Shown here one piece after another: positions 1 to 64,000 of a DNA stretch of 64,000 bases. The stretch spans positions 1,550,001 through 1,614,000 of the forward strand of contig NZ_CP045484.1 in the NCBI RefSeq assembly GCF_009729055.1, written 5' to 3'. The DNA is from Sulfurisphaera ohwakuensis. Its GTDB lineage: Archaea > Thermoproteota > Thermoprotei_A > Sulfolobales > Sulfolobaceae. Positions within the stretch are counted from its first letter, which is position 1, and every line of letters begins with the position of its first letter. The position numbers and the translations under genes were made by a program. The notes beneath the pieces are model-generated. The model saw only the letters and a program-made list of their open reading frames with translations. It did not search any database and was not told where the DNA came from.

Positions 1-1
1 A

Positions 2-496
2 TATTATAGTAGAAGTGAGAAATATACTTTTTTGATTACAAAAGACGGTATAAAAGAACTTAATTTCATTTACGATATAACTCCAGTAACTAAATTTAGG
101 TTTATAAAACTTAGAAGAAGCAATGAGAAAAACATAGATGCTAAAATTGAGAAAAATAATGACCTAGTCAAATTTAAACTAATTTTTTCTCATCCTACTA
201 CTTTTGGCGAAATCATAGAATTTACTTACTATATTTACTCTAAAAGCTACATAAATAATAACGTGGAGTATTTTTATATATTATCACCTACTTTCTCTTC
301 TTCTCTTCGTATCACTACTTTTTCTAGGATAAAATCTGTTGAAGGAGTAAGATTAGTAAAAGGTCCCCTTTCATATCATTTTAAACCACTTGATATAGAA
401 AACTATCTTATAGAGAAAAAAAGTGAAAATGAAATAGTTTTTAGCGTAAAAAATGTAAATTATGGAATTTATGGAGTCGTGTTAGAGTATGGATAG
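2..496 (+). CDS. hypothetical protein, 5' end outside window
   Basis: The frame is open to the first bases of the window: codons upstream of the TTG at 32 read on without a stop, so the true start lies outside and the TTG is probably internal. The visible part is a soluble, beta-rich, charged protein of about 165 residues without a membrane segment or a motif I recognise. Its C-terminal half resembles that of the next gene: both have a tyrosine-rich strand, a KxxxGxxL/KxPxRAE-type strand and a closing IxFxIxxxxxxYxVxxE-like strand. The stop overlaps the next start by 8 bp, so the two are translationally coupled. Function unknown. Confidence 0.6.
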   Translation, partial: YYSRSEKYTFLITKDGIKELNFIYDITPVTKFRFIKLRRSNEKNIDAKIEKNNDLVKFKLIFSHPTTFGEIIEFTYYIYSKSYINNNVEYFYILSPTFSSSLRITTFSRIKSVEGVRLVKGPLSYHFKPLDIENYLIEKKSENEIVFSVKNVNYGIYGVVLEYG

Positions 497-1154
497 AAAA
501 GAACTACTTAAATTAATAAATCACTTTAAAAACGTCGAAAGCGGAATAGAAAAATTAAAACCAGAATTACAAGGAAGTAAATATTACCACGTATACGCTG
601 AAAGGAAAATCAATATTGATAAGGACGGTAATGCAAGAATAGTTAGTGTTAGAGAATTTCTACCAATCTTCAGTGGTATTTCAGAAGAGTATATCTCTTT
701 TAAACTTGATGAGGTAAAAGGGATATCGTATAGTAAGATCAACTATATAAAAAGAGAGAATTTATTATCTAAAGAAAAGTTAAATGCTGAGGCTGAAATT
801 CAACAGGATAAAAATCAATTATTAGTTAGGATGAAATTTTTACCGCCACTAAGAGTAGGAGATAAAGTAAGATTAAAATATACTGTGAGAATTAAGGGTT
901 TTGTCTCAGAGGGAGAAAACATAGATAGTGTGCAAGTCGCATCTTTCACTTATTACCTTAAACTTCTTATATACCTTCCTAAGAGACCTAAGAGAGCTGA
1001 AGTATACAAAGTAACGTTCGGGGATAGTGATATTATTAGTAAAATTCCCCTAGGAATAGACGAAGATTATAATTTTGTTGTTAATGATACAATGATAAAA
1101 TTTGAAATTTATCGTATAGCATTTTCCACTTATTCCGTTATCTGGGAGATTTAG
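489..1154 (+). CDS. hypothetical protein, tandem paralogue of upstream gene
   Basis: 221 residues, ATG start inside the end of the previous gene. Soluble, beta-strand-rich, no signal peptide or transmembrane helix, no cysteines. The C-terminal strands look related to those of the upstream protein, which suggests an old tandem duplication and perhaps a heteromer. I recognise no family. Downstream to 1417 is AT-rich non-coding DNA ending at the insertion-sequence pile-up. Confidence 0.6.
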   Translation: MDRKELLKLINHFKNVESGIEKLKPELQGSKYYHVYAERKINIDKDGNARIVSVREFLPIFSGISEEYISFKLDEVKGISYSKINYIKRENLLSKEKLNAEAEIQQDKNQLLVRMKFLPPLRVGDKVRLKYTVRIKGFVSEGENIDSVQVASFTYYLKLLIYLPKRPKRAEVYKVTFGDSDIISKIPLGIDEDYNFVVNDTMIKFEIYRIAFSTYSVIWEI

Positions 1155-1416
1155 CTCCCTTACAAAAATAATTTAATTCATTAATCAATCTGAATATTTA
1201 GAGTATAGCGGTTATAGCAAACTTTCTATCCAACTAAGGACGTCAAAAAACATAATTTTCATTTTAGAGATTCTAACACAGTTTATTTAAATACGAATGA
1301 TATAAATAAAAAGTAGACGATAGACATTAAGTTACAAATTTATGAGGTTCTTTTAAATCAGAGATACAACTCATTTACAAAATGGGGGTTAAGGGGGCGG
1401 AAAGCTTCACCCTTCA

Positions 1417-2628
1417 CGGTACTCCCAAAATCATTTTACAAAAATAATTCTGATTGAACAATATTAAATTTGTTGAACATAACCAAGTTTATAACAACAT
1501 CAAGAATTCAACAAATTGGGAAAAAAGGTTTAAAGCGAGGGAATCGGTATTACCATAAGGGCTCATGGTAATGCCAATTCCCTCATTAAACACTCAACAA
1601 ATAGGGTATAAATTAATTTCCATGAGTAACTTCCAAGGGAGAAAGGGAGAGGAAGTTACAAAAACCTTGATCTCAGCATCATTACACAAAGATTCAGTGG
1701 AAAACGTTTCCAGAGCTTACAACGTATCACCACAAACGGTGAGGAATTACGTTGAAGAACAAGGGTTACAAGTAGCGGAAAAAACACTGGAACAAGTGAA
1801 ACAAATCTCACTCGAAACACTTAAGGGCGTGAAGGAGATAGAACTATCAATAGATTGGACAACAATAACTTGGTACGGAAAACCTGTAGAAGGTTTGGGA
1901 AGCTCAGAAAAGGGATACTCGTGGAACTACGCAACAGCTACAACGAAATACGAAGGAAAAATCCTCATACTTGCTTTCATACCGCAAGTTAATGGGATGA
2001 CAAAGGATGAGATTGTCAAGGTCTTGATTGAACAAGTGGTTGCAATGGGATTTAGGATTAAACTGATAACACTTGATGCAGGATTTTACACGGTTGAGGT
2101 GATAAAATTCATATCCCAGTTCAACTACATTATTGGAGTTCCCGTTGGTGATGTCAAGATCTACGAGGAGTTTGATGGTGAATATATTACGAATAGTAAG
2201 AGGCGTAGTAAGGATGAGCAGGTTAAGTTTAGGCTGATCGTGTATCGCAGGGAGAAGATCAAGAGGAAAAAGAAGAAGGTTGTTTACTTCGCTAGGGCTA
2301 CAAATCTCGATTTACCCAAGAATAAGGTCTTGGAGTTATATAACAAGGTGAGGAATCCGATAGAAACGTCTTATAGGAGTGTTAAATCGTTCCTCCCCTT
2401 TACGTGTTCAACAAAGTTCATTTTCCGCATGTTAATCTTCTTACTTGCCGTGCTCGTTTACTCCTTGTACACGATCCTCAAGGATAACGTGAAAATGAGG
2501 ACTTTCAAATCACTAATTTCAAAAATTATTGAAAATATATCTGAGGCAGAGATTTATTTAAATAAATCAGAGGAAACGCTTACTAATACTACAGGTTTAT
2601 TTTTAAGGAGGTGATTTTGGGAGTACCG
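1417..2628 (+). mobile_element. ISH3-family insertion sequence, copy 1
   Basis: 1212 bp, bounded by perfect 17-bp inverted repeats: CGGTACTCCCAAAATCA at 1417 and its complement ending at 2628. It is flanked on both sides by TTCA, a 4-bp target duplication, inserted in the loop of the hairpin CACCC-TTCA-GGGTG. It carries one transposase gene. The copy at 20905-22116 has the same length, the same ends and an identical protein, so transposition was recent. Confidence 0.92.
1565..2614 (+). CDS. ISH3-family transposase
   Basis: 349-residue DDE transposase that cuts and rejoins the 17-bp ends of its own element. An N-terminal helix-turn-helix-like region (residues about 42-62, VSRAYNVSPQTVRNYV) should bind the ends. 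Probable catalytic residues are D97 (SIDWTT), D171 (TLDAGF) and E267 (NPIETSYR). A hydrophobic helix (about 283-305) follows the catalytic glutamate. The length fits the family and nothing is broken. The stop codon lies 14 bp from the right terminus. Protein identical to that at 21053-22102. Confidence 0.9.
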   Translation: MVMPIPSLNTQQIGYKLISMSNFQGRKGEEVTKTLISASLHKDSVENVSRAYNVSPQTVRNYVEEQGLQVAEKTLEQVKQISLETLKGVKEIELSIDWTTITWYGKPVEGLGSSEKGYSWNYATATTKYEGKILILAFIPQVNGMTKDEIVKVLIEQVVAMGFRIKLITLDAGFYTVEVIKFISQFNYIIGVPVGDVKIYEEFDGEYITNSKRRSKDEQVKFRLIVYRREKIKRKKKKVVYFARATNLDLPKNKVLELYNKVRNPIETSYRSVKSFLPFTCSTKFIFRMLIFLLAVLVYSLYTILKDNVKMRTFKSLISKIIENISEAEIYLNKSEETLTNTTGLFLRR

Positions 2629-3011
2629 TTCAGGGTGGAGATGGATATCCCCCTTATATTTATATACCCCTTTATCGAGATATCTTTTAGTGATGTTAAT
2701 GACGCTCTTCCCCAGCTCGATTGGGGGCTTAATGGGACTGAGGGAGGGGCAACTATCATTCCTCTTCTCTCTTTCACGGGATTCGGACAATATGGATGAC
2801 GGATCCCCTACTCTAATTTTGGGGGTGGGTCTCTGCCCCACCCGACTGCCCACCAAATGAGAGATGTAATCCCGAATCGATGGTGGGAACGATGAACCCT
2901 CTGGAAGGGAACCCCCGACCCTTCCAGGGTGGGGAGCTTCCGGTATAAAAACCTTTCCATGAAAAATCGAGCATAGTCTACACTACTTATGGAAAAGTAA
3001 GGCTCTCCTTA

Positions 3012-3962
3012 TCACTCGCTAGCATCAAATGGTTTATTATAATACAGCACAGCCCAAGTAATAACAGCTAATTTCCTTGCACAGGCAATAATCAACTTCT
3101 TACCCTTCAACTTTCCCTTATGCTCTTCATAAAAACGCTTGATAACAGGATTAACCCTAATAGCAGTTAAAGCTGCAAGATAGAAAGCTCTCCTCAAAAC
3201 AGCATCACCCCTCTTAGAAATACCCTTAGAAACAACACTCTTACCACTAGACTCAATAACTGGGTCAAGACCGCAATAAGCAACAAACCTCTTCTTATCA
3301 CTAAAGCGCCTAATATCACCAACCCTAGCCAAAATTATACAACCCAAGGTTTTACCAATACCAGGAATGGTGAAAATCAAACTATCCTTGGGAACAAGAT
3401 CCTCAAGTTTCTCCTCAATCTCCCTCTTCCTAACCTCAAGTCTCTCCAACTCCTCCAAAAGAAACCTAACCTCAGCCAAGACAATACTATCCCCACCCCT
3501 CAAAACCTCCTCTAAGTTCTTCTTGGACAAACTATCCTTATAGCCCAAAAGTATCAAATCCCTCCTCAACCTATTCTTAACCCTAGCAATACTCCTAGTA
3601 ACAAAATCCCATTGGCTAGTTAACTCCCTAGCATCACTTGTTGTAAACTCACTACCCATACTTACAACTATTTCTGCAAGCTTTTTAGCATCATTCTTAT
3701 CACTCTTCTTACCCCTAAAATCCTTGAACTTCTTGAGTATGAAGGGATTAATAATCCTAACGTCATACTCTCCCATCAAGTACTTTGCTAGGTTAATGTG
3801 GTAAATTCCAGTACTTTCAATACCCACTTTACAACCCTTAGGCAAGATCTTAATTATCTCCTCATAACCTTGCCTATCATTAGGAAACTCGTAGTATTTG
3901 CCTTGGAAATACATAATTAATTTATCTTTTGATACGTCTATTCCCGCGACTGGGGCCTCCAT
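3012..3962 (-). CDS. IS110-family (DEDD) transposase
   Basis: 316 residues. The N-terminal RuvC-like DEDD domain shows D9 (GIDVSKDKL), E49 (GIESTG), D88 and D91 (KKSDKNDAKK). A central coiled coil (about 165-195) leads to the C-terminal Transposase_20 domain with IPGIGKTLG, FVAYCGLDP and the SSGKS/SKRGDAVLRR segment that carries the serine nucleophile region. Family members use a bridge RNA encoded by the same element to choose target and donor sites. The ATG at 3962 fits the family N-terminus. Full length and apparently active. Confidence 0.92.
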   Translation of the reverse strand: MEAPVAGIDVSKDKLIMYFQGKYYEFPNDRQGYEEIIKILPKGCKVGIESTGIYHINLAKYLMGEYDVRIINPFILKKFKDFRGKKSDKNDAKKLAEIVVSMGSEFTTSDARELTSQWDFVTRSIARVKNRLRRDLILLGYKDSLSKKNLEEVLRGGDSIVLAEVRFLLEELERLEVRKREIEEKLEDLVPKDSLIFTIPGIGKTLGCIILARVGDIRRFSDKKRFVAYCGLDPVIESSGKSVVSKGISKRGDAVLRRAFYLAALTAIRVNPVIKRFYEEHKGKLKGKKLIIACARKLAVITWAVLYYNKPFDASE

Positions 3963-4112
3963 ATATACTCACCCTTATGTTTTATTCGGGCTTTTTGCCC
4001 AACTTCCGGTCCGAATTGGAGGAGGCCAAGCTCACCGACGGGCTTCAAGCCCAAGGAAGTCAACGGCCTACACCCCAGTCAGATCTGTATTACACAGATC
4101 TGACTAATATGT
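3963..4112 (-). ncRNA. candidate IS110 bridge RNA
   Basis: Read on the minus strand, the leader before the transposase holds three stem-loops in about 150 bases: CAGATCTG-TGTAATA-CAGATCTG (4079-4103), GGGCTTGAAGCCC (near 4040-4053) and GGGCAAAAAGCCC (near 3988-4000), with GC-rich single-stranded joins. This position (5' non-coding end) and compact multi-hairpin layout match IS110-group bridge RNAs. The loop pairing with the termini was not demonstrated, so the assignment is inference. Confidence 0.5.
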
Positions 4113-4228
4113 TTTATATAAGGAAGTCAGACTCCCGTAAATTGAGAAATTTAAAAATGCAGTAAATACGTAATCACCTCAGAGCTGATTTATAAAAGCT
4201 TTATATTCTACATAGAAAATTATACTTA

Positions 4229-5050
4229 ATGCGAATACTAATAACCGGTGCATCGGGACAGTTAGGCATAGAACTCTCACGCTTACTCTCAGAAAGGCAC
4301 GAAGTAATAAAAGTATACAATTCTTCAGAAGTTCAAGGAGGTTACAAACTCGACCTTACCGATTTCCCACGACTAGAGGACTTCATAATAAAGAAAAAAC
4401 CAGACGTAATAATAAACACTGCTGCAATGACTGATGTAGACAAATGCGAAATAGAGAAGGAGAAGGCATATAAAATAAACGCTGAGGCAGTTAGACACAT
4501 AATTAGAGCGGGAAAAGTAATAGATTCCTACATAATCCATATAAGTACCGATTACGTATTTGACGGAGAAAAAGGTAACTACAAAGAAGAAGATATACCC
4601 AATCCCATAAATTATTACGGTTTAAGCAAGCTTTTAGGGGAAACATTTGCTCTACAAGATGATAGTTTAATAGTCAGAACTTCTGGTGTTTTTAGGAATA
4701 AGGGGTTTCCAATTTACGTTTATAAAACTCTGAAGGAAGGGAAGACTGTATTCGCTTTTAAGGGCTATTACTCTCCTATCTCAGCAAGAAAACTTGCTTC
4801 TGCAATACTCGAACTTTTAGAGTTAAGAAAGACTGGAATCATTCACGTTGCAGGTGAGAGAATTTCACGTTTTGAATTAGCCTTAAAGATCAAGGAGAAG
4901 TTTAATTTACCGGGAGATGTTAAAGAAGTTGATGAGGTTAAGGGATGGATAGCTAAAAGACCTTACGATTCTTCCCTCGATTCTTCAAGGGCTAGGAAAA
5001 TACTTTCATCGGATTTTCACACGTTGGATCTAGATGGTATGGTGGTGTGA
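4229..5050 (+). CDS. rmlD: dTDP-4-dehydrorhamnose reductase
   Basis: 273-residue short-chain dehydrogenase/reductase that makes dTDP-L-rhamnose from the 4-keto sugar with NAD(P)H, in the cytoplasm. The Rossmann motif GASGQLG is at residues 7-13, then NTAAMTDVDKCE (63-74), STDYVFDG (106-113) and the catalytic YxxxK pair Y130/K134. Length is normal. The ATG at 4229 gives the glycine motif its usual position. First gene of an operon: its stop at 5050 abuts the rmlA ATG at 5051. No rmlC epimerase is visible in the window. Confidence 0.92.
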   Translation: MRILITGASGQLGIELSRLLSERHEVIKVYNSSEVQGGYKLDLTDFPRLEDFIIKKKPDVIINTAAMTDVDKCEIEKEKAYKINAEAVRHIIRAGKVIDSYIIHISTDYVFDGEKGNYKEEDIPNPINYYGLSKLLGETFALQDDSLIVRTSGVFRNKGFPIYVYKTLKEGKTVFAFKGYYSPISARKLASAILELLELRKTGIIHVAGERISRFELALKIKEKFNLPGDVKEVDEVKGWIAKRPYDSSLDSSRARKILSSDFHTLDLDGMVV

Positions 5051-6085
5051 ATGGAGGCGGTAATTTTACACGGAGGTCAAGGGACTCGTTTAAGGCCTTT
5101 AACTCACACCGGTCCTAAGCAGTTAATAAAAGTAGCAGGAAAGCCTGTTTCCCAGTGGGTTTTAGAACAGATAAGGGATTCGGGTATCAGAGACGTGGTG
5201 ATAGTTTTAGGTGATAATACCCCAACTAGGGTTGTAGACTATTATGGTGATGGTAGTAAGTTTGGGGTAAATATTACTTATGTTTATCAAGGTAAGGCGA
5301 GGGGTTTGGCGGACGCAGTATATAAGGTTAAGGATGTGGTATCTAAGAAGTTTTTGGTTTATTTAGGGGACAATCTTGTGCCTTACGATCTGAAAAAGTT
5401 TATGTCGTTTAAAGGCTCAGCTTCTATCCTTTTAGCTAAGGTTGATAATCCTAATCGTTTCGGAGTTGCTGTAATAAAGGAGAATAGGGTTGTGAAGTTG
5501 GTGGAGAAGCCGAAGGAACCTATTTCTGATTTAGCGTTAGTAGGTGTTTATGCATTTACTGATGAGATTTTTGAGGTTATTGAGAGATTGAGACCCAGTT
5601 GGAGGGGGGAATTGGAGATAACTGATGCTATACAAGGTTTAGTGGATGAAGGAAAGGAGGTTAATTACGAAATAGTGGAAGGTTGGTGGAAGGATACTGG
5701 GACTCCTATGGATATATTGGAGGCTAATTCTTTTTTGCTAGATAAATATGCTGAAAGGAGGATTGAAGGTGATGTAGAGAATTCTACTATAGACGGTAGG
5801 GTTATAGTGGAGAAGGGGGCTGTGATAAAGAATTCAGTTATTAGGGGCCCCGTATATATAGGTAGGGATAGTAAGATAGTGAATTCCTACATTGGTCCTT
5901 TCACTTCAATAGGTGATTTGAGTCAGGTTGTTGATAGTGAGGTTGAGTATAGTGTTATTCTGGATAATGTAAGGATTAAGGGGGTTTCACTTATGGATTC
6001 GTTAATAGGGAACAATTCTGTTGTGGAGAAGGGAAATAGGTGGCAGAGGCTAATAATTGGTGAGAATTCTTCGGTGATATTATGA
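5051..6085 (+). CDS. rmlA: glucose-1-phosphate thymidylyltransferase
   Basis: 344 residues. It joins dTTP and glucose-1-phosphate to dTDP-glucose, the entry step of dTDP-sugar synthesis. The nucleotidyltransferase signature GGxGTRLRPLT is at 8-18, followed by KQLIKVAGKP, YLGDN, VEKP and WKDTGTP. About residues 240-344 form hexapeptide (left-handed beta-helix) repeats, the long form common in archaea; this tail can add acetyltransferase activity in related enzymes, which is unproven here. The stop overlaps the rmlB start in an ATGA junction. Confidence 0.93.
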   Translation: MEAVILHGGQGTRLRPLTHTGPKQLIKVAGKPVSQWVLEQIRDSGIRDVVIVLGDNTPTRVVDYYGDGSKFGVNITYVYQGKARGLADAVYKVKDVVSKKFLVYLGDNLVPYDLKKFMSFKGSASILLAKVDNPNRFGVAVIKENRVVKLVEKPKEPISDLALVGVYAFTDEIFEVIERLRPSWRGELEITDAIQGLVDEGKEVNYEIVEGWWKDTGTPMDILEANSFLLDKYAERRIEGDVENSTIDGRVIVEKGAVIKNSVIRGPVYIGRDSKIVNSYIGPFTSIGDLSQVVDSEVEYSVILDNVRIKGVSLMDSLIGNNSVVEKGNRWQRLIIGENSSVIL

Positions 6086-7044
6086 TAATTATTGGTGGTG
6101 CGGGTTTTATAGGTTCTGCGTTTGTAAGAGAGGTGAATAGGAGGGGAATTAAACCGGTTGTGATTGATTTACTTACTTATGCGGGAAGGATGGAGAACTT
6201 AATTGGTACTGATCATGAGTTTGTGAGGGCTGATATTAGGGGTGAGGAGATTCATAATATTTTAGGTAAAGTAGGAGGGTCTGCTAATAATGTTGTTGTT
6301 AATTTTGCGGCTGAGACTCATGTGGATAGGTCTATTTATAAGCCTCAGGATTTTGTGACTACTAATGTTATAGGGGTTGTGAATCTTTTGGAGGCGGCTA
6401 GGAGATATGATTTTAATTATGTTCATATTTCTACTGATGAGGTTTATGGTGAGGAGTGTGGGGATGAGGATTCTCCTTTAAAACCGTCTTCACCTTATAG
6501 TGCTTCTAAGGCTTCTGCTGATTTGTTTGTTAGGGCTTATGTTAGGACTTATGGGATTAAGGCTATAATTATAAGGCCTTCAAATAATTATGGCCCTAGG
6601 CAGTTTCCGGAAAAGCTTATTCCTAAGGTGATAATTAGGACTTTGATGGGGGAGTATGTTCCTATTTATGGTGATGGGAGGGCTGAGAGGGATTGGATTT
6701 ATGTTGAGGATACTGCTAGGATAATTTATGATATTTTGGAAATGGCTGAATGGAGGGGTGAGGTTTATAATATTCCGGGAGGGCAGAGGTATAGTGTGCT
6801 AGATGTAGTTAAAATGATTAGTGAGGTTATGGGGAGGGAGGTTAAGGTTAAGTTTGTTAGTGATAGGCCAGGTCACGATAGGAGATATTGTATGAGTACT
6901 AAGCTTAAGTATGAGGTTACGCCGTTAAGGGAGGGGTTGAAGAGGACTGTTGAGTGGTATTTGAATAATAGGTGGTGGTGGGAGCCATTGATAAAGGATA
7001 AGTTCTTTGTAGAGGATGAGCCTTGGAAAGCAGAAGTTAGCTGA
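6082..7044 (+). CDS. rmlB: dTDP-glucose 4,6-dehydratase
   Basis: 320-residue extended short-chain dehydrogenase that turns dTDP-glucose into dTDP-4-keto-6-deoxyglucose with bound NAD+. GGAGFIGS at 5-12, NFAAETHVDRS (74-84), STDEVYG with the D/E pair (117-123), YSASK (Y139, K143), IRPSNNYGPRQFPEKLIP and YGDGRAERDWIYVED are all present. Last gene of the rmlDAB operon; the product probably feeds surface glycan or S-layer glycosylation. The coding sequence becomes richer in G+T than its neighbours, but all motifs are intact. Confidence 0.94.
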   Translation: MIIIGGAGFIGSAFVREVNRRGIKPVVIDLLTYAGRMENLIGTDHEFVRADIRGEEIHNILGKVGGSANNVVVNFAAETHVDRSIYKPQDFVTTNVIGVVNLLEAARRYDFNYVHISTDEVYGEECGDEDSPLKPSSPYSASKASADLFVRAYVRTYGIKAIIIRPSNNYGPRQFPEKLIPKVIIRTLMGEYVPIYGDGRAERDWIYVEDTARIIYDILEMAEWRGEVYNIPGGQRYSVLDVVKMISEVMGREVKVKFVSDRPGHDRRYCMSTKLKYEVTPLREGLKRTVEWYLNNRWWWEPLIKDKFFVEDEPWKAEVS

Positions 7045-7686
7045 TGATGTTAATGCAAAATGGGTAGCAATAATCGGTTGTTAATTTAAGATTTTTGTAT
7101 TTTGCGTTTTAAATATTTTAGTAACTTTTAAAAATATCCATTTCCATAATTTAGTTCAGCACGAGAAGTATAAGTTCTCTTAGTAGTTCAAGGAAATTAC
7201 AAAATGGTGGGGTTAAGAGGGCGAAAGCCCTAGCCTTTTTACCTAAATCTCAAATTCGTTTATAAAAATTATTTGAGGAAACAATTATCTCGAAAATTTT
7301 ATTAATAAAGAAAAAGTTAAGATATAGCAGTTGTTCTAATTTTCCTCGGTAATGCGAAATTCTCGGTACTATCGATAAAGTTTTTAGTTTAGTGTTTGGT
7401 TAAGTAAAAATATGAGGAGAAACTCCTCAGGTTAGTTGAGATATGTTTAGTTAATGCACTAGGTTTGATGAAAATCTTTAAACTGCGTTAAAGTAGAACA
7501 ACTGCTATAAGATAGAAACTTGAACAAAAAGTGGTAAAATTTAGTTTAATTTATATAATTTTATAAAAATATCGATTTTTTACAAAGATTAATAAACACA
7601 CAATTCATATGTTTATAAATATAATAACTATAGAAGAAAATAACAATTAGTTATGCATTTAAGTCTTTTGGGTTATATATACATAC
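7045..7686. other. non-coding interval with repeat remnants
   Basis: 642 bases without a credible gene. It holds a short remnant like the left end of the tnpB-type elements (7200-7245, TTACAAAATGGTGGGGTTAAGAGGGCGAAAG, split here only by similarity to 1373-1400) and a pair of perfect 15-bp inverted repeats (separate entry). Near 7655 a CATTTAAG box lies about 30 bases before the next start. Confidence 0.5.
7324..7508. repeat. 185-bp unit bounded by 15-bp inverted repeats
   Basis: ATAGCAGTTGTTCTA at 7324-7338 is exactly mirrored by TAGAACAACTGCTAT at 7494-7508. The match stops abruptly on both sides. The interior is AT-rich without an open frame. Size and structure fit a miniature inverted-repeat element, but no second copy was found in the window. 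Confidence 0.5.
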
Positions 7687-7956
7687 ATGGAGTACAATAG
7701 TCAAGTAATTCAGAATATTTCGCAGTTGTCTAGTAATAGTCCGCAATTTAATATTTATTCAAATTCCTTTACTGTGATTGTTGATGAGGAATTTGGTAAT
7801 ATGATTGTTGAATTCCAAAGAACTCCAGTAAAAAGTTATGAAGGGGAGGCATTTGTAACTATAGGAGTGGACGAGAGCGGTAGAGTTTCATATATTTCAA
7901 TAGAGCCGTTAGACTCTGATCTAAAAGAAGGTATAAAGAGGATTAAGAATGAGTGA
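7687..7956 (+). CDS. DUF2283-like small protein
   Basis: 89 residues, ATG at 7687 preceded by a TATA-like box about 30 bases upstream. After a polar N-terminus, residues 27-75 (MIVEFQ, FVTIGVDESGRVSYISIEPLDSDL) resemble the DUF2283 strand pattern (acidic strand, glycine-centred turn, closing ISIEPL). DUF2283 proteins are often paired with DUF4258/RelE-like partners and suspected antitoxins. The stop overlaps the next ATG by 8 bp, so the genes form an operon. Family assignment is by pattern only. Confidence 0.5.
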   Translation: MEYNSQVIQNISQLSSNSPQFNIYSNSFTVIVDEEFGNMIVEFQRTPVKSYEGEAFVTIGVDESGRVSYISIEPLDSDLKEGIKRIKNE

Positions 7957-8338
7957 AATAATAAGCTATTTTTTAGAGAATATTAAAGAAGGTAAATATA
8001 GAGTTGAGACTGAAGATGAGAATATATTAATTGTAATTCATCCTGTTATCGTGAAGGTTTTCAGAAAGGATCACAAATACTCTTTTGTTGTAAATAACGT
8101 AATTTCGGTTCACACGGATAAACCCAGATTTGGACCTCTGTGTTCTGGAAATGTTGTTAATTCTAGACCGGCTAAGATAAAGAAGATAGAATTAATGGAG
8201 GAACCTAAGATAGAAGTTAGGGTAGAAGATAGGTTATTCGAGATATTAATTAGCGTGACTAACATTTCAATATACCCGGAATATAGGGATCCTTTTGGAT
8301 CGCCATGCGTAACAGTATCAACGGTGATATTATATTAA
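7949..8338 (+). CDS. hypothetical protein
   Basis: 129 residues, ATG overlapping the preceding gene by 8 bp. Predicted mostly beta strand, soluble, with two cysteines (in PLCSG and SPCVT). I do not recognise a family. It sits between a DUF2283-like and a DUF4258-like frame and probably belongs to the same transcription unit. Confidence 0.6.
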   Translation: MSEIISYFLENIKEGKYRVETEDENILIVIHPVIVKVFRKDHKYSFVVNNVISVHTDKPRFGPLCSGNVVNSRPAKIKKIELMEEPKIEVRVEDRLFEILISVTNISIYPEYRDPFGSPCVTVSTVILY

Positions 8339-8630
8339 CTGTATTTTTACTAGGCATGCTTCAGAAAGATTAAGGCTCAGATTAGAAGAACTATCAAACA
8401 CGTATGGATTAGAAATAAGAAGTGAAATATGGAGGGTTATAGATAACTTCTGTAAGAGCGAAAATATAAACTCAAAACCACTTAATGACGAAAAAAGTTT
8501 TTGTGAAAAACTTAGCCATAATTCCCTCTACCTTATAATTGTTTTTATAGTACAGAATAGAATAAAGAAAATAATTACTATATTTCCAACAAATAAGAAA
8601 TCAACTATTGAAAGATATTGTAAGTCGTAA
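8334..8630 (+). CDS. DUF4258/RelE-like protein, apparent AUU start
   Basis: An open frame of 98 codons without ATG, GTG or TTG in its first part. Read from ATT at 8334, overlapping the previous stop, it begins MNCIFTRHASERLRLRL, matching the usual DUF4258/RelE-type opening (F-T-x-H-A-x-x-R). It continues with a helix (LEIRSEIWRVIDNF) and a late strand pair (LYLIIVFIVQ, KIITIFP) as in that fold. It may be a toxin or RNase-like partner of the DUF2283-like gene. Alternatives: a pseudogene that lost its start, or a gene reached by frameshift. Confidence 0.45.
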   Translation: MNCIFTRHASERLRLRLEELSNTYGLEIRSEIWRVIDNFCKSENINSKPLNDEKSFCEKLSHNSLYLIIVFIVQNRIKKIITIFPTNKKSTIERYCKS

Positions 8631-9409
8631 AGATAGTACAGTTATTAAGCTACAAATCTGATATAAGCCTTCTCTCCCATAAGACTACTTCATTAGGTTA
8701 AGGCTTCCATTTACAACCTTTGTTTCTCTCAAAACGTAAAAGCTTATCTCTAAGAGAGGAATGAAAGAACTCGTTTGGATTAACCTATGAAACAGTATAG
8801 CAGTTTACGTAAAATCCTAACGATAAGATAGTTTTTAAATAAACCATTCTTAGCAGTGAATATTCTTACTATAAAAACGATAGAACTTATCCTATTTACT
8901 GAAATTAGATATAAGTATTAGAAAATTCTTTGTAAAAATTATCTTATACAACGATTTTCCAATAAATGCTAACAGTACATGGCTCTTCGAATAGAAGTAT
9001 AAGTTGTAATCATAGCTCAGTTATTATCAGGCAAGCGCATTTTAGCTTACGAAAAATATTCTCATCTAATCGCAACAATATAAATGAGGCTAAATTCTAT
9101 GTCTTTTATAACTTAACAAGTAATAACACTTATAGAACGCTGTAGATTCTTTAAAGTAATTTAATGATATTTTCCTGATATAAAAGTTGTCGTAGTATTC
9201 TTTCAAGAGTTAATAAATACTCTAATTTATTTTCCTGCTTCTATAACTAAAATTTCTCAAATTTCCACAAGTGCTATTTAATCTTACTTAAGATATATAT
9301 CTCTAGACATAAGTTAGATCTTTTTCGCAGTAATTATTGAAGCGTTAATTGCTTTGAGAGCGATAAGTATTTTAAACTTTATGAACGTTATTCTTCTAAC
9401 GGAGAATAA
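8631..9409. other. non-coding AT-rich interval
   Basis: About 780 bases with no frame of gene-like composition and no RNA gene recognised. Around 8870-8985 it shares TATACAACGATTTTCC-AATAAATGCTAA with the repeat near 40095 and looser similarity upstream, a probable third, diverged copy of the dispersed repeat described at 25983 and 39940. The end carries a TATTTTAAA box (9367) and GGAG (9401) serving the next gene. Confidence 0.4.
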
Positions 9410-9775
9410 ATGTTAATATTTAGAGTAAAATATTTTAAGTTGTCAGATAGACTATATTATATGAAAGTTAAATTTAATAAGAAAAAAAGGACTGATTATG
9501 AGATTATTTACGATATACTTAACGCACTTAAAGATGGTCCAATTCCAAAGACTAGGTTAATATATAGGGCTGGGCTAACATATTTAACGGCCACAAGATA
9601 TATACCATATCTAGAAAAACAGAATCTAATAAAGAAGGAAGGGGACTTGTATCATATAACTGAAAAAGGAGAAGAAGTGAGAAAGCTTCTGGAAATTTAT
9701 AAGGTTAAGGCTAATGAAATAAAAGAAATTGTTAGTAAATTAGAGAAAGAAATAGGACCTGAAGAAGAACTTTGA
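9410..9775 (+). CDS. winged-helix transcriptional regulator
   Basis: 121 residues from ATG 9410 (GGAG 6 bases before); an alternative ATG at 9461 with a TATTTTAAG box 25 bases upstream would give a 104-residue protein starting MKVKFNKKKR. The core is a winged helix: helix DYEIIYDILNALKDG, recognition region RLIYRAGLTYLTATRYIPYLEKQNLI, wing KKEGDLYHITEKGEEV, then a C-terminal helix likely for dimerisation. DNA-binding protein of unknown target; the nucleobase transporter operon follows. Confidence 0.75.
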   Translation: MLIFRVKYFKLSDRLYYMKVKFNKKKRTDYEIIYDILNALKDGPIPKTRLIYRAGLTYLTATRYIPYLEKQNLIKKEGDLYHITEKGEEVRKLLEIYKVKANEIKEIVSKLEKEIGPEEEL

Positions 9776-9811
9776 GAAAGTATTTAAATAGGTTAACAAC
9801 ATTTTTTATTA

Positions 9812-10375
9812 ATGAACTTTGTTTCTTGGCTTCTAGTCATTATATCCTTTGCCTATTCATCCTCTCTGTGTGTAGTATCCAAAATAATGAAAAGTAAAAG
9901 CAGATTATTAGGGACAAAAATAAAGAAATTATTGGCGTTAAAATTTATAGAAATGAGTGCGGATTTGTTATCTACGAGTGAATTTGCTGAATTAATGGAG
10001 GAGGTTTCTTTTCTAACAAATTTAGAAGTAATTGATAAGGATGGTTTATTTCATGAACTTTATCAAAAATTTCCGCGTATTGAGAAGGAGTTAAAGGAAG
10101 TATTTATTAGGGTTAGTCTAGTCAACAAGATTGATTACCTTGCCAAAGACCTAGAAAGAAAAGCGTTCGTTCTAAGAATAGCTGCAGGTTTAATGTTCAT
10201 ATCTGTACTAGGTTTAGTCACATATTTTGATTTTTGTCCTTACATTTCAATTTTATCTATAGTGCAATATACAACTACTGGATTGATGATAGTATTACCT
10301 TTAATAATATTTGATTCGTTAAAAACCCTTTATCGATCGGACAAAATAATTAGAGACTTTTTAAGGGAAAAGTGA
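9812..10375 (+). CDS. membrane protein of unknown function
   Basis: 187 residues with one hydrophobic helix at the N-terminus (about 3-22) and two near the C-terminus (about 128-146 and 150-172), separated by a charged cytoplasmic-like region of about 100 residues rich in helices. I recognise no family. It lies between a regulator and an NCS1 transporter (9 bases upstream of the latter) in the same direction, suggesting co-transcription. ATG 9812 has TATTTAAAT about 30 bases upstream, so transcription may also begin here. Confidence 0.6.
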   Translation: MNFVSWLLVIISFAYSSSLCVVSKIMKSKSRLLGTKIKKLLALKFIEMSADLLSTSEFAELMEEVSFLTNLEVIDKDGLFHELYQKFPRIEKELKEVFIRVSLVNKIDYLAKDLERKAFVLRIAAGLMFISVLGLVTYFDFCPYISILSIVQYTTTGLMIVLPLIIFDSLKTLYRSDKIIRDFLREK

Positions 10376-10384
10376 TTTTTAGTT

Positions 10385-11959
10385 TTGATGGCTGAAATAG
10401 AGAGATCGTCAATAGTAAGATATTATAAAGATAGGGGACAAGTAGAATTAACTAATGTTTTTCCAAATGAGAAACTGTTATGGAACGCTGATATTCATCC
10501 AGTGCCAGTAAAAGGTAGAAATTGGGGAGCATTAACTTATTTCTGGATTTGGGTCTCAATGGTTTTTATTGTGCCTTCATGGACTTTAGCAAGTGTTGGT
10601 TTGGTTCTTGGTTTATCTGTTATTCAATCAATTTTTATAGTATTTTTAGGAAATTTAATTGTTTTAATCCCAATGATTATCCAATCTCACGGAGGAGCTA
10701 GATACGGTTTAGCAGAGCCACAATTAACAAGAACTAGGTGGGGTATTTACGGAGCAATTCTCCCTAGTTGGATTAGGGCTATAATAGGTGCAGGTTGGTG
10801 GGGGATTGAGAGTTATATCATAACTGAAGCAGCAACTGCAATCTATACTATTTTAACTGGAAAAGTTAACATTGTGGAATATACCGCGACACATTATTCA
10901 AATTACCCATTTATATTAGCTATTGATTTTCCAACAGTATTTTGGGGAGTATTTGCTGGAGTTATTTTAGCTCAAATCCTGGTATTTTACTTCTCTCCGA
11001 TAAATAAAGGACAACCTGCTTTGAAATGGTTAGCAAGAATTGGTGGTCCAGTAATACTTTTAACTTATCTAGTTACGTGGATTTATTTCATGAATAAAGT
11101 AAGTTGGTCTATAAATATCTTTTCTTTATCAGCTTCTTCCTCTCCATCGATATTATCTTTCTTAACATTCTTAAACGCAAATATTGCATTTTGGGCTACC
11201 ATGGCACTAACGATGCCAGATTATACTAGATTTGCAAAAAACCAGTTTTCTCAAACTATAGGTCAAATTCCTATGCCTCTTTTAATGCTATTTATTGCTG
11301 TTATGTCAGTCATGACAACGTCAGTATCATTAAAGCTTTATGGAGAAGCAATTTGGGATCCAATAATTCTAATTACCCTTCATACAAGTTTCGCAATCCC
11401 ATTACTTTTAGGAATAATTTTGGGAACTTTCCTTGTTAATGTTTATGCTAATGCTGTTGGTCCTGCTTATGATTTTGCAAATACGTTTCCTAAATATTTA
11501 TCATGGTTTAGAGGATCTTTGATCTTAATAATAGTAGGATTAGTGATAGGTGCATGGAGTTATTACGGTAATGCGTATAGTTACATACAAAATTGGTTAT
11601 TAACTTATGGCGGTCTTTTAGGGAGTATTGAAGGTATAATTATATTTGATTATGCCGTTATTAGAAGGTTTAAGATCGACTTACCTGATGTGTTTCTAAG
11701 TAAAGGGAGATATAGGTATTGGAAGGGAATTAACCCAGCGGCGTTAATTACTTTCGTAGTCATATCCTTATTACTCTATCTACCATATCCAAGTGAGAAC
11801 ATAGTTCTAGATAATTCATGGGTTTTATCGTTCTTACTTTCTGGAGCAATTTATATTCCTTTAATGATATTCTGGGTTATTCCTAAATATCAGCCATTCT
11901 TAAAAGGTTCTTTAAGAGAAGGATATATTTCAGAAGAATCTAGGAAAATCTATAGTTAA
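10385..11959 (+). CDS. NCS1-family nucleobase:cation symporter
   Basis: 524-residue integral membrane protein with about 12 helices. The motifs are those of the nucleobase:cation symporter-1 family: an N-terminal NEKLLWNADIHPVPVKGRNW loop, then ARYGLAEPQLTRTRWGIYGAILPSWIRA and GAGWWGIESY in helix 3, NANIAFWATMALTMPDYTRFAK, and NVYANAVGPAYDFANTFP. It probably imports a purine, pyrimidine or hydantoin with H+ or Na+; the substrate cannot be told. It may start at the second ATG (10388). The stop overlaps the convergent kinase gene by 4 bp. Confidence 0.88.
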   Translation: MMAEIERSSIVRYYKDRGQVELTNVFPNEKLLWNADIHPVPVKGRNWGALTYFWIWVSMVFIVPSWTLASVGLVLGLSVIQSIFIVFLGNLIVLIPMIIQSHGGARYGLAEPQLTRTRWGIYGAILPSWIRAIIGAGWWGIESYIITEAATAIYTILTGKVNIVEYTATHYSNYPFILAIDFPTVFWGVFAGVILAQILVFYFSPINKGQPALKWLARIGGPVILLTYLVTWIYFMNKVSWSINIFSLSASSSPSILSFLTFLNANIAFWATMALTMPDYTRFAKNQFSQTIGQIPMPLLMLFIAVMSVMTTSVSLKLYGEAIWDPIILITLHTSFAIPLLLGIILGTFLVNVYANAVGPAYDFANTFPKYLSWFRGSLILIIVGLVIGAWSYYGNAYSYIQNWLLTYGGLLGSIEGIIIFDYAVIRRFKIDLPDVFLSKGRYRYWKGINPAALITFVVISLLLYLPYPSENIVLDNSWVLSFLLSGAIYIPLMIFWVIPKYQPFLKGSLREGYISEESRKIYS

Positions 11960-13245
11960 CAAGAAAATCTTTTTAATCCTTCTATTACTTGGAAGATGCT
12001 AGGTCTTTTTCTATAATCGGGATATACTAAAGAAAGTAAATATTTCTGGAATTTTTTCGAGGTAGAGGAGTAAAGTTTTAGGTAATAATTTACATATTTT
12101 GAATAAACTGAATTCATATCGTTTGTGAATACTATCTCATCTGGATTAAAACCGCTTCTACCCCAGGTTAATGCTAGTAATGAAGCACCAAGCGAAAACA
12201 CGTCCATTACTGGCATTGAAGGATATGCCATATATTGTTCTGGTGGCGCGTATTCTGAAGTTAGATGAGTAGGGATTTCTCTTATTCTTTTGGCGGAACC
12301 TAAATCTCCTAACTTTACTTTTATATTACAAATTTCTTCTGGGTTTGTAACTTCTTTTGGAAGTAAGAAATTACTTGGTTTAACATCCAAGTGAACATAA
12401 CCAGCAGTATGAAGGGTTCTTAGTGCGTATGCGATATCTAAACCGATTTTTGCAACTATTTCTTCCCAGTTTGAGGAGTAATTAAACCCTTTAGACAATA
12501 AGGAGAGAACTGATCCTCCAGCCATGTATTCCATAATAATAGCTGGTGGTGATGATAGGTATAGAAATGGATCACCTCTCATTATTTCCTTTATATTTGT
12601 TAGGTCATTATATACTGCGTAAATACGAACTAGGTACTCAGATTTTGAGGTAATTTCCACTAGATTTATTGCTTCTTTAGATAACTCCCTAAAGAGATTT
12701 AAACTAGAGACTGTCGCCGACATGTTAGCATTGTCTATTTTTGGTATTTTAATTGCGTAATTAATTCCGTTTTTTACTCCTCTGAGTACAAAGGAATTTC
12801 CGCCTTCTCCTATAATCCCTACAATTTTATAACCGTAAATTTCTTTCCCAAGCCAAGAGTTTGGAAAACTTGGTAAGATCTTACTCTTATACTTTTCATA
12901 TATTTGTTGTAAATTAGTGGAATGGAATAACTCTTTTAGATAATCACAAATCTCATACTCTGACAAACACTCAATAGGAACGAGAGAGGGTATTTTTATT
13001 GCTGCATATACTGAGGCTGTAGATGGGGTGTAAAAAGATATAAGATATGAATCTTGCGATCTAGAAATAGAAAAGGTTTTATCACTAACTGAAGTCGATG
13101 GAAACAAAGTCTTTTTTACTATAGGTTCCAGAGCCGATCCGAAGAAAATAATCTCAATGGGAGAAATAACTAGAGGGATTTTCTTTTCAATAGATATAGT
13201 TGACAATGAAGAAAAATCCTTTTGTAGCTTGCTAAAAATTATCAT
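11956..13245 (-). CDS. eukaryotic-like serine/threonine protein kinase
   Basis: 429 residues. An N-terminal region of about 135 residues of unknown fold precedes a complete kinase domain: glycine loop GEGGNS (146-151), catalytic lysine K166 in AIKIPK, HLDVKPSN (H285, D287, K289, N292), metal-binding DLG (314-316, in place of DFG) and APPEQY (333-338) with D348. All catalytic residues are present, so activity is expected. No transmembrane helix. It faces the NCS1 gene convergently and lies 15 bp downstream of a DUF973 gene on the same strand. Confidence 0.9.
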   Translation of the reverse strand: MIIFSKLQKDFSSLSTISIEKKIPLVISPIEIIFFGSALEPIVKKTLFPSTSVSDKTFSISRSQDSYLISFYTPSTASVYAAIKIPSLVPIECLSEYEICDYLKELFHSTNLQQIYEKYKSKILPSFPNSWLGKEIYGYKIVGIIGEGGNSFVLRGVKNGINYAIKIPKIDNANMSATVSSLNLFRELSKEAINLVEITSKSEYLVRIYAVYNDLTNIKEIMRGDPFLYLSSPPAIIMEYMAGGSVLSLLSKGFNYSSNWEEIVAKIGLDIAYALRTLHTAGYVHLDVKPSNFLLPKEVTNPEEICNIKVKLGDLGSAKRIREIPTHLTSEYAPPEQYMAYPSMPVMDVFSLGASLLALTWGRSGFNPDEIVFTNDMNSVYSKYVNYYLKLYSSTSKKFQKYLLSLVYPDYRKRPSIFQVIEGLKRFSC

Positions 13246-13260
13246 AAAATAAATCTTTAG

Positions 13261-14082
13261 TTAAGGGTTATATATTGCTTGTAGTGTTTCTGTGAAAGTT
13301 GAATATCCTGTAGTTATTACCAATGTTACCTTATATTGTGTAGGAGATAAGAATAGCGGAGTCCCCATATTAATTATAACGTTATTTATACCTAAAGTGA
13401 GTGGAATTGAAAGCATTACTGCATAAGGTGTTCCTTCAATTTTTGCACTAGTTATTGTACCGTAAATCTTGGAATCAAGAGTAAGGTAAATATAACCGTT
13501 ACTTCTGATTATTCCTAGCCCTATCTCTTTTACTTGATTACTGCTAACGGTAGTAGTTGTTAATGGTTTATTCATTATTCTATTTAATCCCACAGCTGTT
13601 ACTATAAAACCTATAATTGAGATTATTGGGAAGACGTTAAGAATCGCACCATGTTTAATTAACTCTTCTCCATAAGCATTAGCTATTCTATCTAATCCTT
13701 CCTTAATTAAGGCAAAACCTATAATAAAAAGTATTATGGATACGAACCCTATAATATGGATAAACACTGAACCGACAATAACTAACAAAGAACCAGTATC
13801 TGCACGACCTTTATAAACACTTAAATTTCTGAACCCAGAGTAAAGAAAAATTCCACTAATTATGCCCAATATTAATGCTAAAATCTGTAAAAGTAACGAG
13901 GTGATTAAGCCATTTAAGGAAACAATATTACCAGTAGAAAGCACTTGTAAAAGCTCTGTAATTTCGATAATTACTGAGGAAAAATATACAATTTCTGTTA
14001 CTGTTAACAATAAAAAGGCATTTCTCAATTTGGAAAACTCTGTAGCCTCGTTAACTATCATAAGATTTAGTGTAACCAACAC
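13261..14082 (-). CDS. DUF973-family membrane protein
   Basis: 273 residues. Four or five transmembrane helices (about 25-45, 57-82, 90-130, 145-168) with the glycine-rich GIISGIFLYSGF and GFALIKEGLDRIA segments, followed by an outer beta domain of about 100 residues ending TLQAIYNP. The layout (helical bundle plus beta tail ending in a Y-x-P) repeats in the protein at 58526-59527, also DUF973, a family expanded in Sulfolobales with no known function. It is followed on the same strand by the kinase, perhaps its partner. Confidence 0.75.
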   Translation of the reverse strand: MLVTLNLMIVNEATEFSKLRNAFLLLTVTEIVYFSSVIIEITELLQVLSTGNIVSLNGLITSLLLQILALILGIISGIFLYSGFRNLSVYKGRADTGSLLVIVGSVFIHIIGFVSIILFIIGFALIKEGLDRIANAYGEELIKHGAILNVFPIISIIGFIVTAVGLNRIMNKPLTTTTVSSNQVKEIGLGIIRSNGYIYLTLDSKIYGTITSAKIEGTPYAVMLSIPLTLGINNVIINMGTPLFLSPTQYKVTLVITTGYSTFTETLQAIYNP

Positions 14083-14086
14083 GTAT

Positions 14087-15394
<1,308 letters not shown>

Positions 15395-15456
15395 TCATTT
15401 CTCTTTATTAGCGTTTTCCAAATTCTTTTATACCGCCTTTAGTAGTAGTTTTATTG

Positions 15457-15753
15457 ATGGAAGACTTTATTGATAAGTTAAGCAATGTAGTAGCGAAACT
15501 TTATAAAGGGGAGCCTCTAACAGAAGAAGAAAGGGCTTATGCTATCGCTATATTTGAGACTGTAGCCCAATATCTTAAAACCTGGAATGATTTAACTAAA
15601 AAGTTAGAGGAGCTAGAGAAAAAAGTAAAAATGCAAGAGGAGGAGATAAATAGAATGATCGAATATGAGAGAGAATTAAAAAAGAAATTACAGATTACTG
15701 AGAATAAATTAGCAATTTTAGAAAAGAATGTTTTTCTACTACCTAAAAACTAA
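15457..15753 (+). CDS. small coiled-coil protein
   Basis: 98 residues from ATG 15457 (a TTG directly before it, at 15454, is less likely); TTTTATA lies about 28 bases upstream, fitting a leaderless transcript. An N-terminal helical part (EDFIDKLSNVVAKLYKGEPLTEEERAYAIAIFE, about 30 residues) leads into a coiled coil from about 45 to 90 rich in K, E and L heptads. No cysteines, no membrane segment. Function unknown. It diverges from trpB2. Confidence 0.65.
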   Translation: MEDFIDKLSNVVAKLYKGEPLTEEERAYAIAIFETVAQYLKTWNDLTKKLEELEKKVKMQEEEINRMIEYERELKKKLQITENKLAILEKNVFLLPKN

Positions 15754-16213
15754 ATATTTTTTCATAGAGGTGTTAGATCCTTTTCATGTTAATAGAAATC
15801 TTTTATATTGGTTTATGACAACTTTTTCATTAATAAAGGACGACTTCTCATACCACTAGGTAGGAGATATAAGCATTGAGCAGTTATAGTTTCATGTTGA
15901 GGACTAAACATTTAATCATGAGTGAGTATAAAATGAAAGTGTAAGGACAAATGAGGAATTAACACCTATATATTATTGTTTTCTAAGTATATAGGTATCT
16001 ATGTAGCGTTGTTAGAGTAATAAAAATTTTAGAAAAAATATAAAAGGAGTTATTCTTCTCTTCCATTAAGCTTTCTTTTCTTATCCTCGACTTTACAACT
16101 ATAAAATTACTCCTAAATAAATGAAGAATTTTGAACTTATCTTTGTTAGTAAGAATATATCTTATATAATAAATGAAAATAATCATCTATTTAATATTGG
16201 TTAAACGAGTAGC
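15754..16213. other. non-coding interval
   Basis: 460 bases. A 67-codon minus-strand frame (15983-16186) is very hydrophobic, and AT-rich like its surroundings, and lacks a convincing promoter or domain, so I do not call it. No repeat or RNA gene recognised. Confidence 0.4.
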
Positions 16214-16840
16214 TCATAAATGGAAAAAGGAAATAACTAAACCGGGCTCAATTAATGAATCTATTAGTGCATGAGATATAATGCACGGTACAATACTTTT
16301 ACTTGAATTAAATACGTACGCTAGGCCTAATCCTAACAAAAATGTACCTAAGACACCTCCAAGTCCCCATGTTATATGGTAGACTCCAAATAGAGAGGCT
16401 GAAAGGAGGGATGATTTCAGTGTACCATAAGTTCTCGATTGAGTAATTATAAATCCTCTGAAGACTACTTCTTCAGAAAAACCTGCAATAATTGCTGTGG
16501 TAATAGCTATACATTTTAGGAAGTTAATTTCAAAAGCATATTGTAGCACTTGTGGGATTTGTAGTTCGATAAGCGAATAAATTGTTGCTATGAATATGGC
16601 TAGGATTATTGAGGTTATAGAAGTAGGTTTGTGAAATCCTAAATCTGCTAAAGTTATTCCTAATCGTCTTATTAAAAATAAAAAGATCGATATTCCGACA
16701 AGTTCACTTATACTTATTGTTACTAGAAAAAATTCTATTCTAGAAGTACTCTCCATAACTAACGGATACATTAGAAATGTAATCCCTATAACTACAAGAA
16801 AAAAGACAGATACATATTTTACAATTGAAATAATATTCAT
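16214..16840 (-). CDS. CPBP-family intramembrane metalloprotease
   Basis: 208 residues with about six transmembrane helices. The CPBP (CAAX protease and bacteriocin-processing) motifs are complete: E123-E124 and R128 in FSEEVVFRG, H155 in FGVYHITWG, H190 in IISHALIDS. These ligate zinc and cut substrates within the membrane. Archaeal substrates are unknown. Monocistronic, surrounded by long non-coding DNA. Confidence 0.85.
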   Translation of the reverse strand: MNIISIVKYVSVFFLVVIGITFLMYPLVMESTSRIEFFLVTISISELVGISIFLFLIRRLGITLADLGFHKPTSITSIILAIFIATIYSLIELQIPQVLQYAFEINFLKCIAITTAIIAGFSEEVVFRGFIITQSRTYGTLKSSLLSASLFGVYHITWGLGGVLGTFLLGLGLAYVFNSSKSIVPCIISHALIDSLIEPGLVISFFHL

Positions 16841-17641
16841 AAGTATTGTTCAACTTAGACTTTATAAAATTTACCATAGGAACTGAAAATATTGGAAAGG
16901 CTAATCATAGCAGAGCTAGACGTTGTGAATTATCATATAAAGAGTTCATAGCACCATAAAAAAGATATAAAGCCATTAACTCATTAAGCCTTCATAAGGA
17001 TAATAAGCGTTAAATTATTACATAATATTTCACAAATTTATATAAATATTATAATAGAGATAATATAAAGCAATTTTTGTTCAAGAAAACAATATAAATT
17101 AAGAATTTTTGAAAATTCAAGAGGATTTACGACTTGATGATAAGGTTATAAAAACTCAAACACTTCCGTAATCCGCCTTTAAGTAATATACCGTGTATAA
17201 CAAAATCAATTTAATATTTTCTACTTATGAAGATTTACTGACTTAACTAATTGATATACTTTCTGAGAATTTAAAGGATCCTAAATATATACAAGGTTTA
17301 TGTATAATTTGAATGGTCTATATTTTCCTTCAAACTATAACAAGATATAATATTACCAATATAATGTATTCTATTTACCTTACTTTTTTATGAGATTTAT
17401 AGGAGTACGTTCTATTTAATTACTATATTATTGTTGAATGACTTCATTAGTATTTATGCTTAATTTTACCATATAGAAAATAAACTACCTATATTCAGTA
17501 AAAAATTCTATATTATATAACCATATCTATTTAAAAATTACTATATTGCAGGATTTTATGTAAAATGCAATCTGAAAAACTTAAATATTGCGATATTGAA
17601 AGAGAATATGTTTAGAAGAAGAAAGAGAGGATTGTTTAAAT
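16841..17641. other. non-coding AT-rich interval
   Basis: 800 bases, very AT-rich, no frame that looks coding and no recognisable RNA gene or repeat. The last 100 bases carry the likely promoter for the YVTN gene (CTTAAATATTG near 17580) and a purine-rich GAAGAAGAAAGAGAGG stretch 30-10 bases before its GTG. Confidence 0.4.
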
Positions 17642-18742
17642 GTGACTTACAAATCTAGATTGTTAAAGTTAATAATAATATCTGTAATATTCATTGCATT
17701 AATATTAATATTAATAGGACTACAAGGTAATAATTTAGGTTATGTAAAGTATACATTATATTTTAATAATACAATTAATAATTTTAATGCCCCTTTATGT
17801 ATTGCTTATGATGCTAACAATAACTTTTTGTACGTAACTAACTTTCTCTCCAATTCTGTTATTGTTATCAATGCAAGTGTGAATCAAGTGGTTGGGAATG
17901 TATCGGTTGGGTTGTATCCTACGGCTATTGTTTTTGATCCTAGTAATAATTATTTGTATGTTGTGAATAGTGGTTCTAACTCTATTAATGGATCAAACTC
18001 TATTTCTGTAATTGACCCCACTACAAATCAAGTTATTAAAAACATAGTAGTGAAAGATGGTAATGAAATCGTTTTTGATCCTAGTAATAATTATTTGTAT
18101 GTTGCTAGTAGCAGTTCTAATTCTATTTCTGTAATTGACCCCACTACAAATCAAGTTATTAAAAACATAGTAGTGAAGGATCCTTACGGTATTGTTTATG
18201 ATCCTAATAATAACTATATATACGTAACAAATCCTGCTGCTGGTACTATTTCAATCATTAATCCTAACACTGATCAAGTGGTTGGGAATGTATCGGTTGG
18301 GTTGTATCCTACGGCTATTGTTTTTGATCCTAGTAATAATTATTTGTATGTTGTGAATAGTGGTTCTAACTCTGTTTCTGTAATTAATCCTGCTACGAAT
18401 AAAGTAATTACAAATATAAAAGTAGGTAAAAGTCCTTACGCTATTGCATATGATCATCATAACGGTTATCTTTATGTAACTAATTCAGGTTCCCAATTTA
18501 TTTCTGTCATTAACCCTAGTACAAACAAAGTTATTGGGAACATAACGTTAAAATATTATTCTTACGGTATTGTTTATGATCCTAATAATAACTATATATA
18601 CGTAACAAACTTTTACTCTGGTGCTATTTCAATCATTTCTACTTCTTCGCCTGTAAATGTTCTTCTTATTTCTATTCTATTAGCTGTGGTTATTATTACA
18701 ATAACTGTTGGATTACTATTAATAAGGAAATGGAGGAAGTGA
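17642..18742 (+). CDS. YVTN beta-propeller surface protein
   Basis: 366 residues from GTG 17642. One N-terminal transmembrane segment (about 8-27), a chain of about seven YVTN/NHL-type beta-propeller repeats (each YDPxNNYxYVTNxxSxxxSVINPxTNxVxxNIxVG, about 42 residues) from 45 to 330, and a C-terminal helix (about 338-360) ending in RKWRK, so the propeller faces outside and both ends are anchored. Such proteins are surface or adhesion factors. Two blocks are near-identical at DNA level: 17884-17985 with 18274-18375, and 17999-18055 with 18123-18178, signs of recent internal duplication or conversion. Confidence 0.82.
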   Translation: MTYKSRLLKLIIISVIFIALILILIGLQGNNLGYVKYTLYFNNTINNFNAPLCIAYDANNNFLYVTNFLSNSVIVINASVNQVVGNVSVGLYPTAIVFDPSNNYLYVVNSGSNSINGSNSISVIDPTTNQVIKNIVVKDGNEIVFDPSNNYLYVASSSSNSISVIDPTTNQVIKNIVVKDPYGIVYDPNNNYIYVTNPAAGTISIINPNTDQVVGNVSVGLYPTAIVFDPSNNYLYVVNSGSNSVSVINPATNKVITNIKVGKSPYAIAYDHHNGYLYVTNSGSQFISVINPSTNKVIGNITLKYYSYGIVYDPNNNYIYVTNFYSGAISIISTSSPVNVLLISILLAVVIITITVGLLLIRKWRK

Positions 18743-18786
18743 ACTTCACTTCTCCTAACCCTAAATGCATAATTGTTCTTTGTCAC

Positions 18787-18801
18787 ATGTTACAGTAACA
18801 T
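18787..18801. promoter_or_regulatory. perfect palindrome next to IS607 left end
   Basis: ATGTTAC-A-GTAACAT, 7-bp arms around one base, followed by TAAAAATG. It lies 45-60 bases after the YVTN stop and about 13 bases before the IS607 boundary. It could be a transcription end, an operator, or a target feature. Confidence 0.3.
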
Positions 18802-18868
18802 TAAAAATGTACAAAGACTGTAACATTTCTGCGTAACTTTTAAATACTTCTAGTTACTTCTAATTACT

Positions 18869-19477
18869 GTGGAGAGGTATTTAACACCTAGTGAAGTTGC
18901 CGAGATCTTTGGGATAAGTAGGAGTGGTATTATTAAGTGGATTAGGGAAGGGAAAATAAAGGCTATTGAAATTAACGGTAGGTGGAGAATACCTTACAGT
19001 GAAGTAGAAAGATTAATAAGTGGAAAAGAAAAAGTTAAACAAGTAGCAATTTACGCTAGAGTCTCATCAAACACACAAAAGGACGACTTAGAGAGACAAC
19101 TAAACACGTTGAAGGAATGGGTTAAGAAAACCTTCGGTGAAGTGAGTGTAATTGAAGTTAAGGACATTGACTCTGGATTGAAAGAAGATAGAAGAGGATT
19201 AAAGAAACTCATAGAATTAGCCAAGAGGAGACAGATCGATGTGGTAGTAGTAGCATACAAGGACAGACTAACACGTTTCGGCTTCGAATACCTCGTTGAG
19301 CTATTCAAAGCTTACGGAGTAAACGTCATCGTGGCTTTCCAAGAAGAACCAAAGGATTACATACAAGAGCTAGTAGAGGATTTCGTAGAAATCGTAAAAT
19401 CCTTTGCTTCAAAAATTTACGGCCATAAGTACGAGAAGGTGATAAAATGTGTTGAAGACACTGAAAAGGACAATTAA
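18869..19477 (+). CDS. tnpA: IS607-type serine recombinase TnpA
   Basis: 202 residues from GTG 18869. The N-terminal MerR-like helix-turn-helix (YLTPSEVAEIFGISRSGIIKWIREG, residues 4-29, with RWRIPYSEVERLI after it) precedes a small serine-recombinase domain: YARVSS (about 62-67, nucleophile serine), LERQL, DIDSGLKEDRRGLKKLI and KDRLTRFGFEYL. It catalyses movement of the element without target-site sequence demand. Overlaps tnpB by 29 bp. Nearly identical to the protein at 57756-58364. Confidence 0.92.
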   Translation: MERYLTPSEVAEIFGISRSGIIKWIREGKIKAIEINGRWRIPYSEVERLISGKEKVKQVAIYARVSSNTQKDDLERQLNTLKEWVKKTFGEVSVIEVKDIDSGLKEDRRGLKKLIELAKRRQIDVVVVAYKDRLTRFGFEYLVELFKAYGVNVIVAFQEEPKDYIQELVEDFVEIVKSFASKIYGHKYEKVIKCVEDTEKDN

Positions 19478-20761
19478 ACTTGATAGCGACTCTCTGAACA
19501 AGTGGAAATACAACGTTCTTAAAGAGATTGAGGAATACCAAAGAAACATAGTTAATGAAATGATTAACATAATACTCTCTGAGGGCTTACCAACTACTAG
19601 GAAGAAGTTGCACGAGAGGTTTTACAGTTATTATAAGGAAAAGTATCCCTTCTTACCTTCAAGGGTTATTGAAGGATCCTACATCGTAGCTGGTAGGATA
19701 GTTAAGAGTTTTAGGGAGAGGAGAAAGAAAGGACTAACGAGAAACCAGAGTATAAGAGGGTCGTGATCACAATCCCTAACACGGTTAATTGGAAGTTTAA
19801 CAGAGTGTCTGTTAGCGTTTTAACCCACAAGGGTTGGGTTGAGATCCCCCTCAAGTTCACTAAACAATTCATCCACTATTTATATGAGGGTTGGAGGGTT
19901 TCTCAAGAACTCAAGTTAAGGTTAGTGGGTAGGAGAGTCCTAGTCTGGTTAACATTTGAGAAGGACGTTGAGGTTGAAACGAAAGAAGGTAATTACGTTT
20001 CTATTGACGTTAACGAGAATAATATCACCTTAGCAGTTTTTGAGGGTTTCAAGCTCAAGGAGATGAGGCGTTATGAGACTGGATTAGGGAGGATTGTTAT
20101 TAACTACTCCTTGAGGAGGGAAGAGGTTACTAAGGGGTACTCAACTAAGGACGAGCTAATTAAGAAAAAGTTGAAGAGGTTGAGGGAGAGGAAGCTTGAT
20201 GTTCTTAGAAAGACCGTTAAGAGGGTTGTTGAGTTGGCTAGGGATTTAAAGGTAAAGGTTGTGGTTGGTAAGTTTTCATCAAAGGCTAAGGAGAGGATGG
20301 AGGGTAACAAGAATGGTAAGCTTAGGCATAGGATTCATCAGTGGAGTGTTGTTAAATTTATTGAAATGCTTAAGGCTCAGCCAATAGATGTCACGGAGGT
20401 TTCAGAATCATATACTTCTTCCATAAACCCATTTGATGGTGAGAGGTTGGGGAAGAGTAAGCAAGTAGTGGAGAAGGTTATCAAGGTTTTTAACCCCTAC
20501 CTGATGACGGGCTCTGCTCACGAGGGTAGGGGGATCAAGGTAATCAAAGTTACCGCTAGGTACTTAGATGGTGGGGAAATATTGTTAGAAAGGAATTCAA
20601 TTGCACCTCTTAACCTTGTAAAGAAGGTGGATGGGAGGGTATTGGTGTTTCCCTCGACTAGTCCCAATGAGTTAAGGGTGACTGTGTATGATCCCTTAAG
20701 AGGGGTGCCCTTGGCGGAATTAGAAGTAATTAAAAGTAAGGATAAGTTACGCCATGGGTAA
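19449..20761 (+). pseudogene. tnpB: frameshifted IS607 TnpB
   Basis: Same gene as the intact 441-codon tnpB at 56459-57784, split into 19449-19766 and 19763-20761. Compared with it, the bases GGAGAAA between two GAGAAA repeats (near 19742-19746) are missing, a 7-bp deletion that shifts the frame after RRKKGLTR. A second, in-frame 6-bp deletion removes one Arg-Glu pair in RLRERERKL. The position equal to D387 of the intact copy is Asn here (LLERNSIAPLN), so a RuvC-III aspartate may be lost too. Probably non-functional unless frameshifting rescues it. Confidence 0.88.
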
Positions 20762-20904
20762 ACACTTTTTAGGGGCTTTATCCTTTAAAATTCTGGGAAT
20801 ATAATTTTATTACTACTCGATTAAATTGTTGATAAGCTTAATATATTGTTTAGCTAGATTATAAAGTTTAGGGGTTCAAAGGGGGCGAAAAACCTCGCCT
20901 TTTA

Positions 20905-22116
20905 CGGTACTCCCAAAATCATTTTACAAAAATAATTCTGATTGAACAATATTAAATTTGTTGAACATAACCAAGTTTATAACAACATCAAGAATTCAAC
21001 AAATTGGGAAAAAAGGTTTAAAGCGAGGGAATCGGTATTACCATAAGGGCTCATGGTAATGCCAATTCCCTCATTAAACACTCAACAAATAGGGTATAAA
21101 TTAATTTCCATGAGTAACTTCCAAGGGAGAAAGGGAGAGGAAGTTACAAAAACCTTGATCTCAGCATCATTACACAAAGATTCAGTGGAAAACGTTTCCA
21201 GAGCTTACAACGTATCACCACAAACGGTGAGGAATTACGTTGAAGAACAAGGGTTACAAGTAGCGGAAAAAACACTGGAACAAGTGAAACAAATCTCACT
21301 CGAAACACTTAAGGGCGTGAAGGAGATAGAACTATCAATAGATTGGACAACAATAACTTGGTACGGAAAACCTGTAGAAGGTTTGGGAAGCTCAGAAAAG
21401 GGATACTCGTGGAACTACGCAACAGCTACAACGAAATACGAAGGAAAAATCCTCATACTTGCTTTCATACCGCAAGTTAATGGGATGACAAAGGATGAGA
21501 TTGTCAAGGTCTTGATTGAACAAGTGGTTGCAATGGGATTTAGGATTAAACTGATAACACTTGATGCAGGATTTTACACGGTTGAGGTGATAAAATTCAT
21601 ATCCCAGTTCAACTACATTATTGGAGTTCCCGTTGGTGATGTCAAGATCTACGAGGAGTTTGATGGTGAATATATTACGAATAGTAAGAGGCGTAGTAAG
21701 GATGAGCAGGTTAAGTTTAGGCTGATCGTGTATCGCAGGGAGAAGATCAAGAGGAAAAAGAAGAAGGTTGTTTACTTCGCTAGGGCTACAAATCTCGATT
21801 TACCCAAGAATAAGGTCTTGGAGTTATATAACAAGGTGAGGAATCCGATAGAAACGTCTTATAGGAGTGTTAAATCGTTCCTCCCCTTTACGTGTTCAAC
21901 AAAGTTCATTTTCCGCATGTTAATCTTCTTACTTGCCGTGCTCGTTTACTCCTTGTACACGATCCTCAAGGATAACGTGAAAATGAGGACTTTCAAATCA
22001 CTAATTTCAAAAATTATTGAAAATATATCTGAGGCAGAGATTTATTTAAATAAATCAGAGGAAACGCTTACTAATACTACAGGTTTATTTTTAAGGAGGT
22101 GATTTTGGGAGTACCG
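20905..22116 (+). mobile_element. ISH3-family insertion sequence, copy 2
   Basis: 1212 bp with the same 17-bp termini as copy 1. Flanked by TTTA on both sides; the uninterrupted sequence at 48130-48146 (CGCCT-TTTA-AGGCGGGG) is the exact empty site, proving a 4-bp target duplication. The insertion is at the apex of the left-end hairpin of the TnpB element. The left flank stays with the host element, the right flank continues to tnpB. Confidence 0.95.
21053..22102 (+). CDS. ISH3-family transposase
   Basis: 349 residues, identical to the protein at 1565-2614. DDE residues D97, D171, E267, with an N-terminal helix-turn-helix and a C-terminal hydrophobic helix. It sits upstream of tnpB in the same direction; a read-through transcript would cross the right terminus and the broken hairpin into tnpB at 22184. 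Confidence 0.9.
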   Translation: MVMPIPSLNTQQIGYKLISMSNFQGRKGEEVTKTLISASLHKDSVENVSRAYNVSPQTVRNYVEEQGLQVAEKTLEQVKQISLETLKGVKEIELSIDWTTITWYGKPVEGLGSSEKGYSWNYATATTKYEGKILILAFIPQVNGMTKDEIVKVLIEQVVAMGFRIKLITLDAGFYTVEVIKFISQFNYIIGVPVGDVKIYEEFDGEYITNSKRRSKDEQVKFRLIVYRREKIKRKKKKVVYFARATNLDLPKNKVLELYNKVRNPIETSYRSVKSFLPFTCSTKFIFRMLIFLLAVLVYSLYTILKDNVKMRTFKSLISKIIENISEAEIYLNKSEETLTNTTGLFLRR

Positions 22117-22183
22117 TTTAAGGCGGGGATGGATAGCCCCCTTTGTAGAAATATTTTTTAATCCACTCTCGAACATTTTATTA

Positions 22184-23416
22184 ATGCCCAACGTAGGGTT
22201 CCGCTTTCGTGCATATGCTGACGATCAAACAATTAGGGCGTTAAAAGCCCAGTTGAGGTTAGCATGTGAGATGTACAACACCCTACGCTGGGCAGATATC
22301 TATTTCTACCAAAGGGACGGAAAGGGTCTTACACAAACGGAGTTAAGACAGCTCGCTCTAGATCTAAGAAAGCAAGATAAGGAGTACCAACAACTCTACT
22401 CACAAGTAGTACAGCAAATTGCCGATCGTTATTACGATGCTAGGGATAGGTTCTTCAAAGGTCTAGCACACTTTCCTAAGGAGAAGAAACCCCATAAGTA
22501 CTACTCTCTTGTTTACCCACAAAGTGGATGGAAAATACTTGAGAGCAGGGAAATAAGGACTAAGAGTAGGAAGAATAAGAAGAAGCTGGTGTTATTGAGG
22601 TTATCAAATCTCGGCGTGTTTAAGGTCATTGTTCATAGGGACTTCCCGCTTGACAAAGTTAAGAGGGTGGTAGTTAAACTAACACGTTCAGAGAGAGTAT
22701 ATGTCTCCTTCATAGTTGAAGGTGTTGGATTCTCTCAATTCCCAAAGACTGGTAAGGTAGTTGCAATAGATGTTGGGGTAGAGAAACTCCTAACCACGAG
22801 TGATGGGTTCTATTTCCCTAACTTGAGACCTTATGAGAAGGCACTTGAGAAGATAAGGAAACTCCACAAGGTTCTCTCGAGGAAGGAGTTCTTGTCGAAA
22901 AATTGGTTTAAAGGAAAAGTGAAGTTAGCTAGGGGTTATGAACACTTGAAGAACTTGAGACAAGACCTCTATATGAAGTTGGGTAAGTGGTTTGCACAAC
23001 ATTATGACGTTGTAGTAATGGAGGATATAGATGTTAAACAACTGGTGGAGGAGTCAGAAAGGAAGTTGAGGATGAGGTTACACGATGTTGCATTCCATGA
23101 GTTGAAGAGAATACTAGAATATCAGTTGGAAAAATATGGAAAGAAACTGTTGTTAATAAACCCAGCATATACTTCAAAGATGTGTGCCAAGTGCGGGTAC
23201 GTAAAGAAGGAGTTAACTTTGACTGACCGTGTGTTCAGCTGTCCTAAGTGTGGTTGGGTTACTGATCGTGACTATAACGCTTGCTTAAACATGTTGAAGA
23301 GATCGGGGTGGGAGCCATCCTTAGTGCCTGTGGAGCTCTACCCTCTACCCGTAGCGAAAAGCTACGGGCAAGGTGGGGCTATGAAGCAGGAAGCTCCGCC
23401 CTTCAGGGCGGGGTAG
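22184..23416 (+). CDS. tnpB: TnpB RNA-guided nuclease, IS200/IS605 type
   Basis: 410 residues. The N-terminal WED/REC-like region (1-185) is followed by RuvC motifs D196 (VVAIDVG), E280 (VVVMEDID) and D363 (DRDYNACLN), with a four-cysteine zinc ribbon C334/C337/C353/C356 between. All catalytic residues are present. Family members are programmable nucleases that use an omega RNA from the element right end to cut the empty donor site and preserve the element. The last 15 codons ([16 protein letters not shown]) are read through that right-end hairpin. Its original 5' region was split by ISH3 68 bases upstream, so expression may have changed. Confidence 0.92.
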
Positions 23417-23423
23417 CTCACAT
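23310..23423 (+). ncRNA. candidate TnpB omega (right-end) RNA
   Basis: The right end holds CCCGTAGCGAAAAGCTACGGG (8-bp stem CCCGTAGC) and AGCTCCGCCCTTCAGGGCGGGGTAGCT (nested stem with TTCA loop), both within the tnpB 3' end. For TnpB elements this region yields the guide RNA scaffold, with the guide being the flanking DNA just after the element; here that would begin near 23424 (CTCAAACTATAAC). Extent is inferred. Confidence 0.5.
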
Positions 23424-23559
23424 CTCAAACTATAACTAGCATGCATTCCATGTCTTCTCATCTAGTTAAAAATTTTTTATGTCAAATAAGACATAAAAAA
23501 TCTCATTTTATAAAGATTTTGCTCAACTAAATAGATGTTAATAGCTTAGTTTTTCAGAT

Positions 23560-23724
23560 CGATTCAGAGGTTAATGATTTAGAAGGGTACTTTATTAGAA
23601 TTTTGAATGATGTTAATAAGCTCTCTCAATCTTTAGAGACCTTTTTTGTTAAATCAAAGGAGGAATTAAGGATAAGAGCTCAAGAGGAGAATGAACCCGA
23701 ACTATTCGGAAATAAACTTTAATA
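23560..23724 (+). pseudogene. C-terminal remnant of a gene cut off by the TnpB element
   Basis: A frame of about 55 codons without a start (SLVFQIDSEVNDLEGYF, LNDVNKLSQSLETFFV, KEELRIRAQEENEPELFGNKL) ends at 23724, inside the first bases of the extended aldehyde-oxidase frame. It is helical and acidic, like the tail of a CoxG-like or coiled-coil protein, but the family is not identifiable. The TnpB element boundary is about 140 bases upstream, so insertion or associated deletion probably removed the rest. Confidence 0.4.
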
Positions 23725-23747
23725 ATTTTTGGCGTTATCAACTTCTA

Positions 23748-25829
23748 ATGAAAAGGTTAGATGTAGTAGATTTAATTAAAGGAAAGGGAAATTATATAGA
23801 TGATTATCCTTTCAAGGGGAAATATGCTGTATTTGTGAGGAGCCCTTACTCTCACGCAAAAATAAAAAAGATAGATGTTACTGAAGCTGAGAAAAAGGGG
23901 GCTTTGGTTTTAACTGGTAAAGATATTGTTGCAAGAAAAGTAGAAGCTGGAGAAAGAGAAGGTGCAGGATTATCAACCATGCTAATGGCTACAAATAAGG
24001 CTTTATATGTTGGTCAGCCAGTAGCTTTGGTAATTGCTAATGATCCATATGAAGCCTCAGATTTAGCAGAGTTAATACAGGTGGATTATGAGCCTCTAGA
24101 ACCAATACCTAATATAGAGAAAGCGTTGAAGGGCGAAGTTTATGTATTTGATGAATTAAAGAGTAACGTTATAAGGGAACAGACTTTTGAGTTTGGTAAA
24201 ATATCTACCCAAGGAAAAGAGTTAGAGTTAGACTTATACTGGTCTAGGAGTAGTGGAAATCCAATTGAAACTTTTGGAGCAATAGTTATTCCTACTACTC
24301 AAGGTTTAGAAATAATATCAAACCAACAAGCTGGAAATTTTGTTATTTCCGAGTTAGAAAAGGCCTTAGGAGTTAAGGTAACACATAAAAATGCTAGACA
24401 AGGTGGTAGTTTCGGTTCTAAATTTTCTTTAGTTAGATACTTATCGGTATTAGCTTTTGCGTCGTTGAAATTTAAAGTACCAATAAAGTGGATAGAAACT
24501 AGGACTGAACATTTGTTAGCTTCAAATAGTAGTGGGCCAGAAAGAAAATTCAAAATTAAAGCCTATTATGATTCGCGCGGTAAAGTGAATTTCTTAGATA
24601 TTCATATTTGGGAAGATGTAGGAGCATCAGTAGAGGCTGGGCAACCATTTAAACCGTTAGGACATTTAACTGGCCCATATAAGATACCCGGGATTAGATA
24701 CACTGCAACTTTAGTAGCCACGAATAAGAACCCACCCGGTGCATTTAGGGGTGCTGGTACACCTCCACATACATGGGCATTAGAAAGAGTTATGGATGCA
24801 ATAGCTGATGAATTAGGTTTAGATAGGGCTGAAGTTAGGAAAGCTAACGTGATCGACTCTTTCCCATATGATAGTGGATTTGCCTATTATGATTCTGGTA
24901 ATCCTAGTGGGTTACTTGAAATGGCATTATCAAGGAAGGATATATTCTCAATGAGAGATGAAAAAACTGGTGTGGGTTTAGCATTATCTACTGATCCTAG
25001 TACACCTTCTGGGAGCGAGAGAGTTAAGTTAAAAATAAAGAATGGTAAAGTCGTGGTAGGGTTAGGCTTTGGACCAGAAGGACAGGGAAATGAACATACA
25101 GCTGTTTTGTTAGTCTCAAAACTTCTTGGAATCCCAACAGATCTAGTGACTTATGAAATTTTAGATAATAATGAACTGACTTCATCCTTTGGTCCCGGTG
25201 GAAGTAGAATGGCTGCTTTCACTTATGGTGCTATAAGTGGTGCTGTAGAAGAGTTAAAGGCTAAGCTAAAAAGAGAAGCTGAAAATCTTATAGGAGATGT
25301 TGAGTATAAAGATGGATACTTCATTGGTGAACATGGTAAAATAGGGATTACCCAATTTGAGGGAGAAGAAGTAACTTTTACTTTCTCCCTTCAAGGAAAA
25401 TATAGATTTAATGCATATCCATTTGCTTGTGATTTAGCTGTAGTTAGAATTGAAGATGGCAAAATTAAACCGATAAAACATGTTGTTTACATAGATCCGG
25501 GGAACCCAATAGATGAAGATCTTGTAAAAGAACAAGTTATTGGCGGTACAGCAATAGGAATTTCTATTGCACTTTATGAATCTTATGTTTATGATGATCA
25601 GGGTAATTTATTAACTACAAGTCTAGCAGATTACGGTTTACCAACAGCACCGGATTTACCAGAAATTGAGGTTAATATTGTACCAACACCTTCCCCAGTT
25701 ACGCCAGGAGGCGTAAAAGGAATCGGTGAGATACCAGTTGGTGTTGCTGCAGCTGCTGTGACTAGTGCTGTAGAAGATGTTCTAAAGAGAAGGGTTAAAA
25801 AAGTGCCCATAAGGTTAGATGATTTTTAA
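23748..25829 (+). CDS. molybdenum aldehyde oxidase/CO-dehydrogenase-type large subunit
   Basis: 693 residues from ATG 23748 (MKRLDVVDLIKGKGNYIDD fits the family start; the ATG at 23691 adds 19 residues without match). Xanthine-oxidase superfamily: N-terminal a/b hammerhead (YAVFVRSPYSHAKI), Moco-binding GGSFGSKF, GAFRGAGTPPHTWALERVMDAIADELG split over two loops, GPEGQGNEHT, FGPGGSRMAAF, and the catalytic glutamate in KGIGEIPVG. The family oxidises aldehydes or CO with Moco; in Sulfolobales a relative is glyceraldehyde oxidoreductase. The FAD and 2Fe-2S subunits are not adjacent, and the CO-type active-site loop (VAYRCSFR) is absent. Confidence 0.87.
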   Translation: MKRLDVVDLIKGKGNYIDDYPFKGKYAVFVRSPYSHAKIKKIDVTEAEKKGALVLTGKDIVARKVEAGEREGAGLSTMLMATNKALYVGQPVALVIANDPYEASDLAELIQVDYEPLEPIPNIEKALKGEVYVFDELKSNVIREQTFEFGKISTQGKELELDLYWSRSSGNPIETFGAIVIPTTQGLEIISNQQAGNFVISELEKALGVKVTHKNARQGGSFGSKFSLVRYLSVLAFASLKFKVPIKWIETRTEHLLASNSSGPERKFKIKAYYDSRGKVNFLDIHIWEDVGASVEAGQPFKPLGHLTGPYKIPGIRYTATLVATNKNPPGAFRGAGTPPHTWALERVMDAIADELGLDRAEVRKANVIDSFPYDSGFAYYDSGNPSGLLEMALSRKDIFSMRDEKTGVGLALSTDPSTPSGSERVKLKIKNGKVVVGLGFGPEGQGNEHTAVLLVSKLLGIPTDLVTYEILDNNELTSSFGPGGSRMAAFTYGAISGAVEELKAKLKREAENLIGDVEYKDGYFIGEHGKIGITQFEGEEVTFTFSLQGKYRFNAYPFACDLAVVRIEDGKIKPIKHVVYIDPGNPIDEDLVKEQVIGGTAIGISIALYESYVYDDQGNLLTTSLADYGLPTAPDLPEIEVNIVPTPSPVTPGGVKGIGEIPVGVAAAAVTSAVEDVLKRRVKKVPIRLDDF

Positions 25830-26242
25830 ATTTGTTTAATTGTTACTCAATATACTCCTCTATTTTTTTAATAAGCCTTAATCTTCTGTTTATTAGGAAT
25901 AATATTTATAATGACACATTTTGTTTACTTCTAGAAGAATATATATAAAAGTATAGGTGCTAAGAAATTTAAATTATGAATAGTGTTTAAGGAAATTACC
26001 TTACCATAAAAAATCATAATATTTGCTTATAAACTAATGATTATCTTGAATTTTACTTCTTAGTCTAATCGCTTACTAGAAACAGATTTTCAATTAGTGA
26101 GAAGATCTTCTTAATATATTTTCAACGTAACATAAAAATGTAACGGTTTTCCTATTTAAATAATGTATGAATATAAAATCTAAATTAGACTCTTCATAAA
26201 TGAGTAAGAATGTTTTTATAATAGTCCGGCTTATTTTAACTT
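25830..26242. other. non-coding interval containing a dispersed repeat
   Basis: 413 bases between the aldehyde oxidase and vapB. Positions 25983-26165 match the repeat at 39940-40125 (separate entries). The end has a TTATAATAG-like promoter about 25 bases before the antitoxin ATG. Confidence 0.55.
25983..26165 (+). repeat. dispersed non-coding repeat, copy A
   Basis: Aligns over about 180 bases with 39940-40125: shared blocks include CTTACCATAAAAAAT, AATTTTACTTCTTAGTCT, ATCGCTTA and ATTTTC-AGTTA/AATTAGT, ending at TTTTCCTAT. Identity is roughly three quarters by eye. Both copies lie in the same orientation between genes. Origin unknown: mobile remnant, RNA gene, or shared regulatory DNA. Confidence 0.6.
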
Positions 26243-26485
26243 ATGAAGACCAAAGTACGTGTAGGTAAAAAGCTTACAATTCATATTCCCAAGGCTGTTG
26301 CTGAAGAGCTTAACATAAAAGAGGGTGATATATTGTCCCTAAGGGTTAAAGATAATAAGATAATTTTAGAACATAATGATGCTATACTGTTTTCAATAAA
26401 AGGTAAGAAGTTTGCAAAGATCACATTAGATGAGATAGAAAAAATAAGTGAAGAGGAGCAAAATAGTTATGAGAATCCTCATTGA
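26243..26485 (+). CDS. vapB: AbrB-family antitoxin, VapB type
   Basis: 80 residues. The N-terminal swapped-hairpin AbrB domain (KVRVGKKLTIHIPKAVAEELNIKEGDILSLRVKDNKIIL, in two strands around IPKAVAE, residues 3-45) binds DNA as a dimer. The acidic C-terminal tail (EIEKISEEEQNSYENPH) would wrap and block the toxin. Overlaps vapC. Expected to repress its own operon with VapC. Confidence 0.85.
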   Translation: MKTKVRVGKKLTIHIPKAVAEELNIKEGDILSLRVKDNKIILEHNDAILFSIKGKKFAKITLDEIEKISEEEQNSYENPH

Positions 26486-26876
26486 TACAAGTTTTATTCT
26501 TCCTGCCCTTGGCATAGATGTAGGTGAGGAAATAATAAACATCATAAAAGAGTTCTATAATCATGAAGTTTATTTCACAGAGTTATCACTGCTAGAAGCT
26601 ATGTGGGTAATTAAGAGGCTAATAAAACAAGGAATTGAAGTAGATTTTAATGTAGTGAAGACAGGTCTGAAAAGTATAAATAAAACTTATCGTTTAGTAA
26701 AAATACCAATATCAGCTTACATAAAGGCTGTGAATGATAAAAGGCATAACGATTTGATAGATTTGATCTTATACTATACTGCAAAAGCTTATAATCTCAG
26801 ATTACTTTCTTTAGATCTCAAGTTAAAAGAAATTGATAAAGAGAATATTGTCATACAAAGCTTAAATGAGAGCTAA
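26469..26876 (+). CDS. vapC: PIN-domain toxin, VapC type
   Basis: 135 residues from ATG 26469 (MRILIDTSFILPALG, the usual PIN opening; an upstream ATG at 26448 adds 7 residues). Acidic residues of the PIN ribonuclease site: D6 in the first strand, E38 in ELSLLEAMW, and the D101-D104 region (HNDLIDLILYYTA) plus D121 (LLSLDLKL). Cleaves RNA when freed from VapB. Overlaps vapB by 17 bp, so translation is coupled. Confidence 0.85.
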   Translation: MRILIDTSFILPALGIDVGEEIINIIKEFYNHEVYFTELSLLEAMWVIKRLIKQGIEVDFNVVKTGLKSINKTYRLVKIPISAYIKAVNDKRHNDLIDLILYYTAKAYNLRLLSLDLKLKEIDKENIVIQSLNES

Positions 26877-26945
26877 CGCCATTGGATTTTCTCCTTTAGA
26901 TTAAAATTGTTTCATAGAATGAAATTGCATGCAAAACTTCATACT

Positions 26946-27302
26946 TTACGATTCTAATAACTCGTTATAATCTATAAACCCATAATCTCTTTTCCAAAAT
27001 AGCTTCTTCTCTTTAATTCTATCCTTCTCTTCTTCATCAACGACTATATAATCCACATTACCCTTAATATATTTTGAAATGAGGTTCATCTTCTCGAATG
27101 CGGAAAGTCCCTTTATTCCCTTAAATACAAAGAGTAAGTCGATGTCACTGGTATCAAGATAATCTCCTCTAGCTCTAGAGCCAAAGATATAAACCTCTGT
27201 AAGTTGTGGAAGTTCCTCCGATACCTTCTCCACTATTTCCTTTGCTAGGTTTAACATTTTAATTTGACTCTCTATTGCTGACTTACCTCTGATTCTACCC
27301 AT
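26946..27302 (-). CDS. MNT-type nucleotidyltransferase
   Basis: 118 residues. Minimal nucleotidyltransferase with GSRARGDYLDTSDIDLLFVF: GSRARG at 41-46 and metal ligands D53 and D55. Partner of the HEPN protein, whose gene overlaps by 31 bp upstream. In studied HEPN-MNT modules MNT modifies HEPN by adding AMP and so neutralises it. Full length for the family. Confidence 0.88.
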   Translation of the reverse strand: MGRIRGKSAIESQIKMLNLAKEIVEKVSEELPQLTEVYIFGSRARGDYLDTSDIDLLFVFKGIKGLSAFEKMNLISKYIKGNVDYIVVDEEEKDRIKEKKLFWKRDYGFIDYNELLES

Positions 27303-27664
27303 TCTATTACCTCTTTAACTCTATTATACAAGTCCTCAGCTATTGACTTGTTATACTGTTTATAAGGAACACCGTTCGCAGCATCTGGATACCTTGATAT
27401 AATAAAATGAGGAGAAAGAACCATTAAATTCTCTTTAATCTTCACTGGAATTTGTACACCTTCCTTCTCTATCATTTCAGCTAGTTCCGTGAGTGAATGT
27501 GTTTTGCCTGGGTCTTTGCCCAGATATAAAATAAATGATTTTAACGCTTTTTCTGCTGCTTGCTGAGAATAAAAAGCAGAAGCATAATATTTCCCTGTAA
27601 TAATAAGAACGTTGGCTGTATCAAGATCCTCAACTGCTTGTTCTAACCACTCTTTATAATTCAC
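27272..27664 (-). CDS. HEPN-domain protein
   Basis: 130 residues, four-helix HEPN domain: WLEQAVEDLDTANVLIITGKYYASAFYSQQAAEKALKSF (split as two helices, 6-44), KTHSLTELAEMI, and SRYPDAANGVPYKQY (90-104). The RYPDA motif is typical of HEPN partners of MNT proteins. The canonical RNase motif Rx4-6H is not obvious, so it may act by another site or be regulatory. First gene of the pair on the minus strand. Confidence 0.85.
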   Translation of the reverse strand: MNYKEWLEQAVEDLDTANVLIITGKYYASAFYSQQAAEKALKSFILYLGKDPGKTHSLTELAEMIEKEGVQIPVKIKENLMVLSPHFIISRYPDAANGVPYKQYNKSIAEDLYNRVKEVIEWVESEVSQQ

Positions 27665-27803
27665 GTATTTAGATTACTTTAACGAGTATTTTAATTTGCT
27701 CAATGATTTTCCTAAGTTGAATTGTTGCCTTTGGATCTAAAGTATATATTATATAGTCTTTTTAATATTATAAAGTATAAGTTAAGGTACCGAAAGTGAA
27801 CTA

Positions 27804-28040
27804 ATGACTGAAGTAACAAGACATATTTCGTATTGTCGAATGTTATTTTCCCTTAGCATTTACTATGAAAAACATTATAATGAAACTGGGTTGCAACCAA
27901 AGGAGGGAAAAGTATTTCATTATAAAGAGTTACAGAAAATAACCTATTCTCTATCTTATTAAGGCATATAATAGTATGTAATAAAAAGGTTTGAAAGACA
28001 TATATTTATCTTCACGTATAGACTGAAAATTTTTCTTGTT
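27804..28040 (+). pseudogene. Cas4/RecB-like nuclease, N-terminal remnant
   Basis: A 52-codon frame 27804-27962 starts MTEVTRHISYCRMLFSLSIYY and includes GLQPKEGKVFHYKELQK. This fits the Cas4/PD-(D/E)XK opening: cysteine of the iron-sulfur site (C11) in a YC motif and the G-x-x-x-H motif (H40) about 30 residues later. After the stop, another frame reads KDIYLSSRID, like the next Cas4 strand pair. Only the start of a roughly 170-residue protein remains. No other cas gene apart from the distant Csa3-like regulator is in the window. Confidence 0.4.
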
Positions 28041-28110
28041 AATTATATAATGCTAATCATTATTAACAAGTCGTCTCAAGAATCTTTTCTAATTTATCAT
28101 TTTCATAGCT

Positions 28111-28506
28111 TTATAGGTTTATTCTTCTATTGTAAAATATTTGTTCAATTTTCTTTATTAAAATATCACAACATTCCGCCTTATCTATAATAAAACCCTT
28201 TCCTGTTTTCTTAGACAAATACTTAACTGCAATTGGGTCAAACTTTTTAGAGGAATGTATAATTCCTATAAACTTTGAAGGATCTATGAGTATACCGTAT
28301 CTCTTTTTATTATTCTTAACATCATTTAACGTTTGGATCACCTGGTCTACATCGTAACTTTTCATTGACCTTGTTTCCTCAATAACTATCACAACTTCAT
28401 TACATATTAATAGAAGATCTGCATGTTTCTCTGAAGATACAATTCTATCTAAATCTAATATTATACACATATTAAACCTAGAGGATAATCTACATTCATC
28501 AGCCAT
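28111..28506 (-). CDS. small PD-(D/E)XK-like protein paired with ATPase
   Basis: 131 residues. The central strands HADLLLICNEVVIVIEETRS (D30, E43/E44, T45) followed by a helix with VDQVIQTL resemble the D-x(n)-E-x-K core of restriction-type nucleases with T in place of K; the same D...ExT pattern occurs in the protein at 54969. The start overlaps the ATPase gene by 8 bp. Probably the effector or accessory subunit of the ATPase. The nuclease assignment is inference. Confidence 0.5.
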   Translation of the reverse strand: MADECRLSSRFNMCIILDLDRIVSSEKHADLLLICNEVVIVIEETRSMKSYDVDQVIQTLNDVKNNKKRYGILIDPSKFIGIIHSSKKFDPIAVKYLSKKTGKGFIIDKAECCDILIKKIEQIFYNRRINL

Positions 28507-29752
28507 ATATCTTTCCTTTCTCGTCTAATAATTCTTCTGCTACTTTTGTGAATTCATCTTCATTAATCCCGTCTTCATTAACCTCAACCTTATCAACTCT
28601 GGTATACTCACAATCTCTCTTTAACAAATATACGGCAACTTTATTAGGGTCTAACCCTTTATTGTCCTTTTGTGACATAGCGATTAAGTTGCTTATAGAG
28701 TAAAGGAGATAATCGCTATGAGTAGTTAGGAAAACGTATTTACCGTTCTTTACCGCTTCTGAAATCATTTTAGCCACTATCCTCTGAGCTTTGGGGTGCA
28801 GATGAGCTTCTGGTTCTTCTATGTAGATGACTGAAATTTCCTTACTTGCCAATGCTAAGGTTATAGGAAGTGCCTCTCTAATTCCGGAAGGAGCCTCCGA
28901 TAAAGGTAAAGTTACTCCATTCCACATTTTAACATGTGGGGACTTTATTCCCTCCATCTCTATTAGTTTTAGATCAAAACCTAATTCGTTAAAGAAATCT
29001 TTTATAAGGTTAAAGTCTACTTTACCTTTGCTAAAGTCCTCTAATAATAATGAATAAGAGGAAAGGTATTCTTTGCTAATTATGTCTAAGAAATCAAGAG
29101 TTTTCAAAAACTTTAAGTTGAAGAATCTTGTTAAGCCAGCTCTACCGTCAATAAGAAATATTCTGTTTGTATCAGCTTGAAAAAACGGTTCGAAGCGAGA
29201 ATAAGTAAAATAAAGTAAGGCTAAATCTAAAGCATCATCAAGATCTTCTTTTGTTTTTATGTAATATTCTGAGTTTTCCCCGTCTTTAAATTTAAAGACA
29301 ACGTTTAGTGGTGAAAGCGTGTTTATCTCGATGTCTATTAATTTATCTAAACTGGGTTCAAGTATTGATTGTGCTTCATTACTAACCTTAATGTTAGCTA
29401 GCTCAGAGGTAACTTCAATCTCACCTTCAGTTTTGCCAAAAATCTCCTTTATTTTATTTTCAATACCCTTTAGTAAAGAGAAGGAAAATGCTCTCATATA
29501 AACGTTTGCGTAATTTTTTATCGCTTCCTTATCTTTTAGCAACAAATTCTCCCTTCTGGAGTACCCGCCTAATCTCATAAACTCCTTGCTAAATTCCTTA
29601 TAATCTGGCTCTGCAGAAGAGAGACTCCATAGGAGTCTCAGTATGAGAGATTTGCCTAGGCTGTTTTTACCTATGAATATCGTTAAAGGTTTAAGCTCTA
29701 ATGAGGTATTGTTAAATGGACCAAATTCTTTTATGGTAAGTGTCCAATTCAT
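28499..29752 (-). CDS. OLD/RecF-like AAA ATPase, defence candidate
   Basis: 417 residues, ABC-type AAA_15/AAA_21 ATPase: Walker A GKNSLGKS (28-35), a long inserted helical region (45-270), signature LSEAPSGIREALP (284-296), Walker B VIYIEEPEAHLHP (308-320) and switch histidine H345 in LTTHSDYLL. These ATPases work with nuclease partners in phage defence (OLD, Gabija, PARIS-like). This one lacks its own TOPRIM domain and is followed by a small nuclease-like gene, overlapping by 8 bp. Confidence 0.82.
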   Translation of the reverse strand: MNWTLTIKEFGPFNNTSLELKPLTIFIGKNSLGKSLILRLLWSLSSAEPDYKEFSKEFMRLGGYSRRENLLLKDKEAIKNYANVYMRAFSFSLLKGIENKIKEIFGKTEGEIEVTSELANIKVSNEAQSILEPSLDKLIDIEINTLSPLNVVFKFKDGENSEYYIKTKEDLDDALDLALLYFTYSRFEPFFQADTNRIFLIDGRAGLTRFFNLKFLKTLDFLDIISKEYLSSYSLLLEDFSKGKVDFNLIKDFFNELGFDLKLIEMEGIKSPHVKMWNGVTLPLSEAPSGIREALPITLALASKEISVIYIEEPEAHLHPKAQRIVAKMISEAVKNGKYVFLTTHSDYLLYSISNLIAMSQKDNKGLDPNKVAVYLLKRDCEYTRVDKVEVNEDGINEDEFTKVAEELLDEKGKIYG

Positions 29753-30081
29753 AACTATTAATTAGAGTCGAATTTAATAAAAACTGCTGAGTTATTGGTT
29801 ATTAATCTTAATTCATGGTTACTTTCCTATTTATAGGAATACGTAACATGTTTAAAAGCTATATCAATAAGTCTGGTAATCTTCTAGCTCTAGATAACTT
29901 TATCTGACTATAAATGTTATATCACAAACACCCTAAAAATAAGGATTATGACTTAGAGTCTAACTGATTTTTGATTTTACGCTAAAGTTAAAGAAAGATA
30001 CGCTGAATTAACATGAAAATAATGAATTATACAAAGGATTAATACAGTTAAGGTTTTAATTTTTAGTTCATAATTTATTCT
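29753..30081. other. non-coding interval
   Basis: 329 bases between divergent units (ATPase on minus, ABC transporter on plus). AT-rich, no repeat or RNA gene recognised. A TTAATTTTTAGTTC stretch about 25 bases before 30082 may be the ABC promoter. Confidence 0.4.
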
Positions 30082-30795
30082 ATGAATTGTATCGAGCTTA
30101 GAAATGTAGTTAAGAAATATGGTAAAGTGACTGCGTTAAATAATGTTTCGTTTACGATTGAATGTGGAGAAAAGGTGGCACTTTTAGGACCTAACGGAGC
30201 AGGTAAATCGACTACTCTCAAACTAATCGTCGGTTTATTAAGACCGGATAATGGAGAAGTTCTTGTCAAAGGATTAGATCCCTTTTCTACTAAAGCTAGG
30301 GGGATAATTGGATATTTACCAGAAGATGCAAGCCCCTATTTGATGCTTACTGTTAGAGAGAATTTGGAGTATATTGCGTCATTAAGAGGAGTAAATAATG
30401 TTAAGGATAAGGTTGACAAACTCTTAGATTTTTTAGCTCTCAGACAGTACGAGAAGAATAGGGTCATGTCTCTATCTAGAGGTAATAGGCAGAAATTGGC
30501 TTTGGCTTTAGCCTTAATCCATGATCCAGAAATATTACTTTTGGATGAGCCTTTAAATTATTTGGATATACCAACTCAAGAGAGGGTTATCTCACTGCTA
30601 AATTCCATGACTAATGCTACTATGCTGGTTTCAACTCATATAATGTCTATAGCCAGAAGACTAGCCAGTAAGGTAATAATATTATCCAATGGTCAGGTAG
30701 TATGGCAAGGTAACATATCTGACTTGAAGAAGTTTGGTGAGGAGAATGAACCTATTGAATCTATAGTTGCGAGGTTGATGGAAAGTGTTAAGTAA
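30082..30795 (+). CDS. ABC transporter ATP-binding protein
   Basis: 237 residues: Walker [10 protein letters not shown] (37-45), Q-loop region [14 protein letters not shown] (Q replaced by E), signature [15 protein letters not shown] (degenerate LSGGQ), Walker [14 protein letters not shown]-loop STHIMS. Drives the permease encoded by the next gene, whose start it overlaps by 11 bp. Likely an exporter of the ABC-2/CcmA-like class; substrate unknown. Confidence 0.87.
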
Positions 30796-32173
30796 ATTAG
30801 TGAGACTTATCTTATTCAGTAGATTCTCGAAAGGGGGACTTATAGCATTAATAGTAATAACTGTTCTTATTTCACTATATAGTATTATACCAACGATTTC
30901 GAAAGGTATACATTCAGCACTACCTAGTTACTACAGTATCGTTTACATTACCGCCTTTTACATTCTCTTCGCTTACATTTCTGGATTCACTCTAATGAAG
31001 GCAGACTTAGATTATTTGTTCACATTACCTATAGATAGAAAGAAATTAGGTATAGCTTTGTACATTTCAAATTTAATAATTTATTTAGTATTTATAGTTT
31101 ATTTGACATCATTTTCCTATAATTCTGGATTGTTGATAATATCCCCTTTATTAGGTATTTCTCTACTCTCACTAAATCTTACTTTACAAGAGGTTAGGAC
31201 GAGTTATAAAATTCTAATAATAGTAGTGGTAGCATTATGGCTCTTATCACCGCTATTCGGTTTTGAATACTCTCCGACTTCAGCAGCTTTCGGCTACTTA
31301 TACGAAAGTCTCTCAGTTACATTACCATATACCGTGATGTTAACGATTATATCAATAAGGAAAATAGGGAACTATGACCAAATATTAATGAAAAAGGTAT
31401 CGAGAACTTCTGGGATAGTGGAACATCCCATATCTTTTACGACTTCAAGTCCATTTAAGGCGATTTTACAACTAAAATTAACCTATTTCTCCGTAACCGG
31501 TAGAACTGGTTTCTACACTTTTTCTGGGAATTACAGTATGAAGGTAGTCAAGATGAATTGGATCACCTTAATAACTTCAGCATTAGCAGTTGTTTACTTC
31601 ATAGTGTTTAGGTACTTGCTTTTAACTTCTATTGAATCATTAAATGCCGGAGTATCCATAGTCATCTCATATATAGCAATTTTCTCAATACTTTTCGTGA
31701 GCATGAGTAACCTAATGAATGAAAGACTTTGGCTTACAGTACCTTCAATAGGCTATAAGTTCTTTAGATATTTAATGATTGCTACTGGAGTTCAAAGCCT
31801 CATAATAAACATTCCGTTCGCAATATCTAGTTTTGTACTCTCGGTCTGGAACCCTGTTTTCCTAAAAATAGGGATTGCCTTATTACTCTATACTCCACTA
31901 GTATGTATGCTATATACTTACCTATTAGCTTTGACTATTCCTATGCAACTAAAGGACGAATTTAACCCTATTAATATAGAAATTAGGGGAAAGAATTTTC
32001 TAATGGGGTTTGTATTCGGTATTATTGTAATACCAATACTATTCGTAATATTTGCATCTCTTCTTATTTTAGGAATCAGTGTCCTTGTACTAGCAATATT
32101 GTTCGTTTATTTGCTACAAGATAAGATGATATACAAGGTAATTAGTAAAATGACCGAAGCTGGATATATCTAG
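30785..32173 (+). CDS. ABC-2-like permease subunit
   Basis: 462-residue integral membrane protein with about 12 helices in two halves (residues 15-195 and 255-455) linked by a polar region. No sequence motif beyond hydrophobic helices. Identified by its overlap with the ATPase gene. Large for an ABC-2 permease, resembling fused two-half archaeal versions. Confidence 0.75.
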
Positions 32174-32583
32174 CCTATGGCTATTTCATTTTTTTAGCTT
32201 GAATTTTAAGAATAATAATTAATAAATTGAAGGAATTAACAAGATGGTAAATTAGTGAGAAGTTTTTGACAAAGTGTAAGAGAGATTCGTCTTGGTTTTC
32301 ACTCTCTAATAGATTTTCCTCAAGATGATACTCTCTACGATTATGAACTCTAACTATGGCATATAATGTATATTAACTAATCAAATAGGATTAAATTTCA
32401 TAAAAATTTTGCTTTTCAGTATGCTGAGAATCAATGTAGTATTATTAATAGATTGTTTCTTTGTAGATTAACTTACATAACTACTTATATAATGAATTTA
32501 AGTATTAAAGAAATTAAGCGGATAATTATATCTTCACAAGTGTGAAGTGAATATTTATAAATATTAAAAAGGAGTTACATCGT
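32174..32583. other. non-coding interval upstream of secreted protein gene
   Basis: 410 bases. No gene; contains the palindrome at 32532-32547 and a TTTATAAATATT box about 30 bases before the next GTG. Confidence 0.5.
32532..32547. promoter_or_regulatory. operator-like palindrome
   Basis: CTTCACA-AG-TGTGAAG, perfect 7-bp arms with a 2-base centre, immediately upstream (about 6 bases) of the TTTATAAATA box for the gene at 32584. This is where an archaeal activator or repressor would bind. Regulator unknown. Confidence 0.45.
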
Positions 32584-33228
32584 GTGGCATCAAAATTAAC
32601 GATAATTCTTATAGTTCTATTAGTTATTGCTGTTGGGCTTTATTTTTACGCTAATCAACCGCCTAGAATAATAAAGTCAAAAATTCAGATACTATACTCC
32701 CCAAATAACTGGACTATAGAAAAGAATCTTTCCTTCACATATTATCGTGGATTTGGTTACACCTTTTTTAACCTTACTTTTAAAAAGAATTTAACAATTC
32801 CTACTATTCCTTTTGATTCACCACTAAATGCAATTTACCCATTGCTTGAAGTAATTTCTATCTTTTCAAGTAGTGGAACCCTAGAGGTTTTAACTCAAAA
32901 TCAGTCAGTACTCATTATTGCGGAAATTAATTACAATAGCACGCGATTTATAAACGTTTCTCTCTCAATTTTACCGTATTCTAATGTGACTATAAATGGT
33001 ACTTACAACGGTTTCATATACTATTATTCCAATAACGAGTATGAATTAGAAAACTCACTTTATGGAGAGTCAATATATCCAGAAAGCGGAATAGTACTTA
33101 TTAAGGGAGACCAAGCTTATGTGATAGAAACATCTGGATTTTTCTCTTCCATACAATCTCTTCTACAGATCTTTTCTCATTTAGAAAATGTGACATATAC
33201 CGTTGAAACTACAGAAATTAATCATTAA
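32584..33228 (+). CDS. membrane-anchored extracytoplasmic protein
   Basis: 214 residues from GTG 32584. One N-terminal hydrophobic segment (5-24) serves as signal anchor. The rest is polar, beta-rich and carries many N-x-S/T sites (for example NWT, NLS, NLT, NQS, NVS, NGT), typical of surface glycoproteins in Sulfolobales. No cysteines. Family not recognised. It has its own promoter and palindrome; its end overlaps the convergent amidohydrolase gene by 11 bp. Confidence 0.65.
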   Translation: MASKLTIILIVLLVIAVGLYFYANQPPRIIKSKIQILYSPNNWTIEKNLSFTYYRGFGYTFFNLTFKKNLTIPTIPFDSPLNAIYPLLEVISIFSSSGTLEVLTQNQSVLIIAEINYNSTRFINVSLSILPYSNVTINGTYNGFIYYYSNNEYELENSLYGESIYPESGIVLIKGDQAYVIETSGFFSSIQSLLQIFSHLENVTYTVETTEINH

Positions 33229-34405
33229 AAAGAGCATAACCTTTATACTTTTGCCCTTCTTTTATCACATACATTATATGTTGTGGTGATAAGTTTTCTA
33301 TGTCATTTAAGGGATCAGCGTTTAATACGATTACATCAGCGTTATAACCTTCTCTTATTCTGCCAACATTGTGTAATCCTAAGCATTCACTAGCTATAGA
33401 AGTTCCCGCCTTTAATACTTCTAAAATTGGCATATATCTCGAAAGTAATACAGCTTCTCTATAGTTCTTTCCATGAGGTCTTTGTCTTGACCCTACATAA
33501 TCAGTTCCCAATGCAATTTTCAAACCTTGGGATACTGCAATTTTCATATCTTCGGTAAAGTGTCTTTTAACTAGTTCTTCTCTAGATGGTCTAACTATAG
33601 GGTCTACTTCAAATGGTATTTCATAAGTTGCCAGTGTAGGTATATAGCATATTCCTTTTTCTTTAATTAAAGTAGCAGTTTCATCATCTAAGCCTAGACC
33701 ATGTTCTATTGTATCAACTCCAGCTAAGATTGAGTTCATTATAGCTTCCCTCCCGTAAGCGTGTGAAGCAACTTTAAGTCCATTTCTATGAGCCTCTTCA
33801 ACAATTGCTTTTAACTCATCTAGTGAAAATCCAGGCATGATTTTTCCTCCTTGAGAAAATGCACCAGAGGCATAAACTTTTATTACATTTGCTCCTTGTC
33901 TTATCGCCATTCTTACTGCTTTTCTGCACTCATATGGAGAATCACAGTAAAAGGAATATGAAAGTCTTTGAGCTATATCAATAGGTAAAGATTTAGGATC
34001 ATCATTACCTCCAGTTATTGCTAACGAGTATCCAGAAGCAATAACAGTAGGTCCTATGATTTCACCTTTTCTTTGTAATCTGGCTAAATTAACTGCTACT
34101 TTACTTCCTAAATCTCTTACAGTTGTAAATCCTGATCTTAGAAGCCTTTCCATATCCCTTGTACTTCTTATCGCAACATCAATTTCGCTAACGAGATTCC
34201 ATGATAAGAGGTTATCTTCGTCCACACCAAAGAAATGAACATGGGTATCAATTAAACCTGGCATTATAAAATTTCCATATATGACTTCTCCTTCTTTACT
34301 TTCTTCTCCTTCTATAACTTTAACTATTTTATTTCCATCTATAACTACAGTTCCTTTTTGAATTATTTTCTCTCCATCAAAAATCTTTCCGATTAAACTT
34401 ATCAT
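33218..34405 (-). CDS. metal-dependent amidohydrolase
   Basis: 395 residues, amidohydrolase superfamily (imidazolonepropionase/Xaa-Pro dipeptidase-like branch): small beta domain first, DTHVHFFG (53-60) with two metal histidines, carboxylated-lysine candidate in NVIKVYASG, then ASHAYG, DTIEHG and LGTDYVG giving the remaining histidines and aspartate. Cytoplasmic hydrolase of C-N bonds; substrate not determinable. All metal ligands present. Confidence 0.86.
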   Translation of the reverse strand: MISLIGKIFDGEKIIQKGTVVIDGNKIVKVIEGEESKEGEVIYGNFIMPGLIDTHVHFFGVDEDNLLSWNLVSEIDVAIRSTRDMERLLRSGFTTVRDLGSKVAVNLARLQRKGEIIGPTVIASGYSLAITGGNDDPKSLPIDIAQRLSYSFYCDSPYECRKAVRMAIRQGANVIKVYASGAFSQGGKIMPGFSLDELKAIVEEAHRNGLKVASHAYGREAIMNSILAGVDTIEHGLGLDDETATLIKEKGICYIPTLATYEIPFEVDPIVRPSREELVKRHFTEDMKIAVSQGLKIALGTDYVGSRQRPHGKNYREAVLLSRYMPILEVLKAGTSIASECLGLHNVGRIREGYNADVIVLNADPLNDIENLSPQHIMYVIKEGQKYKGYALFND

Positions 34406-34525
34406 AAAATATTAACGTGAAAAGAAAATATTTAATTTATGGTAATAAGTGGGGACTAAAAGATGTTTTGTTTATATATTTCTATCATATATTAGTTTTT
34501 TATTTTTCCTCCCATCTTAATATTT

Positions 34526-35350
34526 GTGATCGTTGAGATAAGTAATGTTTGGAAATTTTATGGAAAGCTCATAGCTAATGAGGATATTTCGATGTATATA
34601 AATGAAGGTGAAATTGTTTCCCTTTTAGGTCCTAATGGTGCTGGGAAAACGACTTTGGTAAAACAAATATATGGTGAGTTAATTCCAGATAAGGGTGAGA
34701 TAAAAGTATTTGGTAAAAAAGCTACAGATAGAAAAGTAAAGAAGTTAATGGGAGTTGTACCACAAGATACCGAACCTTTTGGTGACTTGACGGTTTGGGA
34801 TAATATATATCACATGGGAAGGATAAAGGGATTAAGTAAGACCCAAGCTGTAAAAAATACTGAAGAGTTAATAGAAAAGTTGGATCTTTTAAACGAAAAG
34901 AGTAAATTTGCAAGGGATTTATCTGGTGGTTTAAAAAGAAGGACTTTGATTGCGATGGCTTTGGTTAACAATCCTAAGCTTTTAATATTGGACGAGCCAA
35001 CAACTGGCTTAGACCCAGAAGCGAGAAGAGAAGTATGGGATTTACTACTTAGCCTTAAGAAAGAGGGAAGGAGTATGTTACTTACAACCCATTATTTAGA
35101 TGAGGCTGAGAGACTTGCAGATAGAATTTATCTTATTAATAGAAAAGTGATACTTGAGGGAACTCCTTCTAGTTTAAAGGAGAAGTTCTCTACATGGTAC
35201 GAGGTTATAGATTATTCGTCAGGAAAAATTCTGAAAGTGAAGGGAGAAGAAGAGTTGAAGAAAGTTATTATGAGCATTAACGGAAAGTTTGAAGTTAGGC
35301 TACCTTCATTAGAGGAAATTTATTTAGAGGTGATAAAAGATGCTACGTGA
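34526..35350 (+). CDS. ABC transporter ATP-binding protein
   Basis: 274 residues from GTG 34526. Walker A GPNGAGKTT (36-44), Q-loop VVPQDTEPFGDLTVWDN, signature LSGGLKRRTLIAMAL, Walker B LLILDEPTTGLDPEARRE, H-loop TTHYLDEAERLADR: the drug/ABC-2 exporter subclass (DrrA/CcmA-like). A C-terminal extension of about 60 residues (from EVIDYSSGK) matches this subclass. Overlaps the permease start by 11 bp. Confidence 0.9.
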   Translation: MIVEISNVWKFYGKLIANEDISMYINEGEIVSLLGPNGAGKTTLVKQIYGELIPDKGEIKVFGKKATDRKVKKLMGVVPQDTEPFGDLTVWDNIYHMGRIKGLSKTQAVKNTEELIEKLDLLNEKSKFARDLSGGLKRRTLIAMALVNNPKLLILDEPTTGLDPEARREVWDLLLSLKKEGRSMLLTTHYLDEAERLADRIYLINRKVILEGTPSSLKEKFSTWYEVIDYSSGKILKVKGEEELKKVIMSINGKFEVRLPSLEEIYLEVIKDAT

Positions 35351-36053
35351 ATTCCTTCAATTATTGATCATGCAGTTTAAGATGGTTAAGGCGTATCTGC
35401 CGGCTGTGATCTTCTATTCAATCTTTTTCCCATTAGCCTTCATGTTCTCTTTTGGGCTAATTACTTTCTCAAAATATCTAGTTTATTTCATCTCAGGCAC
35501 AATAACTTTTTACATATCAATTGGTGTGTTTGTTAGTACTACTCAAACTTTATCTAGTGAGAGAAGAGAAGGAAGATTTTCTCTCATTATTGCTTCTGGT
35601 ATATCAAAGGAATTATATGCAATAAGTATTGCAATAACCCAAGGTATTTCAACATTAATTATGATTCCAGTAATAGTCATCTTAGGAGAATATATTTTAC
35701 ACATTATCTTAAAATCTGTAATTTATCTCTTATTAAGTGTTATAATTGGCATCTTTACCTTTTCTATGTTAGGAATAACGTTAGGTTTAGGGATTAAGAA
35801 CTATTATGCGGTTATGCAGTACTCTCAAATTTTAGGATTTGCATTAACCTTTTTTGCCCCGGTTTACTATCCAATCACTTTTATACCAGTTCCATTTAGA
35901 TACTTAACTTACTTAGAACCAACAACATATATGTCAGAAGCCATTTACAATTCGTTTATAGGGAATCCAGTAGCTCTACTTTGGAACTTAGGTTGTTTAA
36001 TTTACGGTATAGCACTGATGATAATAAACACTAGAATATTAAAATCAACGTAA
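35340..36053 (+). CDS. ABC-2-type permease
   Basis: 237 residues with six predicted helices and the ABC-2 membrane layout (short cytoplasmic N-terminus, SSERREGRFSLIIASGISKELYAIS loop after helix 2, GLGIKNYYAVMQ). Forms an exporter with the preceding ATPase. Substrate unknown. Confidence 0.85.
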   Translation: MLREFLQLLIMQFKMVKAYLPAVIFYSIFFPLAFMFSFGLITFSKYLVYFISGTITFYISIGVFVSTTQTLSSERREGRFSLIIASGISKELYAISIAITQGISTLIMIPVIVILGEYILHIILKSVIYLLLSVIIGIFTFSMLGITLGLGIKNYYAVMQYSQILGFALTFFAPVYYPITFIPVPFRYLTYLEPTTYMSEAIYNSFIGNPVALLWNLGCLIYGIALMIINTRILKST

Positions 36054-36195
36054 ATTTATGAATGTATTAAATATACTCCATACTAAGAATCTACAAAGAG
36101 TATTATTTAACATAATTATATTGGCAAATAACTCAGATTTTATCTTTTCTCTTTGACTTGGTAGATTCATTTAAGATAAAGTAGAAACTGGTATA

Positions 36196-36879
36196 TTAGA
36201 ATTTGTTCATTTTACTTTTTAAGCCTCTTAGTGTTTGTAAACACACTTTCCCTAAATCAGTAATTTTACATGGCTTAGGTTTAGTCTCTTTACATTCTAC
36301 ATATCCTTGCTTTTCAAGAAAGTCTATTTGCTTAGAAATGGTAGGTAAAGATTTATTTAGAATTTTTGCTATGTCATTCATATACACTTCTCCGTATTTT
36401 GAACCTAAATAGTCCAAGATCTCATACCCAGCGTCTGAAGGTTTAGCCGGTATTATTACTGGTAGCTCATACTTATAGCTCATGTCTTCTGTGTAGGAGT
36501 AGGCCTTAACTCTTTTTCCTAAAGCCTTTGCGAGCATTGCATAATAATAAAGTGCCAGGTTAAGTATTCTCATACCACCGATTATGTAGAATTCTAAATT
36601 ATTTTTAGTCCACAAAACATCAGAGATCTGATAAATTATGTAGTCAAAAGGTTGTTTAATCGAGATATACTTAGGATAACCCGTTATCCCAATTGCTGAT
36701 AGGTATTTAATAATTGCATCCATGGCTTCTTCAGCTTGTCTTTTCCTAAATTCTTCTTCAGATGCTACAGAGAATACAGCTACTGCAGATACATCTTTAA
36801 TTCCCCTTTCCGATATAGCCCTAATTACGTATTCAGCGGTAAAACCTACACCAAAGACAAGTGTTACCTTCTCTTCCAT
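36196..36879 (-). CDS. csa3: Csa3-like CARF/winged-helix regulator
   Basis: 227 residues. N-terminal CARF-type Rossmann domain (GVGFTAEYVIRAISERGIKD near 6-25; YIIGGMRILNLALYYYAMLAKALG near 101-124, the usual ligand-loop GG) and a C-terminal winged helix (YGEVYMNDIAKILNKSLPTISKQIDFLEKQGYV, in residues about 167-200, with a wing to 220). Csa3 proteins bind cyclic oligoadenylate and regulate cas operons or CRISPR arrays. None lies nearby, so the target is open. It diverges from the MBL gene with an inverted repeat between. Confidence 0.75.
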   Translation of the reverse strand: MEEKVTLVFGVGFTAEYVIRAISERGIKDVSAVAVFSVASEEEFRKRQAEEAMDAIIKYLSAIGITGYPKYISIKQPFDYIIYQISDVLWTKNNLEFYIIGGMRILNLALYYYAMLAKALGKRVKAYSYTEDMSYKYELPVIIPAKPSDAGYEILDYLGSKYGEVYMNDIAKILNKSLPTISKQIDFLEKQGYVECKETKPKPCKITDLGKVCLQTLRGLKSKMNKF

Positions 36880-36908
36880 ATATAATCTGAGCCAAACATA
36901 AATTAAAG

Positions 36909-36926
36909 TTTGACTATAACGTCAAA
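36909..36926. promoter_or_regulatory. inverted repeat in divergent promoter region
   Basis: TTTGAC-TATAAC-GTCAAA (6-bp arms) in the 84 bases between the Csa3-like gene and the MBL gene, just upstream of a TTTTAAAT box serving 36964. A candidate operator for the regulator itself. Confidence 0.4.
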
Positions 36927-36963
36927 GATTAGTTTTAAATAGGTTGCGAAATAGTATAACTTT

Positions 36964-37749
36964 ATGCCTTGCAGAGGTTTACATTCTATTCCCGCAGGAC
37001 CAGTAGAGTTTCCAGATATTACCACGGTTTATGTTATGTGCGGTGAAAAAATAACGGTAATGGTTGATGCTGGAGTTAGTAACTCAATAGCAGACTTTTC
37101 ATTCTTAGACAAACTCGACTATATTGTTCTTACTCACCTTCATATAGATCATATAGGTTTACTACCAGAACTTTTACAAGTTTATAAAGCTAAGATTCTA
37201 GTAAAAAACGGTTTCAAGAAATACTTAACCACTGATGAAGGTATTAAGAAATTAAACGAAACTGCTGAAAAGGTCTTAGGAGATCTTTATTATATTTATG
37301 GTGGTCTAGAGAAAAAACTTGATCAAGACAAGGTTATAGAAGTTGAGGGTAATGAGGAATTTGACTTAGGAGGATATAAAATGAAATTAATTTATACTCC
37401 AGGCCATGCAAGACACCACATCTCAGTTCAAATTGATGATTTTCTGTTTACTGGAGATAGTGCTGGAGCCTATTTTAATGGTGTCGTTATTCCAACAACA
37501 CCACCAGTAATTGATTATAAAATGTACATAGAAAGTTTAAAGAAACAAATAGAGTTAAAGCCAAAAGTTGTAGGATTTGCCCACGGCGGTCTAGTTTCTC
37601 CTAAAATAATGGAAGAACATTTAAAACAAATGTTAAGTGAAGGGGAAATACAGATAAATGTTGATATTGGAGGAATAGCTGGAGAAGTATTGAGGAAACA
37701 AATAGAAGTTAACTTAAGAGGATTAAGAGAAAGTAAGAAGTCTATTTAA
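36964..37749 (+). CDS. metallo-beta-lactamase-fold hydrolase
   Basis: 261 residues. Zinc motif THLHIDH (57-63), later YTPGHARHH, TGDSAG and a C-terminal FAHGG. The glyoxalase-II-like branch of the MBL fold with two metal sites; substrate unknown. Leaderless-type promoter 27-30 bases upstream. Shares the divergent promoter region with the Csa3-like regulator. Confidence 0.87.
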   Translation: MPCRGLHSIPAGPVEFPDITTVYVMCGEKITVMVDAGVSNSIADFSFLDKLDYIVLTHLHIDHIGLLPELLQVYKAKILVKNGFKKYLTTDEGIKKLNETAEKVLGDLYYIYGGLEKKLDQDKVIEVEGNEEFDLGGYKMKLIYTPGHARHHISVQIDDFLFTGDSAGAYFNGVVIPTTPPVIDYKMYIESLKKQIELKPKVVGFAHGGLVSPKIMEEHLKQMLSEGEIQINVDIGGIAGEVLRKQIEVNLRGLRESKKSI

Positions 37750-37929
37750 TATTATTTAAGAATTAAGGGGAAATTTATAGATTAATTATGCTAAAAACTG
37801 TTTATGGATAAATTGAAAGACTCTTCATCTTCACTTATCTTAAAATAAATAGTAAACCTTTCCTTCTCTAACCTATTTTTGTGAAAATAAATATATATTT
37901 CTAAACATTAAAAAATAAAAATATCTTAA

Positions 37930-38289
37930 TTACATTACTTTAATATTTTGTTTAATTTTGTTTAGAGTATCTGGGGGTATTGAAGATAAATTATGAGACA
38001 TTTTAGCATGAACCATTAATTCGTCTAACAATTCTTCTTCAGAATCTGCATTAATTATTTCGAATCCGCAGTTCATTCCTACACTTGCACAACTAAATGA
38101 GTACTTTCCTGTTTTCTTTATATTTTGCTTTATTTTTGCAAGTAATTCAGGCGGTATTGAGGTTACTCCATGGCTAGATTTGGCATGAATTTTTAGCATT
38201 TCTAATAACTCGTCTTCGCTACTAGCATTCTTTATTTCGAATCCGCAGTTCATTCCTACACTTGCACAACTAAATGAATATTTAGGCAT
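37930..38289 (-). CDS. tandem DUF1059 protein
   Basis: 119 residues made of two DUF1059 units (about 2-57 and 61-118), each Y-S-F-S-C-A-S-V-G-M-N-C-G-F-E-I, then EDELLEMLKIHAKSSHG or EEELLDELMVHAKMSHN. Each unit has two cysteines (CxxxGxxC) and two histidines (HxxxxH) that probably bind a metal, likely zinc. The halves are about 70% alike, so duplication is recent. Diverges from a single-unit gene 77 bp away. Confidence 0.85.
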   Translation of the reverse strand: MPKYSFSCASVGMNCGFEIKNASSEDELLEMLKIHAKSSHGVTSIPPELLAKIKQNIKKTGKYSFSCASVGMNCGFEIINADSEEELLDELMVHAKMSHNLSSIPPDTLNKIKQNIKVM

Positions 38290-38366
38290 ATTTCTTCTTT
38301 TCTTTACGGGTTATATAAAAAAGCGTTAAAATGTTTCTAATTAATCCTTAAAACTATCTTATCAAC

Positions 38367-38579
38367 ATGTTTGGTATGGTATTTGGATTTGGAAGAAAAA
38401 AGAAGTTTGAGTTTCAATGTTCTAGCATAGGTATGAATTGCGGATTTGAGATAAAGAACGCCTCTACAGAAGATGAGCTTATGGAAATTTTAAAGATTCA
38501 TGCTAAAAAAGCCCATGGATTAAATGAAATTCCACAAGACGTAATAAATAAAATTAGGCAAAACATAAAGAAAGTGTGA
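38367..38579 (+). CDS. DUF1059 protein, single unit
   Basis: 70 residues: a short basic N-terminus (FGFGRKKKFEF) then one DUF1059 unit with C18, C26 and the HAKKAHG histidines. Same fold as each half of the divergent gene. Followed after 4 bases by an AsnC-like regulator, so likely one operon. Confidence 0.85.
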   Translation: MFGMVFGFGRKKKFEFQCSSIGMNCGFEIKNASTEDELMEILKIHAKKAHGLNEIPQDVINKIRQNIKKV

Positions 38580-38583
38580 AAAC

Positions 38584-39354
38584 ATGGATTTAATAGACAA
38601 GAGAATTCTTTTTTATTTTTTGAGAGATGGTAGAATATCACAAAGACAAATAGCTTCACTTCTAGGCCTTACTCCAGCAAGTTTAAATTATCGTTTTAAG
38701 AAATTAATGGATGATGGAATATTAAAAGGATTTAAGCTATATATAAATCCTAATTTTTATGGAAAAATACAGATTTATATTGCATTTAAAAATTATAATG
38801 ATTTGGATGGCGAGTTTATCTCATTTAAGTTAAAGTGCCTTGAGTGGCTTAACGTGTATGGTGTTCAGGCAAAGGATAATATTGAACTTAAGGATAGGCT
38901 AAGTTATATGGCCAAACAATTAGGTGACCCAGTACTTTCTTATTTTCCACTTCAATCTCTTTTTAAACCGTCAAACTTAGATATTAAAATTGTAGAAGAG
39001 TTAAAGAAAGATCCGAGAATTCAGCCAGTCGATATAGCTGAAAAGCTTGGAGTCAACAGTAAAATAGTGGAAAAACATATAAGATATTTAAGACACAGAG
39101 GTTTAATCCTTGTTGTACCCGAAATAGAACTAGGAAAAACTGATATTGTAATATTCTCTATGTTTTCTAATAAAATCGAAGATATTTCAATTGTTTTACA
39201 AGATTGTAAAATTTGGCAATTTACAGATGGTTACGCCGGTATTACAGTATGTTATGCCGATAATATGGAAAGGGCAAGGAAGTATATAAGCGCCGCTAGG
39301 GAAGTGGACAAAGATGCTGATGTTATGATAATTTATGATTATATTTTTAAATGA
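38584..39354 (+). CDS. AsnC/Lrp-like regulator with two winged helices
   Basis: 256 residues. Helix-turn-helix at the N-terminus (DKRILFYFLRDGRISQRQIASLLGLTPASLNYRFKKLMDDGIL, split as helices 4-46) and a second at about 136-178 (LDIKIVEELKKDPRIQPVDIAEKLGVNSKIVEKHIRYLRHRGL). Between and after them are alpha-beta segments like half RAM domains. Two-HTH AsnC proteins are common in Sulfolobales. It may regulate the DUF1059 genes. Confidence 0.8.
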   Translation: MDLIDKRILFYFLRDGRISQRQIASLLGLTPASLNYRFKKLMDDGILKGFKLYINPNFYGKIQIYIAFKNYNDLDGEFISFKLKCLEWLNVYGVQAKDNIELKDRLSYMAKQLGDPVLSYFPLQSLFKPSNLDIKIVEELKKDPRIQPVDIAEKLGVNSKIVEKHIRYLRHRGLILVVPEIELGKTDIVIFSMFSNKIEDISIVLQDCKIWQFTDGYAGITVCYADNMERARKYISAAREVDKDADVMIIYDYIFK

Positions 39355-39413
39355 ACTTCTCGTTAGAATAATTTTAATGAAATTATTTATATTCAACTTA
39401 GAAAAAACGCATT

Positions 39414-39935
39414 ATGGTTTATGAATGTTGTGGAGAAAAATTTGAGGGAGAGAGAGAATTTAAAAAGCATATTAGGAGTAAGTATTGGCATAGGATTAAC
39501 TATTCAACCAGTACTAAAGTTTTGTTAAATAGGGATGAGGTCTTCAATATAATAAAGAATCCTAAATTAATTTTTGGAATAAGTAATTTAATAATACCAG
39601 TAGATGAGAAGAGGGCTATATTATATTTGCCTTTTAAGAGGATCAGAATGGGAACTGTATTAAAGAGGGTTATAATAGGTAATTTAGATGGGCCAAAACT
39701 TGATTTTGATATGTTAGAGTATAAGTTTAATTCAGATAAATTGATCTACGAGATATCATTTAGACTAAAAAGACTGACAGAAGATCAAACTGAAGTTTAT
39801 ATATTATCGTCTATGGCTGTAAACATAGGAATTTTAGGTAGGATTATGCCAAGTGAAGTTATTAAAGCATTGCAAAGCATTGTTACGCCACAAATTCTTG
39901 CTGAAAAGTTGGTAAGTAATATTAAATCGTTATAA
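39414..39935 (+). CDS. zinc-finger plus SRPBCC-like protein
   Basis: 173 residues. The N-terminal 27 contain a C2H2-like finger (CCGEKF...FKKHIRSKYWH: C5/C6, H19, H26). Residues 30-172 look like an SRPBCC/CoxG-type helix-grip domain: strand STSTKVLLNRDEVFNIIKN, several long strands and a C-terminal amphipathic helix (PSEVIKALQSIVTPQILAEKLVSN). A lipid- or small-ligand-binding role is possible. Own promoter (TTATTTATATTC about 25 bases upstream). Confidence 0.6.
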   Translation: MVYECCGEKFEGEREFKKHIRSKYWHRINYSTSTKVLLNRDEVFNIIKNPKLIFGISNLIIPVDEKRAILYLPFKRIRMGTVLKRVIIGNLDGPKLDFDMLEYKFNSDKLIYEISFRLKRLTEDQTEVYILSSMAVNIGILGRIMPSEVIKALQSIVTPQILAEKLVSNIKSL

Positions 39936-39939
39936 CTAG

Positions 39940-40125
39940 TAGTAGTTTAACGAAATTCCCTTACCATAAAAAATTATAATTTTTTTCGTGAGTTAATAAA
40001 ATTTTTTAATTTTACTTCTTAGTCTTATCGCTTATCAGAAATAAATTTTCAGTTAATAAGAGAATTTTTTATATTTTTTTAACGTTATTATATCTATAAC
40101 AATTTTCCTATAAGTGCTAAACTAG
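39940..40125 (+). repeat. dispersed non-coding repeat, copy B
   Basis: Second copy of the repeat at 25983-26165, same orientation, roughly three-quarters identical by eye with small gaps. Its last part (TATAACAATTTTCCTATAAGTGCTAA) also matches 8946-8974. Confidence 0.6.
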
Positions 40126-40148
40126 AATAATCTTCTTTTTCTTTTATC

Positions 40149-40478
40149 TTAATTATTTTTGAATAATATTATTCCTTGAATAAGGCAACATAAGTGTGCT
40201 AGAGTACAATAAATACATAAACTTCCTATTAATATTTCTGTATAGATAAGATATATTGAGAATATAGCACCTACAATCCATAAATATCTGAGTATTTCTT
40301 CTATTCCTATAAGCCAAAGTACTGTCATAATTGAAAAGTATATCAACCCTAATAAAGAGTCGGGTATTCCTAAAAAATGCGAATACACGCTTAACTCAAC
40401 TTTATGACAATCTATTATAGCGGACACATTACAATATGTTGGGATCTTTTCTAACAATAGATGTAAATATAGATACAA
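40149..40478 (-). CDS. VKOR-family disulfide reductase/oxidase
   Basis: 109 residues as called from TTG 40478, but the frame stays open upstream to about 40527 and encodes [20 protein letters not shown], the expected first VKOR helix, without an ATG/GTG/TTG start. Four helices; loop cysteines C14 and C23 (YCNVSAIIDCHKV), S29 region and the quinone-site CIYC. VKOR passes electrons from folded-protein disulfide formation to quinone. Partner: the DUF929 thioredoxin-like gene immediately upstream; a -1 shift at its AAAAA end would fuse both. Confidence 0.78.
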   Translation of the reverse strand: MYLYLHLLLEKIPTYCNVSAIIDCHKVELSVYSHFLGIPDSLLGLIYFSIMTVLWLIGIEEILRYLWIVGAIFSIYLIYTEILIGSLCIYCTLAHLCCLIQGIILFKNN

Positions 40479-40513
40479 AGAGTCAGCAACACCTACTATA
40501 GAAAGTCCTAGCC

Positions 40514-41305
40514 CTATTTTTCTACGCGTAGTTCCTCACCTATGTATATGTTAGGAATGTAATCATTTTGTATAAAATGTGAACATACAGAGTAAGGTTT
40601 TCCTCCATCCACCTTACATATCATTTCTGTTATTAGATTAGCTTCTGCATAAATTTCTTTGTAAATTTGGCTATTAGGATTATGAAGTTGCTCTATTACG
40701 TAAGTCCAGTTATGATTAGATAGTAAGCCTGGATCAATACTAGTTCCAACTTTATAATAATATCCTATTACAATAAATGGAATTGATAAGTTTGCGTAAT
40801 TGCTCCAAACATAATAGACTTGATTAGGAACTTTTTCGAGTGGTTGATAATTTCTATCTTGGTACTCAATTCCATAAAATGTTATGTAAGGACTCGAATA
40901 AGTGGCATTAACAAAAGTGAAAGTTGGAGTATTAGGATAGACATCAGTAGAGCTTGAAAGCATGTATTCTAAGCCGGAAAAATTACCAAATCTAAGAAGA
41001 GCTATTATCAATGCCCATCTTTCAGCTGCACAGTAAGGACACCATTCTGCACCTACAAAGATGACTGCTGGTTTACCGTTTGAAGAGAAATTGAGAGGAG
41101 ATACTTTAAAGTAGTACGTAGGTAATGCAGTAATATTGTAGCCTTGATCACTTAACTCTACTAGCTGATTATATAAATTGTTAGGAATAGTTTTTCCTAT
41201 TACTGAAGTTGTTGTAGTTTTTGTTGAAGAGAAAATACTTACTCCTACAATAACAATTATTAATATAATAGCTAAGAGAAAGTATCTTAAATTTCTTCTT
41301 ATCAT
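40514..41305 (-). CDS. DUF929 thioredoxin-like membrane-anchored protein
   Basis: 263 residues. N-terminal anchor helix (8-26), then an outside domain with the thioredoxin-type CPYC motif (89-92, in [15 protein letters not shown]) typical of DUF929, and two more cysteines near the end ([14 protein letters not shown]). Likely a disulfide oxidoreductase on the outer face, recycled by the VKOR encoded next. N-glycosylation-like sites are frequent. Confidence 0.82.
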
Positions 41306-41406
41306 AGATTTACGGAATATAACATGTTATATTAGTTTACGTTAGAAAATTTTAAACACATGTTTATAGATAGTTGAAAGATCTTTTTTATTAGTGATTT
41401 GAAAAA

Positions 41407-42471
41407 ATGAAAAAAGAGAAGAGAGCTGTATCTAATATAGTTTTTGCAGGAGTAGTAATAGTATTAATAATAATAGCAGCTGTTGGGTTCGCGCTATATG
41501 CTACTAAAAAACCATCTACAGTCACTACTACCTCAATAAGTACTCTTACAGTTACTCAAACTAGCACTTCAACAGTTACTCAGACTACAACACAAACTTC
41601 TACTCAAACAGTTACTCAAACTTCTACTCAGACTACTACTGTTGTAAGACCCATAACCGTAAATGCTAGTGGTGCTTTCTATGATGGACAAGTAATAACA
41701 TTCTTATATACTGCACAGTTTATGTGTACTCCTAATGCAACGGTTTTCTTCCCTAATGCTGTAAATCAAAGTAAAGTAGCTATGGGTTGTGAAGTAGGGG
41801 CTGGTAATATATCAGCATTTCCAAAGGGTGCCGCACCAGTATTTGTACTAGTACCAGCATTTGCTGGTTTATCAATATTTGGAGTACAAAGCTTAGGTGC
41901 AACACCTCAAGGATTCCCAGTATTTAAGTATAACGGAGAAAACTATACAATTTATACTCAATGTGGTGCTGCTCTTACTCCTACAGCATGCCCAGACCAC
42001 ATGAGTTTAATATATTCTCCAGCCTTCACTATAGTTGAACAGTATTTAGGAATAAAGAATGGTGTTTTTGGATTACCAGAAGGAGTATTACCAACTCCAG
42101 CACACGATCATTTAGTAACATTTACAACTAATACTTCTATACCATGGTATATTGTAGTAGTCTTAGTCTTTAACCCCAATATATTCCCTAATCCAATAAC
42201 TGGTCAATGCCAACAAATAGTTCCATCAAACCAAACTGATCCTACACAATACTGCTTGAATAGTATCAGTGCATTAGAACAAGCAATGCAGACTTATGAT
42301 AGTGCTGTTGCAACTGCAAATGCAAATAATCCAATTTGGTTAGCTTTAGGTAAACCTGGCTTAGATGTTGTTGTACCCGGAATAACATCACCATCACAAT
42401 TATTTAGTGCTACAAACTCTAACATGGTATTATTCTTTAGCGATCCAGATATATATCCATATCCTATTTAG
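41407..42471 (+). CDS. anchored extracellular protein with Thr-rich stalk
   Basis: 354 residues. The start KKEKRAVSNIVFAGVVIVLIIIAAVGFALYA (split by the membrane helix 13-30) resembles archaeal pilin-type or signal-anchor sequences. A Thr/Ser/Gln repeat stalk (about 36-78, TVTQT units) leads to a globular domain with six cysteines (QFMCTP, MGCEVG, TQCGA, TACPDH, GQCQQ, QYCLN), perhaps disulfide-bonded by the neighbouring VKOR/DUF929 system. Domain family unknown. Divergent from DUF929; 13 bp before the polyferredoxin. Confidence 0.65.
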   Translation: MKKEKRAVSNIVFAGVVIVLIIIAAVGFALYATKKPSTVTTTSISTLTVTQTSTSTVTQTTTQTSTQTVTQTSTQTTTVVRPITVNASGAFYDGQVITFLYTAQFMCTPNATVFFPNAVNQSKVAMGCEVGAGNISAFPKGAAPVFVLVPAFAGLSIFGVQSLGATPQGFPVFKYNGENYTIYTQCGAALTPTACPDHMSLIYSPAFTIVEQYLGIKNGVFGLPEGVLPTPAHDHLVTFTTNTSIPWYIVVVLVFNPNIFPNPITGQCQQIVPSNQTDPTQYCLNSISALEQAMQTYDSAVATANANNPIWLALGKPGLDVVVPGITSPSQLFSATNSNMVLFFSDPDIYPYPI

Positions 42472-42484
42472 GAAGTGATAAGTT

Positions 42485-43939
42485 ATGAATAAGATAAATA
42501 AGTTAATTTTTTCTTTTCCTTTAAAAATTTTAAATAAATCATATATTTTAGCTTTAATTATAGTTCCTATTACTATATTCTTTCCAATACCTTCAGTAAT
42601 ATTCACTTTAATATTCGTAGGATTACTCTTTCAAGGACTTTATTTACAGAGATTTATGCCCACAAACAAACCTTATATGGTTATTGAAATTCTTGCGATC
42701 CTATCATTTATATATGCTATATTTTTCTTCAAGGAATTATATAATTTAACAAACTTAATCTTTTTATCTTACATAATTCCAGTTTCACTATGTATTTTTA
42801 GGCTTAGAAGGGAAATTAGGATAAAGGTTAGTTATTTAGAAAACTCCAAAGTAGCTTTTCTTCTTCTGCTTTCAGCCTTTGTATTAGTTTGGTTTGCAAG
42901 TGGATTCTTAGATCTAGTAACAACAACTTTTTCTTTGTTTAATCAATTCGGCTCTTCCTTTATATTGTTAGACGCATTATCTGCCTTTGCCTCAGTTACT
43001 GCAAGTTCGTGGTTTATGATAAGCATGGGAATTTGGTTAGGAATACTTGGAATATTTAGGGTTATTGAGTATAATAAATTGGAAAATAAGATAAGATATC
43101 TGCTAATGATGTTTGCTTACACATTTTACAGTATTTATCTGCCATCATTTTCACCAATTTCGAATCAAGTTCAATATATTCCTTACATGTGGTTTAATGG
43201 TCTTGGGACTTATGGGCCTGTGGAGCCTTCATATTTATTTGACGGTATAATAGGCACTTTTGTAGTTACCGCAGTATTATCATTTATGTTTGGTTCAAGG
43301 CAAATATGTTCTGTGACATGTACAGCACCATATATGTTACAAGGAACATTCCTTGACTCTATGAAAAAGTATAACAGATCTTCAAAAATCGGAAGAAAAA
43401 CTTTGACCTCTAGGTTAAACTCGTGGTATAAATGGGTAATGATTTTAACGTGGTCTTCTTTATTGGTATTTGCCGTTCTCTCGTACTTAGATTATGAGGG
43501 TATTATAACTTTTTCAATTTTAGGCAATGATCCTACAGTATTTTATGCAAGCTTGTATTTTAACGTAATTTGGTATATCCAATTCATGTTAATGCCATTT
43601 CTGGGGAATTATGCTTGCGTAAACAGCGGGATTTGTGCTTGGGGCTCATTTAATCAATTATTTGGATATTTAGGATTTTTCAAGCTTAAAATAAAAGATC
43701 CTAAACAATGTTTAAATTGTAAAACAGTAGATTGTGCGAATGCTTGTCCAGTAGGTTTAACAGATATGAGGGCATCTTTCATAAAGAAAGGAGAATTCAA
43801 ATCATTCAAATGTATAGGTGTAGGAGATTGTGTCGAAGCTTGCCCTTATAATAACATAATGTTTTATGATTTTAGATCTTGGATTAGATCAAAGTTAAAT
43901 AAGAAGGGGATAATTAAAGATTCTGTTGAATTACATTAG
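42485..43939 (+). CDS. membrane protein with C-terminal ferredoxin domain
   Basis: 484 residues with about nine helices. A loop CSVTCTAPYMLQG (near residue 275) resembles the C-x3-C-P loop of NapH/NosR/CcoG-type membrane ferredoxins. The C-terminus has cysteine-rich iron-sulfur sites: CLNCKTVDCANACPVG and CIGVGDCVEACPY, giving two probable 4Fe-4S clusters on the inside. It likely moves electrons between cytoplasm and quinone or the extracellular partner encoded just upstream. Confidence 0.75.
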   Translation: MNKINKLIFSFPLKILNKSYILALIIVPITIFFPIPSVIFTLIFVGLLFQGLYLQRFMPTNKPYMVIEILAILSFIYAIFFFKELYNLTNLIFLSYIIPVSLCIFRLRREIRIKVSYLENSKVAFLLLLSAFVLVWFASGFLDLVTTTFSLFNQFGSSFILLDALSAFASVTASSWFMISMGIWLGILGIFRVIEYNKLENKIRYLLMMFAYTFYSIYLPSFSPISNQVQYIPYMWFNGLGTYGPVEPSYLFDGIIGTFVVTAVLSFMFGSRQICSVTCTAPYMLQGTFLDSMKKYNRSSKIGRKTLTSRLNSWYKWVMILTWSSLLVFAVLSYLDYEGIITFSILGNDPTVFYASLYFNVIWYIQFMLMPFLGNYACVNSGICAWGSFNQLFGYLGFFKLKIKDPKQCLNCKTVDCANACPVGLTDMRASFIKKGEFKSFKCIGVGDCVEACPYNNIMFYDFRSWIRSKLNKKGIIKDSVELH

Positions 43940-44319
43940 TATTATATGCTATATACGCTAAAATATATTCAAAGATATAATGATAAAATAATTTTTTATT
44001 CTTTGATTTTCTATTCATAATTATTGGAACATTTTAGTTTTCATAGAAACTATACTTACTAGTAACTTAAAGTAAAGTAATCTTTCTAAATTCGTATAAA
44101 ACCTTAATAAGAATATTTTTCCATTAAAGTATGACTTTATAAAAAAGTATTAATTTTACATAATAGATTCCTCATGACTCAGGTTATTTTCAGCTTCTGA
44201 TTAGTGTATTAATAGGTGAATAAAAACAAATATTTAATAGCAATTGAATAAATAGAAGTATAAGTGTTCATATGATGATTGAAACGTAGGTTATGATTTA
44301 AATAGCTAAATATTTTTTC
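43940..44319. other. non-coding interval
   Basis: 380 very AT-rich bases between convergent genes; no gene, repeat or RNA recognised. Confidence 0.4.
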
Positions 44320-44577
44320 TTAGTATAGTAATATTAACTCATCTTTAAGTTCTTCAGAAATAAATATATAAAATGGATTTTCTCTTATTTCTTTAATTAC
44401 ACTCTCTATTTCGTAATCCTTTGGTCTTATAATACAAAATGCTCCCTGCCTAGGAAGAATATAATTAAAGAACTTCTCCTTATCCGAAATAATTTTAATA
44501 GGAATTATAAGCTTTTTAGAGAAATTAAAAAATTTCATGAGAGACTCTACATCATTAATATCTACTAATTCAACCAT
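44320..44577 (-). CDS. small hypothetical protein
   Basis: 85 residues, soluble, alpha/beta (strands LIIPIKIISD, GAFCIIRP, FYIFIS). No recognised family. ATG 44577 has a TTATAAAGG stretch about 12-20 bases upstream and a GGTG before it. Same direction as the NnrS-like gene, but 340 bases apart. Confidence 0.5.
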   Translation of the reverse strand: MVELVDINDVESLMKFFNFSKKLIIPIKIISDKEKFFNYILPRQGAFCIIRPKDYEIESVIKEIRENPFYIFISEELKDELILLY

Positions 44578-44917
44578 GCTGACACCTTTATAATCAACTA
44601 ACTACATCTTTATAAACTTTGCTCAAATTTCTTTTAACAGGGTTTATTTTCCTTTATAAACAAATCTACAATATTTCCAAAGTCATTACTTTTTTTGGCC
44701 ACCATTATTATCGTATTCGTAAATTATACTATAATTAAAAAATTTACTATCTAGGTAGATTAATAGATTATGAATTATAGTCTTTTCATAATAATTGCAA
44801 AAGACTAGTTTTACCTTAAGATGTAAAAATTGGGCGAGACAATCGAGGCGACAAGATATATTTTGTATCGATAAATATCATTTACCCTATGCCTTTCCTA
44901 TGAAATGCACTATATAT
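44578..44917. other. non-coding interval
   Basis: 340 bases, AT-rich; nothing recognised apart from a GC-rich GGGCGAGACAATCGAGGCGACAAG patch at 44832-44855 which stands out from its surroundings and is unexplained. Confidence 0.35.
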
Positions 44918-45955
44918 TCATTTAATCAACACTTGTCTTAAGGTAAGGATAAAGAACGATAAAATTCCTATTCCTTGTAATGGTGAGGCCAATATAAAAA
45001 TTGGTGTGGTAAAGCCAAAGTCGTATAACAGTCTCATGATTAGTCCTATATTAAGTAAGAAAAATGGAATATATGAGGGCTTTACAGAAACCCTCTTTTG
45101 AAAAGCATTAGCAAATAGATCCATTAAGACAACATCTACTCCAAAGACTGTATTGAAAAGGAAACCAACTGCAATTGAGTGAATGAATACATCATAGTTA
45201 GAAATGAAAATAGAACCAATCAGTAAATAAATCCATGCAGTAGTTAAATGTAATATTGGGTATCTTCTTCCCTTTGGTCTGTAAAGTCCTGAAGCGTGAA
45301 ATGATAAAACCCAAGCAAGGAGCATTAACACATTTTCTCTAAATCCCATCCCTACGACCAGTAAAATGAAGGCTAATATGTTTTCCCAATTTCTTGAACT
45401 GGATATTTTAATTCTAGTTACTAATCCTATATCCCTAGTCATGACTGCAAATATCATACTTGTTGGGAATATTAGATTCAAATAAGGTATTGCATATCCT
45501 AACCCAATTTGAACTGAGATTATAACAATTGTTATCATTAAAGAATAGAAAAGTAGCCAGTTATAAACAGTCGGATTTATTCCTATTCTTGATTTTCCAA
45601 GATATTCTTGCGAGTAGTAAAGTAAAATATTCATCGCAATAAGGATAAAAATAAATCCCAACTGTTGGTTATAGAAAAATGAGATTATACCGAGAATTGT
45701 AAATACTAGATAAGACGCTATCAGCCGATTATCTGCAGTTTTTCCACTCCATTCTATGCTTAACGCTACGAATATTTCATTTCCAATTAGTAAACCAAAG
45801 AAACCAAATATCATTATAAACCAGTGTGCTGGGAATAAACTACTTGTAGGATCTATAAAGAATCCTTGCATATTCATAAATTCGAAAACTGCTGGTATAC
45901 CTCCAAATAGTAGAAGTATTATCCCTGAAATCATAAGTAATAATGGTAACTTCAT
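44918..45955 (-). CDS. NnrS-like membrane protein
   Basis: 345 residues, about ten helices. FPAHWFIMIFGFFGLLIGNEIFVALSIEW (split here around residue 43-70) resembles the H-x-x-x-M-x-F-G-F opening of NnrS, and LHLTTAWIYLLIGS...FIHSIAVGFLFNTVFGVDVVLMD its later H-containing helices. NnrS proteins are linked to nitric oxide and nitrosative stress. Upstream lies a regulator, DUF488 and a hemerythrin on the same strand. Family call by pattern. Confidence 0.55.
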   Translation of the reverse strand: MKLPLLLMISGIILLLFGGIPAVFEFMNMQGFFIDPTSSLFPAHWFIMIFGFFGLLIGNEIFVALSIEWSGKTADNRLIASYLVFTILGIISFFYNQQLGFIFILIAMNILLYYSQEYLGKSRIGINPTVYNWLLFYSLMITIVIISVQIGLGYAIPYLNLIFPTSMIFAVMTRDIGLVTRIKISSSRNWENILAFILLVVGMGFRENVLMLLAWVLSFHASGLYRPKGRRYPILHLTTAWIYLLIGSIFISNYDVFIHSIAVGFLFNTVFGVDVVLMDLFANAFQKRVSVKPSYIPFFLLNIGLIMRLLYDFGFTTPIFILASPLQGIGILSFFILTLRQVLIK

Positions 45956-46040
45956 ATGTTCCGATTTGTTTATGTGAGTTTAATATAGTATACCTAAAAG
46001 ATTAGGGGTAGGGTGAGCTTGTCGTTAGTTTTGTCATGTT

Positions 46041-46066
46041 TTGTGACACTTGTTACGGTCACAAGT
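46041..46066. promoter_or_regulatory. inverted repeat upstream of NnrS-like gene
   Basis: TTGTGAC (46041-46047) and GTCACAA (46058-46064) with a 10-base spacer; an overlapping ACTTG/CAAGT pair adds symmetry. It lies about 85 bases before the NnrS-like start and downstream of the HTH-10 regulator, so it may be its operator or a terminator hairpin. Confidence 0.35.
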
Positions 46067-46180
46067 AATTTTAGTCAAATAATATTTGTAATATTATTTG
46101 AACTCATAAAATTTCATTTGAACTATCTTTTGTACACTTCTAATTATCAATGAAATTAGAATTACTCTAATTTAAATCCT

Positions 46181-46795
46181 TTATCCTACTTTATCAAGAT
46201 AGTATTTAACTACTTTTCTTAAAGCTCTTCGTAATATTTCTTCCAGAGTTGGTGCAGAAACGTTCAATCTATTAGCCAATTCGGTTAGAGTTATGCCTCT
46301 ATCATCATCAAAGTACCCTAATCTATAAGCCAATTTTAATATTTCCATCTGTCTCTCAGTCAACTCGTTACCAGTTATCTCGTTTGTACTTATTACAGTA
46401 ACCTTAACTCCTTGACTCGTTAGCTTTGATAAAAACTCCTTTAATGAAGAGGTATTAGGAATTAAAAGAGTATAGAGTAAAGTTCTCTCTTTAACAACTT
46501 TTATCTTTTCTACAACAACGTCAGAGGTATAAAGCACTTTACATACAGAACAACCATTTGTTCTAACCCATATTCTGTTATCTGAGAGCCTTAATACCTT
46601 ACTATTACCCGATTTAAGTTTTAACACATCTTCATTTTTAACTTTGTTATCGAATAATACTATATGATCAGTTACATTATCTCCTAGTTTAACATTCTCT
46701 ACGCTTGCTTTTAGGCCCATAGTAGATATAAGCTTCATTACCTCACAAGGATGATCCTCTATCAATAGAGTAACTTCAAACGGTGATTTAGGCAT
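46181..46795 (-). CDS. HTH-10 (Bat-like) transcriptional regulator
   Basis: 204 residues. A ligand- or redox-sensing N-terminal part includes C18 and a CSVC pair (TNGCSVCKV, about 77-80), which could bind metal or respond to oxidation. The C-terminal HTH_10 domain ([23 protein letters not shown] then [26 protein letters not shown], residues about 145-196) is of the bacterio-opsin-activator type. 13 bp downstream of DUF488. Confidence 0.82.
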
Positions 46796-46808
46796 ATACT
46801 ATAACTCG

Positions 46809-47156
46809 TCAACTCGCTTTAAATATCTTATCTAGAAATTCCTTTAATGCTACAGCATTATTATATGGTGATTTAGATGCATAAAGTAGAGTCACATTTT
46901 CCCCTTTTTTAATCAACTGTAATAAAATATCCAGTTTAGGATTCTTACTAAGTTCTTCAAAATATTTCTTTTTAAACTCTTCCCACTTATTAGGATCATG
47001 ATTAAACCATGTTCTTAATTCATCGCTAGGCGCTATATCTTTAAGCCATACATCTACCTTATCTTTCCTAACACCTCTAGGCCATAATCTATCAACCAAT
47101 ATCCTAATCCCGTCATCTTTTTCTACTGGATCATAAATTCTCTTTATTTTTATCAT
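46809..47156 (-). CDS. DUF488-family protein
   Basis: 115 residues from ATG 47156 ([10 protein letters not shown] is the usual start; 47186 adds ten unsupported residues). Typical features: [42 protein letters not shown] and [19 protein letters not shown], with TLLYASK as the family ending. Small cytoplasmic protein; biochemical role unknown. Head of the HTH-10 unit. Confidence 0.85.
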
Positions 47157-47186
47157 ATCTCTCATTTCTTTTTTATCTAAAAACAC

Positions 47187-47554
47187 TTTAAAATTACAGC
47201 CCTAATAGATTAGGTAATTGTTCCGGGTATGAATGATTAATAGCAATGTTAAACCAGCCCAGCTTCATCACCCTTCAGATCCTAGTGGCAATTCATCGTT
47301 CAACTATGATTAGCTAAGAGAAGAATAAAAATTAATATGAAAAAGCTAATTTACTTAATAGTGTTTACCCGTGGCGTAACTTATCCTTACTTTTAACTAC
47401 TTCTAATTTCGCTATAGGCACCTTTGTTACCGTAAATTCAGTAATGATAAAATTTTATTATAGTAATATTTTCTTTATTATCCTAACTGAGAAATGATTT
47501 AAACTATCTAATTCGAGAGAATTTTAACTTATCTTAAAAATTAAACTAGGAAAT
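47187..47554. other. non-coding interval with IS607 fragment
   Basis: 368 bases between DUF488 and hemerythrin. Contains a solitary tnpB 3'-end fragment at 47359-47421 (separate entry); the remainder shows nothing recognisable. Confidence 0.5.
47359..47421 (-). mobile_element. solo right-end fragment of IS607 tnpB
   Basis: The AGTGTTTACCCGTGGCGTAAC start and the following about 60 bases match the 3' end of tnpB at 56454-56515 nearly base for base before diverging at GGCACC. Remnant of a third IS607 element in the same orientation as the copy at 56 kb. Confidence 0.8.
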
Positions 47555-48001
47555 TTACTCAGAATAATATAGATCATATTCACTTAACCCAGTAAACTCA
47601 AAGTATCCTGAAAAGTTTCTCATATCAGCTATAATATCCTTTAATATATCATGTTCTTCTATTTCTTTAGGAAATATTTTTTCTTCATTAAGATTGTGAT
47701 CAATAACTATACGAATGTACCTTTCAGCCCAATCCCTTCTTTTCTCCTTTAATACGGAGTTCCCATATTTTTCTATGAGTAAGTGATCATTAGAGAGGGG
47801 CTTAACATTAATCCCCATCTTTTCAAGAACTGGAAATACGTATTTATCCTCAATTTTTGCATGCCAATTGACAATAAAATAATGAGTATTTTCTAGCATA
47901 TTCCATCCTAACTCTATATTTAAGCATTCCTTGATCATTTGAAAGCGGACTCTAAGAATTGCATGCTCAAATTTCAATAGAGAAATTGGATCTGTTATCA
48001 T
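47555..48001 (-). CDS. hemerythrin HHE-domain protein
   Basis: 148 residues, four-helix di-iron protein with candidate ligands H13 (FEHAILR), H47 and E51 (NWHAKIEDKYVFP), H73 (NDHLLIEKY), H102 and E106 (DHNLNEEKIFP). HHE proteins bind oxygen or NO or help in iron-sulfur repair. It is close to the NnrS-like and HTH-10 genes on the same strand, which suggests stress response. Confidence 0.86.
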   Translation of the reverse strand: MITDPISLLKFEHAILRVRFQMIKECLNIELGWNMLENTHYFIVNWHAKIEDKYVFPVLEKMGINVKPLSNDHLLIEKYGNSVLKEKRRDWAERYIRIVIDHNLNEEKIFPKEIEEHDILKDIIADMRNFSGYFEFTGLSEYDLYYSE

Positions 48002-48196
48002 AATAAGAACTTTACAAAACTGAGAGTATTAGGTAATAAATATTTTGGTCAAATTTTAAGATAAGAAGCTCAACACATTTTGCTCCTTTATAAAGTTTAG
48101 GGGTTCAAAGGGGGCGAAAAACCTCGCCTTTTAAGGCGGGGATGGATAGCCCCCTTTGTAGAAATATTTTTTAATCCACTCTCGAACATTTTATTA

Positions 48197-49429
48197 ATGC
48201 CCAACGTAGGGTTCCGCTTTCGTGCATATGCTGACGATCAAACAATTAGGGCGTTAAAAGCCCAGTTGAGGTTAGCATGTGAGATGTACAACACCCTACG
48301 CTGGGCAGATATCTATTTCTACCAAAGGGACGGAAAGGGTCTTACACAAACGGAGTTAAGACAGCTCGCTCTAGATCTAAGAAAGCAAGATAAGGAGTAC
48401 CAACAACTCTACTCACAAGTAGTACAGCAAATTGCCGATCGTTATTACGATGCTAGGGATAGGTTCTTCAAAGGTCTAGCACACTTTCCTAAGGAGAAGA
48501 AACCCCATAAGTACTACTCTCTTGTTTACCCACAAAGTGGATGGAAAATACTTGAGAGCAGGGAAATAAGGACTAAGAGTAGGAAGAATAAGAAGAAGCT
48601 GGTGTTATTGAGGTTATCAAATCTCGGCGTGTTTAAGGTCATTGTTCATAGGGACTTCCCGCTTGATAAAGTAAAGAGGGTGGTAGTTAAGCTAACACGT
48701 TCAGAGAGAGTATATGTCTCCTTCATGGTTGAAGGTGTTGGATTCCCTCAATTCCCAAAGACTGGTAAGGTAGTTGCAATAGATGTTGGGATAGAGAAAC
48801 TCCTAACCACGAGTGATGGATTCTATTTCCCTAACTTGAGACCTTATGAGAAGGCACTTGAGAAGATAAGGAAACTCCACAAGGTTCTCTCGAGGAAGGA
48901 GTTCTTGTCGAAAAATTGGTTTAAAGCAAAAGTGAAGTTAGCTAGGGGTTATGAACACTTGAAGAACTTGAGACAAGACCTCTATATGAAGTTGGGTAAG
49001 TGGTTTGCACAACATTATGACGTTGTAGTAATGGAGGATATAGATGTTAAACAACTGGTGGAGGAGTCAGAAAGGAAGTTGAGGATGAGGTTACACGATG
49101 TTGCATTCCATGAGTTGAAGAGAATACTAGAATATCAGTTGGAAAAATATGGAAAGAAACTGTTGTTAATAAACCCAGCATATACTTCAAAGATGTGTGC
49201 CAAGTGCGGGTACGTAAAGAAAGAGTTAACTTTGACTGACCGTGTGTTCAGCTGTCCTAAGTGTGGTTGGGTTACTGATCGTGACTATAACGCTTGCTTA
49301 AACATATTGAAGAGATCGGGGTGGGAGCCATCCTTAGTGCCTGTGGAGCTCCACCCTCTACCCGTAGCGAAAAGCTACGGGCAAGGTGGGGCTATGAAGC
49401 AGGAAGCTCCGCCCTTCAGGGCGGGGTAG
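48197..49429 (+). CDS. tnpB: TnpB RNA-guided nuclease, IS200/IS605 type
   Basis: 410 residues, differing from 22184-23416 by few substitutions (Ile177Met, Ser184Pro, Val199Ile, Gly244Ala, Met370Ile, Tyr386His). RuvC residues D196, E280, D363 and zinc-ribbon cysteines 334/337/353/356 are intact. The 5' region with hairpin is unbroken, so this is the better candidate for the active copy. Gene end overlaps the right-end hairpins. Confidence 0.93.
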
Positions 49430-49436
49430 CTCACAT
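49323..49436 (+). ncRNA. candidate TnpB omega (right-end) RNA
   Basis: Same stem-loops as at 23310-23423 (CCCGTAGC stem; GCCCTTCAGGGC hairpin closed by AGCT pairs). Guide would start at about 49437 (GCAAGAAATCC). Extent inferred from TnpB systems in general. Confidence 0.5.
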
Positions 49437-49571
49437 GCAAGAAATCCTTTTACTTTTTTCTTTCGTATTCCCAAATGATTAATTAAACTATTGCCAAGAC
49501 GAAAATTTTTCTTATCTAATTTTATGAAATCAATCAAATTATCTTTTAAACTATAAGTTCACAATATTTTT

Positions 49572-50426
49572 ATGGGTTATATAGATGCACATACACATGT
49601 TTGGTTTAAGGAGGCCTTACCTAAGGATTTCTTAAATAACAACTCTGGCTACAGCTTCACGCCTCCAAATCTTACGGATATTATAAAAGAAATGGACAAT
49701 GCAAATATTGATTATATAGTAATAATAGCTTATCCTAGTAGGGAGGTATGGAATACAAAAGAAGATTTCCCTATCAACATGATAAAAGTTGTAAAGGAAT
49801 ATGCAAATAGATTTTCCATTATTGGAGGAATAGAACCGAATAGGCTTACTTTACAGGAGGCAAAGGAATGGTTAGAAAAACAATATGAAGCCGGAGTATC
49901 TGGTTTTAAACTTCACCCTGTTCATTCCCACGTAAAGCCAAACGCATATAGAGAAGAAGAAGGGGGATTGAAACAACTTGAATTATTATATGAATTTGCA
50001 CAAGACCACGAATTACCAGTTATTATCCATACTGGGACAAGTGTGTTCCTAAAAGCTAGGAATAAATATTCTGACCCTATAAATGTGGATGACGTTGCTG
50101 TTGATTTTCCTAAACTGAAAATTGTTATGGCTCATATGGGTAGGCCAAATTATGTTCCTACAGCGTTCCAATTAGTTAGAATAAGAAGGAATATATACGC
50201 AGAAATTTCTTCAATACCACCAAAGAAATTATTAGAATATTTACCTAGACTAGAAGAAATAAGTTATAAAACTATTTACGGTAGTGATTATGGCGGTCCT
50301 GGGGTTAAGAGTATTACTGAAAATTTAAGAGAATTTCTTTCACTAAATATTAGTGAGAAAGCTAAGTTGGATATTGCAAGCAATAACCCTAGATTAATGT
50401 ATAAGCCTTTATCCGAATTGATATAA
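49572..50426 (+). CDS. amidohydrolase, TIM-barrel (Amidohydro_2) type
   Basis: 284 residues. DAHTHVW (5-11), FKLHPVHSHV, PVIIHTGTSVF, IVMAHMGRPNY and YGSDYGGPG supply the metal and catalytic histidines and aspartate of the amidohydrolase-2/decarboxylase family. Could be a lactonase, decarboxylase or hydrolase; substrate unknown. ATG start with ACAATATTTTTA about 10-20 bases before. Monocistronic. Confidence 0.85.
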   Translation: MGYIDAHTHVWFKEALPKDFLNNNSGYSFTPPNLTDIIKEMDNANIDYIVIIAYPSREVWNTKEDFPINMIKVVKEYANRFSIIGGIEPNRLTLQEAKEWLEKQYEAGVSGFKLHPVHSHVKPNAYREEEGGLKQLELLYEFAQDHELPVIIHTGTSVFLKARNKYSDPINVDDVAVDFPKLKIVMAHMGRPNYVPTAFQLVRIRRNIYAEISSIPPKKLLEYLPRLEEISYKTIYGSDYGGPGVKSITENLREFLSLNISEKAKLDIASNNPRLMYKPLSELI

Positions 50427-50692
50427 TTTCTATGGAAATTAAAGGATTAAATCGCAAATTATTTCGTCTTGGTCTACAATTGTAATTTTATGAACCTCAC
50501 AACAAGTTTTTAGAATATTAAGCTTTTCTCTTGTAAATGTTCTACTTTTCAATAAATATTAACTGAAAGCTTCTAGGAACTATAAACTTAGATTTATGAT
50601 AGGTGCCAAATATACAATACTTAATCCTCATCTATATAACCTATCATGATTCAATAAAACAGATTTACTCTAATTTTCCTTATGCACTCAGA

Positions 50693-51823
50693 TTAAGTGA
50701 ATCTTGTTAGTATAACAATTATAGGAGATATGAATATTAGATAAAATAAGCTACCATCAAGAAAGCCGAAACGTATAATAGTTAAGTAATATATCATAAC
50801 TCCAACTAAGTCTAACCAAAGACCATCGGCTAGGCCAACTCCTCCAATTATTCCAGATGTTTCTTGGCCTGTATAATGTCTTACAATTTTATTTAACTCC
50901 CTTCCTCTCAAATAATCAGCTAATGTACTAAAAATTACTGTAGGCATAAAGATTAAGGGAAAAGTGTTTAGTGTCAAAGGCGATATATATTCGCTATACG
51001 TTACGTGCACAAAAATCAAATGAACAAAATACCATATAACTGTAACAATAACGGGTAAAGCTAAAGCAAAATATCTTGAGCTGACCACGCCTATAGGAGT
51101 AATCTCACCTGTTATTTGATTTATTATAACAGCCGGTTTCATGGAAGTCCAAAATACTAGAAAAGATATACCAAATATAAGTAGAATTGTTAGTAAGGTT
51201 ACGTGATATATTGTGTTTCCAGTATACTCTATCGCAATAATGAACATTGGAACTAAAGATAGGTTAATTAACGTTCTACTTGTGCCTATAGCTAAAAACG
51301 AAAGCAGAAATCCGACAAATGCACCATAAAGAAAGAACGTTATTTTTATCCCGGTATAAATTGAAAGTAAAATTAGAGCAACAAACATCACAGTACCCAT
51401 CCATAGTTGATGAGTAGGTAATGAATCCTTAACTTCACCTTTTTTGTATCTAATTACTGACATAACTAATGATGGTGGAATTGCAAAAAACAAGGCTAAT
51501 ACTGAACCCGTGAAAATTCCTAGATTAAATGGAAAGTTTAACGTAATGTGAAAAAAGTAGTAATTAATAAATAATGACCAAAACCAGATAATGTAATACT
51601 TTCCAGTCTCATTACCTTCAAATAGCTTATAAGTTATAAAGGACACTATTATAGAGTAAACTATCAGATTTACCATAATATCTAGAAGTTGGTTAAAAAT
51701 CACAGAAAGATTAGGAATTTCTGGCAGAACAACATAGAAAATATTTGAAAAATGTATTATAAGGAATGATAATATTCCGGCTATGAATAGCTTAAATTCA
51801 TAGGAATAGAACTTTATAACCAC
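50693..51823 (-). CDS. DUF1614-like membrane protein
   Basis: 376 residues with about ten to eleven helices. Near the C-terminus IIGGVGLADGLWLDLVGVMIYYL resembles the GG-x-G-x-x-D-G motif of DUF1614 proteins. An ADYLRGRELNKIVRHYTGQ cytoplasmic loop precedes it. Function unknown. Leaderless-type TATAGT/TATATAC box about 25 bases upstream. Confidence 0.6.
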   Translation of the reverse strand: MVIKFYSYEFKLFIAGILSFLIIHFSNIFYVVLPEIPNLSVIFNQLLDIMVNLIVYSIIVSFITYKLFEGNETGKYYIIWFWSLFINYYFFHITLNFPFNLGIFTGSVLALFFAIPPSLVMSVIRYKKGEVKDSLPTHQLWMGTVMFVALILLSIYTGIKITFFLYGAFVGFLLSFLAIGTSRTLINLSLVPMFIIAIEYTGNTIYHVTLLTILLIFGISFLVFWTSMKPAVIINQITGEITPIGVVSSRYFALALPVIVTVIWYFVHLIFVHVTYSEYISPLTLNTFPLIFMPTVIFSTLADYLRGRELNKIVRHYTGQETSGIIGGVGLADGLWLDLVGVMIYYLTIIRFGFLDGSLFYLIFISPIIVILTRFT

Positions 51824-51894
51824 ATTTAATCACTTTTTTACTAACATATATACATTATAGTTTAAAGTACAGTAGTCTCTCCAGGCTCATTAAG

Positions 51895-51960
51895 AAGATA
51901 CCAAATGTCATGCCTAACAAAGTTGAGTTTGCAATCATGGAAGAAGGCTCTTGCCCTATG
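51895..51960 (+). repeat. remnant of IS110 leader region
   Basis: CCTAACAAAGTTGAGTTTGCAATCATGGAAGAAG resembles TCTAACAAACTTGGGTTTGCAACCGTGGGAGGTG at 52755-52788 (each over 33 bases, about 8 differences), which precedes the decayed IS110 gene. Probably a second leader fragment of the same IS110 type, without a gene. Confidence 0.45.
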
Positions 51961-52034
51961 AAGGCTGACGGGTTATAATAAAGGTAACAATGCTGGTTAC
52001 TACTTAATTTTTAAAAAGTATGGGTATTATACCC

Positions 52035-52371
52035 ATGAAATTTATTTTCGGCAAACCTACAGACGAACCATATGACAGAAAAGAGAAATTAATGGATTAA
52101 TTAATCTAATTGCTCGTAAACAACCTATAGTATTAATTGGTAGTAGAAGGATAGGTAAGACTTCAATCCTACTTAAGGTTCTCTCTAATTTAAGCAGTCC
52201 AAAAATATATCTCAGCTGAGGATTTCATAGAAGGAAAAAGTATGGATCTAAACTCATTTCTTCTCACTTTATTTACTCAGTTAATTATTGAAGCTATTAG
52301 GGTTTTGGAACCTAAAAAGAAAATAGTTTTTAATATAAAAGAGAAAGGTGAGGAAATTAATTAATACTATA
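52035..52371 (+). pseudogene. archaeal AAA ATPase (pfam01637-type) pseudogene
   Basis: ATG 52035 reads MKFIFGKPTDEPYDRKEKLMD then stops; other frames continue with LINLIARKQPIVLIGSRRIGKTSILLKVLSNL (Walker A GSRRIGKTS) and ISAEDFIEGKSMDLNSFLLTLFTQLI. Together they form the first 110 or so residues of the archaeal ATPase family, broken by at least two frameshifts and lacking Walker B onward. Confidence 0.8.
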
Positions 52372-52603
52372 AGAGATCTGATGATTATGTTAGGATTTGG
52401 CAATTCGGGATAGCCCTTTGCGAATTATAATATTCTCTATTAAATTAGTATAATTCTATGAAAGAAATAATTGATTATATATCATTATCCCCATTAAGTC
52501 CACGGTATAACTTCTTAGTCTCTCCAATTGTCAATGCACAATCAAATTATTTAATCTCCAAATGGTAAAATAAAATGAAATCGCAAAGAACCTATATAGG
52601 TTT

Positions 52604-52800
52604 TATTAGCCGAGGAGAGTAATACTCCTCGGCTGGGGAAACATGGTCGAGGAGATAACTGAAGCAAAGTCTTCGGTCAAGGGCGTGACAAACCCCTACC
52701 GTCGGACTGAACATTGTGGAAAAATCCACGAATATAGGCACTACATACTAACGTCTCTAACAAACTTGGGTTTGCAACCGTGGGAGGTGTGACAAAGGGG
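52604..52800 (+). ncRNA. candidate orphan bridge RNA of decayed IS110
   Basis: Strong stem GCCGAGGAG-AGTAATA-CTCCTCGGC (near 52608-52635), further hairpin-forming segments (GTGGAAAAATCCAC near 52716) and CAAACTTGGGTTTG (52761-52774) before the gene fragment. Position and form match the 5' leader bridge RNA of IS110 elements. The recombinase it served is broken. Confidence 0.45.
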
Positions 52801-52805
52801 TAGGG

Positions 52806-53159
52806 GTAATAGGAATAGATGTATCAAAAGATTATCTAATTACAAGTAGGGGGAGGGAAAGAAAATACAAGAACAACTTGAAGGGTTACGAAGAAATCCT
52901 TGAGATGAAACCTTGCGCAATAGTCCTAGAACCTACGGGAGTATACGCAATAAGACCAAGCCAATACTTCAAGGAGAAGGGTGTAAAAGTACTACAAGTA
53001 AGCCCAAACGTGTTATCAAGAGAAAAGGAGTTTAGAGGAAAGAAAACAGATTTTTATGACGCTGAAAAATTAGAAAACATGGCTGACAAGGCTAAAGAAT
53101 ATGAATACAACCCTAAATCACCCTATCTTTTAATAAAACTAGATTTTGCATTATCTTAG
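52806..53159 (+). pseudogene. truncated IS110 transposase
   Basis: The frame from about 52806 reads VIGIDVSKDYLITSRGRE (DEDD first aspartate in GIDVSKD), then VLEPTGVYAIRPSQYFKEKG, VSPNVLSREKEFRGKKTDFYDAEKLENMA (E and the D pair). The catalytic N-terminal half is visible but ends at PKSPYLLIKLDFALS; the Transposase_20 domain is missing. No normal start codon is placed in frame at the N-terminus. Non-functional. Confidence 0.82.
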
Positions 53160-53375
53160 AAATTTATTATGTAATTAGATCACTAGACGGAATGAGTTTA
53201 TGGAAGTGTGAACTAAATTATAAATGAACGAATTATTATAAATACTCTAGAACTGAATAAGCTATACATCACCTATATAAACTATATTTGTCTATGACAT
53301 AAAATTTATATATATAGAACAAGTAAATTATAATATTGAATAGAAAATGGAAAATCTTAATGGAGATGGATTGAT

Positions 53376-54008
53376 ATGAATAAGTGGAAATTAATATCTA
53401 TTATTTTGATTGGGATAATAGTGCTAGAAGGTTTAGTATTATTTATTAGTCAACATAGATATATGAGTGTAACTAATTTCTCATCTGCTAATAATCCAAA
53501 GTTAGGTAGTAAACTAGTTATGGCAGTTTCTTCTCCGGAATATAGATCAACTCCGTTGATTGGTAATTATCCATTCGTAATTAATAGTGGAATACTAACC
53601 AAAAACTTAGCGAATTATACTCTAATTATTGCATGTGGATATTAATCTAAGCAAAGCAAAAGTAGGTGAATCATTCATGGTTTATCCATCTATTAACGTT
53701 GGTAGTAATGTCCCCGTACAATTCTACAATAATCCTATACTAAACGTTTACTAAACGTTACAATAGTTAAAAATACTATATTTAGTATGGACGGGTCAGA
53801 ATATCTTAATTTCAGTATAAAAGTGAACATAACAGCATTAAATAGTATGGGAGAAGGAGGTATAACTACGATACTAGATGCTAATCCTCCAGAAAGTACA
53901 GCTTTATCTACAATATATGGCAATACTTTATTACTAGTGGGATTCCATGCATATAATTCTTCCATAATAAGGCTAGAATTTTATGTGGCTCCAAATACGG
54001 TATCTTAA
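53376..54008 (+). pseudogene. secreted anchored protein, frameshifted twice
   Basis: Parts in three frames align with the next gene: MNKWKLISIILIGIIVLEGLVLF (anchor), PEYRSTPLIGNYPFVINSG, then after a shift near 53632 VDINLSKAKVGESFMVYPS, then after a second shift LNVTIVKNTIFSMDGSEYLNF to YVAPNTVS. The second shift is explained by an 11-bp tandem duplication, ACTAAACGTTT-ACTAAACGTTA, near 53739-53759. About 210 residues originally, with N-glycosylation sites. Function unknown. Confidence 0.75.
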
Positions 54009-54090
54009 AAGTCATTTTTTTATTTGTTTAGGTTTAAATTTCTTTTATGGATCCCAATCCATAGGCGTTAATAATTTATGGTGAGAAAAC

Positions 54091-54494
54091 GTGAATTCGT
54101 GGAAGACTATTTCGGTTATATTAATTGCAGTAGCTTTAATATTAGGAGGAGTAACTGCCTATAATGTATATAATGTGTACTTTGTTAACCATAATTCTAA
54201 TAATCCACTATATGTATTTACGTCAGTTTCTACTCCTACATATAAACAAGATCCCGTTATAGGAAATTATAGTTTTATAATAGGTTCCGGTACTACATTT
54301 ACGAATTTAGGAAATAAAACGCTTGTAGTATCGTATGTTTACATTAATCTAACTAAAATAAAAATAGGGGACAGTTTTTAGTCTTTGCACCGATAAATAA
54401 TGGTTCTGAGGTTACCAGGATATTTTACCTTAAGCCTATAGTAAATATTACTATTTTAAATGATTCAGTATCGATATTACATAGAGAATATTAA
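54091..54494 (+). pseudogene. paralogue of upstream secreted protein, frameshifted
   Basis: GTG 54091 gives MNSWKTISVILIAVALILGG (anchor) and PTYKQDPVIGNYSFIIGSG, YVYINLTKIKIGDSF, colinear with the gene before it. After GDS the frame is lost in a run of five T (54375-54379); one more T would continue as LVFAPINNGSEVTRIFYLKPIVNITILNDS to the TAA at 54492. A sequence error is possible, but its neighbour is also broken. Confidence 0.7.
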
Positions 54495-54968
54495 TGCTAA
54501 AAACTCGTCGGCCCCGCATAAAACTCAATCTTTAATACTGTCGAGTTTAATGCTAAAAATTCAATGTATAGCCACGTATAATCAATTATATGAATCATTG
54601 AAGTCACCTCTCTAGAATAATTTAAGATAATTGTTGTACTATCGTATTCTACATCGTTTGCATACGTAGGATATATGACTTTTATTGATAAGTTTAAGTA
54701 CTTATAACCTTTAGAAGTATATAGTTAAGTATTTTTATTTTTAGATAATAAGTGTGGTAAATATATGATAGTTAATTTTTCTTAAACCATAAAATATCTT
54801 CATTTGCCTTTGAATACTATGGTTATTTATATATTAATCGAAGAGAGTTTATATAAAGAAAAAATAAAATGATTACTAGTTGTGATGAAAGCTAAACTCT
54901 AGTTATACTATATATAATATGAATATATTTAAGGTAGATTTAAATTCTCATAAGATTAATTTAATTGT
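54495..54968. other. non-coding interval
   Basis: 474 bases. The first 100 may be further debris of the secreted-protein family (an SIFNTVEFNAKNSMYSHV frame). The remainder is AT-rich; a promoter-like TATTTAAGG lies about 40 bases before the next start. Confidence 0.35.
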
Positions 54969-55751
54969 GTGAGTTTAGAGGAAGAAATTAAAAAAGTATT
55001 GCTCAATAATCCATCTATATTAATAGATGTACTAACTGCTAGACCAGAAATAATCTACCAAGTATTGGCTAAGTTGACTCCTTGGCAGAATTTGGCTACT
55101 AAACAGGATATTGAAAAATTGAGTAGAGAAATTGAGGACATCAAGCAAAATATGGCTACTAAGCAAGAATTGGAGGAGATTAAAAAGACGATAGTTACAA
55201 AACAAGAGTTAGAAGAAATAAAGAAGATAGTTGCTACGAAGGAAGACCTTAAAAATATGGCCACAAAACAAGAGTTAGAAGAAATAAAGCAAAATATGGC
55301 TACTAAGCAAGAATTGGAGGAGATTAAAAAGACGATGGCCACAAAGGATGATATAAAGAGACTAGAAACTATCATTACTGGTCTTGGTGCTAGATGGGGG
55401 ATTATGAACGAAGACTCTTTTAGGCAAGGCATTAGGGAGATTCTAAGTAATACTGGATGGAAGGTTTCGAGGGAAATTCTCTATGATAAGGATGGGTATG
55501 TTTATGAAGAACCTTCTGACATTGAGTATGATATTATAGTAAAAGATGGTAATGTTATATTGATTGAGATAACTTCCTCATTAAAAAGAGGAGATTTGCC
55601 AATAATAAAAAGAAAGAAGGAATTATATGAGAGACTTAAAAATGTTAAGATAACTTTAGTTTACGTTATAACACCCTTTGTTCACGATAGATATCCTGAG
55701 AGAGTTAAGGCGATGGCTAAAGATATGGGAATAGAAGTAATTTATCCTTAA
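54969..55751 (+). CDS. coiled-coil protein with PD-(D/E)XK-like domain
   Basis: 260 residues from GTG 54969. An N-terminal helical head (1-40), then about six imperfect 11-15-residue repeats of ATKQELEEIKK (about 43-132) forming a long coiled coil, then a domain from 140: EDSFRQGIREIL, D188 in IEYDIIV, E200-x-T202 in VILIEITSS and a helix IIKRKKELYERL. This pattern fits the DUF3782-type PD-(D/E)XK-like fold common in Sulfolobales; T replaces the usual K, so catalysis is uncertain. The DNA repeats make copy-number change likely. Confidence 0.72.
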   Translation: MSLEEEIKKVLLNNPSILIDVLTARPEIIYQVLAKLTPWQNLATKQDIEKLSREIEDIKQNMATKQELEEIKKTIVTKQELEEIKKIVATKEDLKNMATKQELEEIKQNMATKQELEEIKKTMATKDDIKRLETIITGLGARWGIMNEDSFRQGIREILSNTGWKVSREILYDKDGYVYEEPSDIEYDIIVKDGNVILIEITSSLKRGDLPIIKRKKELYERLKNVKITLVYVITPFVHDRYPERVKAMAKDMGIEVIYP

Positions 55752-56452
55752 GCTTGTTATGAGGTAGAGATATAACTAATAATAAAGAAATTACGATAAT
55801 TTAGTTTTAATATTTATAGAACTAATATTGCGTTTTCATGGTTTTAATATCTATTAAACCATGTAAATTACTCTAAAACAAAATTTATAAATGGAAATCA
55901 TGTAGAAGTTCTCCCTTTTCAGTTATATTCTCTTCAAGCTTAAATTCGAAAGACTGTATTTATTGAAGAGGACAGTTTTAACTTAGTATGTTATGCCCCA
56001 ATGATAGTTTTGAACACGACACCTCCTATAATCACTACCAGCGTAAGTAGGAAAAGTATCCTATAATTTTGTGTTGACTTTCTTGCACTTTTGCAATATT
56101 TTATCTCCATCGTATTAACATTAATTTTCAGAGAAGTACTCCAGAATGTATAAAGAAAAGTATTTTATCTGTGTAAATAGAAAATTTCCAATATAAAGTA
56201 GGGACGAGTACAAAACTCTTTAAGTCCAATTTTGTGAATGATATGCCGTACGTTTTTTACTTCGTTATTAATTATAACGCTTAGTATTGGTTTTCATCAA
56301 TTTTAACCTTTTCCTATTCTGATGATTTTTAGTCATTTTAGTATATCTTCTAAAGTTCTCAGAAAACATACTTATGCCAAGTAACGTACACCTGTTCATT
56401 GTATTAATAAAATAGTATGTTGTGTCAAATTATAGGGCAAGGCACTTTCCTT
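55752..56452. other. largely non-coding interval
   Basis: 700 bases between the coiled-coil gene and IS607. Only a 39-codon minus-strand frame (separate entry) stands out. No repeats or RNA genes recognised. Confidence 0.4.
55991..56110 (-). CDS. possible 39-residue single-helix membrane protein
   Basis: ATG 56110: MEIKYCKSARKSTQNYRIL followed by a hydrophobic helix (LFLLTLVVIIGGVVF) and KTIIGA. The positive-inside polar head plus one helix is gene-like and faintly recalls the tail of SecE/Sec61-gamma (ARKxT before the helix), but the secE operon neighbours are absent. Could be chance in AT-rich DNA. Confidence 0.3.
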   Translation of the reverse strand: MEIKYCKSARKSTQNYRILFLLTLVVIIGGVVFKTIIGA

Positions 56453-56458
56453 AAGTGT

Positions 56459-57784
56459 TTACCCGTGGCGTAACTTATCCTTACTTTTAATTACTTCTAA
56501 TTCCACCAAGGGCACCCCTCTTAAGGGATCATACACAGTCACCCTTAAGTCCTTGGGGTTGGTCGAGGGAAACACCACTACCCTCCCATCCACCTTTTTC
56601 ATCAGATTAAGAGGTGCAATTGAATCCCTTTCTAACAATATTTCCCCACCATCTAAATACCTAGCAGTAACTTTGATTACTTTAATACCCCTACCCTCGT
56701 GAGCAGAGCCCGTCATCAGGTAGGGATTAAAAACCTTGATAACCTTCTCCACTACTTGCTTACTCTTCCCCAACCTCTCACCATCAAATGGGTTTATGGA
56801 AGAAGTATATGATTCTGAAACCTCCTCAACATCAATAGGCTGAGCCTTAAGCATTTCAATGAATTTAACAACACTCCACTGATGAATCCTATGCCTAAGC
56901 TTACCATTCTTGTTACCCCCCATCCTCTCCTTAGCCTTTGATGAAAACTTACCAACCACAACCTTTACCTTTAAATCCCTAGCCAACTCAACAACCCTCT
57001 TAACGGTCTTTCTAAGAACATCAAGCTTCCTCTCCCTCTCCCTCAACCTCTTCAACTTTTTCTTAATTAGCTCGTCCTTAGTTGAGTACCCCTTAGTAAC
57101 CTCTTCCCTCCTCAAGGAGTAGTTAATAACAATCCTCCCTAATCCAGTCTCATAACGCCTCATCTCCTTGAGCTTGAAACCCTCAAAAACTGCTAAGGTG
57201 ATATTATTCTCGTTAACGTCAATAGAAACATAATTACCTTCTTTCGTTTCAACCTCAACGTCCTTCTCAAATGTTAACCAGACTAGGACTCTCCTACCCA
57301 CTAACCTTAACTTGAGTTCTTGAGAAACCCTCCAACCCTCATATAAATAGTGGATGAATTGTTTAGTGAACTTGAGGGGGATCTCAACCCAACCCTTGTG
57401 GGTTAAAACGCTAACAGACACCTTGTTAAACTTCCAGTTTACCGTGTTAGGGATTGTGATCACGACCTTCTTGTACTCTGGTTTCTCCTTTCTCGTTAGT
57501 CCTTTCTTTCTCCTCTCCCTAAAACTCTTAACTATCCTACCGGCAATAATATAAGATCCTTCAATAACCCTTGAAGGTAGGAAGGGATACTTTTCCTTAT
57601 AATAACTGTAAAACCTCTCGTGTAACTTCTTCCTTGTAGTGGGCAAGCCCTCAGAGAGTATTATGCCAATCATTTCATTAACTATGTTTCTTTGGTATTC
57701 CTCAATCTCTCTAAGAACGTGGTATTTCCACTTGTTCAGAGAGTCGCTTTCTAACCTAACTGTCCTTTTCAACGTCTTCAACAC
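56459..57784 (-). CDS. tnpB: IS607-associated TnpB-like protein without zinc ribbon
   Basis: 441 residues. TnpB-like: strand-rich N-terminus, RuvC-I D189 (YVSIDVNENN), a coiled helical insertion (about 235-270), KVKVVVGKFSSKAKERM (273-288) where a RuvC-II glutamate would be expected but G278 stands, ESYTSSINP (324-331) at the zinc-ribbon entry, and D387 (LLERDSIAPLN) at RuvC-III. It contains no cysteine, so the zinc ribbon is lost. Whether it is a nuclease is doubtful; it may be an RNA-guided binder or use relocated residues. Overlaps tnpA by 29 bp. Confidence 0.82.
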   Translation of the reverse strand: MLKTLKRTVRLESDSLNKWKYHVLREIEEYQRNIVNEMIGIILSEGLPTTRKKLHERFYSYYKEKYPFLPSRVIEGSYIIAGRIVKSFRERRKKGLTRKEKPEYKKVVITIPNTVNWKFNKVSVSVLTHKGWVEIPLKFTKQFIHYLYEGWRVSQELKLRLVGRRVLVWLTFEKDVEVETKEGNYVSIDVNENNITLAVFEGFKLKEMRRYETGLGRIVINYSLRREEVTKGYSTKDELIKKKLKRLRERERKLDVLRKTVKRVVELARDLKVKVVVGKFSSKAKERMGGNKNGKLRHRIHQWSVVKFIEMLKAQPIDVEEVSESYTSSINPFDGERLGKSKQVVEKVIKVFNPYLMTGSAHEGRGIKVIKVTARYLDGGEILLERDSIAPLNLMKKVDGRVVVFPSTNPKDLRVTVYDPLRGVPLVELEVIKSKDKLRHG

Positions 57785-58364
57785 ATTTTATCACCTTCTC
57801 GTACTTATGGCCGTAAATTTTTGAAGCAAAGGATTTTACGATTTCTACGAAATCCTCAGCTAACTCTTGTATGTAGTCCTTTGGCTCATCTTGGAAAGCC
57901 ACGATGACGTTTACTCCGTAAGCGTTGAATAGCTCAACGAGGTATTCGAAGCCGAAACGTGTTAGTCTGTCCTTGTATGCTACTACTATTGCATCGATCT
58001 GTCTCCTCTTGGCTAATTCTATGAGTTTCTTTAATCCTCTTCTATCTTCTTTCAATCCAGAGTCAATGTCCTTAACTTCAGTTACACTCACTTCACCGAA
58101 GGTTTTCTTAACCCATTCCTTTAACGTGTTTAGTTGTCTCTCTAAGTCGTCCTTTTGTGTGTTTGATGAGACTCTAGCGTAAATTGCTACTTGTTTAACT
58201 TTTTCTTTTCCACTTATTAATCTTTCTACTTCACTGTAAGGTATTCTCCACCTACCGTTAATTTCAATAGCCTTTATTTTCCCTTCCCTAATCCACTTAA
58301 TAATACCACTCCTACTCATCCCAAAGATCTCGGCAACTTCACTAGGTGTTAAATACCTCTCCAC
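57756..58364 (-). CDS. tnpA: IS607-type serine recombinase TnpA
   Basis: 202 residues, MerR-like HTH then serine recombinase (YARVSS, KDRLTRFGFEYL). Differs from 18869-19477 at a handful of positions (for example Ile16Met, Val/Ile to Ala-Ile near 127). Start GTG with a TTTTAAATA box 27 bases upstream inside the element. Intact together with its tnpB, so this copy could be mobile. Confidence 0.92.
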   Translation of the reverse strand: MERYLTPSEVAEIFGMSRSGIIKWIREGKIKAIEINGRWRIPYSEVERLISGKEKVKQVAIYARVSSNTQKDDLERQLNTLKEWVKKTFGEVSVTEVKDIDSGLKEDRRGLKKLIELAKRRQIDAIVVAYKDRLTRFGFEYLVELFNAYGVNVIVAFQDEPKDYIQELAEDFVEIVKSFASKIYGHKYEKVIKCVEDVEKDS

Positions 58365-58525
58365 AGTAATTAGAAGTAACTAGAAGTATTTAAAAGTTAC
58401 GCAGAAATGTTACAGTCTTATACGAACTTAGAGATACTATTGTACTTTAGATTATGAACTAATATAAATGCAGTTGCTAATCTTTGTACGCGTGTTAGCT
58501 ACATTTAATAATCCATTAAACTCTA

Positions 58526-59527
58526 TTATGGTTGATATATTACTGCCACGGTCAGGGTTTGTCCGTTAGATAATGTAAGCTGTATATAATAGATATTTCC
58601 AGTCATGAGACTTAAAGAGGTTCTGAAGTTTATTGTGATCGTGTTAAATCCTATATTTAACGTGTTTGGTGAGATGTCTGATGTTGTGTAATTTGTTCCT
58701 AACAATAGTGCACTTATTATCTGCAGTGGATATTGTGAATTAATTGTAACCAAAGCGATTCCATTACTTCTAAGACTTCCTATACCCACTTGTGAAATGG
58801 GTCCAATTGACGATTGCAGTTGTACAAGCTGGGAGGTTGTTTGAGATAATCTTTTTATTAGGTTGCCTAGACCAGAATAAACTAGAATGAAACTTATTAG
58901 GATTAGAATATAACCTACAACGGATACTATAAGGCCAATTACAGATCCAATTATCATAAGTAAACCAGCATTCTTCAGGTCATCGTTTAAGTAAATTTCT
59001 CCGGTTCTTCTATATGCTAAAGCTAGTAAGATGTAACCTATAAGGCCAATTATTCCACCTATAAATACAACTATTACTCCCCCTACAAGCGATGGTAGAA
59101 TAGAGGGAAGTGCTTGTTTAGATAGTAAAGGTAAGATAGAAATAACAGTTACTAAAGTTCCTATAAATCCAATTACAATTCCAATTAATATTAATATTGT
59201 CCCGGTTATTCCGTTTCCTAAATCTTTTCCGGTAGATACTAATATACTGAAGCCTTCTTTCGTTCGATAAAAGGACAATATAACTAATGGTAATGTAATT
59301 AATGAAGAGATCAAACCCAGTATGAGAACTGTAGTAATAGAGGAGGTAATTCTGGTTAGAGAGAAAGAAACTCCTAAGGTCAGTATTCCTAATATTATTC
59401 CTAAAAGTGAGACAATAATATAATATAATGCTCCATCTCTAAGCTTTTCTAGTCCTAAAATTTCAATATTCTGTTGAGCCATACTATAAAATTCATATAG
59501 AATGATAAAAATTTTATCCTTAGCCAA
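58526..59527 (-). CDS. DUF973-family membrane protein
   Basis: 333 residues, with about seven helices (from 35 to 220) rich in Gly/Ile and a polar C-terminal beta domain from about 230 (VQLQSSIGPISQVGIGSLRSNG) that ends TLTVAVIYQP. Same layout as 13261-14082 but longer. ATG 59527 may be replaced by the second ATG (59482, MAQQNIEILGLEKLRDGALYY), which matches the usual family start better. Function unknown. Confidence 0.78.
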   Translation of the reverse strand: MAKDKIFIILYEFYSMAQQNIEILGLEKLRDGALYYIIVSLLGIILGILTLGVSFSLTRITSSITTVLILGLISSLITLPLVILSFYRTKEGFSILVSTGKDLGNGITGTILILIGIVIGFIGTLVTVISILPLLSKQALPSILPSLVGGVIVVFIGGIIGLIGYILLALAYRRTGEIYLNDDLKNAGLLMIIGSVIGLIVSVVGYILILISFILVYSGLGNLIKRLSQTTSQLVQLQSSIGPISQVGIGSLRSNGIALVTINSQYPLQIISALLLGTNYTTSDISPNTLNIGFNTITINFRTSLSLMTGNIYYIQLTLSNGQTLTVAVIYQP

Positions 59528-59895
59528 TTTTCTTTTTAATAAATCTCTTAATTAGAAAAAACTTATTGTTACTAAGCTTAAATCTATTAACTATTCATGC
59601 TTTTCCTATAATCTGACAATAAATACTAGTCAAAAAACATTTTATTTCACAATAATACAGATATAATATTTTTATTAACATATAAATTTTCTTTCTGATA
59701 TTAAAAATATCAGTTTAATATTTTTGCTTCATAAAGTCAACTATTTATATGTTAATGAGGACTATATATCATGCTATTAAAATTTGTGAAAGATTTATTA
59801 AAAATGATGGTAATATCGTATTAAGTAAAGCTAGTAAACTATAAATATTTATTAAAATACAAAATTAGAACTAAAGCTAATCTGATGCGGTTATT
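59528..59895. other. non-coding interval
   Basis: 368 bases, extremely AT-rich; nothing recognised. Confidence 0.4.
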
Positions 59896-60522
59896 TTAAC
59901 TTTTTATAATAAGATAATTTATACCTAAATAAATAACGAAGAAAATAGCTAGAAATGCCTCTGTAATATCAGTAAAAATTTCTAGTAGCCACATACTCCC
60001 TAAACTGAAAAGAAGTGCTGAAAGAACAAACTTTAAGTGTGGCAGTCTAATTTTAGCTATTTGTGCTTTTAACAATGCTGTAAGAATAACTACAAGAATG
60101 CCAGAAATTATTGTTCCTAATAAGGCTGAAAAGTAGCTTTGAGGAATTAATGCTAAAATTACTAACGCAGCTTCTAACCCTTCGACTGCAGATACGGTAA
60201 ATACTACTCCGATGCCTTCTTCTTTTTCTTCTTCTTTTCTCTTAAATTGTTTCTTAAAATATCTTCTTGCACTTCTAATTAATCTATAACCGAAGTAAAA
60301 CAGTATTATTGCTGCAACTAAAAGAAAATAGTTAATAGGTACTAGATAAATGTATTTTCCTAATGTAAATGTTGGTATTAAAACAATTAATACCCCAGCT
60401 ATAGCGTAAATAAATGGTAAATTGTTCTTTAAAATATTATGATAGATTGCTGCTACAGCTCCTGCTTCTGACAACTCAAGTAAAGAAATTCCTAAAGAGG
60501 CAAAGAATACTCCTAGGTCCAT
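59896..60522 (-). CDS. COG4280/FTR1-like membrane protein
   Basis: 208 residues in two homologous halves of three helices. Each half starts with a glutamate motif: [16 protein letters not shown] (about 15-30) and [17 protein letters not shown] (about 109-125); the second recalls the REGLEA motif of FTR1 iron permeases. A charged loop ([14 protein letters not shown]) separates the halves. Probably a cation transporter; substrate unknown. On the same strand as an APC permease 54 bases upstream. Confidence 0.6.
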
Positions 60523-60576
60523 GAGATTAAAAGGGTTTGTAGTTATAAAAAATTAATATCTTAATTTTTACCTTAA

Positions 60577-62118
60577 CTACTCAGGGGGTATCTCTTTAAA
60601 TAAAATAGTTAAGTCTACACCCTCTCTTTTATGCTTTAAATAAGATGCTGAGAATACTCCAATAGCGAACACATATGCTAATATAACGAACAATAGAGTT
60701 GTTATATTAATCCCTTGTGTTGTTGTGAAACCTATTAATGGGTTTGTTGCGGCTTCGTATGTTAAATAGGCTAAGTAACCACTTGCTAAAATTCCGAAAA
60801 CCTTCAATATCTTCTCATTATTCTTAAAACCATACAGTGCTCCAGCTAAAACTCCAAAGAATAAATATACAGCACCTAAAATTGTAGTTCCGTATAATGA
60901 TACTGCAGCATTAATTGAAAATACTGGAATTAATAGGAGGAGAAGTGTGATTGTTAAATCGAGTAAGTGGGCGTATACTGGTGAGCCGTACTTATTTACT
61001 TCTGTGAATTTTTCTGGTAATATTCTATCAAATGAGAGTGCGAAAACGTATCTGGAAAACATAACAACGCCATAGGACAATGTGTAAAAGTTCCATAGTA
61101 TAAGTCCAAGTCCTATAATCCATTGTAATGCTTGATTTCCAGCCAATGCTATTGCGACAGTCCAAAAGTTATAAACAAATGTGGGATAGGCTGAAATGTT
61201 AAAATTATAGCCTGCCACTAAGTCCATTTCCATAAATCCTAGTGTTACTAAAAGGAATGTTACTACTGAGGCTATAATAATGTTTAATTTAGCTACTTTA
61301 TCGGAATTCTTAAACTCAGCTGATACTGAGGGACCAGCATTTATCCATGGATAAGTATATAATGCAAATAGTGGAAGTAATGAAAGGGTTGCTAATAGGC
61401 TAAAGTTACTGGGGAAAAACACTCTTTTTCCAACTGGTGCTGAAATATTATATGCTGATAGGAATGGTTGTAATTTAGCAAAGAAACCACCAGAGTTAAC
61501 ACCAACAACTATCATTGCTAGTAATAAGGCAAAGATGGAAAATATTCCCAATACGGTAACTAAAGTAAAACCCCATTTTGCTTTTCTAATGTTAAGAGCG
61601 ATAACTATTCCAAAGAAAATTGCTGAAATTGCATAGAATATTAGTCTTTGGTCAAGTGTTACATTTCCGTAAGGATTTACAAAGACTGAATTTGCTAAGT
61701 TTATAAGTTGATGGTTATTATTCATTATACCTATAGTACAAAGTACTGAGTTAACTGAGGAGGCTGAGAAGAATGCTATTATTGCAAAGAATGCGGTTGA
61801 TTGAATTAAATAAGATAGGGCAAGGATTGATCCTAAACGTCCATCTATAACTCTAGAAATCCATACGTAATCTCCTCCGGTTCTTCTTATTTTTAAGGTC
61901 ATGAAAGTATAGACTATAATCTGGGGTATTGATAGTAAAAACCCTAATATACTGGCTAGCCAAAGTATTGCACCATTACTAATATATGGAGAAATTGATT
62001 GAAATAATGCCTCTCCAGCAGACATATTGCCTAGATTCAGCATAACAGCGTCTAATAGATTTACTTGCTTAATTAAACCTGAGCTCTCTCTGATGAAAAG
62101 TGATTTTTTCTCAGCCAT
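60577..62118 (-). CDS. APC-family amino acid permease
   Basis: 513 residues, about 12-13 helices. Family hallmarks: [20 protein letters not shown] in helix 1, [14 protein letters not shown] in helix 2-3 loop, a [22 protein letters not shown] segment in helix 6-7, and [22 protein letters not shown] after helix 8. It imports amino acids or amines by cation symport; substrate not determinable. Leaderless-type start. Confidence 0.87.
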
Positions 62119-62302
62119 GTATAAACTAAAAATTGTTTTATTTTAAAACTTACTTTTGAGTTAATTTTTTAACTTACTCACTTCTCTTTTTCAGAATAGA
62201 AATCTTAGAAAAATACTTTAACTAAGTTTAAACTGGAGTATCAAAGTGTTTAGAGAGCAAAAATTTTAAAAACTGGATATATAAAGAGTATATTGAAATT
62301 GA

Positions 62303-62602
62303 ATGACAGTAAGTCTTAAAGGATTAGTTGAGGAGAACATTGTAGAGATTAATAATAGGCTGGGCTATAATACTTGTTGGCTTTATAATTTTAAATGGGT
62401 TAGTGATTTTGGTAAATTTGTTAGCATGCTTTTTACTAGGTCAAAATCTCTTAGTATAATATTACCATATTCCAGGGATGATAAAGAAGTTTTGATGAAT
62501 ACTATAAGAAAGATAGCCAATGACAAAAATGCCTCGGTTATAATATTACTCACAGATAAAATATCTACAGATAATTTTCTAGTGTGTAACAAACAGAATT
62601 AA
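62303..62602 (+). CDS. small hypothetical protein
   Basis: 99 residues. ATG 62303 with TATATAAAG 17-25 bases upstream, supporting a real leaderless gene. Alpha/beta soluble protein; SLSIILPYSRDDKEVLMNTIRKIA and ASVIILLTDK look like a small Rossmann-like half. Family not recognised. Convergent with the TRIC-like gene. Confidence 0.55.
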   Translation: MTVSLKGLVEENIVEINNRLGYNTCWLYNFKWVSDFGKFVSMLFTRSKSLSIILPYSRDDKEVLMNTIRKIANDKNASVIILLTDKISTDNFLVCNKQN

Positions 62603-62617
62603 GTAAATTTTTACATA

Positions 62618-63229
62618 TTATGTATTAGTTACCTTTGGTAGTTCCCATTTTAGTTTCATTGCTATAATTCTCAAAACAGTAGTGATTAAAAAGGATATAA
62701 TTATATCGTAATAATTACTTTCTCCCTCATATCTTAATAAGAAATAAATTCCAGAACCAATTATAACTGCGGTAGCATAAAATTCCCTAGTTAAAATGAC
62801 AGGTACCTCGTTAGAAAGCATATCTCTAATTACTCCTCCTCCTACGGCCGTAATAGTCCCAATCATTATAACTAGAAGAGGAGAAGGATCTATTGAATAA
62901 GCTAGTGATGCACCAGATGCTGTAAAAGCTCCTAGACCTATTGCATCAGCGTAAAGTAATGGCTTTCCAACGTTAGTAAACATCTTATAAAATAGAAATG
63001 TAAGAAAACTTGCAAGTAATGCAGTTAGAGGATAAGGCAAGTAGACTAAGTTTGTTGGTGGTTTTATTCCGAGAAGAATGTCAGCGGTGATTCCACCACC
63101 TAAAGCGGTTGAAAATCCTAATACTAGCACCCCAAGTAAATCCATTCCTTTTTTTATTCCCTTCATAGATCCAGAGATTGCAAAGGCGATTATACCAATA
63201 TAATTTGCTAATTCAAGTATTAGATTCAC
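62618..63229 (-). CDS. TRIC/UPF0126-family cation channel
   Basis: 203 residues, seven helices, with two UPF0126 repeats: [40 protein letters not shown] (about 16-56) and [43 protein letters not shown] (about 101-144), split here by their GGG-D motifs. Trimeric cation (K+) channels in characterised members. Complete length. Confidence 0.9.
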
Positions 63230-63410
63230 AAGAGATATTATATATTATGAATTAAAAAGTTAATTAATGAGATGAAATTACTAGGATTAGTAGCGATAAT
63301 AAATATTATTGAGGAAAGATAAACTTCTCATCAGATTCGATAATGGATATTTAAGATTTTCTTAACATCTTAAGCTGATGCAAAACTCTTTCTTATTGCT
63401 ATAAATCATA

Positions 63411-64000
63411 TTAAAGTGAAATTAATATAGAACTAAATATTATTATTCCAGATCCAAGAAATTGTAATGGGGTTAAAACTTGATGAAGTATTATTATTGC
63501 AAAAATTATTGTAAATACTGGTTCTAGTGAGGATAGTATGGAAGCTGTTATAGAATCTGTAAGTCTCATTCCTCTATAAAAGAAAATATAAGCTAAAAAT
63601 GTTGCTACAATGCCTAAATATATTCCAGTTAATATTGAAGAACTTGTTAAGTTTGGCGATAATATAAAAAATAACAAGGAAAATGGCAAGCTCCAAAAAG
63701 CTTGAGATGCTAATATTTCCTGATCTTTATACCCTTTTATTTGCATAAATCTAGAATAAATAATAAGTAGAGCATAAGTGAATCCAGAAGCAATCCCCCA
63801 ACTTATACTAACTATGGATATTTTTGAAAAGTAAATTAGATATACTCCTATTACTACAAGTATTGAAGCTAAAATCTTTCTATTATTTATTTCATCTTTA
63901 AGATAAACTTTTGAAGCTAAAATTACCCATAAAGGAGCAGTATATAAAAATACAGCTGAAAGAGAAGCTCCTAGAATATTAACACTATAGACATACGTTT
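63411..64000 (-). CDS. EamA/DMT-family transporter, 5' end outside window
   Basis: The frame is open from 63411 to the window edge, so the ATG at 63746 is internal. At least 196 residues: YVYSVNILGASLSAVFLYTAPLWVILAS (first half, with the YTAPLWV motif of EamA), KDEINNRKILASILVVIGVYLIYF, then the second repeat FWSLPFSLLFFIL and GMRLTDSITASILSSLEPVFTIIFA. Exports or imports small metabolites. The N-terminal helices lie outside. Confidence 0.8.
   Translation of the reverse strand, partial: TYVYSVNILGASLSAVFLYTAPLWVILASKVYLKDEINNRKILASILVVIGVYLIYFSKISIVSISWGIASGFTYALLIIYSRFMQIKGYKDQEILASQAFWSLPFSLLFFILSPNLTSSSILTGIYLGIVATFLAYIFFYRGMRLTDSITASILSSLEPVFTIIFAIIILHQVLTPLQFLGSGIIIFSSILISL

What the first reader, a model, noticed from the sequence alone, without database searches (positions are those of the whole stretch)
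56459..57784. Cysteine-free TnpB with no glutamate at the usual RuvC-II site
The intact IS607 TnpB has Asp at RuvC-I and perhaps RuvC-III, but Gly where Glu is usual and no zinc ribbon at all. Either the catalytic site is rearranged or it is a nuclease-dead RNA-guided protein kept by the element.
Basis: partly seen in the sequence, partly recalled or inferred. Interest (0 to 1): 0.55.

Follow-up and report, generated by a model that had tools for sequence, protein, structure and literature searches.

The report
Zinc-less TnpB with relocated glutamate
A jumping gene of a heat-loving archaeon carries an RNA-guided DNA cutter that has lost its zinc-binding part and has moved one acid of its cutting site to another spot, so it is probably live rather than dead, and the DNA where the zinc part used to be also appears to encode a piece of the guide RNA.

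Summary
In detail: the 441-aa IS607 TnpB (minus strand, 56459-57784) has no cysteine and has Gly278 where the RuvC-II glutamate usually lies. It does not look dead. A glutamate, E324, sits at the alternative site known from Fanzors (Ealt). E324, Gly278, D189 and D387 are invariant in 17 of 17 aligned proteins (38-95% identity). In the sampled alignments every protein has exactly one Glu across the two sites. A profile alignment puts G278/E324 on G416/E467 of the mimivirus Fanzor2 structure 9b0l. The gene is under purifying selection (dN/dS 0.087). The clade groups with canonical-Glu archaeal TnpBs, most with a zinc ribbon, so Ealt probably arose separately here. Ealt and rearranged RuvC-II clades are already in print. 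New to me: the segment replacing the ribbon encodes an RNA hairpin (low synonymous change, covariation), kept in ~300-bp derivatives lacking most of tnpB; a comparable hairpin lies inside the ribbon of many canonical relatives. A second, three-helix RNA scaffold overlaps the last codons. Best reading: an active RNA-guided nuclease with a rearranged DED site. Cleavage was not tested; the triad geometry was not measured.

The parts
56454..58418 (-). whole IS607 element (about 1965 bp), left end at 58418, right end at 56454/56455
   Evidence: common boundary of copies and relatives
57756..58364 (-). tnpA, IS607 serine transposase, 202 aa, overlaps tnpB start by 29 nt
   Evidence: NF033518 E 1.6e-60; Resolvase PF00239 E 2.1e-23
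56459..57784 (-). tnpB, 441 aa, Cys-free
   Evidence: TIGR01766 66.6 bits (cut-off 32); NF040570 57.1 bits (below its cut-off of 100)
57218..57220 (-). D189, RuvC-I Asp (followed by invariant N191)
   Evidence: invariant in A1 and A2
56951..56953 (-). Gly278 at the canonical RuvC-II Glu position
56813..56815 (-). E324, proposed catalytic Glu (Ealt)
   Evidence: invariant in 17 of 17; aligns with E467 of 9b0l_P
56624..56626 (-). D387, RuvC-III Asp
56688..56726 (-). RNA hairpin module encoded in the segment that replaces the zinc ribbon (codons 353-366)
   Evidence: low synonymous change, covariation, retained in derivatives without most of tnpB
56454..56576 (-). 3' reRNA scaffold with three helices (56555-56558/56515-56518; 56542-56548/56521-56527; 56504-56512/56462-56470)
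   Evidence: pair counts on a structure I drew; RNAalifold by itself returns parts of the second and third helix, not the first; synonymous dip at codons 398-441
56434..56453 (-). expected guide: first ~20 nt outside the right end (length inferred)
   Evidence: boundary; inference from TnpB reRNA architecture
58387..58394 (-). TTTAAATA in the left end, archaeal TATA-like, about 25 nt upstream of the tnpA GTG
   Evidence: role inferred
18814..20767 (+). second copy of the element in the window (same copy as L012/L015), tnpB broken by a 7-base deletion and D387N
47350..47422 (-). right-end-only fragment (73 bp, 88% identical)

Best explanation
This is a TnpB that is most likely still an RNA-guided DNA endonuclease. 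Its metal site is D189 (RuvC-I), E324 (the 'Ealt' position at the end of the strand before the former zinc ribbon) and D387 (RuvC-III), probably helped by N191. The canonical Glu has become Gly. The zinc ribbon is gone as a protein module, but the DNA there still encodes a hairpin of the element's reRNA. The last ~44 codons encode the rest of the reRNA scaffold, and the guide is read from flanking DNA. Shown: the residue swap, its invariance, the selection, the RNA covariation, the fold class. Inferred: that E324 binds metal, that the RNA is made and bound, that DNA is cut, and that cutting helps the element persist.
For: E324/G278/D189/D387 invariant in 17 of 17. Reciprocal swap: every aligned row has Glu at exactly one of the two sites (59-row set: 21 and 38; 56-row set: 29 G/E, 1 P/E, 26 E/other; pooled). 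Profile A2 aligns G278/E324 to G416/E467 of 9b0l_P, mimivirus Fanzor2, E 1.6e-7. SpuFz1 Mg ligands are E541, D383, N385, D606 (PMC10432273, passages): the same D-x-N / E / D order, with 65 against 63 residues from the Glu to the last Asp. AF2 model 2 has the TnpB/Cas12f fold: Z 18.6 to ISDra2 TnpB 8h1j, Z 15.9 to 9b0l. dN/dS 0.087. reRNA.
Against: No cleavage data. AF2 job 1 had a poor RuvC (mean pLDDT 55); job 2 used a 45-row alignment in which most rows are other TnpBs. Purifying selection would also be seen in a dead but useful protein. The Ealt rows were retrieved partly with an E-containing peptide pattern, so their Glu is partly by construction (their Gly is not). The profile of the Ealt clade alone (A1) found no PDB chain even at E 10. 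No TAM-like motif stands out in 22 left flanks except A/T at -2. Single-sequence folding of the 3' scaffold is unremarkable (z -0.61), and the lowest-energy fold of the 66-nt window piece is not the proposed hairpin. No relevant Rfam family matched.
Confidence: 0.8

Rival explanations
1. Nuclease-dead, RNA-guided DNA-binding protein (TldR-like) kept by the element as a roadblock or regulator.
For: Canonical Glu replaced by Gly and ribbon lost; low dN/dS is compatible.
Against: D189 and D387 invariant together with a compensating Glu in all 17. The element is a mobile IS607 with intact tnpA and related copies in several genomes. The close copies seen to lose D387 are also frameshifted.
Confidence: 0.12
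2. Altered chemistry: a two-Asp site (or a neighbouring Glu such as E320/E321) gives nicking or slow cutting without E324.
For: E321 is nearly invariant in A1; other RNase H-like enzymes vary their ligands (general knowledge).
Against: E324 alone is invariant and alone matches the Fanzor2 position; no Ecan row has Glu at that column.
Confidence: 0.05
3. Only the RNA matters: tnpB is kept mainly because its 3' third encodes the reRNA used in trans by other TnpBs, and the protein is drifting.
For: reRNA modules are more constrained at synonymous sites than the rest and occur without the gene in many derivatives.
Against: dN/dS 0.087 across codons 1-390 and an invariant active-site set argue that the protein is used.
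Confidence: 0.03

Closest known systems
Fanzor2 / pro-Fanzor and other Ealt TnpBs (Yoon et al. 2023, PMC10711439; passages plus sections 23 and 30 read)
   Same: Gly at the canonical site (9b0l) and Glu seven positions before the first ribbon Cys position; IS607 association; fold match to 9b0l
   Different: No zinc ribbon; RuvC-I is D-V-N or D-I-N, not DPG; archaeal; groups with Ecan archaeal TnpBs. Their search pattern demanded CxxC...CxxC, so a ribbon-less Ealt protein could not be found by it
Archaeal Ecan TnpBs with D[VLI]NEN at RuvC-I (L016, L017 in the same genome, and relatives)
   Same: about 30-35% identity over ~330 aa, DVNEN-type RuvC-I, IS607 tnpA next to L016, RNA hairpin at the ribbon locus in most of those folded, synonymous dip at the 3' end
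   Different: Canonical Glu and a zinc ribbon (C/H ligands) present
Bacterial/phage Ealt TnpBs with ribbon (L106 Neptuniibacter, L136 Moraxella, viral L240-L274)
   Same: VVGNV ... VNE(A/S)YT motif with the same swap
   Different: Ribbon kept, D-L-G RuvC-I, different place in the tree for L106/L136
RuvC-II rearrangement clades RII-r3 and RII-r5 (named in PMC10278001, section 13 read; original survey not held)
   Same: A catalytic rearrangement of RuvC-II within TnpB
   Different: Could not be compared: sequences not available here

Membership tests
IS607-associated TnpB (RNA-guided nuclease) | sequence profile of TnpB | tested here: met
   TIGR01766 66.6 bits over cut-off 32 (NF040570 57.1, below its cut-off 100; no Pfam hit)
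IS607-associated TnpB (RNA-guided nuclease) | adjacent IS607 serine transposase within shared ends | tested here: met
IS607-associated TnpB (RNA-guided nuclease) | RuvC D-E-D set | tested here: met
   D189, E324 (alternative site), D387
IS607-associated TnpB (RNA-guided nuclease) | C4 zinc ribbon (part of the motif in PMC3627910; 'many' TnpBs per PMC10711439, so common rather than defining) | tested here: not met
   no Cys in the protein; three archaeal Ecan rows (L121, L126, L130) also lack it
IS607-associated TnpB (RNA-guided nuclease) | reRNA at the right end | tested here: met
   sequence evidence only; expression not testable
IS607-associated TnpB (RNA-guided nuclease) | guide- and TAM-dependent DNA cleavage | not testable with these tools
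   needs biochemistry
Fanzor / pro-Fanzor | Ealt | tested here: met
Fanzor / pro-Fanzor | DPG at RuvC-I | tested here: not met
   D-V-N or D-I-N in all 17
Fanzor / pro-Fanzor | common clade with Fanzors | tested here: inconclusive
   no Fanzor in the tree; one clade of 21 Ealt rows rejected by AU test
TldR (nuclease-dead TnpB) | loss of RuvC catalytic residues (recalled) | tested here: not met
   two Asp and one Glu invariant
RII-r3 / RII-r5 TnpB clades | clade membership in the published survey | not testable with these tools
   survey paper not held

The most novel reading that the evidence does not exclude
In this archaeal IS607 lineage the zinc-ribbon stretch of tnpB is also an RNA gene: it encodes a conserved hairpin of the reRNA. 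In the Cys-free clade the protein ribbon was given up while the RNA hairpin was kept, and independently of Fanzors the catalytic glutamate moved to the alternative site. So a protein module and a guide-RNA module overlapped in one stretch of DNA and the RNA won.
Probability: 0.5. Interest if true: 0.7.

Novelty: new variant of a known kind. Interest (0 to 1): 0.5.

Why it matters
Surveys that score TnpB by D-E-D at fixed columns (as the passage of PMC10278001 describes), or that require a CxxC...CxxC ribbon (PMC10711439), would call this clade dead or miss it. It offers a small cysteine-free TnpB candidate from a thermophile, and a second lineage in which to ask what moving the glutamate does (for example to collateral cutting, which PMC10432273 reports absent in SpuFz1; passages). 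The RNA hairpin at the ribbon locus contrasts with ISDra2, where PMC10097598 (passages) found that functional parts of tnpB and its RNA hardly overlap and that the RNA part over the ribbon was not needed for cleavage.

Tried and rejected
Dead-protein reading: considered first, dropped when the reciprocal Glu swap appeared. Programmed frameshift: several copies break near codons 88-100, but L011/L012 share a 7-base deletion and L021 has a different 1-base one, so I treat them as ordinary pseudogenes. TAM from left flanks: 22 flanks gave only A/T at -2. Rfam: one sub-threshold match elsewhere in the searched stretch, nothing on the element's RNA. PDB by sequence: phmmer found nothing relevant and the Ealt-only profile A1 found 0 matches even at E 10; only the mixed profile A2 gave TnpB/Cas12f/Fanzor matches. 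Viral contigs: four scans with close or sister queries gave none, one gave a single Ecan relative; two scans with general TnpB queries gave 127 loci. AF2 job 1 was poor. Recombination of the C-terminal half: the tree of 104 columns still groups the clade with the Ecan D[VLI]NEN rows (28 rows, SH-aLRT 98, quick method), so no support for capture of an Ealt C-terminus. Sigma-70 and terminator scans at chance level.

Full report
What is there. The window lies in a 2.8-Mb genome (G000). On the minus strand an IS607 element of about 1965 bp runs from 58418 to 56454: tnpA (57756-58364, NF033518 203.9 bits) overlaps tnpB (56459-57784), and the right end lies a few bases after the tnpB stop. TnpB is 441 aa with 0 Cys. 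It has no Pfam match but matches TIGR01766 above its cut-off and NF040570 below its cut-off.

The catalytic set. The canonical RuvC-II position is Gly278. In an alignment of 17 proteins (the window's and 16 relatives, identity 95 to 38%), D189, Gly278, E324 and D387 are invariant. In more distant relatives of the same lineage (for example L016 in the same genome), Glu stands at the 278 column, Pro at the 324 column, and a zinc ribbon is present. E324 is followed by six residues and then N331, which stands where the first ribbon Cys would be; D334 stands for the second. That is the spacing Yoon et al. (PMC10711439; passages, sections 23 and 30) give for the alternative Glu of Fanzors, ExxxxxxCxxC. 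Their search expression required both CxxC pairs, so a ribbon-less Ealt protein was outside it by design.

The swap is reciprocal. The 59-row set holds 27 rows chosen from the 50, 16 proteins from named plasmid, phage and viral records, and 16 archaeal ORFs (14 loci of the 20 fetched, six giving no suitable ORF, plus L003 and L006). In it 21 rows have Gly at 278 and Glu at 324, and 38 have Glu at 278. In the 56-row set (51 viral loci picked by hand out of the 127 fetched, 3 of them dropped for stop codons, plus 8 earlier rows) the counts are 29 G/E, 1 P/E and 26 E/other. One search pooled these with alignment A1: 122 distinct strings, 61 with Glu only at 324 and 61 with Glu only at 278, none with both and none with neither. 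By my count about a dozen of the 122 are the same locus trimmed differently, which leaves about 110 loci (49 and 61). D189 is Asp in 122 of 122; the last Asp is Asp in 121 and His in 1 (L127). The sets are not random: the viral Ealt rows were found partly by a pattern that contains the Glu, so only their Gly is informative.

Structure evidence. The profile of A2 (27 rows) found 31 PDB sequences at E up to 1, among them the mimivirus Fanzor2 'TnpB-like protein L79', 9b0l_P (E 1.6e-7), in which IGKL and VNEYLT align with the profile columns of our VVVGKF and VSESYTS; by chain index these are G416 and E467, with D501. The profile of the Ealt clade alone found nothing. For SpuFz1 the Mg ligands are E541, D383, N385 and D606 (PMC10432273, passages); ours would be E324, D189, N191 and D387, and N191 is invariant in A2. 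That numerical correspondence was not checked by an alignment to SpuFz1. AF2 with 5 rows gave a poor RuvC (mean pLDDT 55); with 45 rows mean pLDDT 74. The second model aligns with AsCas12f 7wju (Z 18.7, 341 residues, rmsd 5.7), ISDra2 TnpB 8h1j (Z 18.6, 331, 7.0) and mimivirus Fanzor2 9b0l (Z 15.9, 334, 6.2). The rmsd values are large; I take this as lobe movement but did not test it. The strand 319-323, directly before E324, and the helix from 386, carrying D387, are in the expected order. Low-confidence stretches are 217-228, 285-291, 346-370 and 402-441; the last two coincide with the two RNA-coding parts below.

Evolution. On a careful tree with the two trait columns and the ribbon region removed, the 14 ribbon-less Ealt rows form one group (100/99), inside a 28-row group (100/100) with 14 Ecan rows; other Ealt rows lie elsewhere. 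Holding all 21 Ealt rows together is rejected (p-AU 1.8e-37), as is joining the 14 with L131/L133/L135 (p-AU 3e-5). Long branches (L134, L138 and others) are present and no Fanzor is in the tree, so I state separate origin as probable. dN/dS over codons 1-390 of ten close full-length genes is 0.087 (dN 0.097, dS 1.118; 44 pairs).

The guide RNA. Synonymous differences fall from 0.339 (codons 1-390) to 0.087 (398-441) among ten close genes. On a structure I drew from the window fold and the alignment, 93.5% of 979 cells pair, 25 cells changed on both sides against 8.3 +- 2.3 in shuffles (0 of 500), further pair types 28 against 21.8 (1 of 500), pairs with a change on both sides 8 against 4.8 +- 1.5 (20 of 500); slid controls pair at 36-62%. 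RNAalifold by itself returned 12 pairs of the second and third helix, 7 with double changes, and not the first helix.

An RNA hairpin where the ribbon was. Three derivatives inspected (L078, L094, L082) have a left end, then a piece equal to tnpB codons ~353-366, then the right-end scaffold, with the codons between missing; left end to right end is 295-297 bp in L094, L082 and L099. The piece has a nearly invariant core, TGATGACGGGC..TGCTCACGAGG, with a variable stem around it (found by a pattern for the core, not the stem; 26 hits, of which L109 is a chance match and 4 too close to a sequence end). In the 21 remaining sequences 91.7% of 252 cells pair, 9 double changes against 3.5 +- 1.7 (3 of 500), covariation score 0 of 500; but the number of pairs with a change on both sides (4) was reached by 96 of 500 shuffles and further pair types (13) by 65 of 500. 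Synonymous change dips here too (0.11 and 0.13 in codons 351-370 against about 0.35). Similar dips are seen in five mid relatives (0.23 at 341-350, background about 0.5) and seven Ecan relatives (0.15 at 331-340, which lies between the ribbon ligand pairs). Other, unexplained dips exist: close genes 281-300 (0.17-0.20), Ecan genes 211-220 (0.13). In ten Ecan genes, chosen by a pattern that includes the loop and inner stem and so leans towards pairing (L019 failed it), the ribbon-encoded hairpin pairs in 97.7% of 130 cells, 8 double changes against 2.6 +- 1.2 (0 of 500); pairs with a double change 2, reached by 335 of 500. Folding 20 Ecan genes singly showed the inner hairpin in 16 by my reading, not in L061, L067, L062 and L064. 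Against this reading: single-sequence folding of the window gave z -2.0 for the ribbon piece but a different lowest-energy fold, z -0.6 for the 3' scaffold, and Rfam had no relevant match. No RNA data were available.

How it probably works. Transcription from the left end (TTTAAATA at 58394-58387; inferred) gives a tnpA-tnpB mRNA whose 3' part is the reRNA: hairpin, a middle that the short derivatives lack, a three-helix scaffold, then a guide from flanking DNA. TnpB binds it and cuts DNA at sites that match the flank, chiefly the emptied donor site, favouring retention of the element. The last two steps are inferred from TnpB biology.

Known or new. Ealt is known (PMC10711439), RuvC-II rearranged TnpB clades are known (PMC10278001, section 13: RII-r3, RII-r5), and overlap of tnpB with its RNA is known; in ISDra2 the RNA covers residues 335-408, but its 5' part was not needed for cleavage (PMC10097598, passages). 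I found no paper on ribbon-less Ealt TnpBs or on a conserved RNA hairpin at the ribbon locus in the searches, none of which used those exact words together and which cover only the open library; the main TnpB survey was not held. I therefore file it as a new variant of a known kind.

Noticed in passing
54969-55751 (+): 260-aa protein next to the element with DUF3782 and a PD-(D/E)XK domain (PF07788) and a run of ATKQELEEIKK-like repeats.
   Followed up: no
L121, L126, L130: Archaeal Ecan TnpBs that also lack the zinc ribbon (short loop before IDRDYNAS/LDRDYNAS): ribbon loss also occurs without the Glu swap.
   Followed up: no
L131, L133, L135: Archaeal Ealt TnpBs with ribbon and a NADYNGA RuvC-III motif; L134 (same genus as the window) also has Ealt with ribbon and NADLNGA.
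   Followed up: partly
L127: TnpB with canonical Glu but His in place of the RuvC-III Asp (DRHFVA): candidate dead or rearranged RuvC-III.
   Followed up: no
L286: Viral TnpB with Ealt and Pro (not Gly) at the canonical site.
   Followed up: no
G015 (L030, L082, L099, L158): Genome with 19 right-end matches, many near-identical, but no full-length close-clade tnpB listed: reRNA-only elements perhaps living on another TnpB.
   Followed up: partly
L103:2435-3685: Ecan relative of this lineage carried on a 76107-bp viral contig (same length as Sulfolobus virus STSV2).
   Followed up: no
several genomes, e.g. G029:C1:2064372-2064410: 39-bp copies of only the last part of the right end, up to 100% identical: another, shorter derivative type or a shared end of a different element.
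   Followed up: no
close tnpB genes codons 281-300; Ecan genes codons 211-220: Further dips in synonymous change without an assigned RNA role.
   Followed up: no
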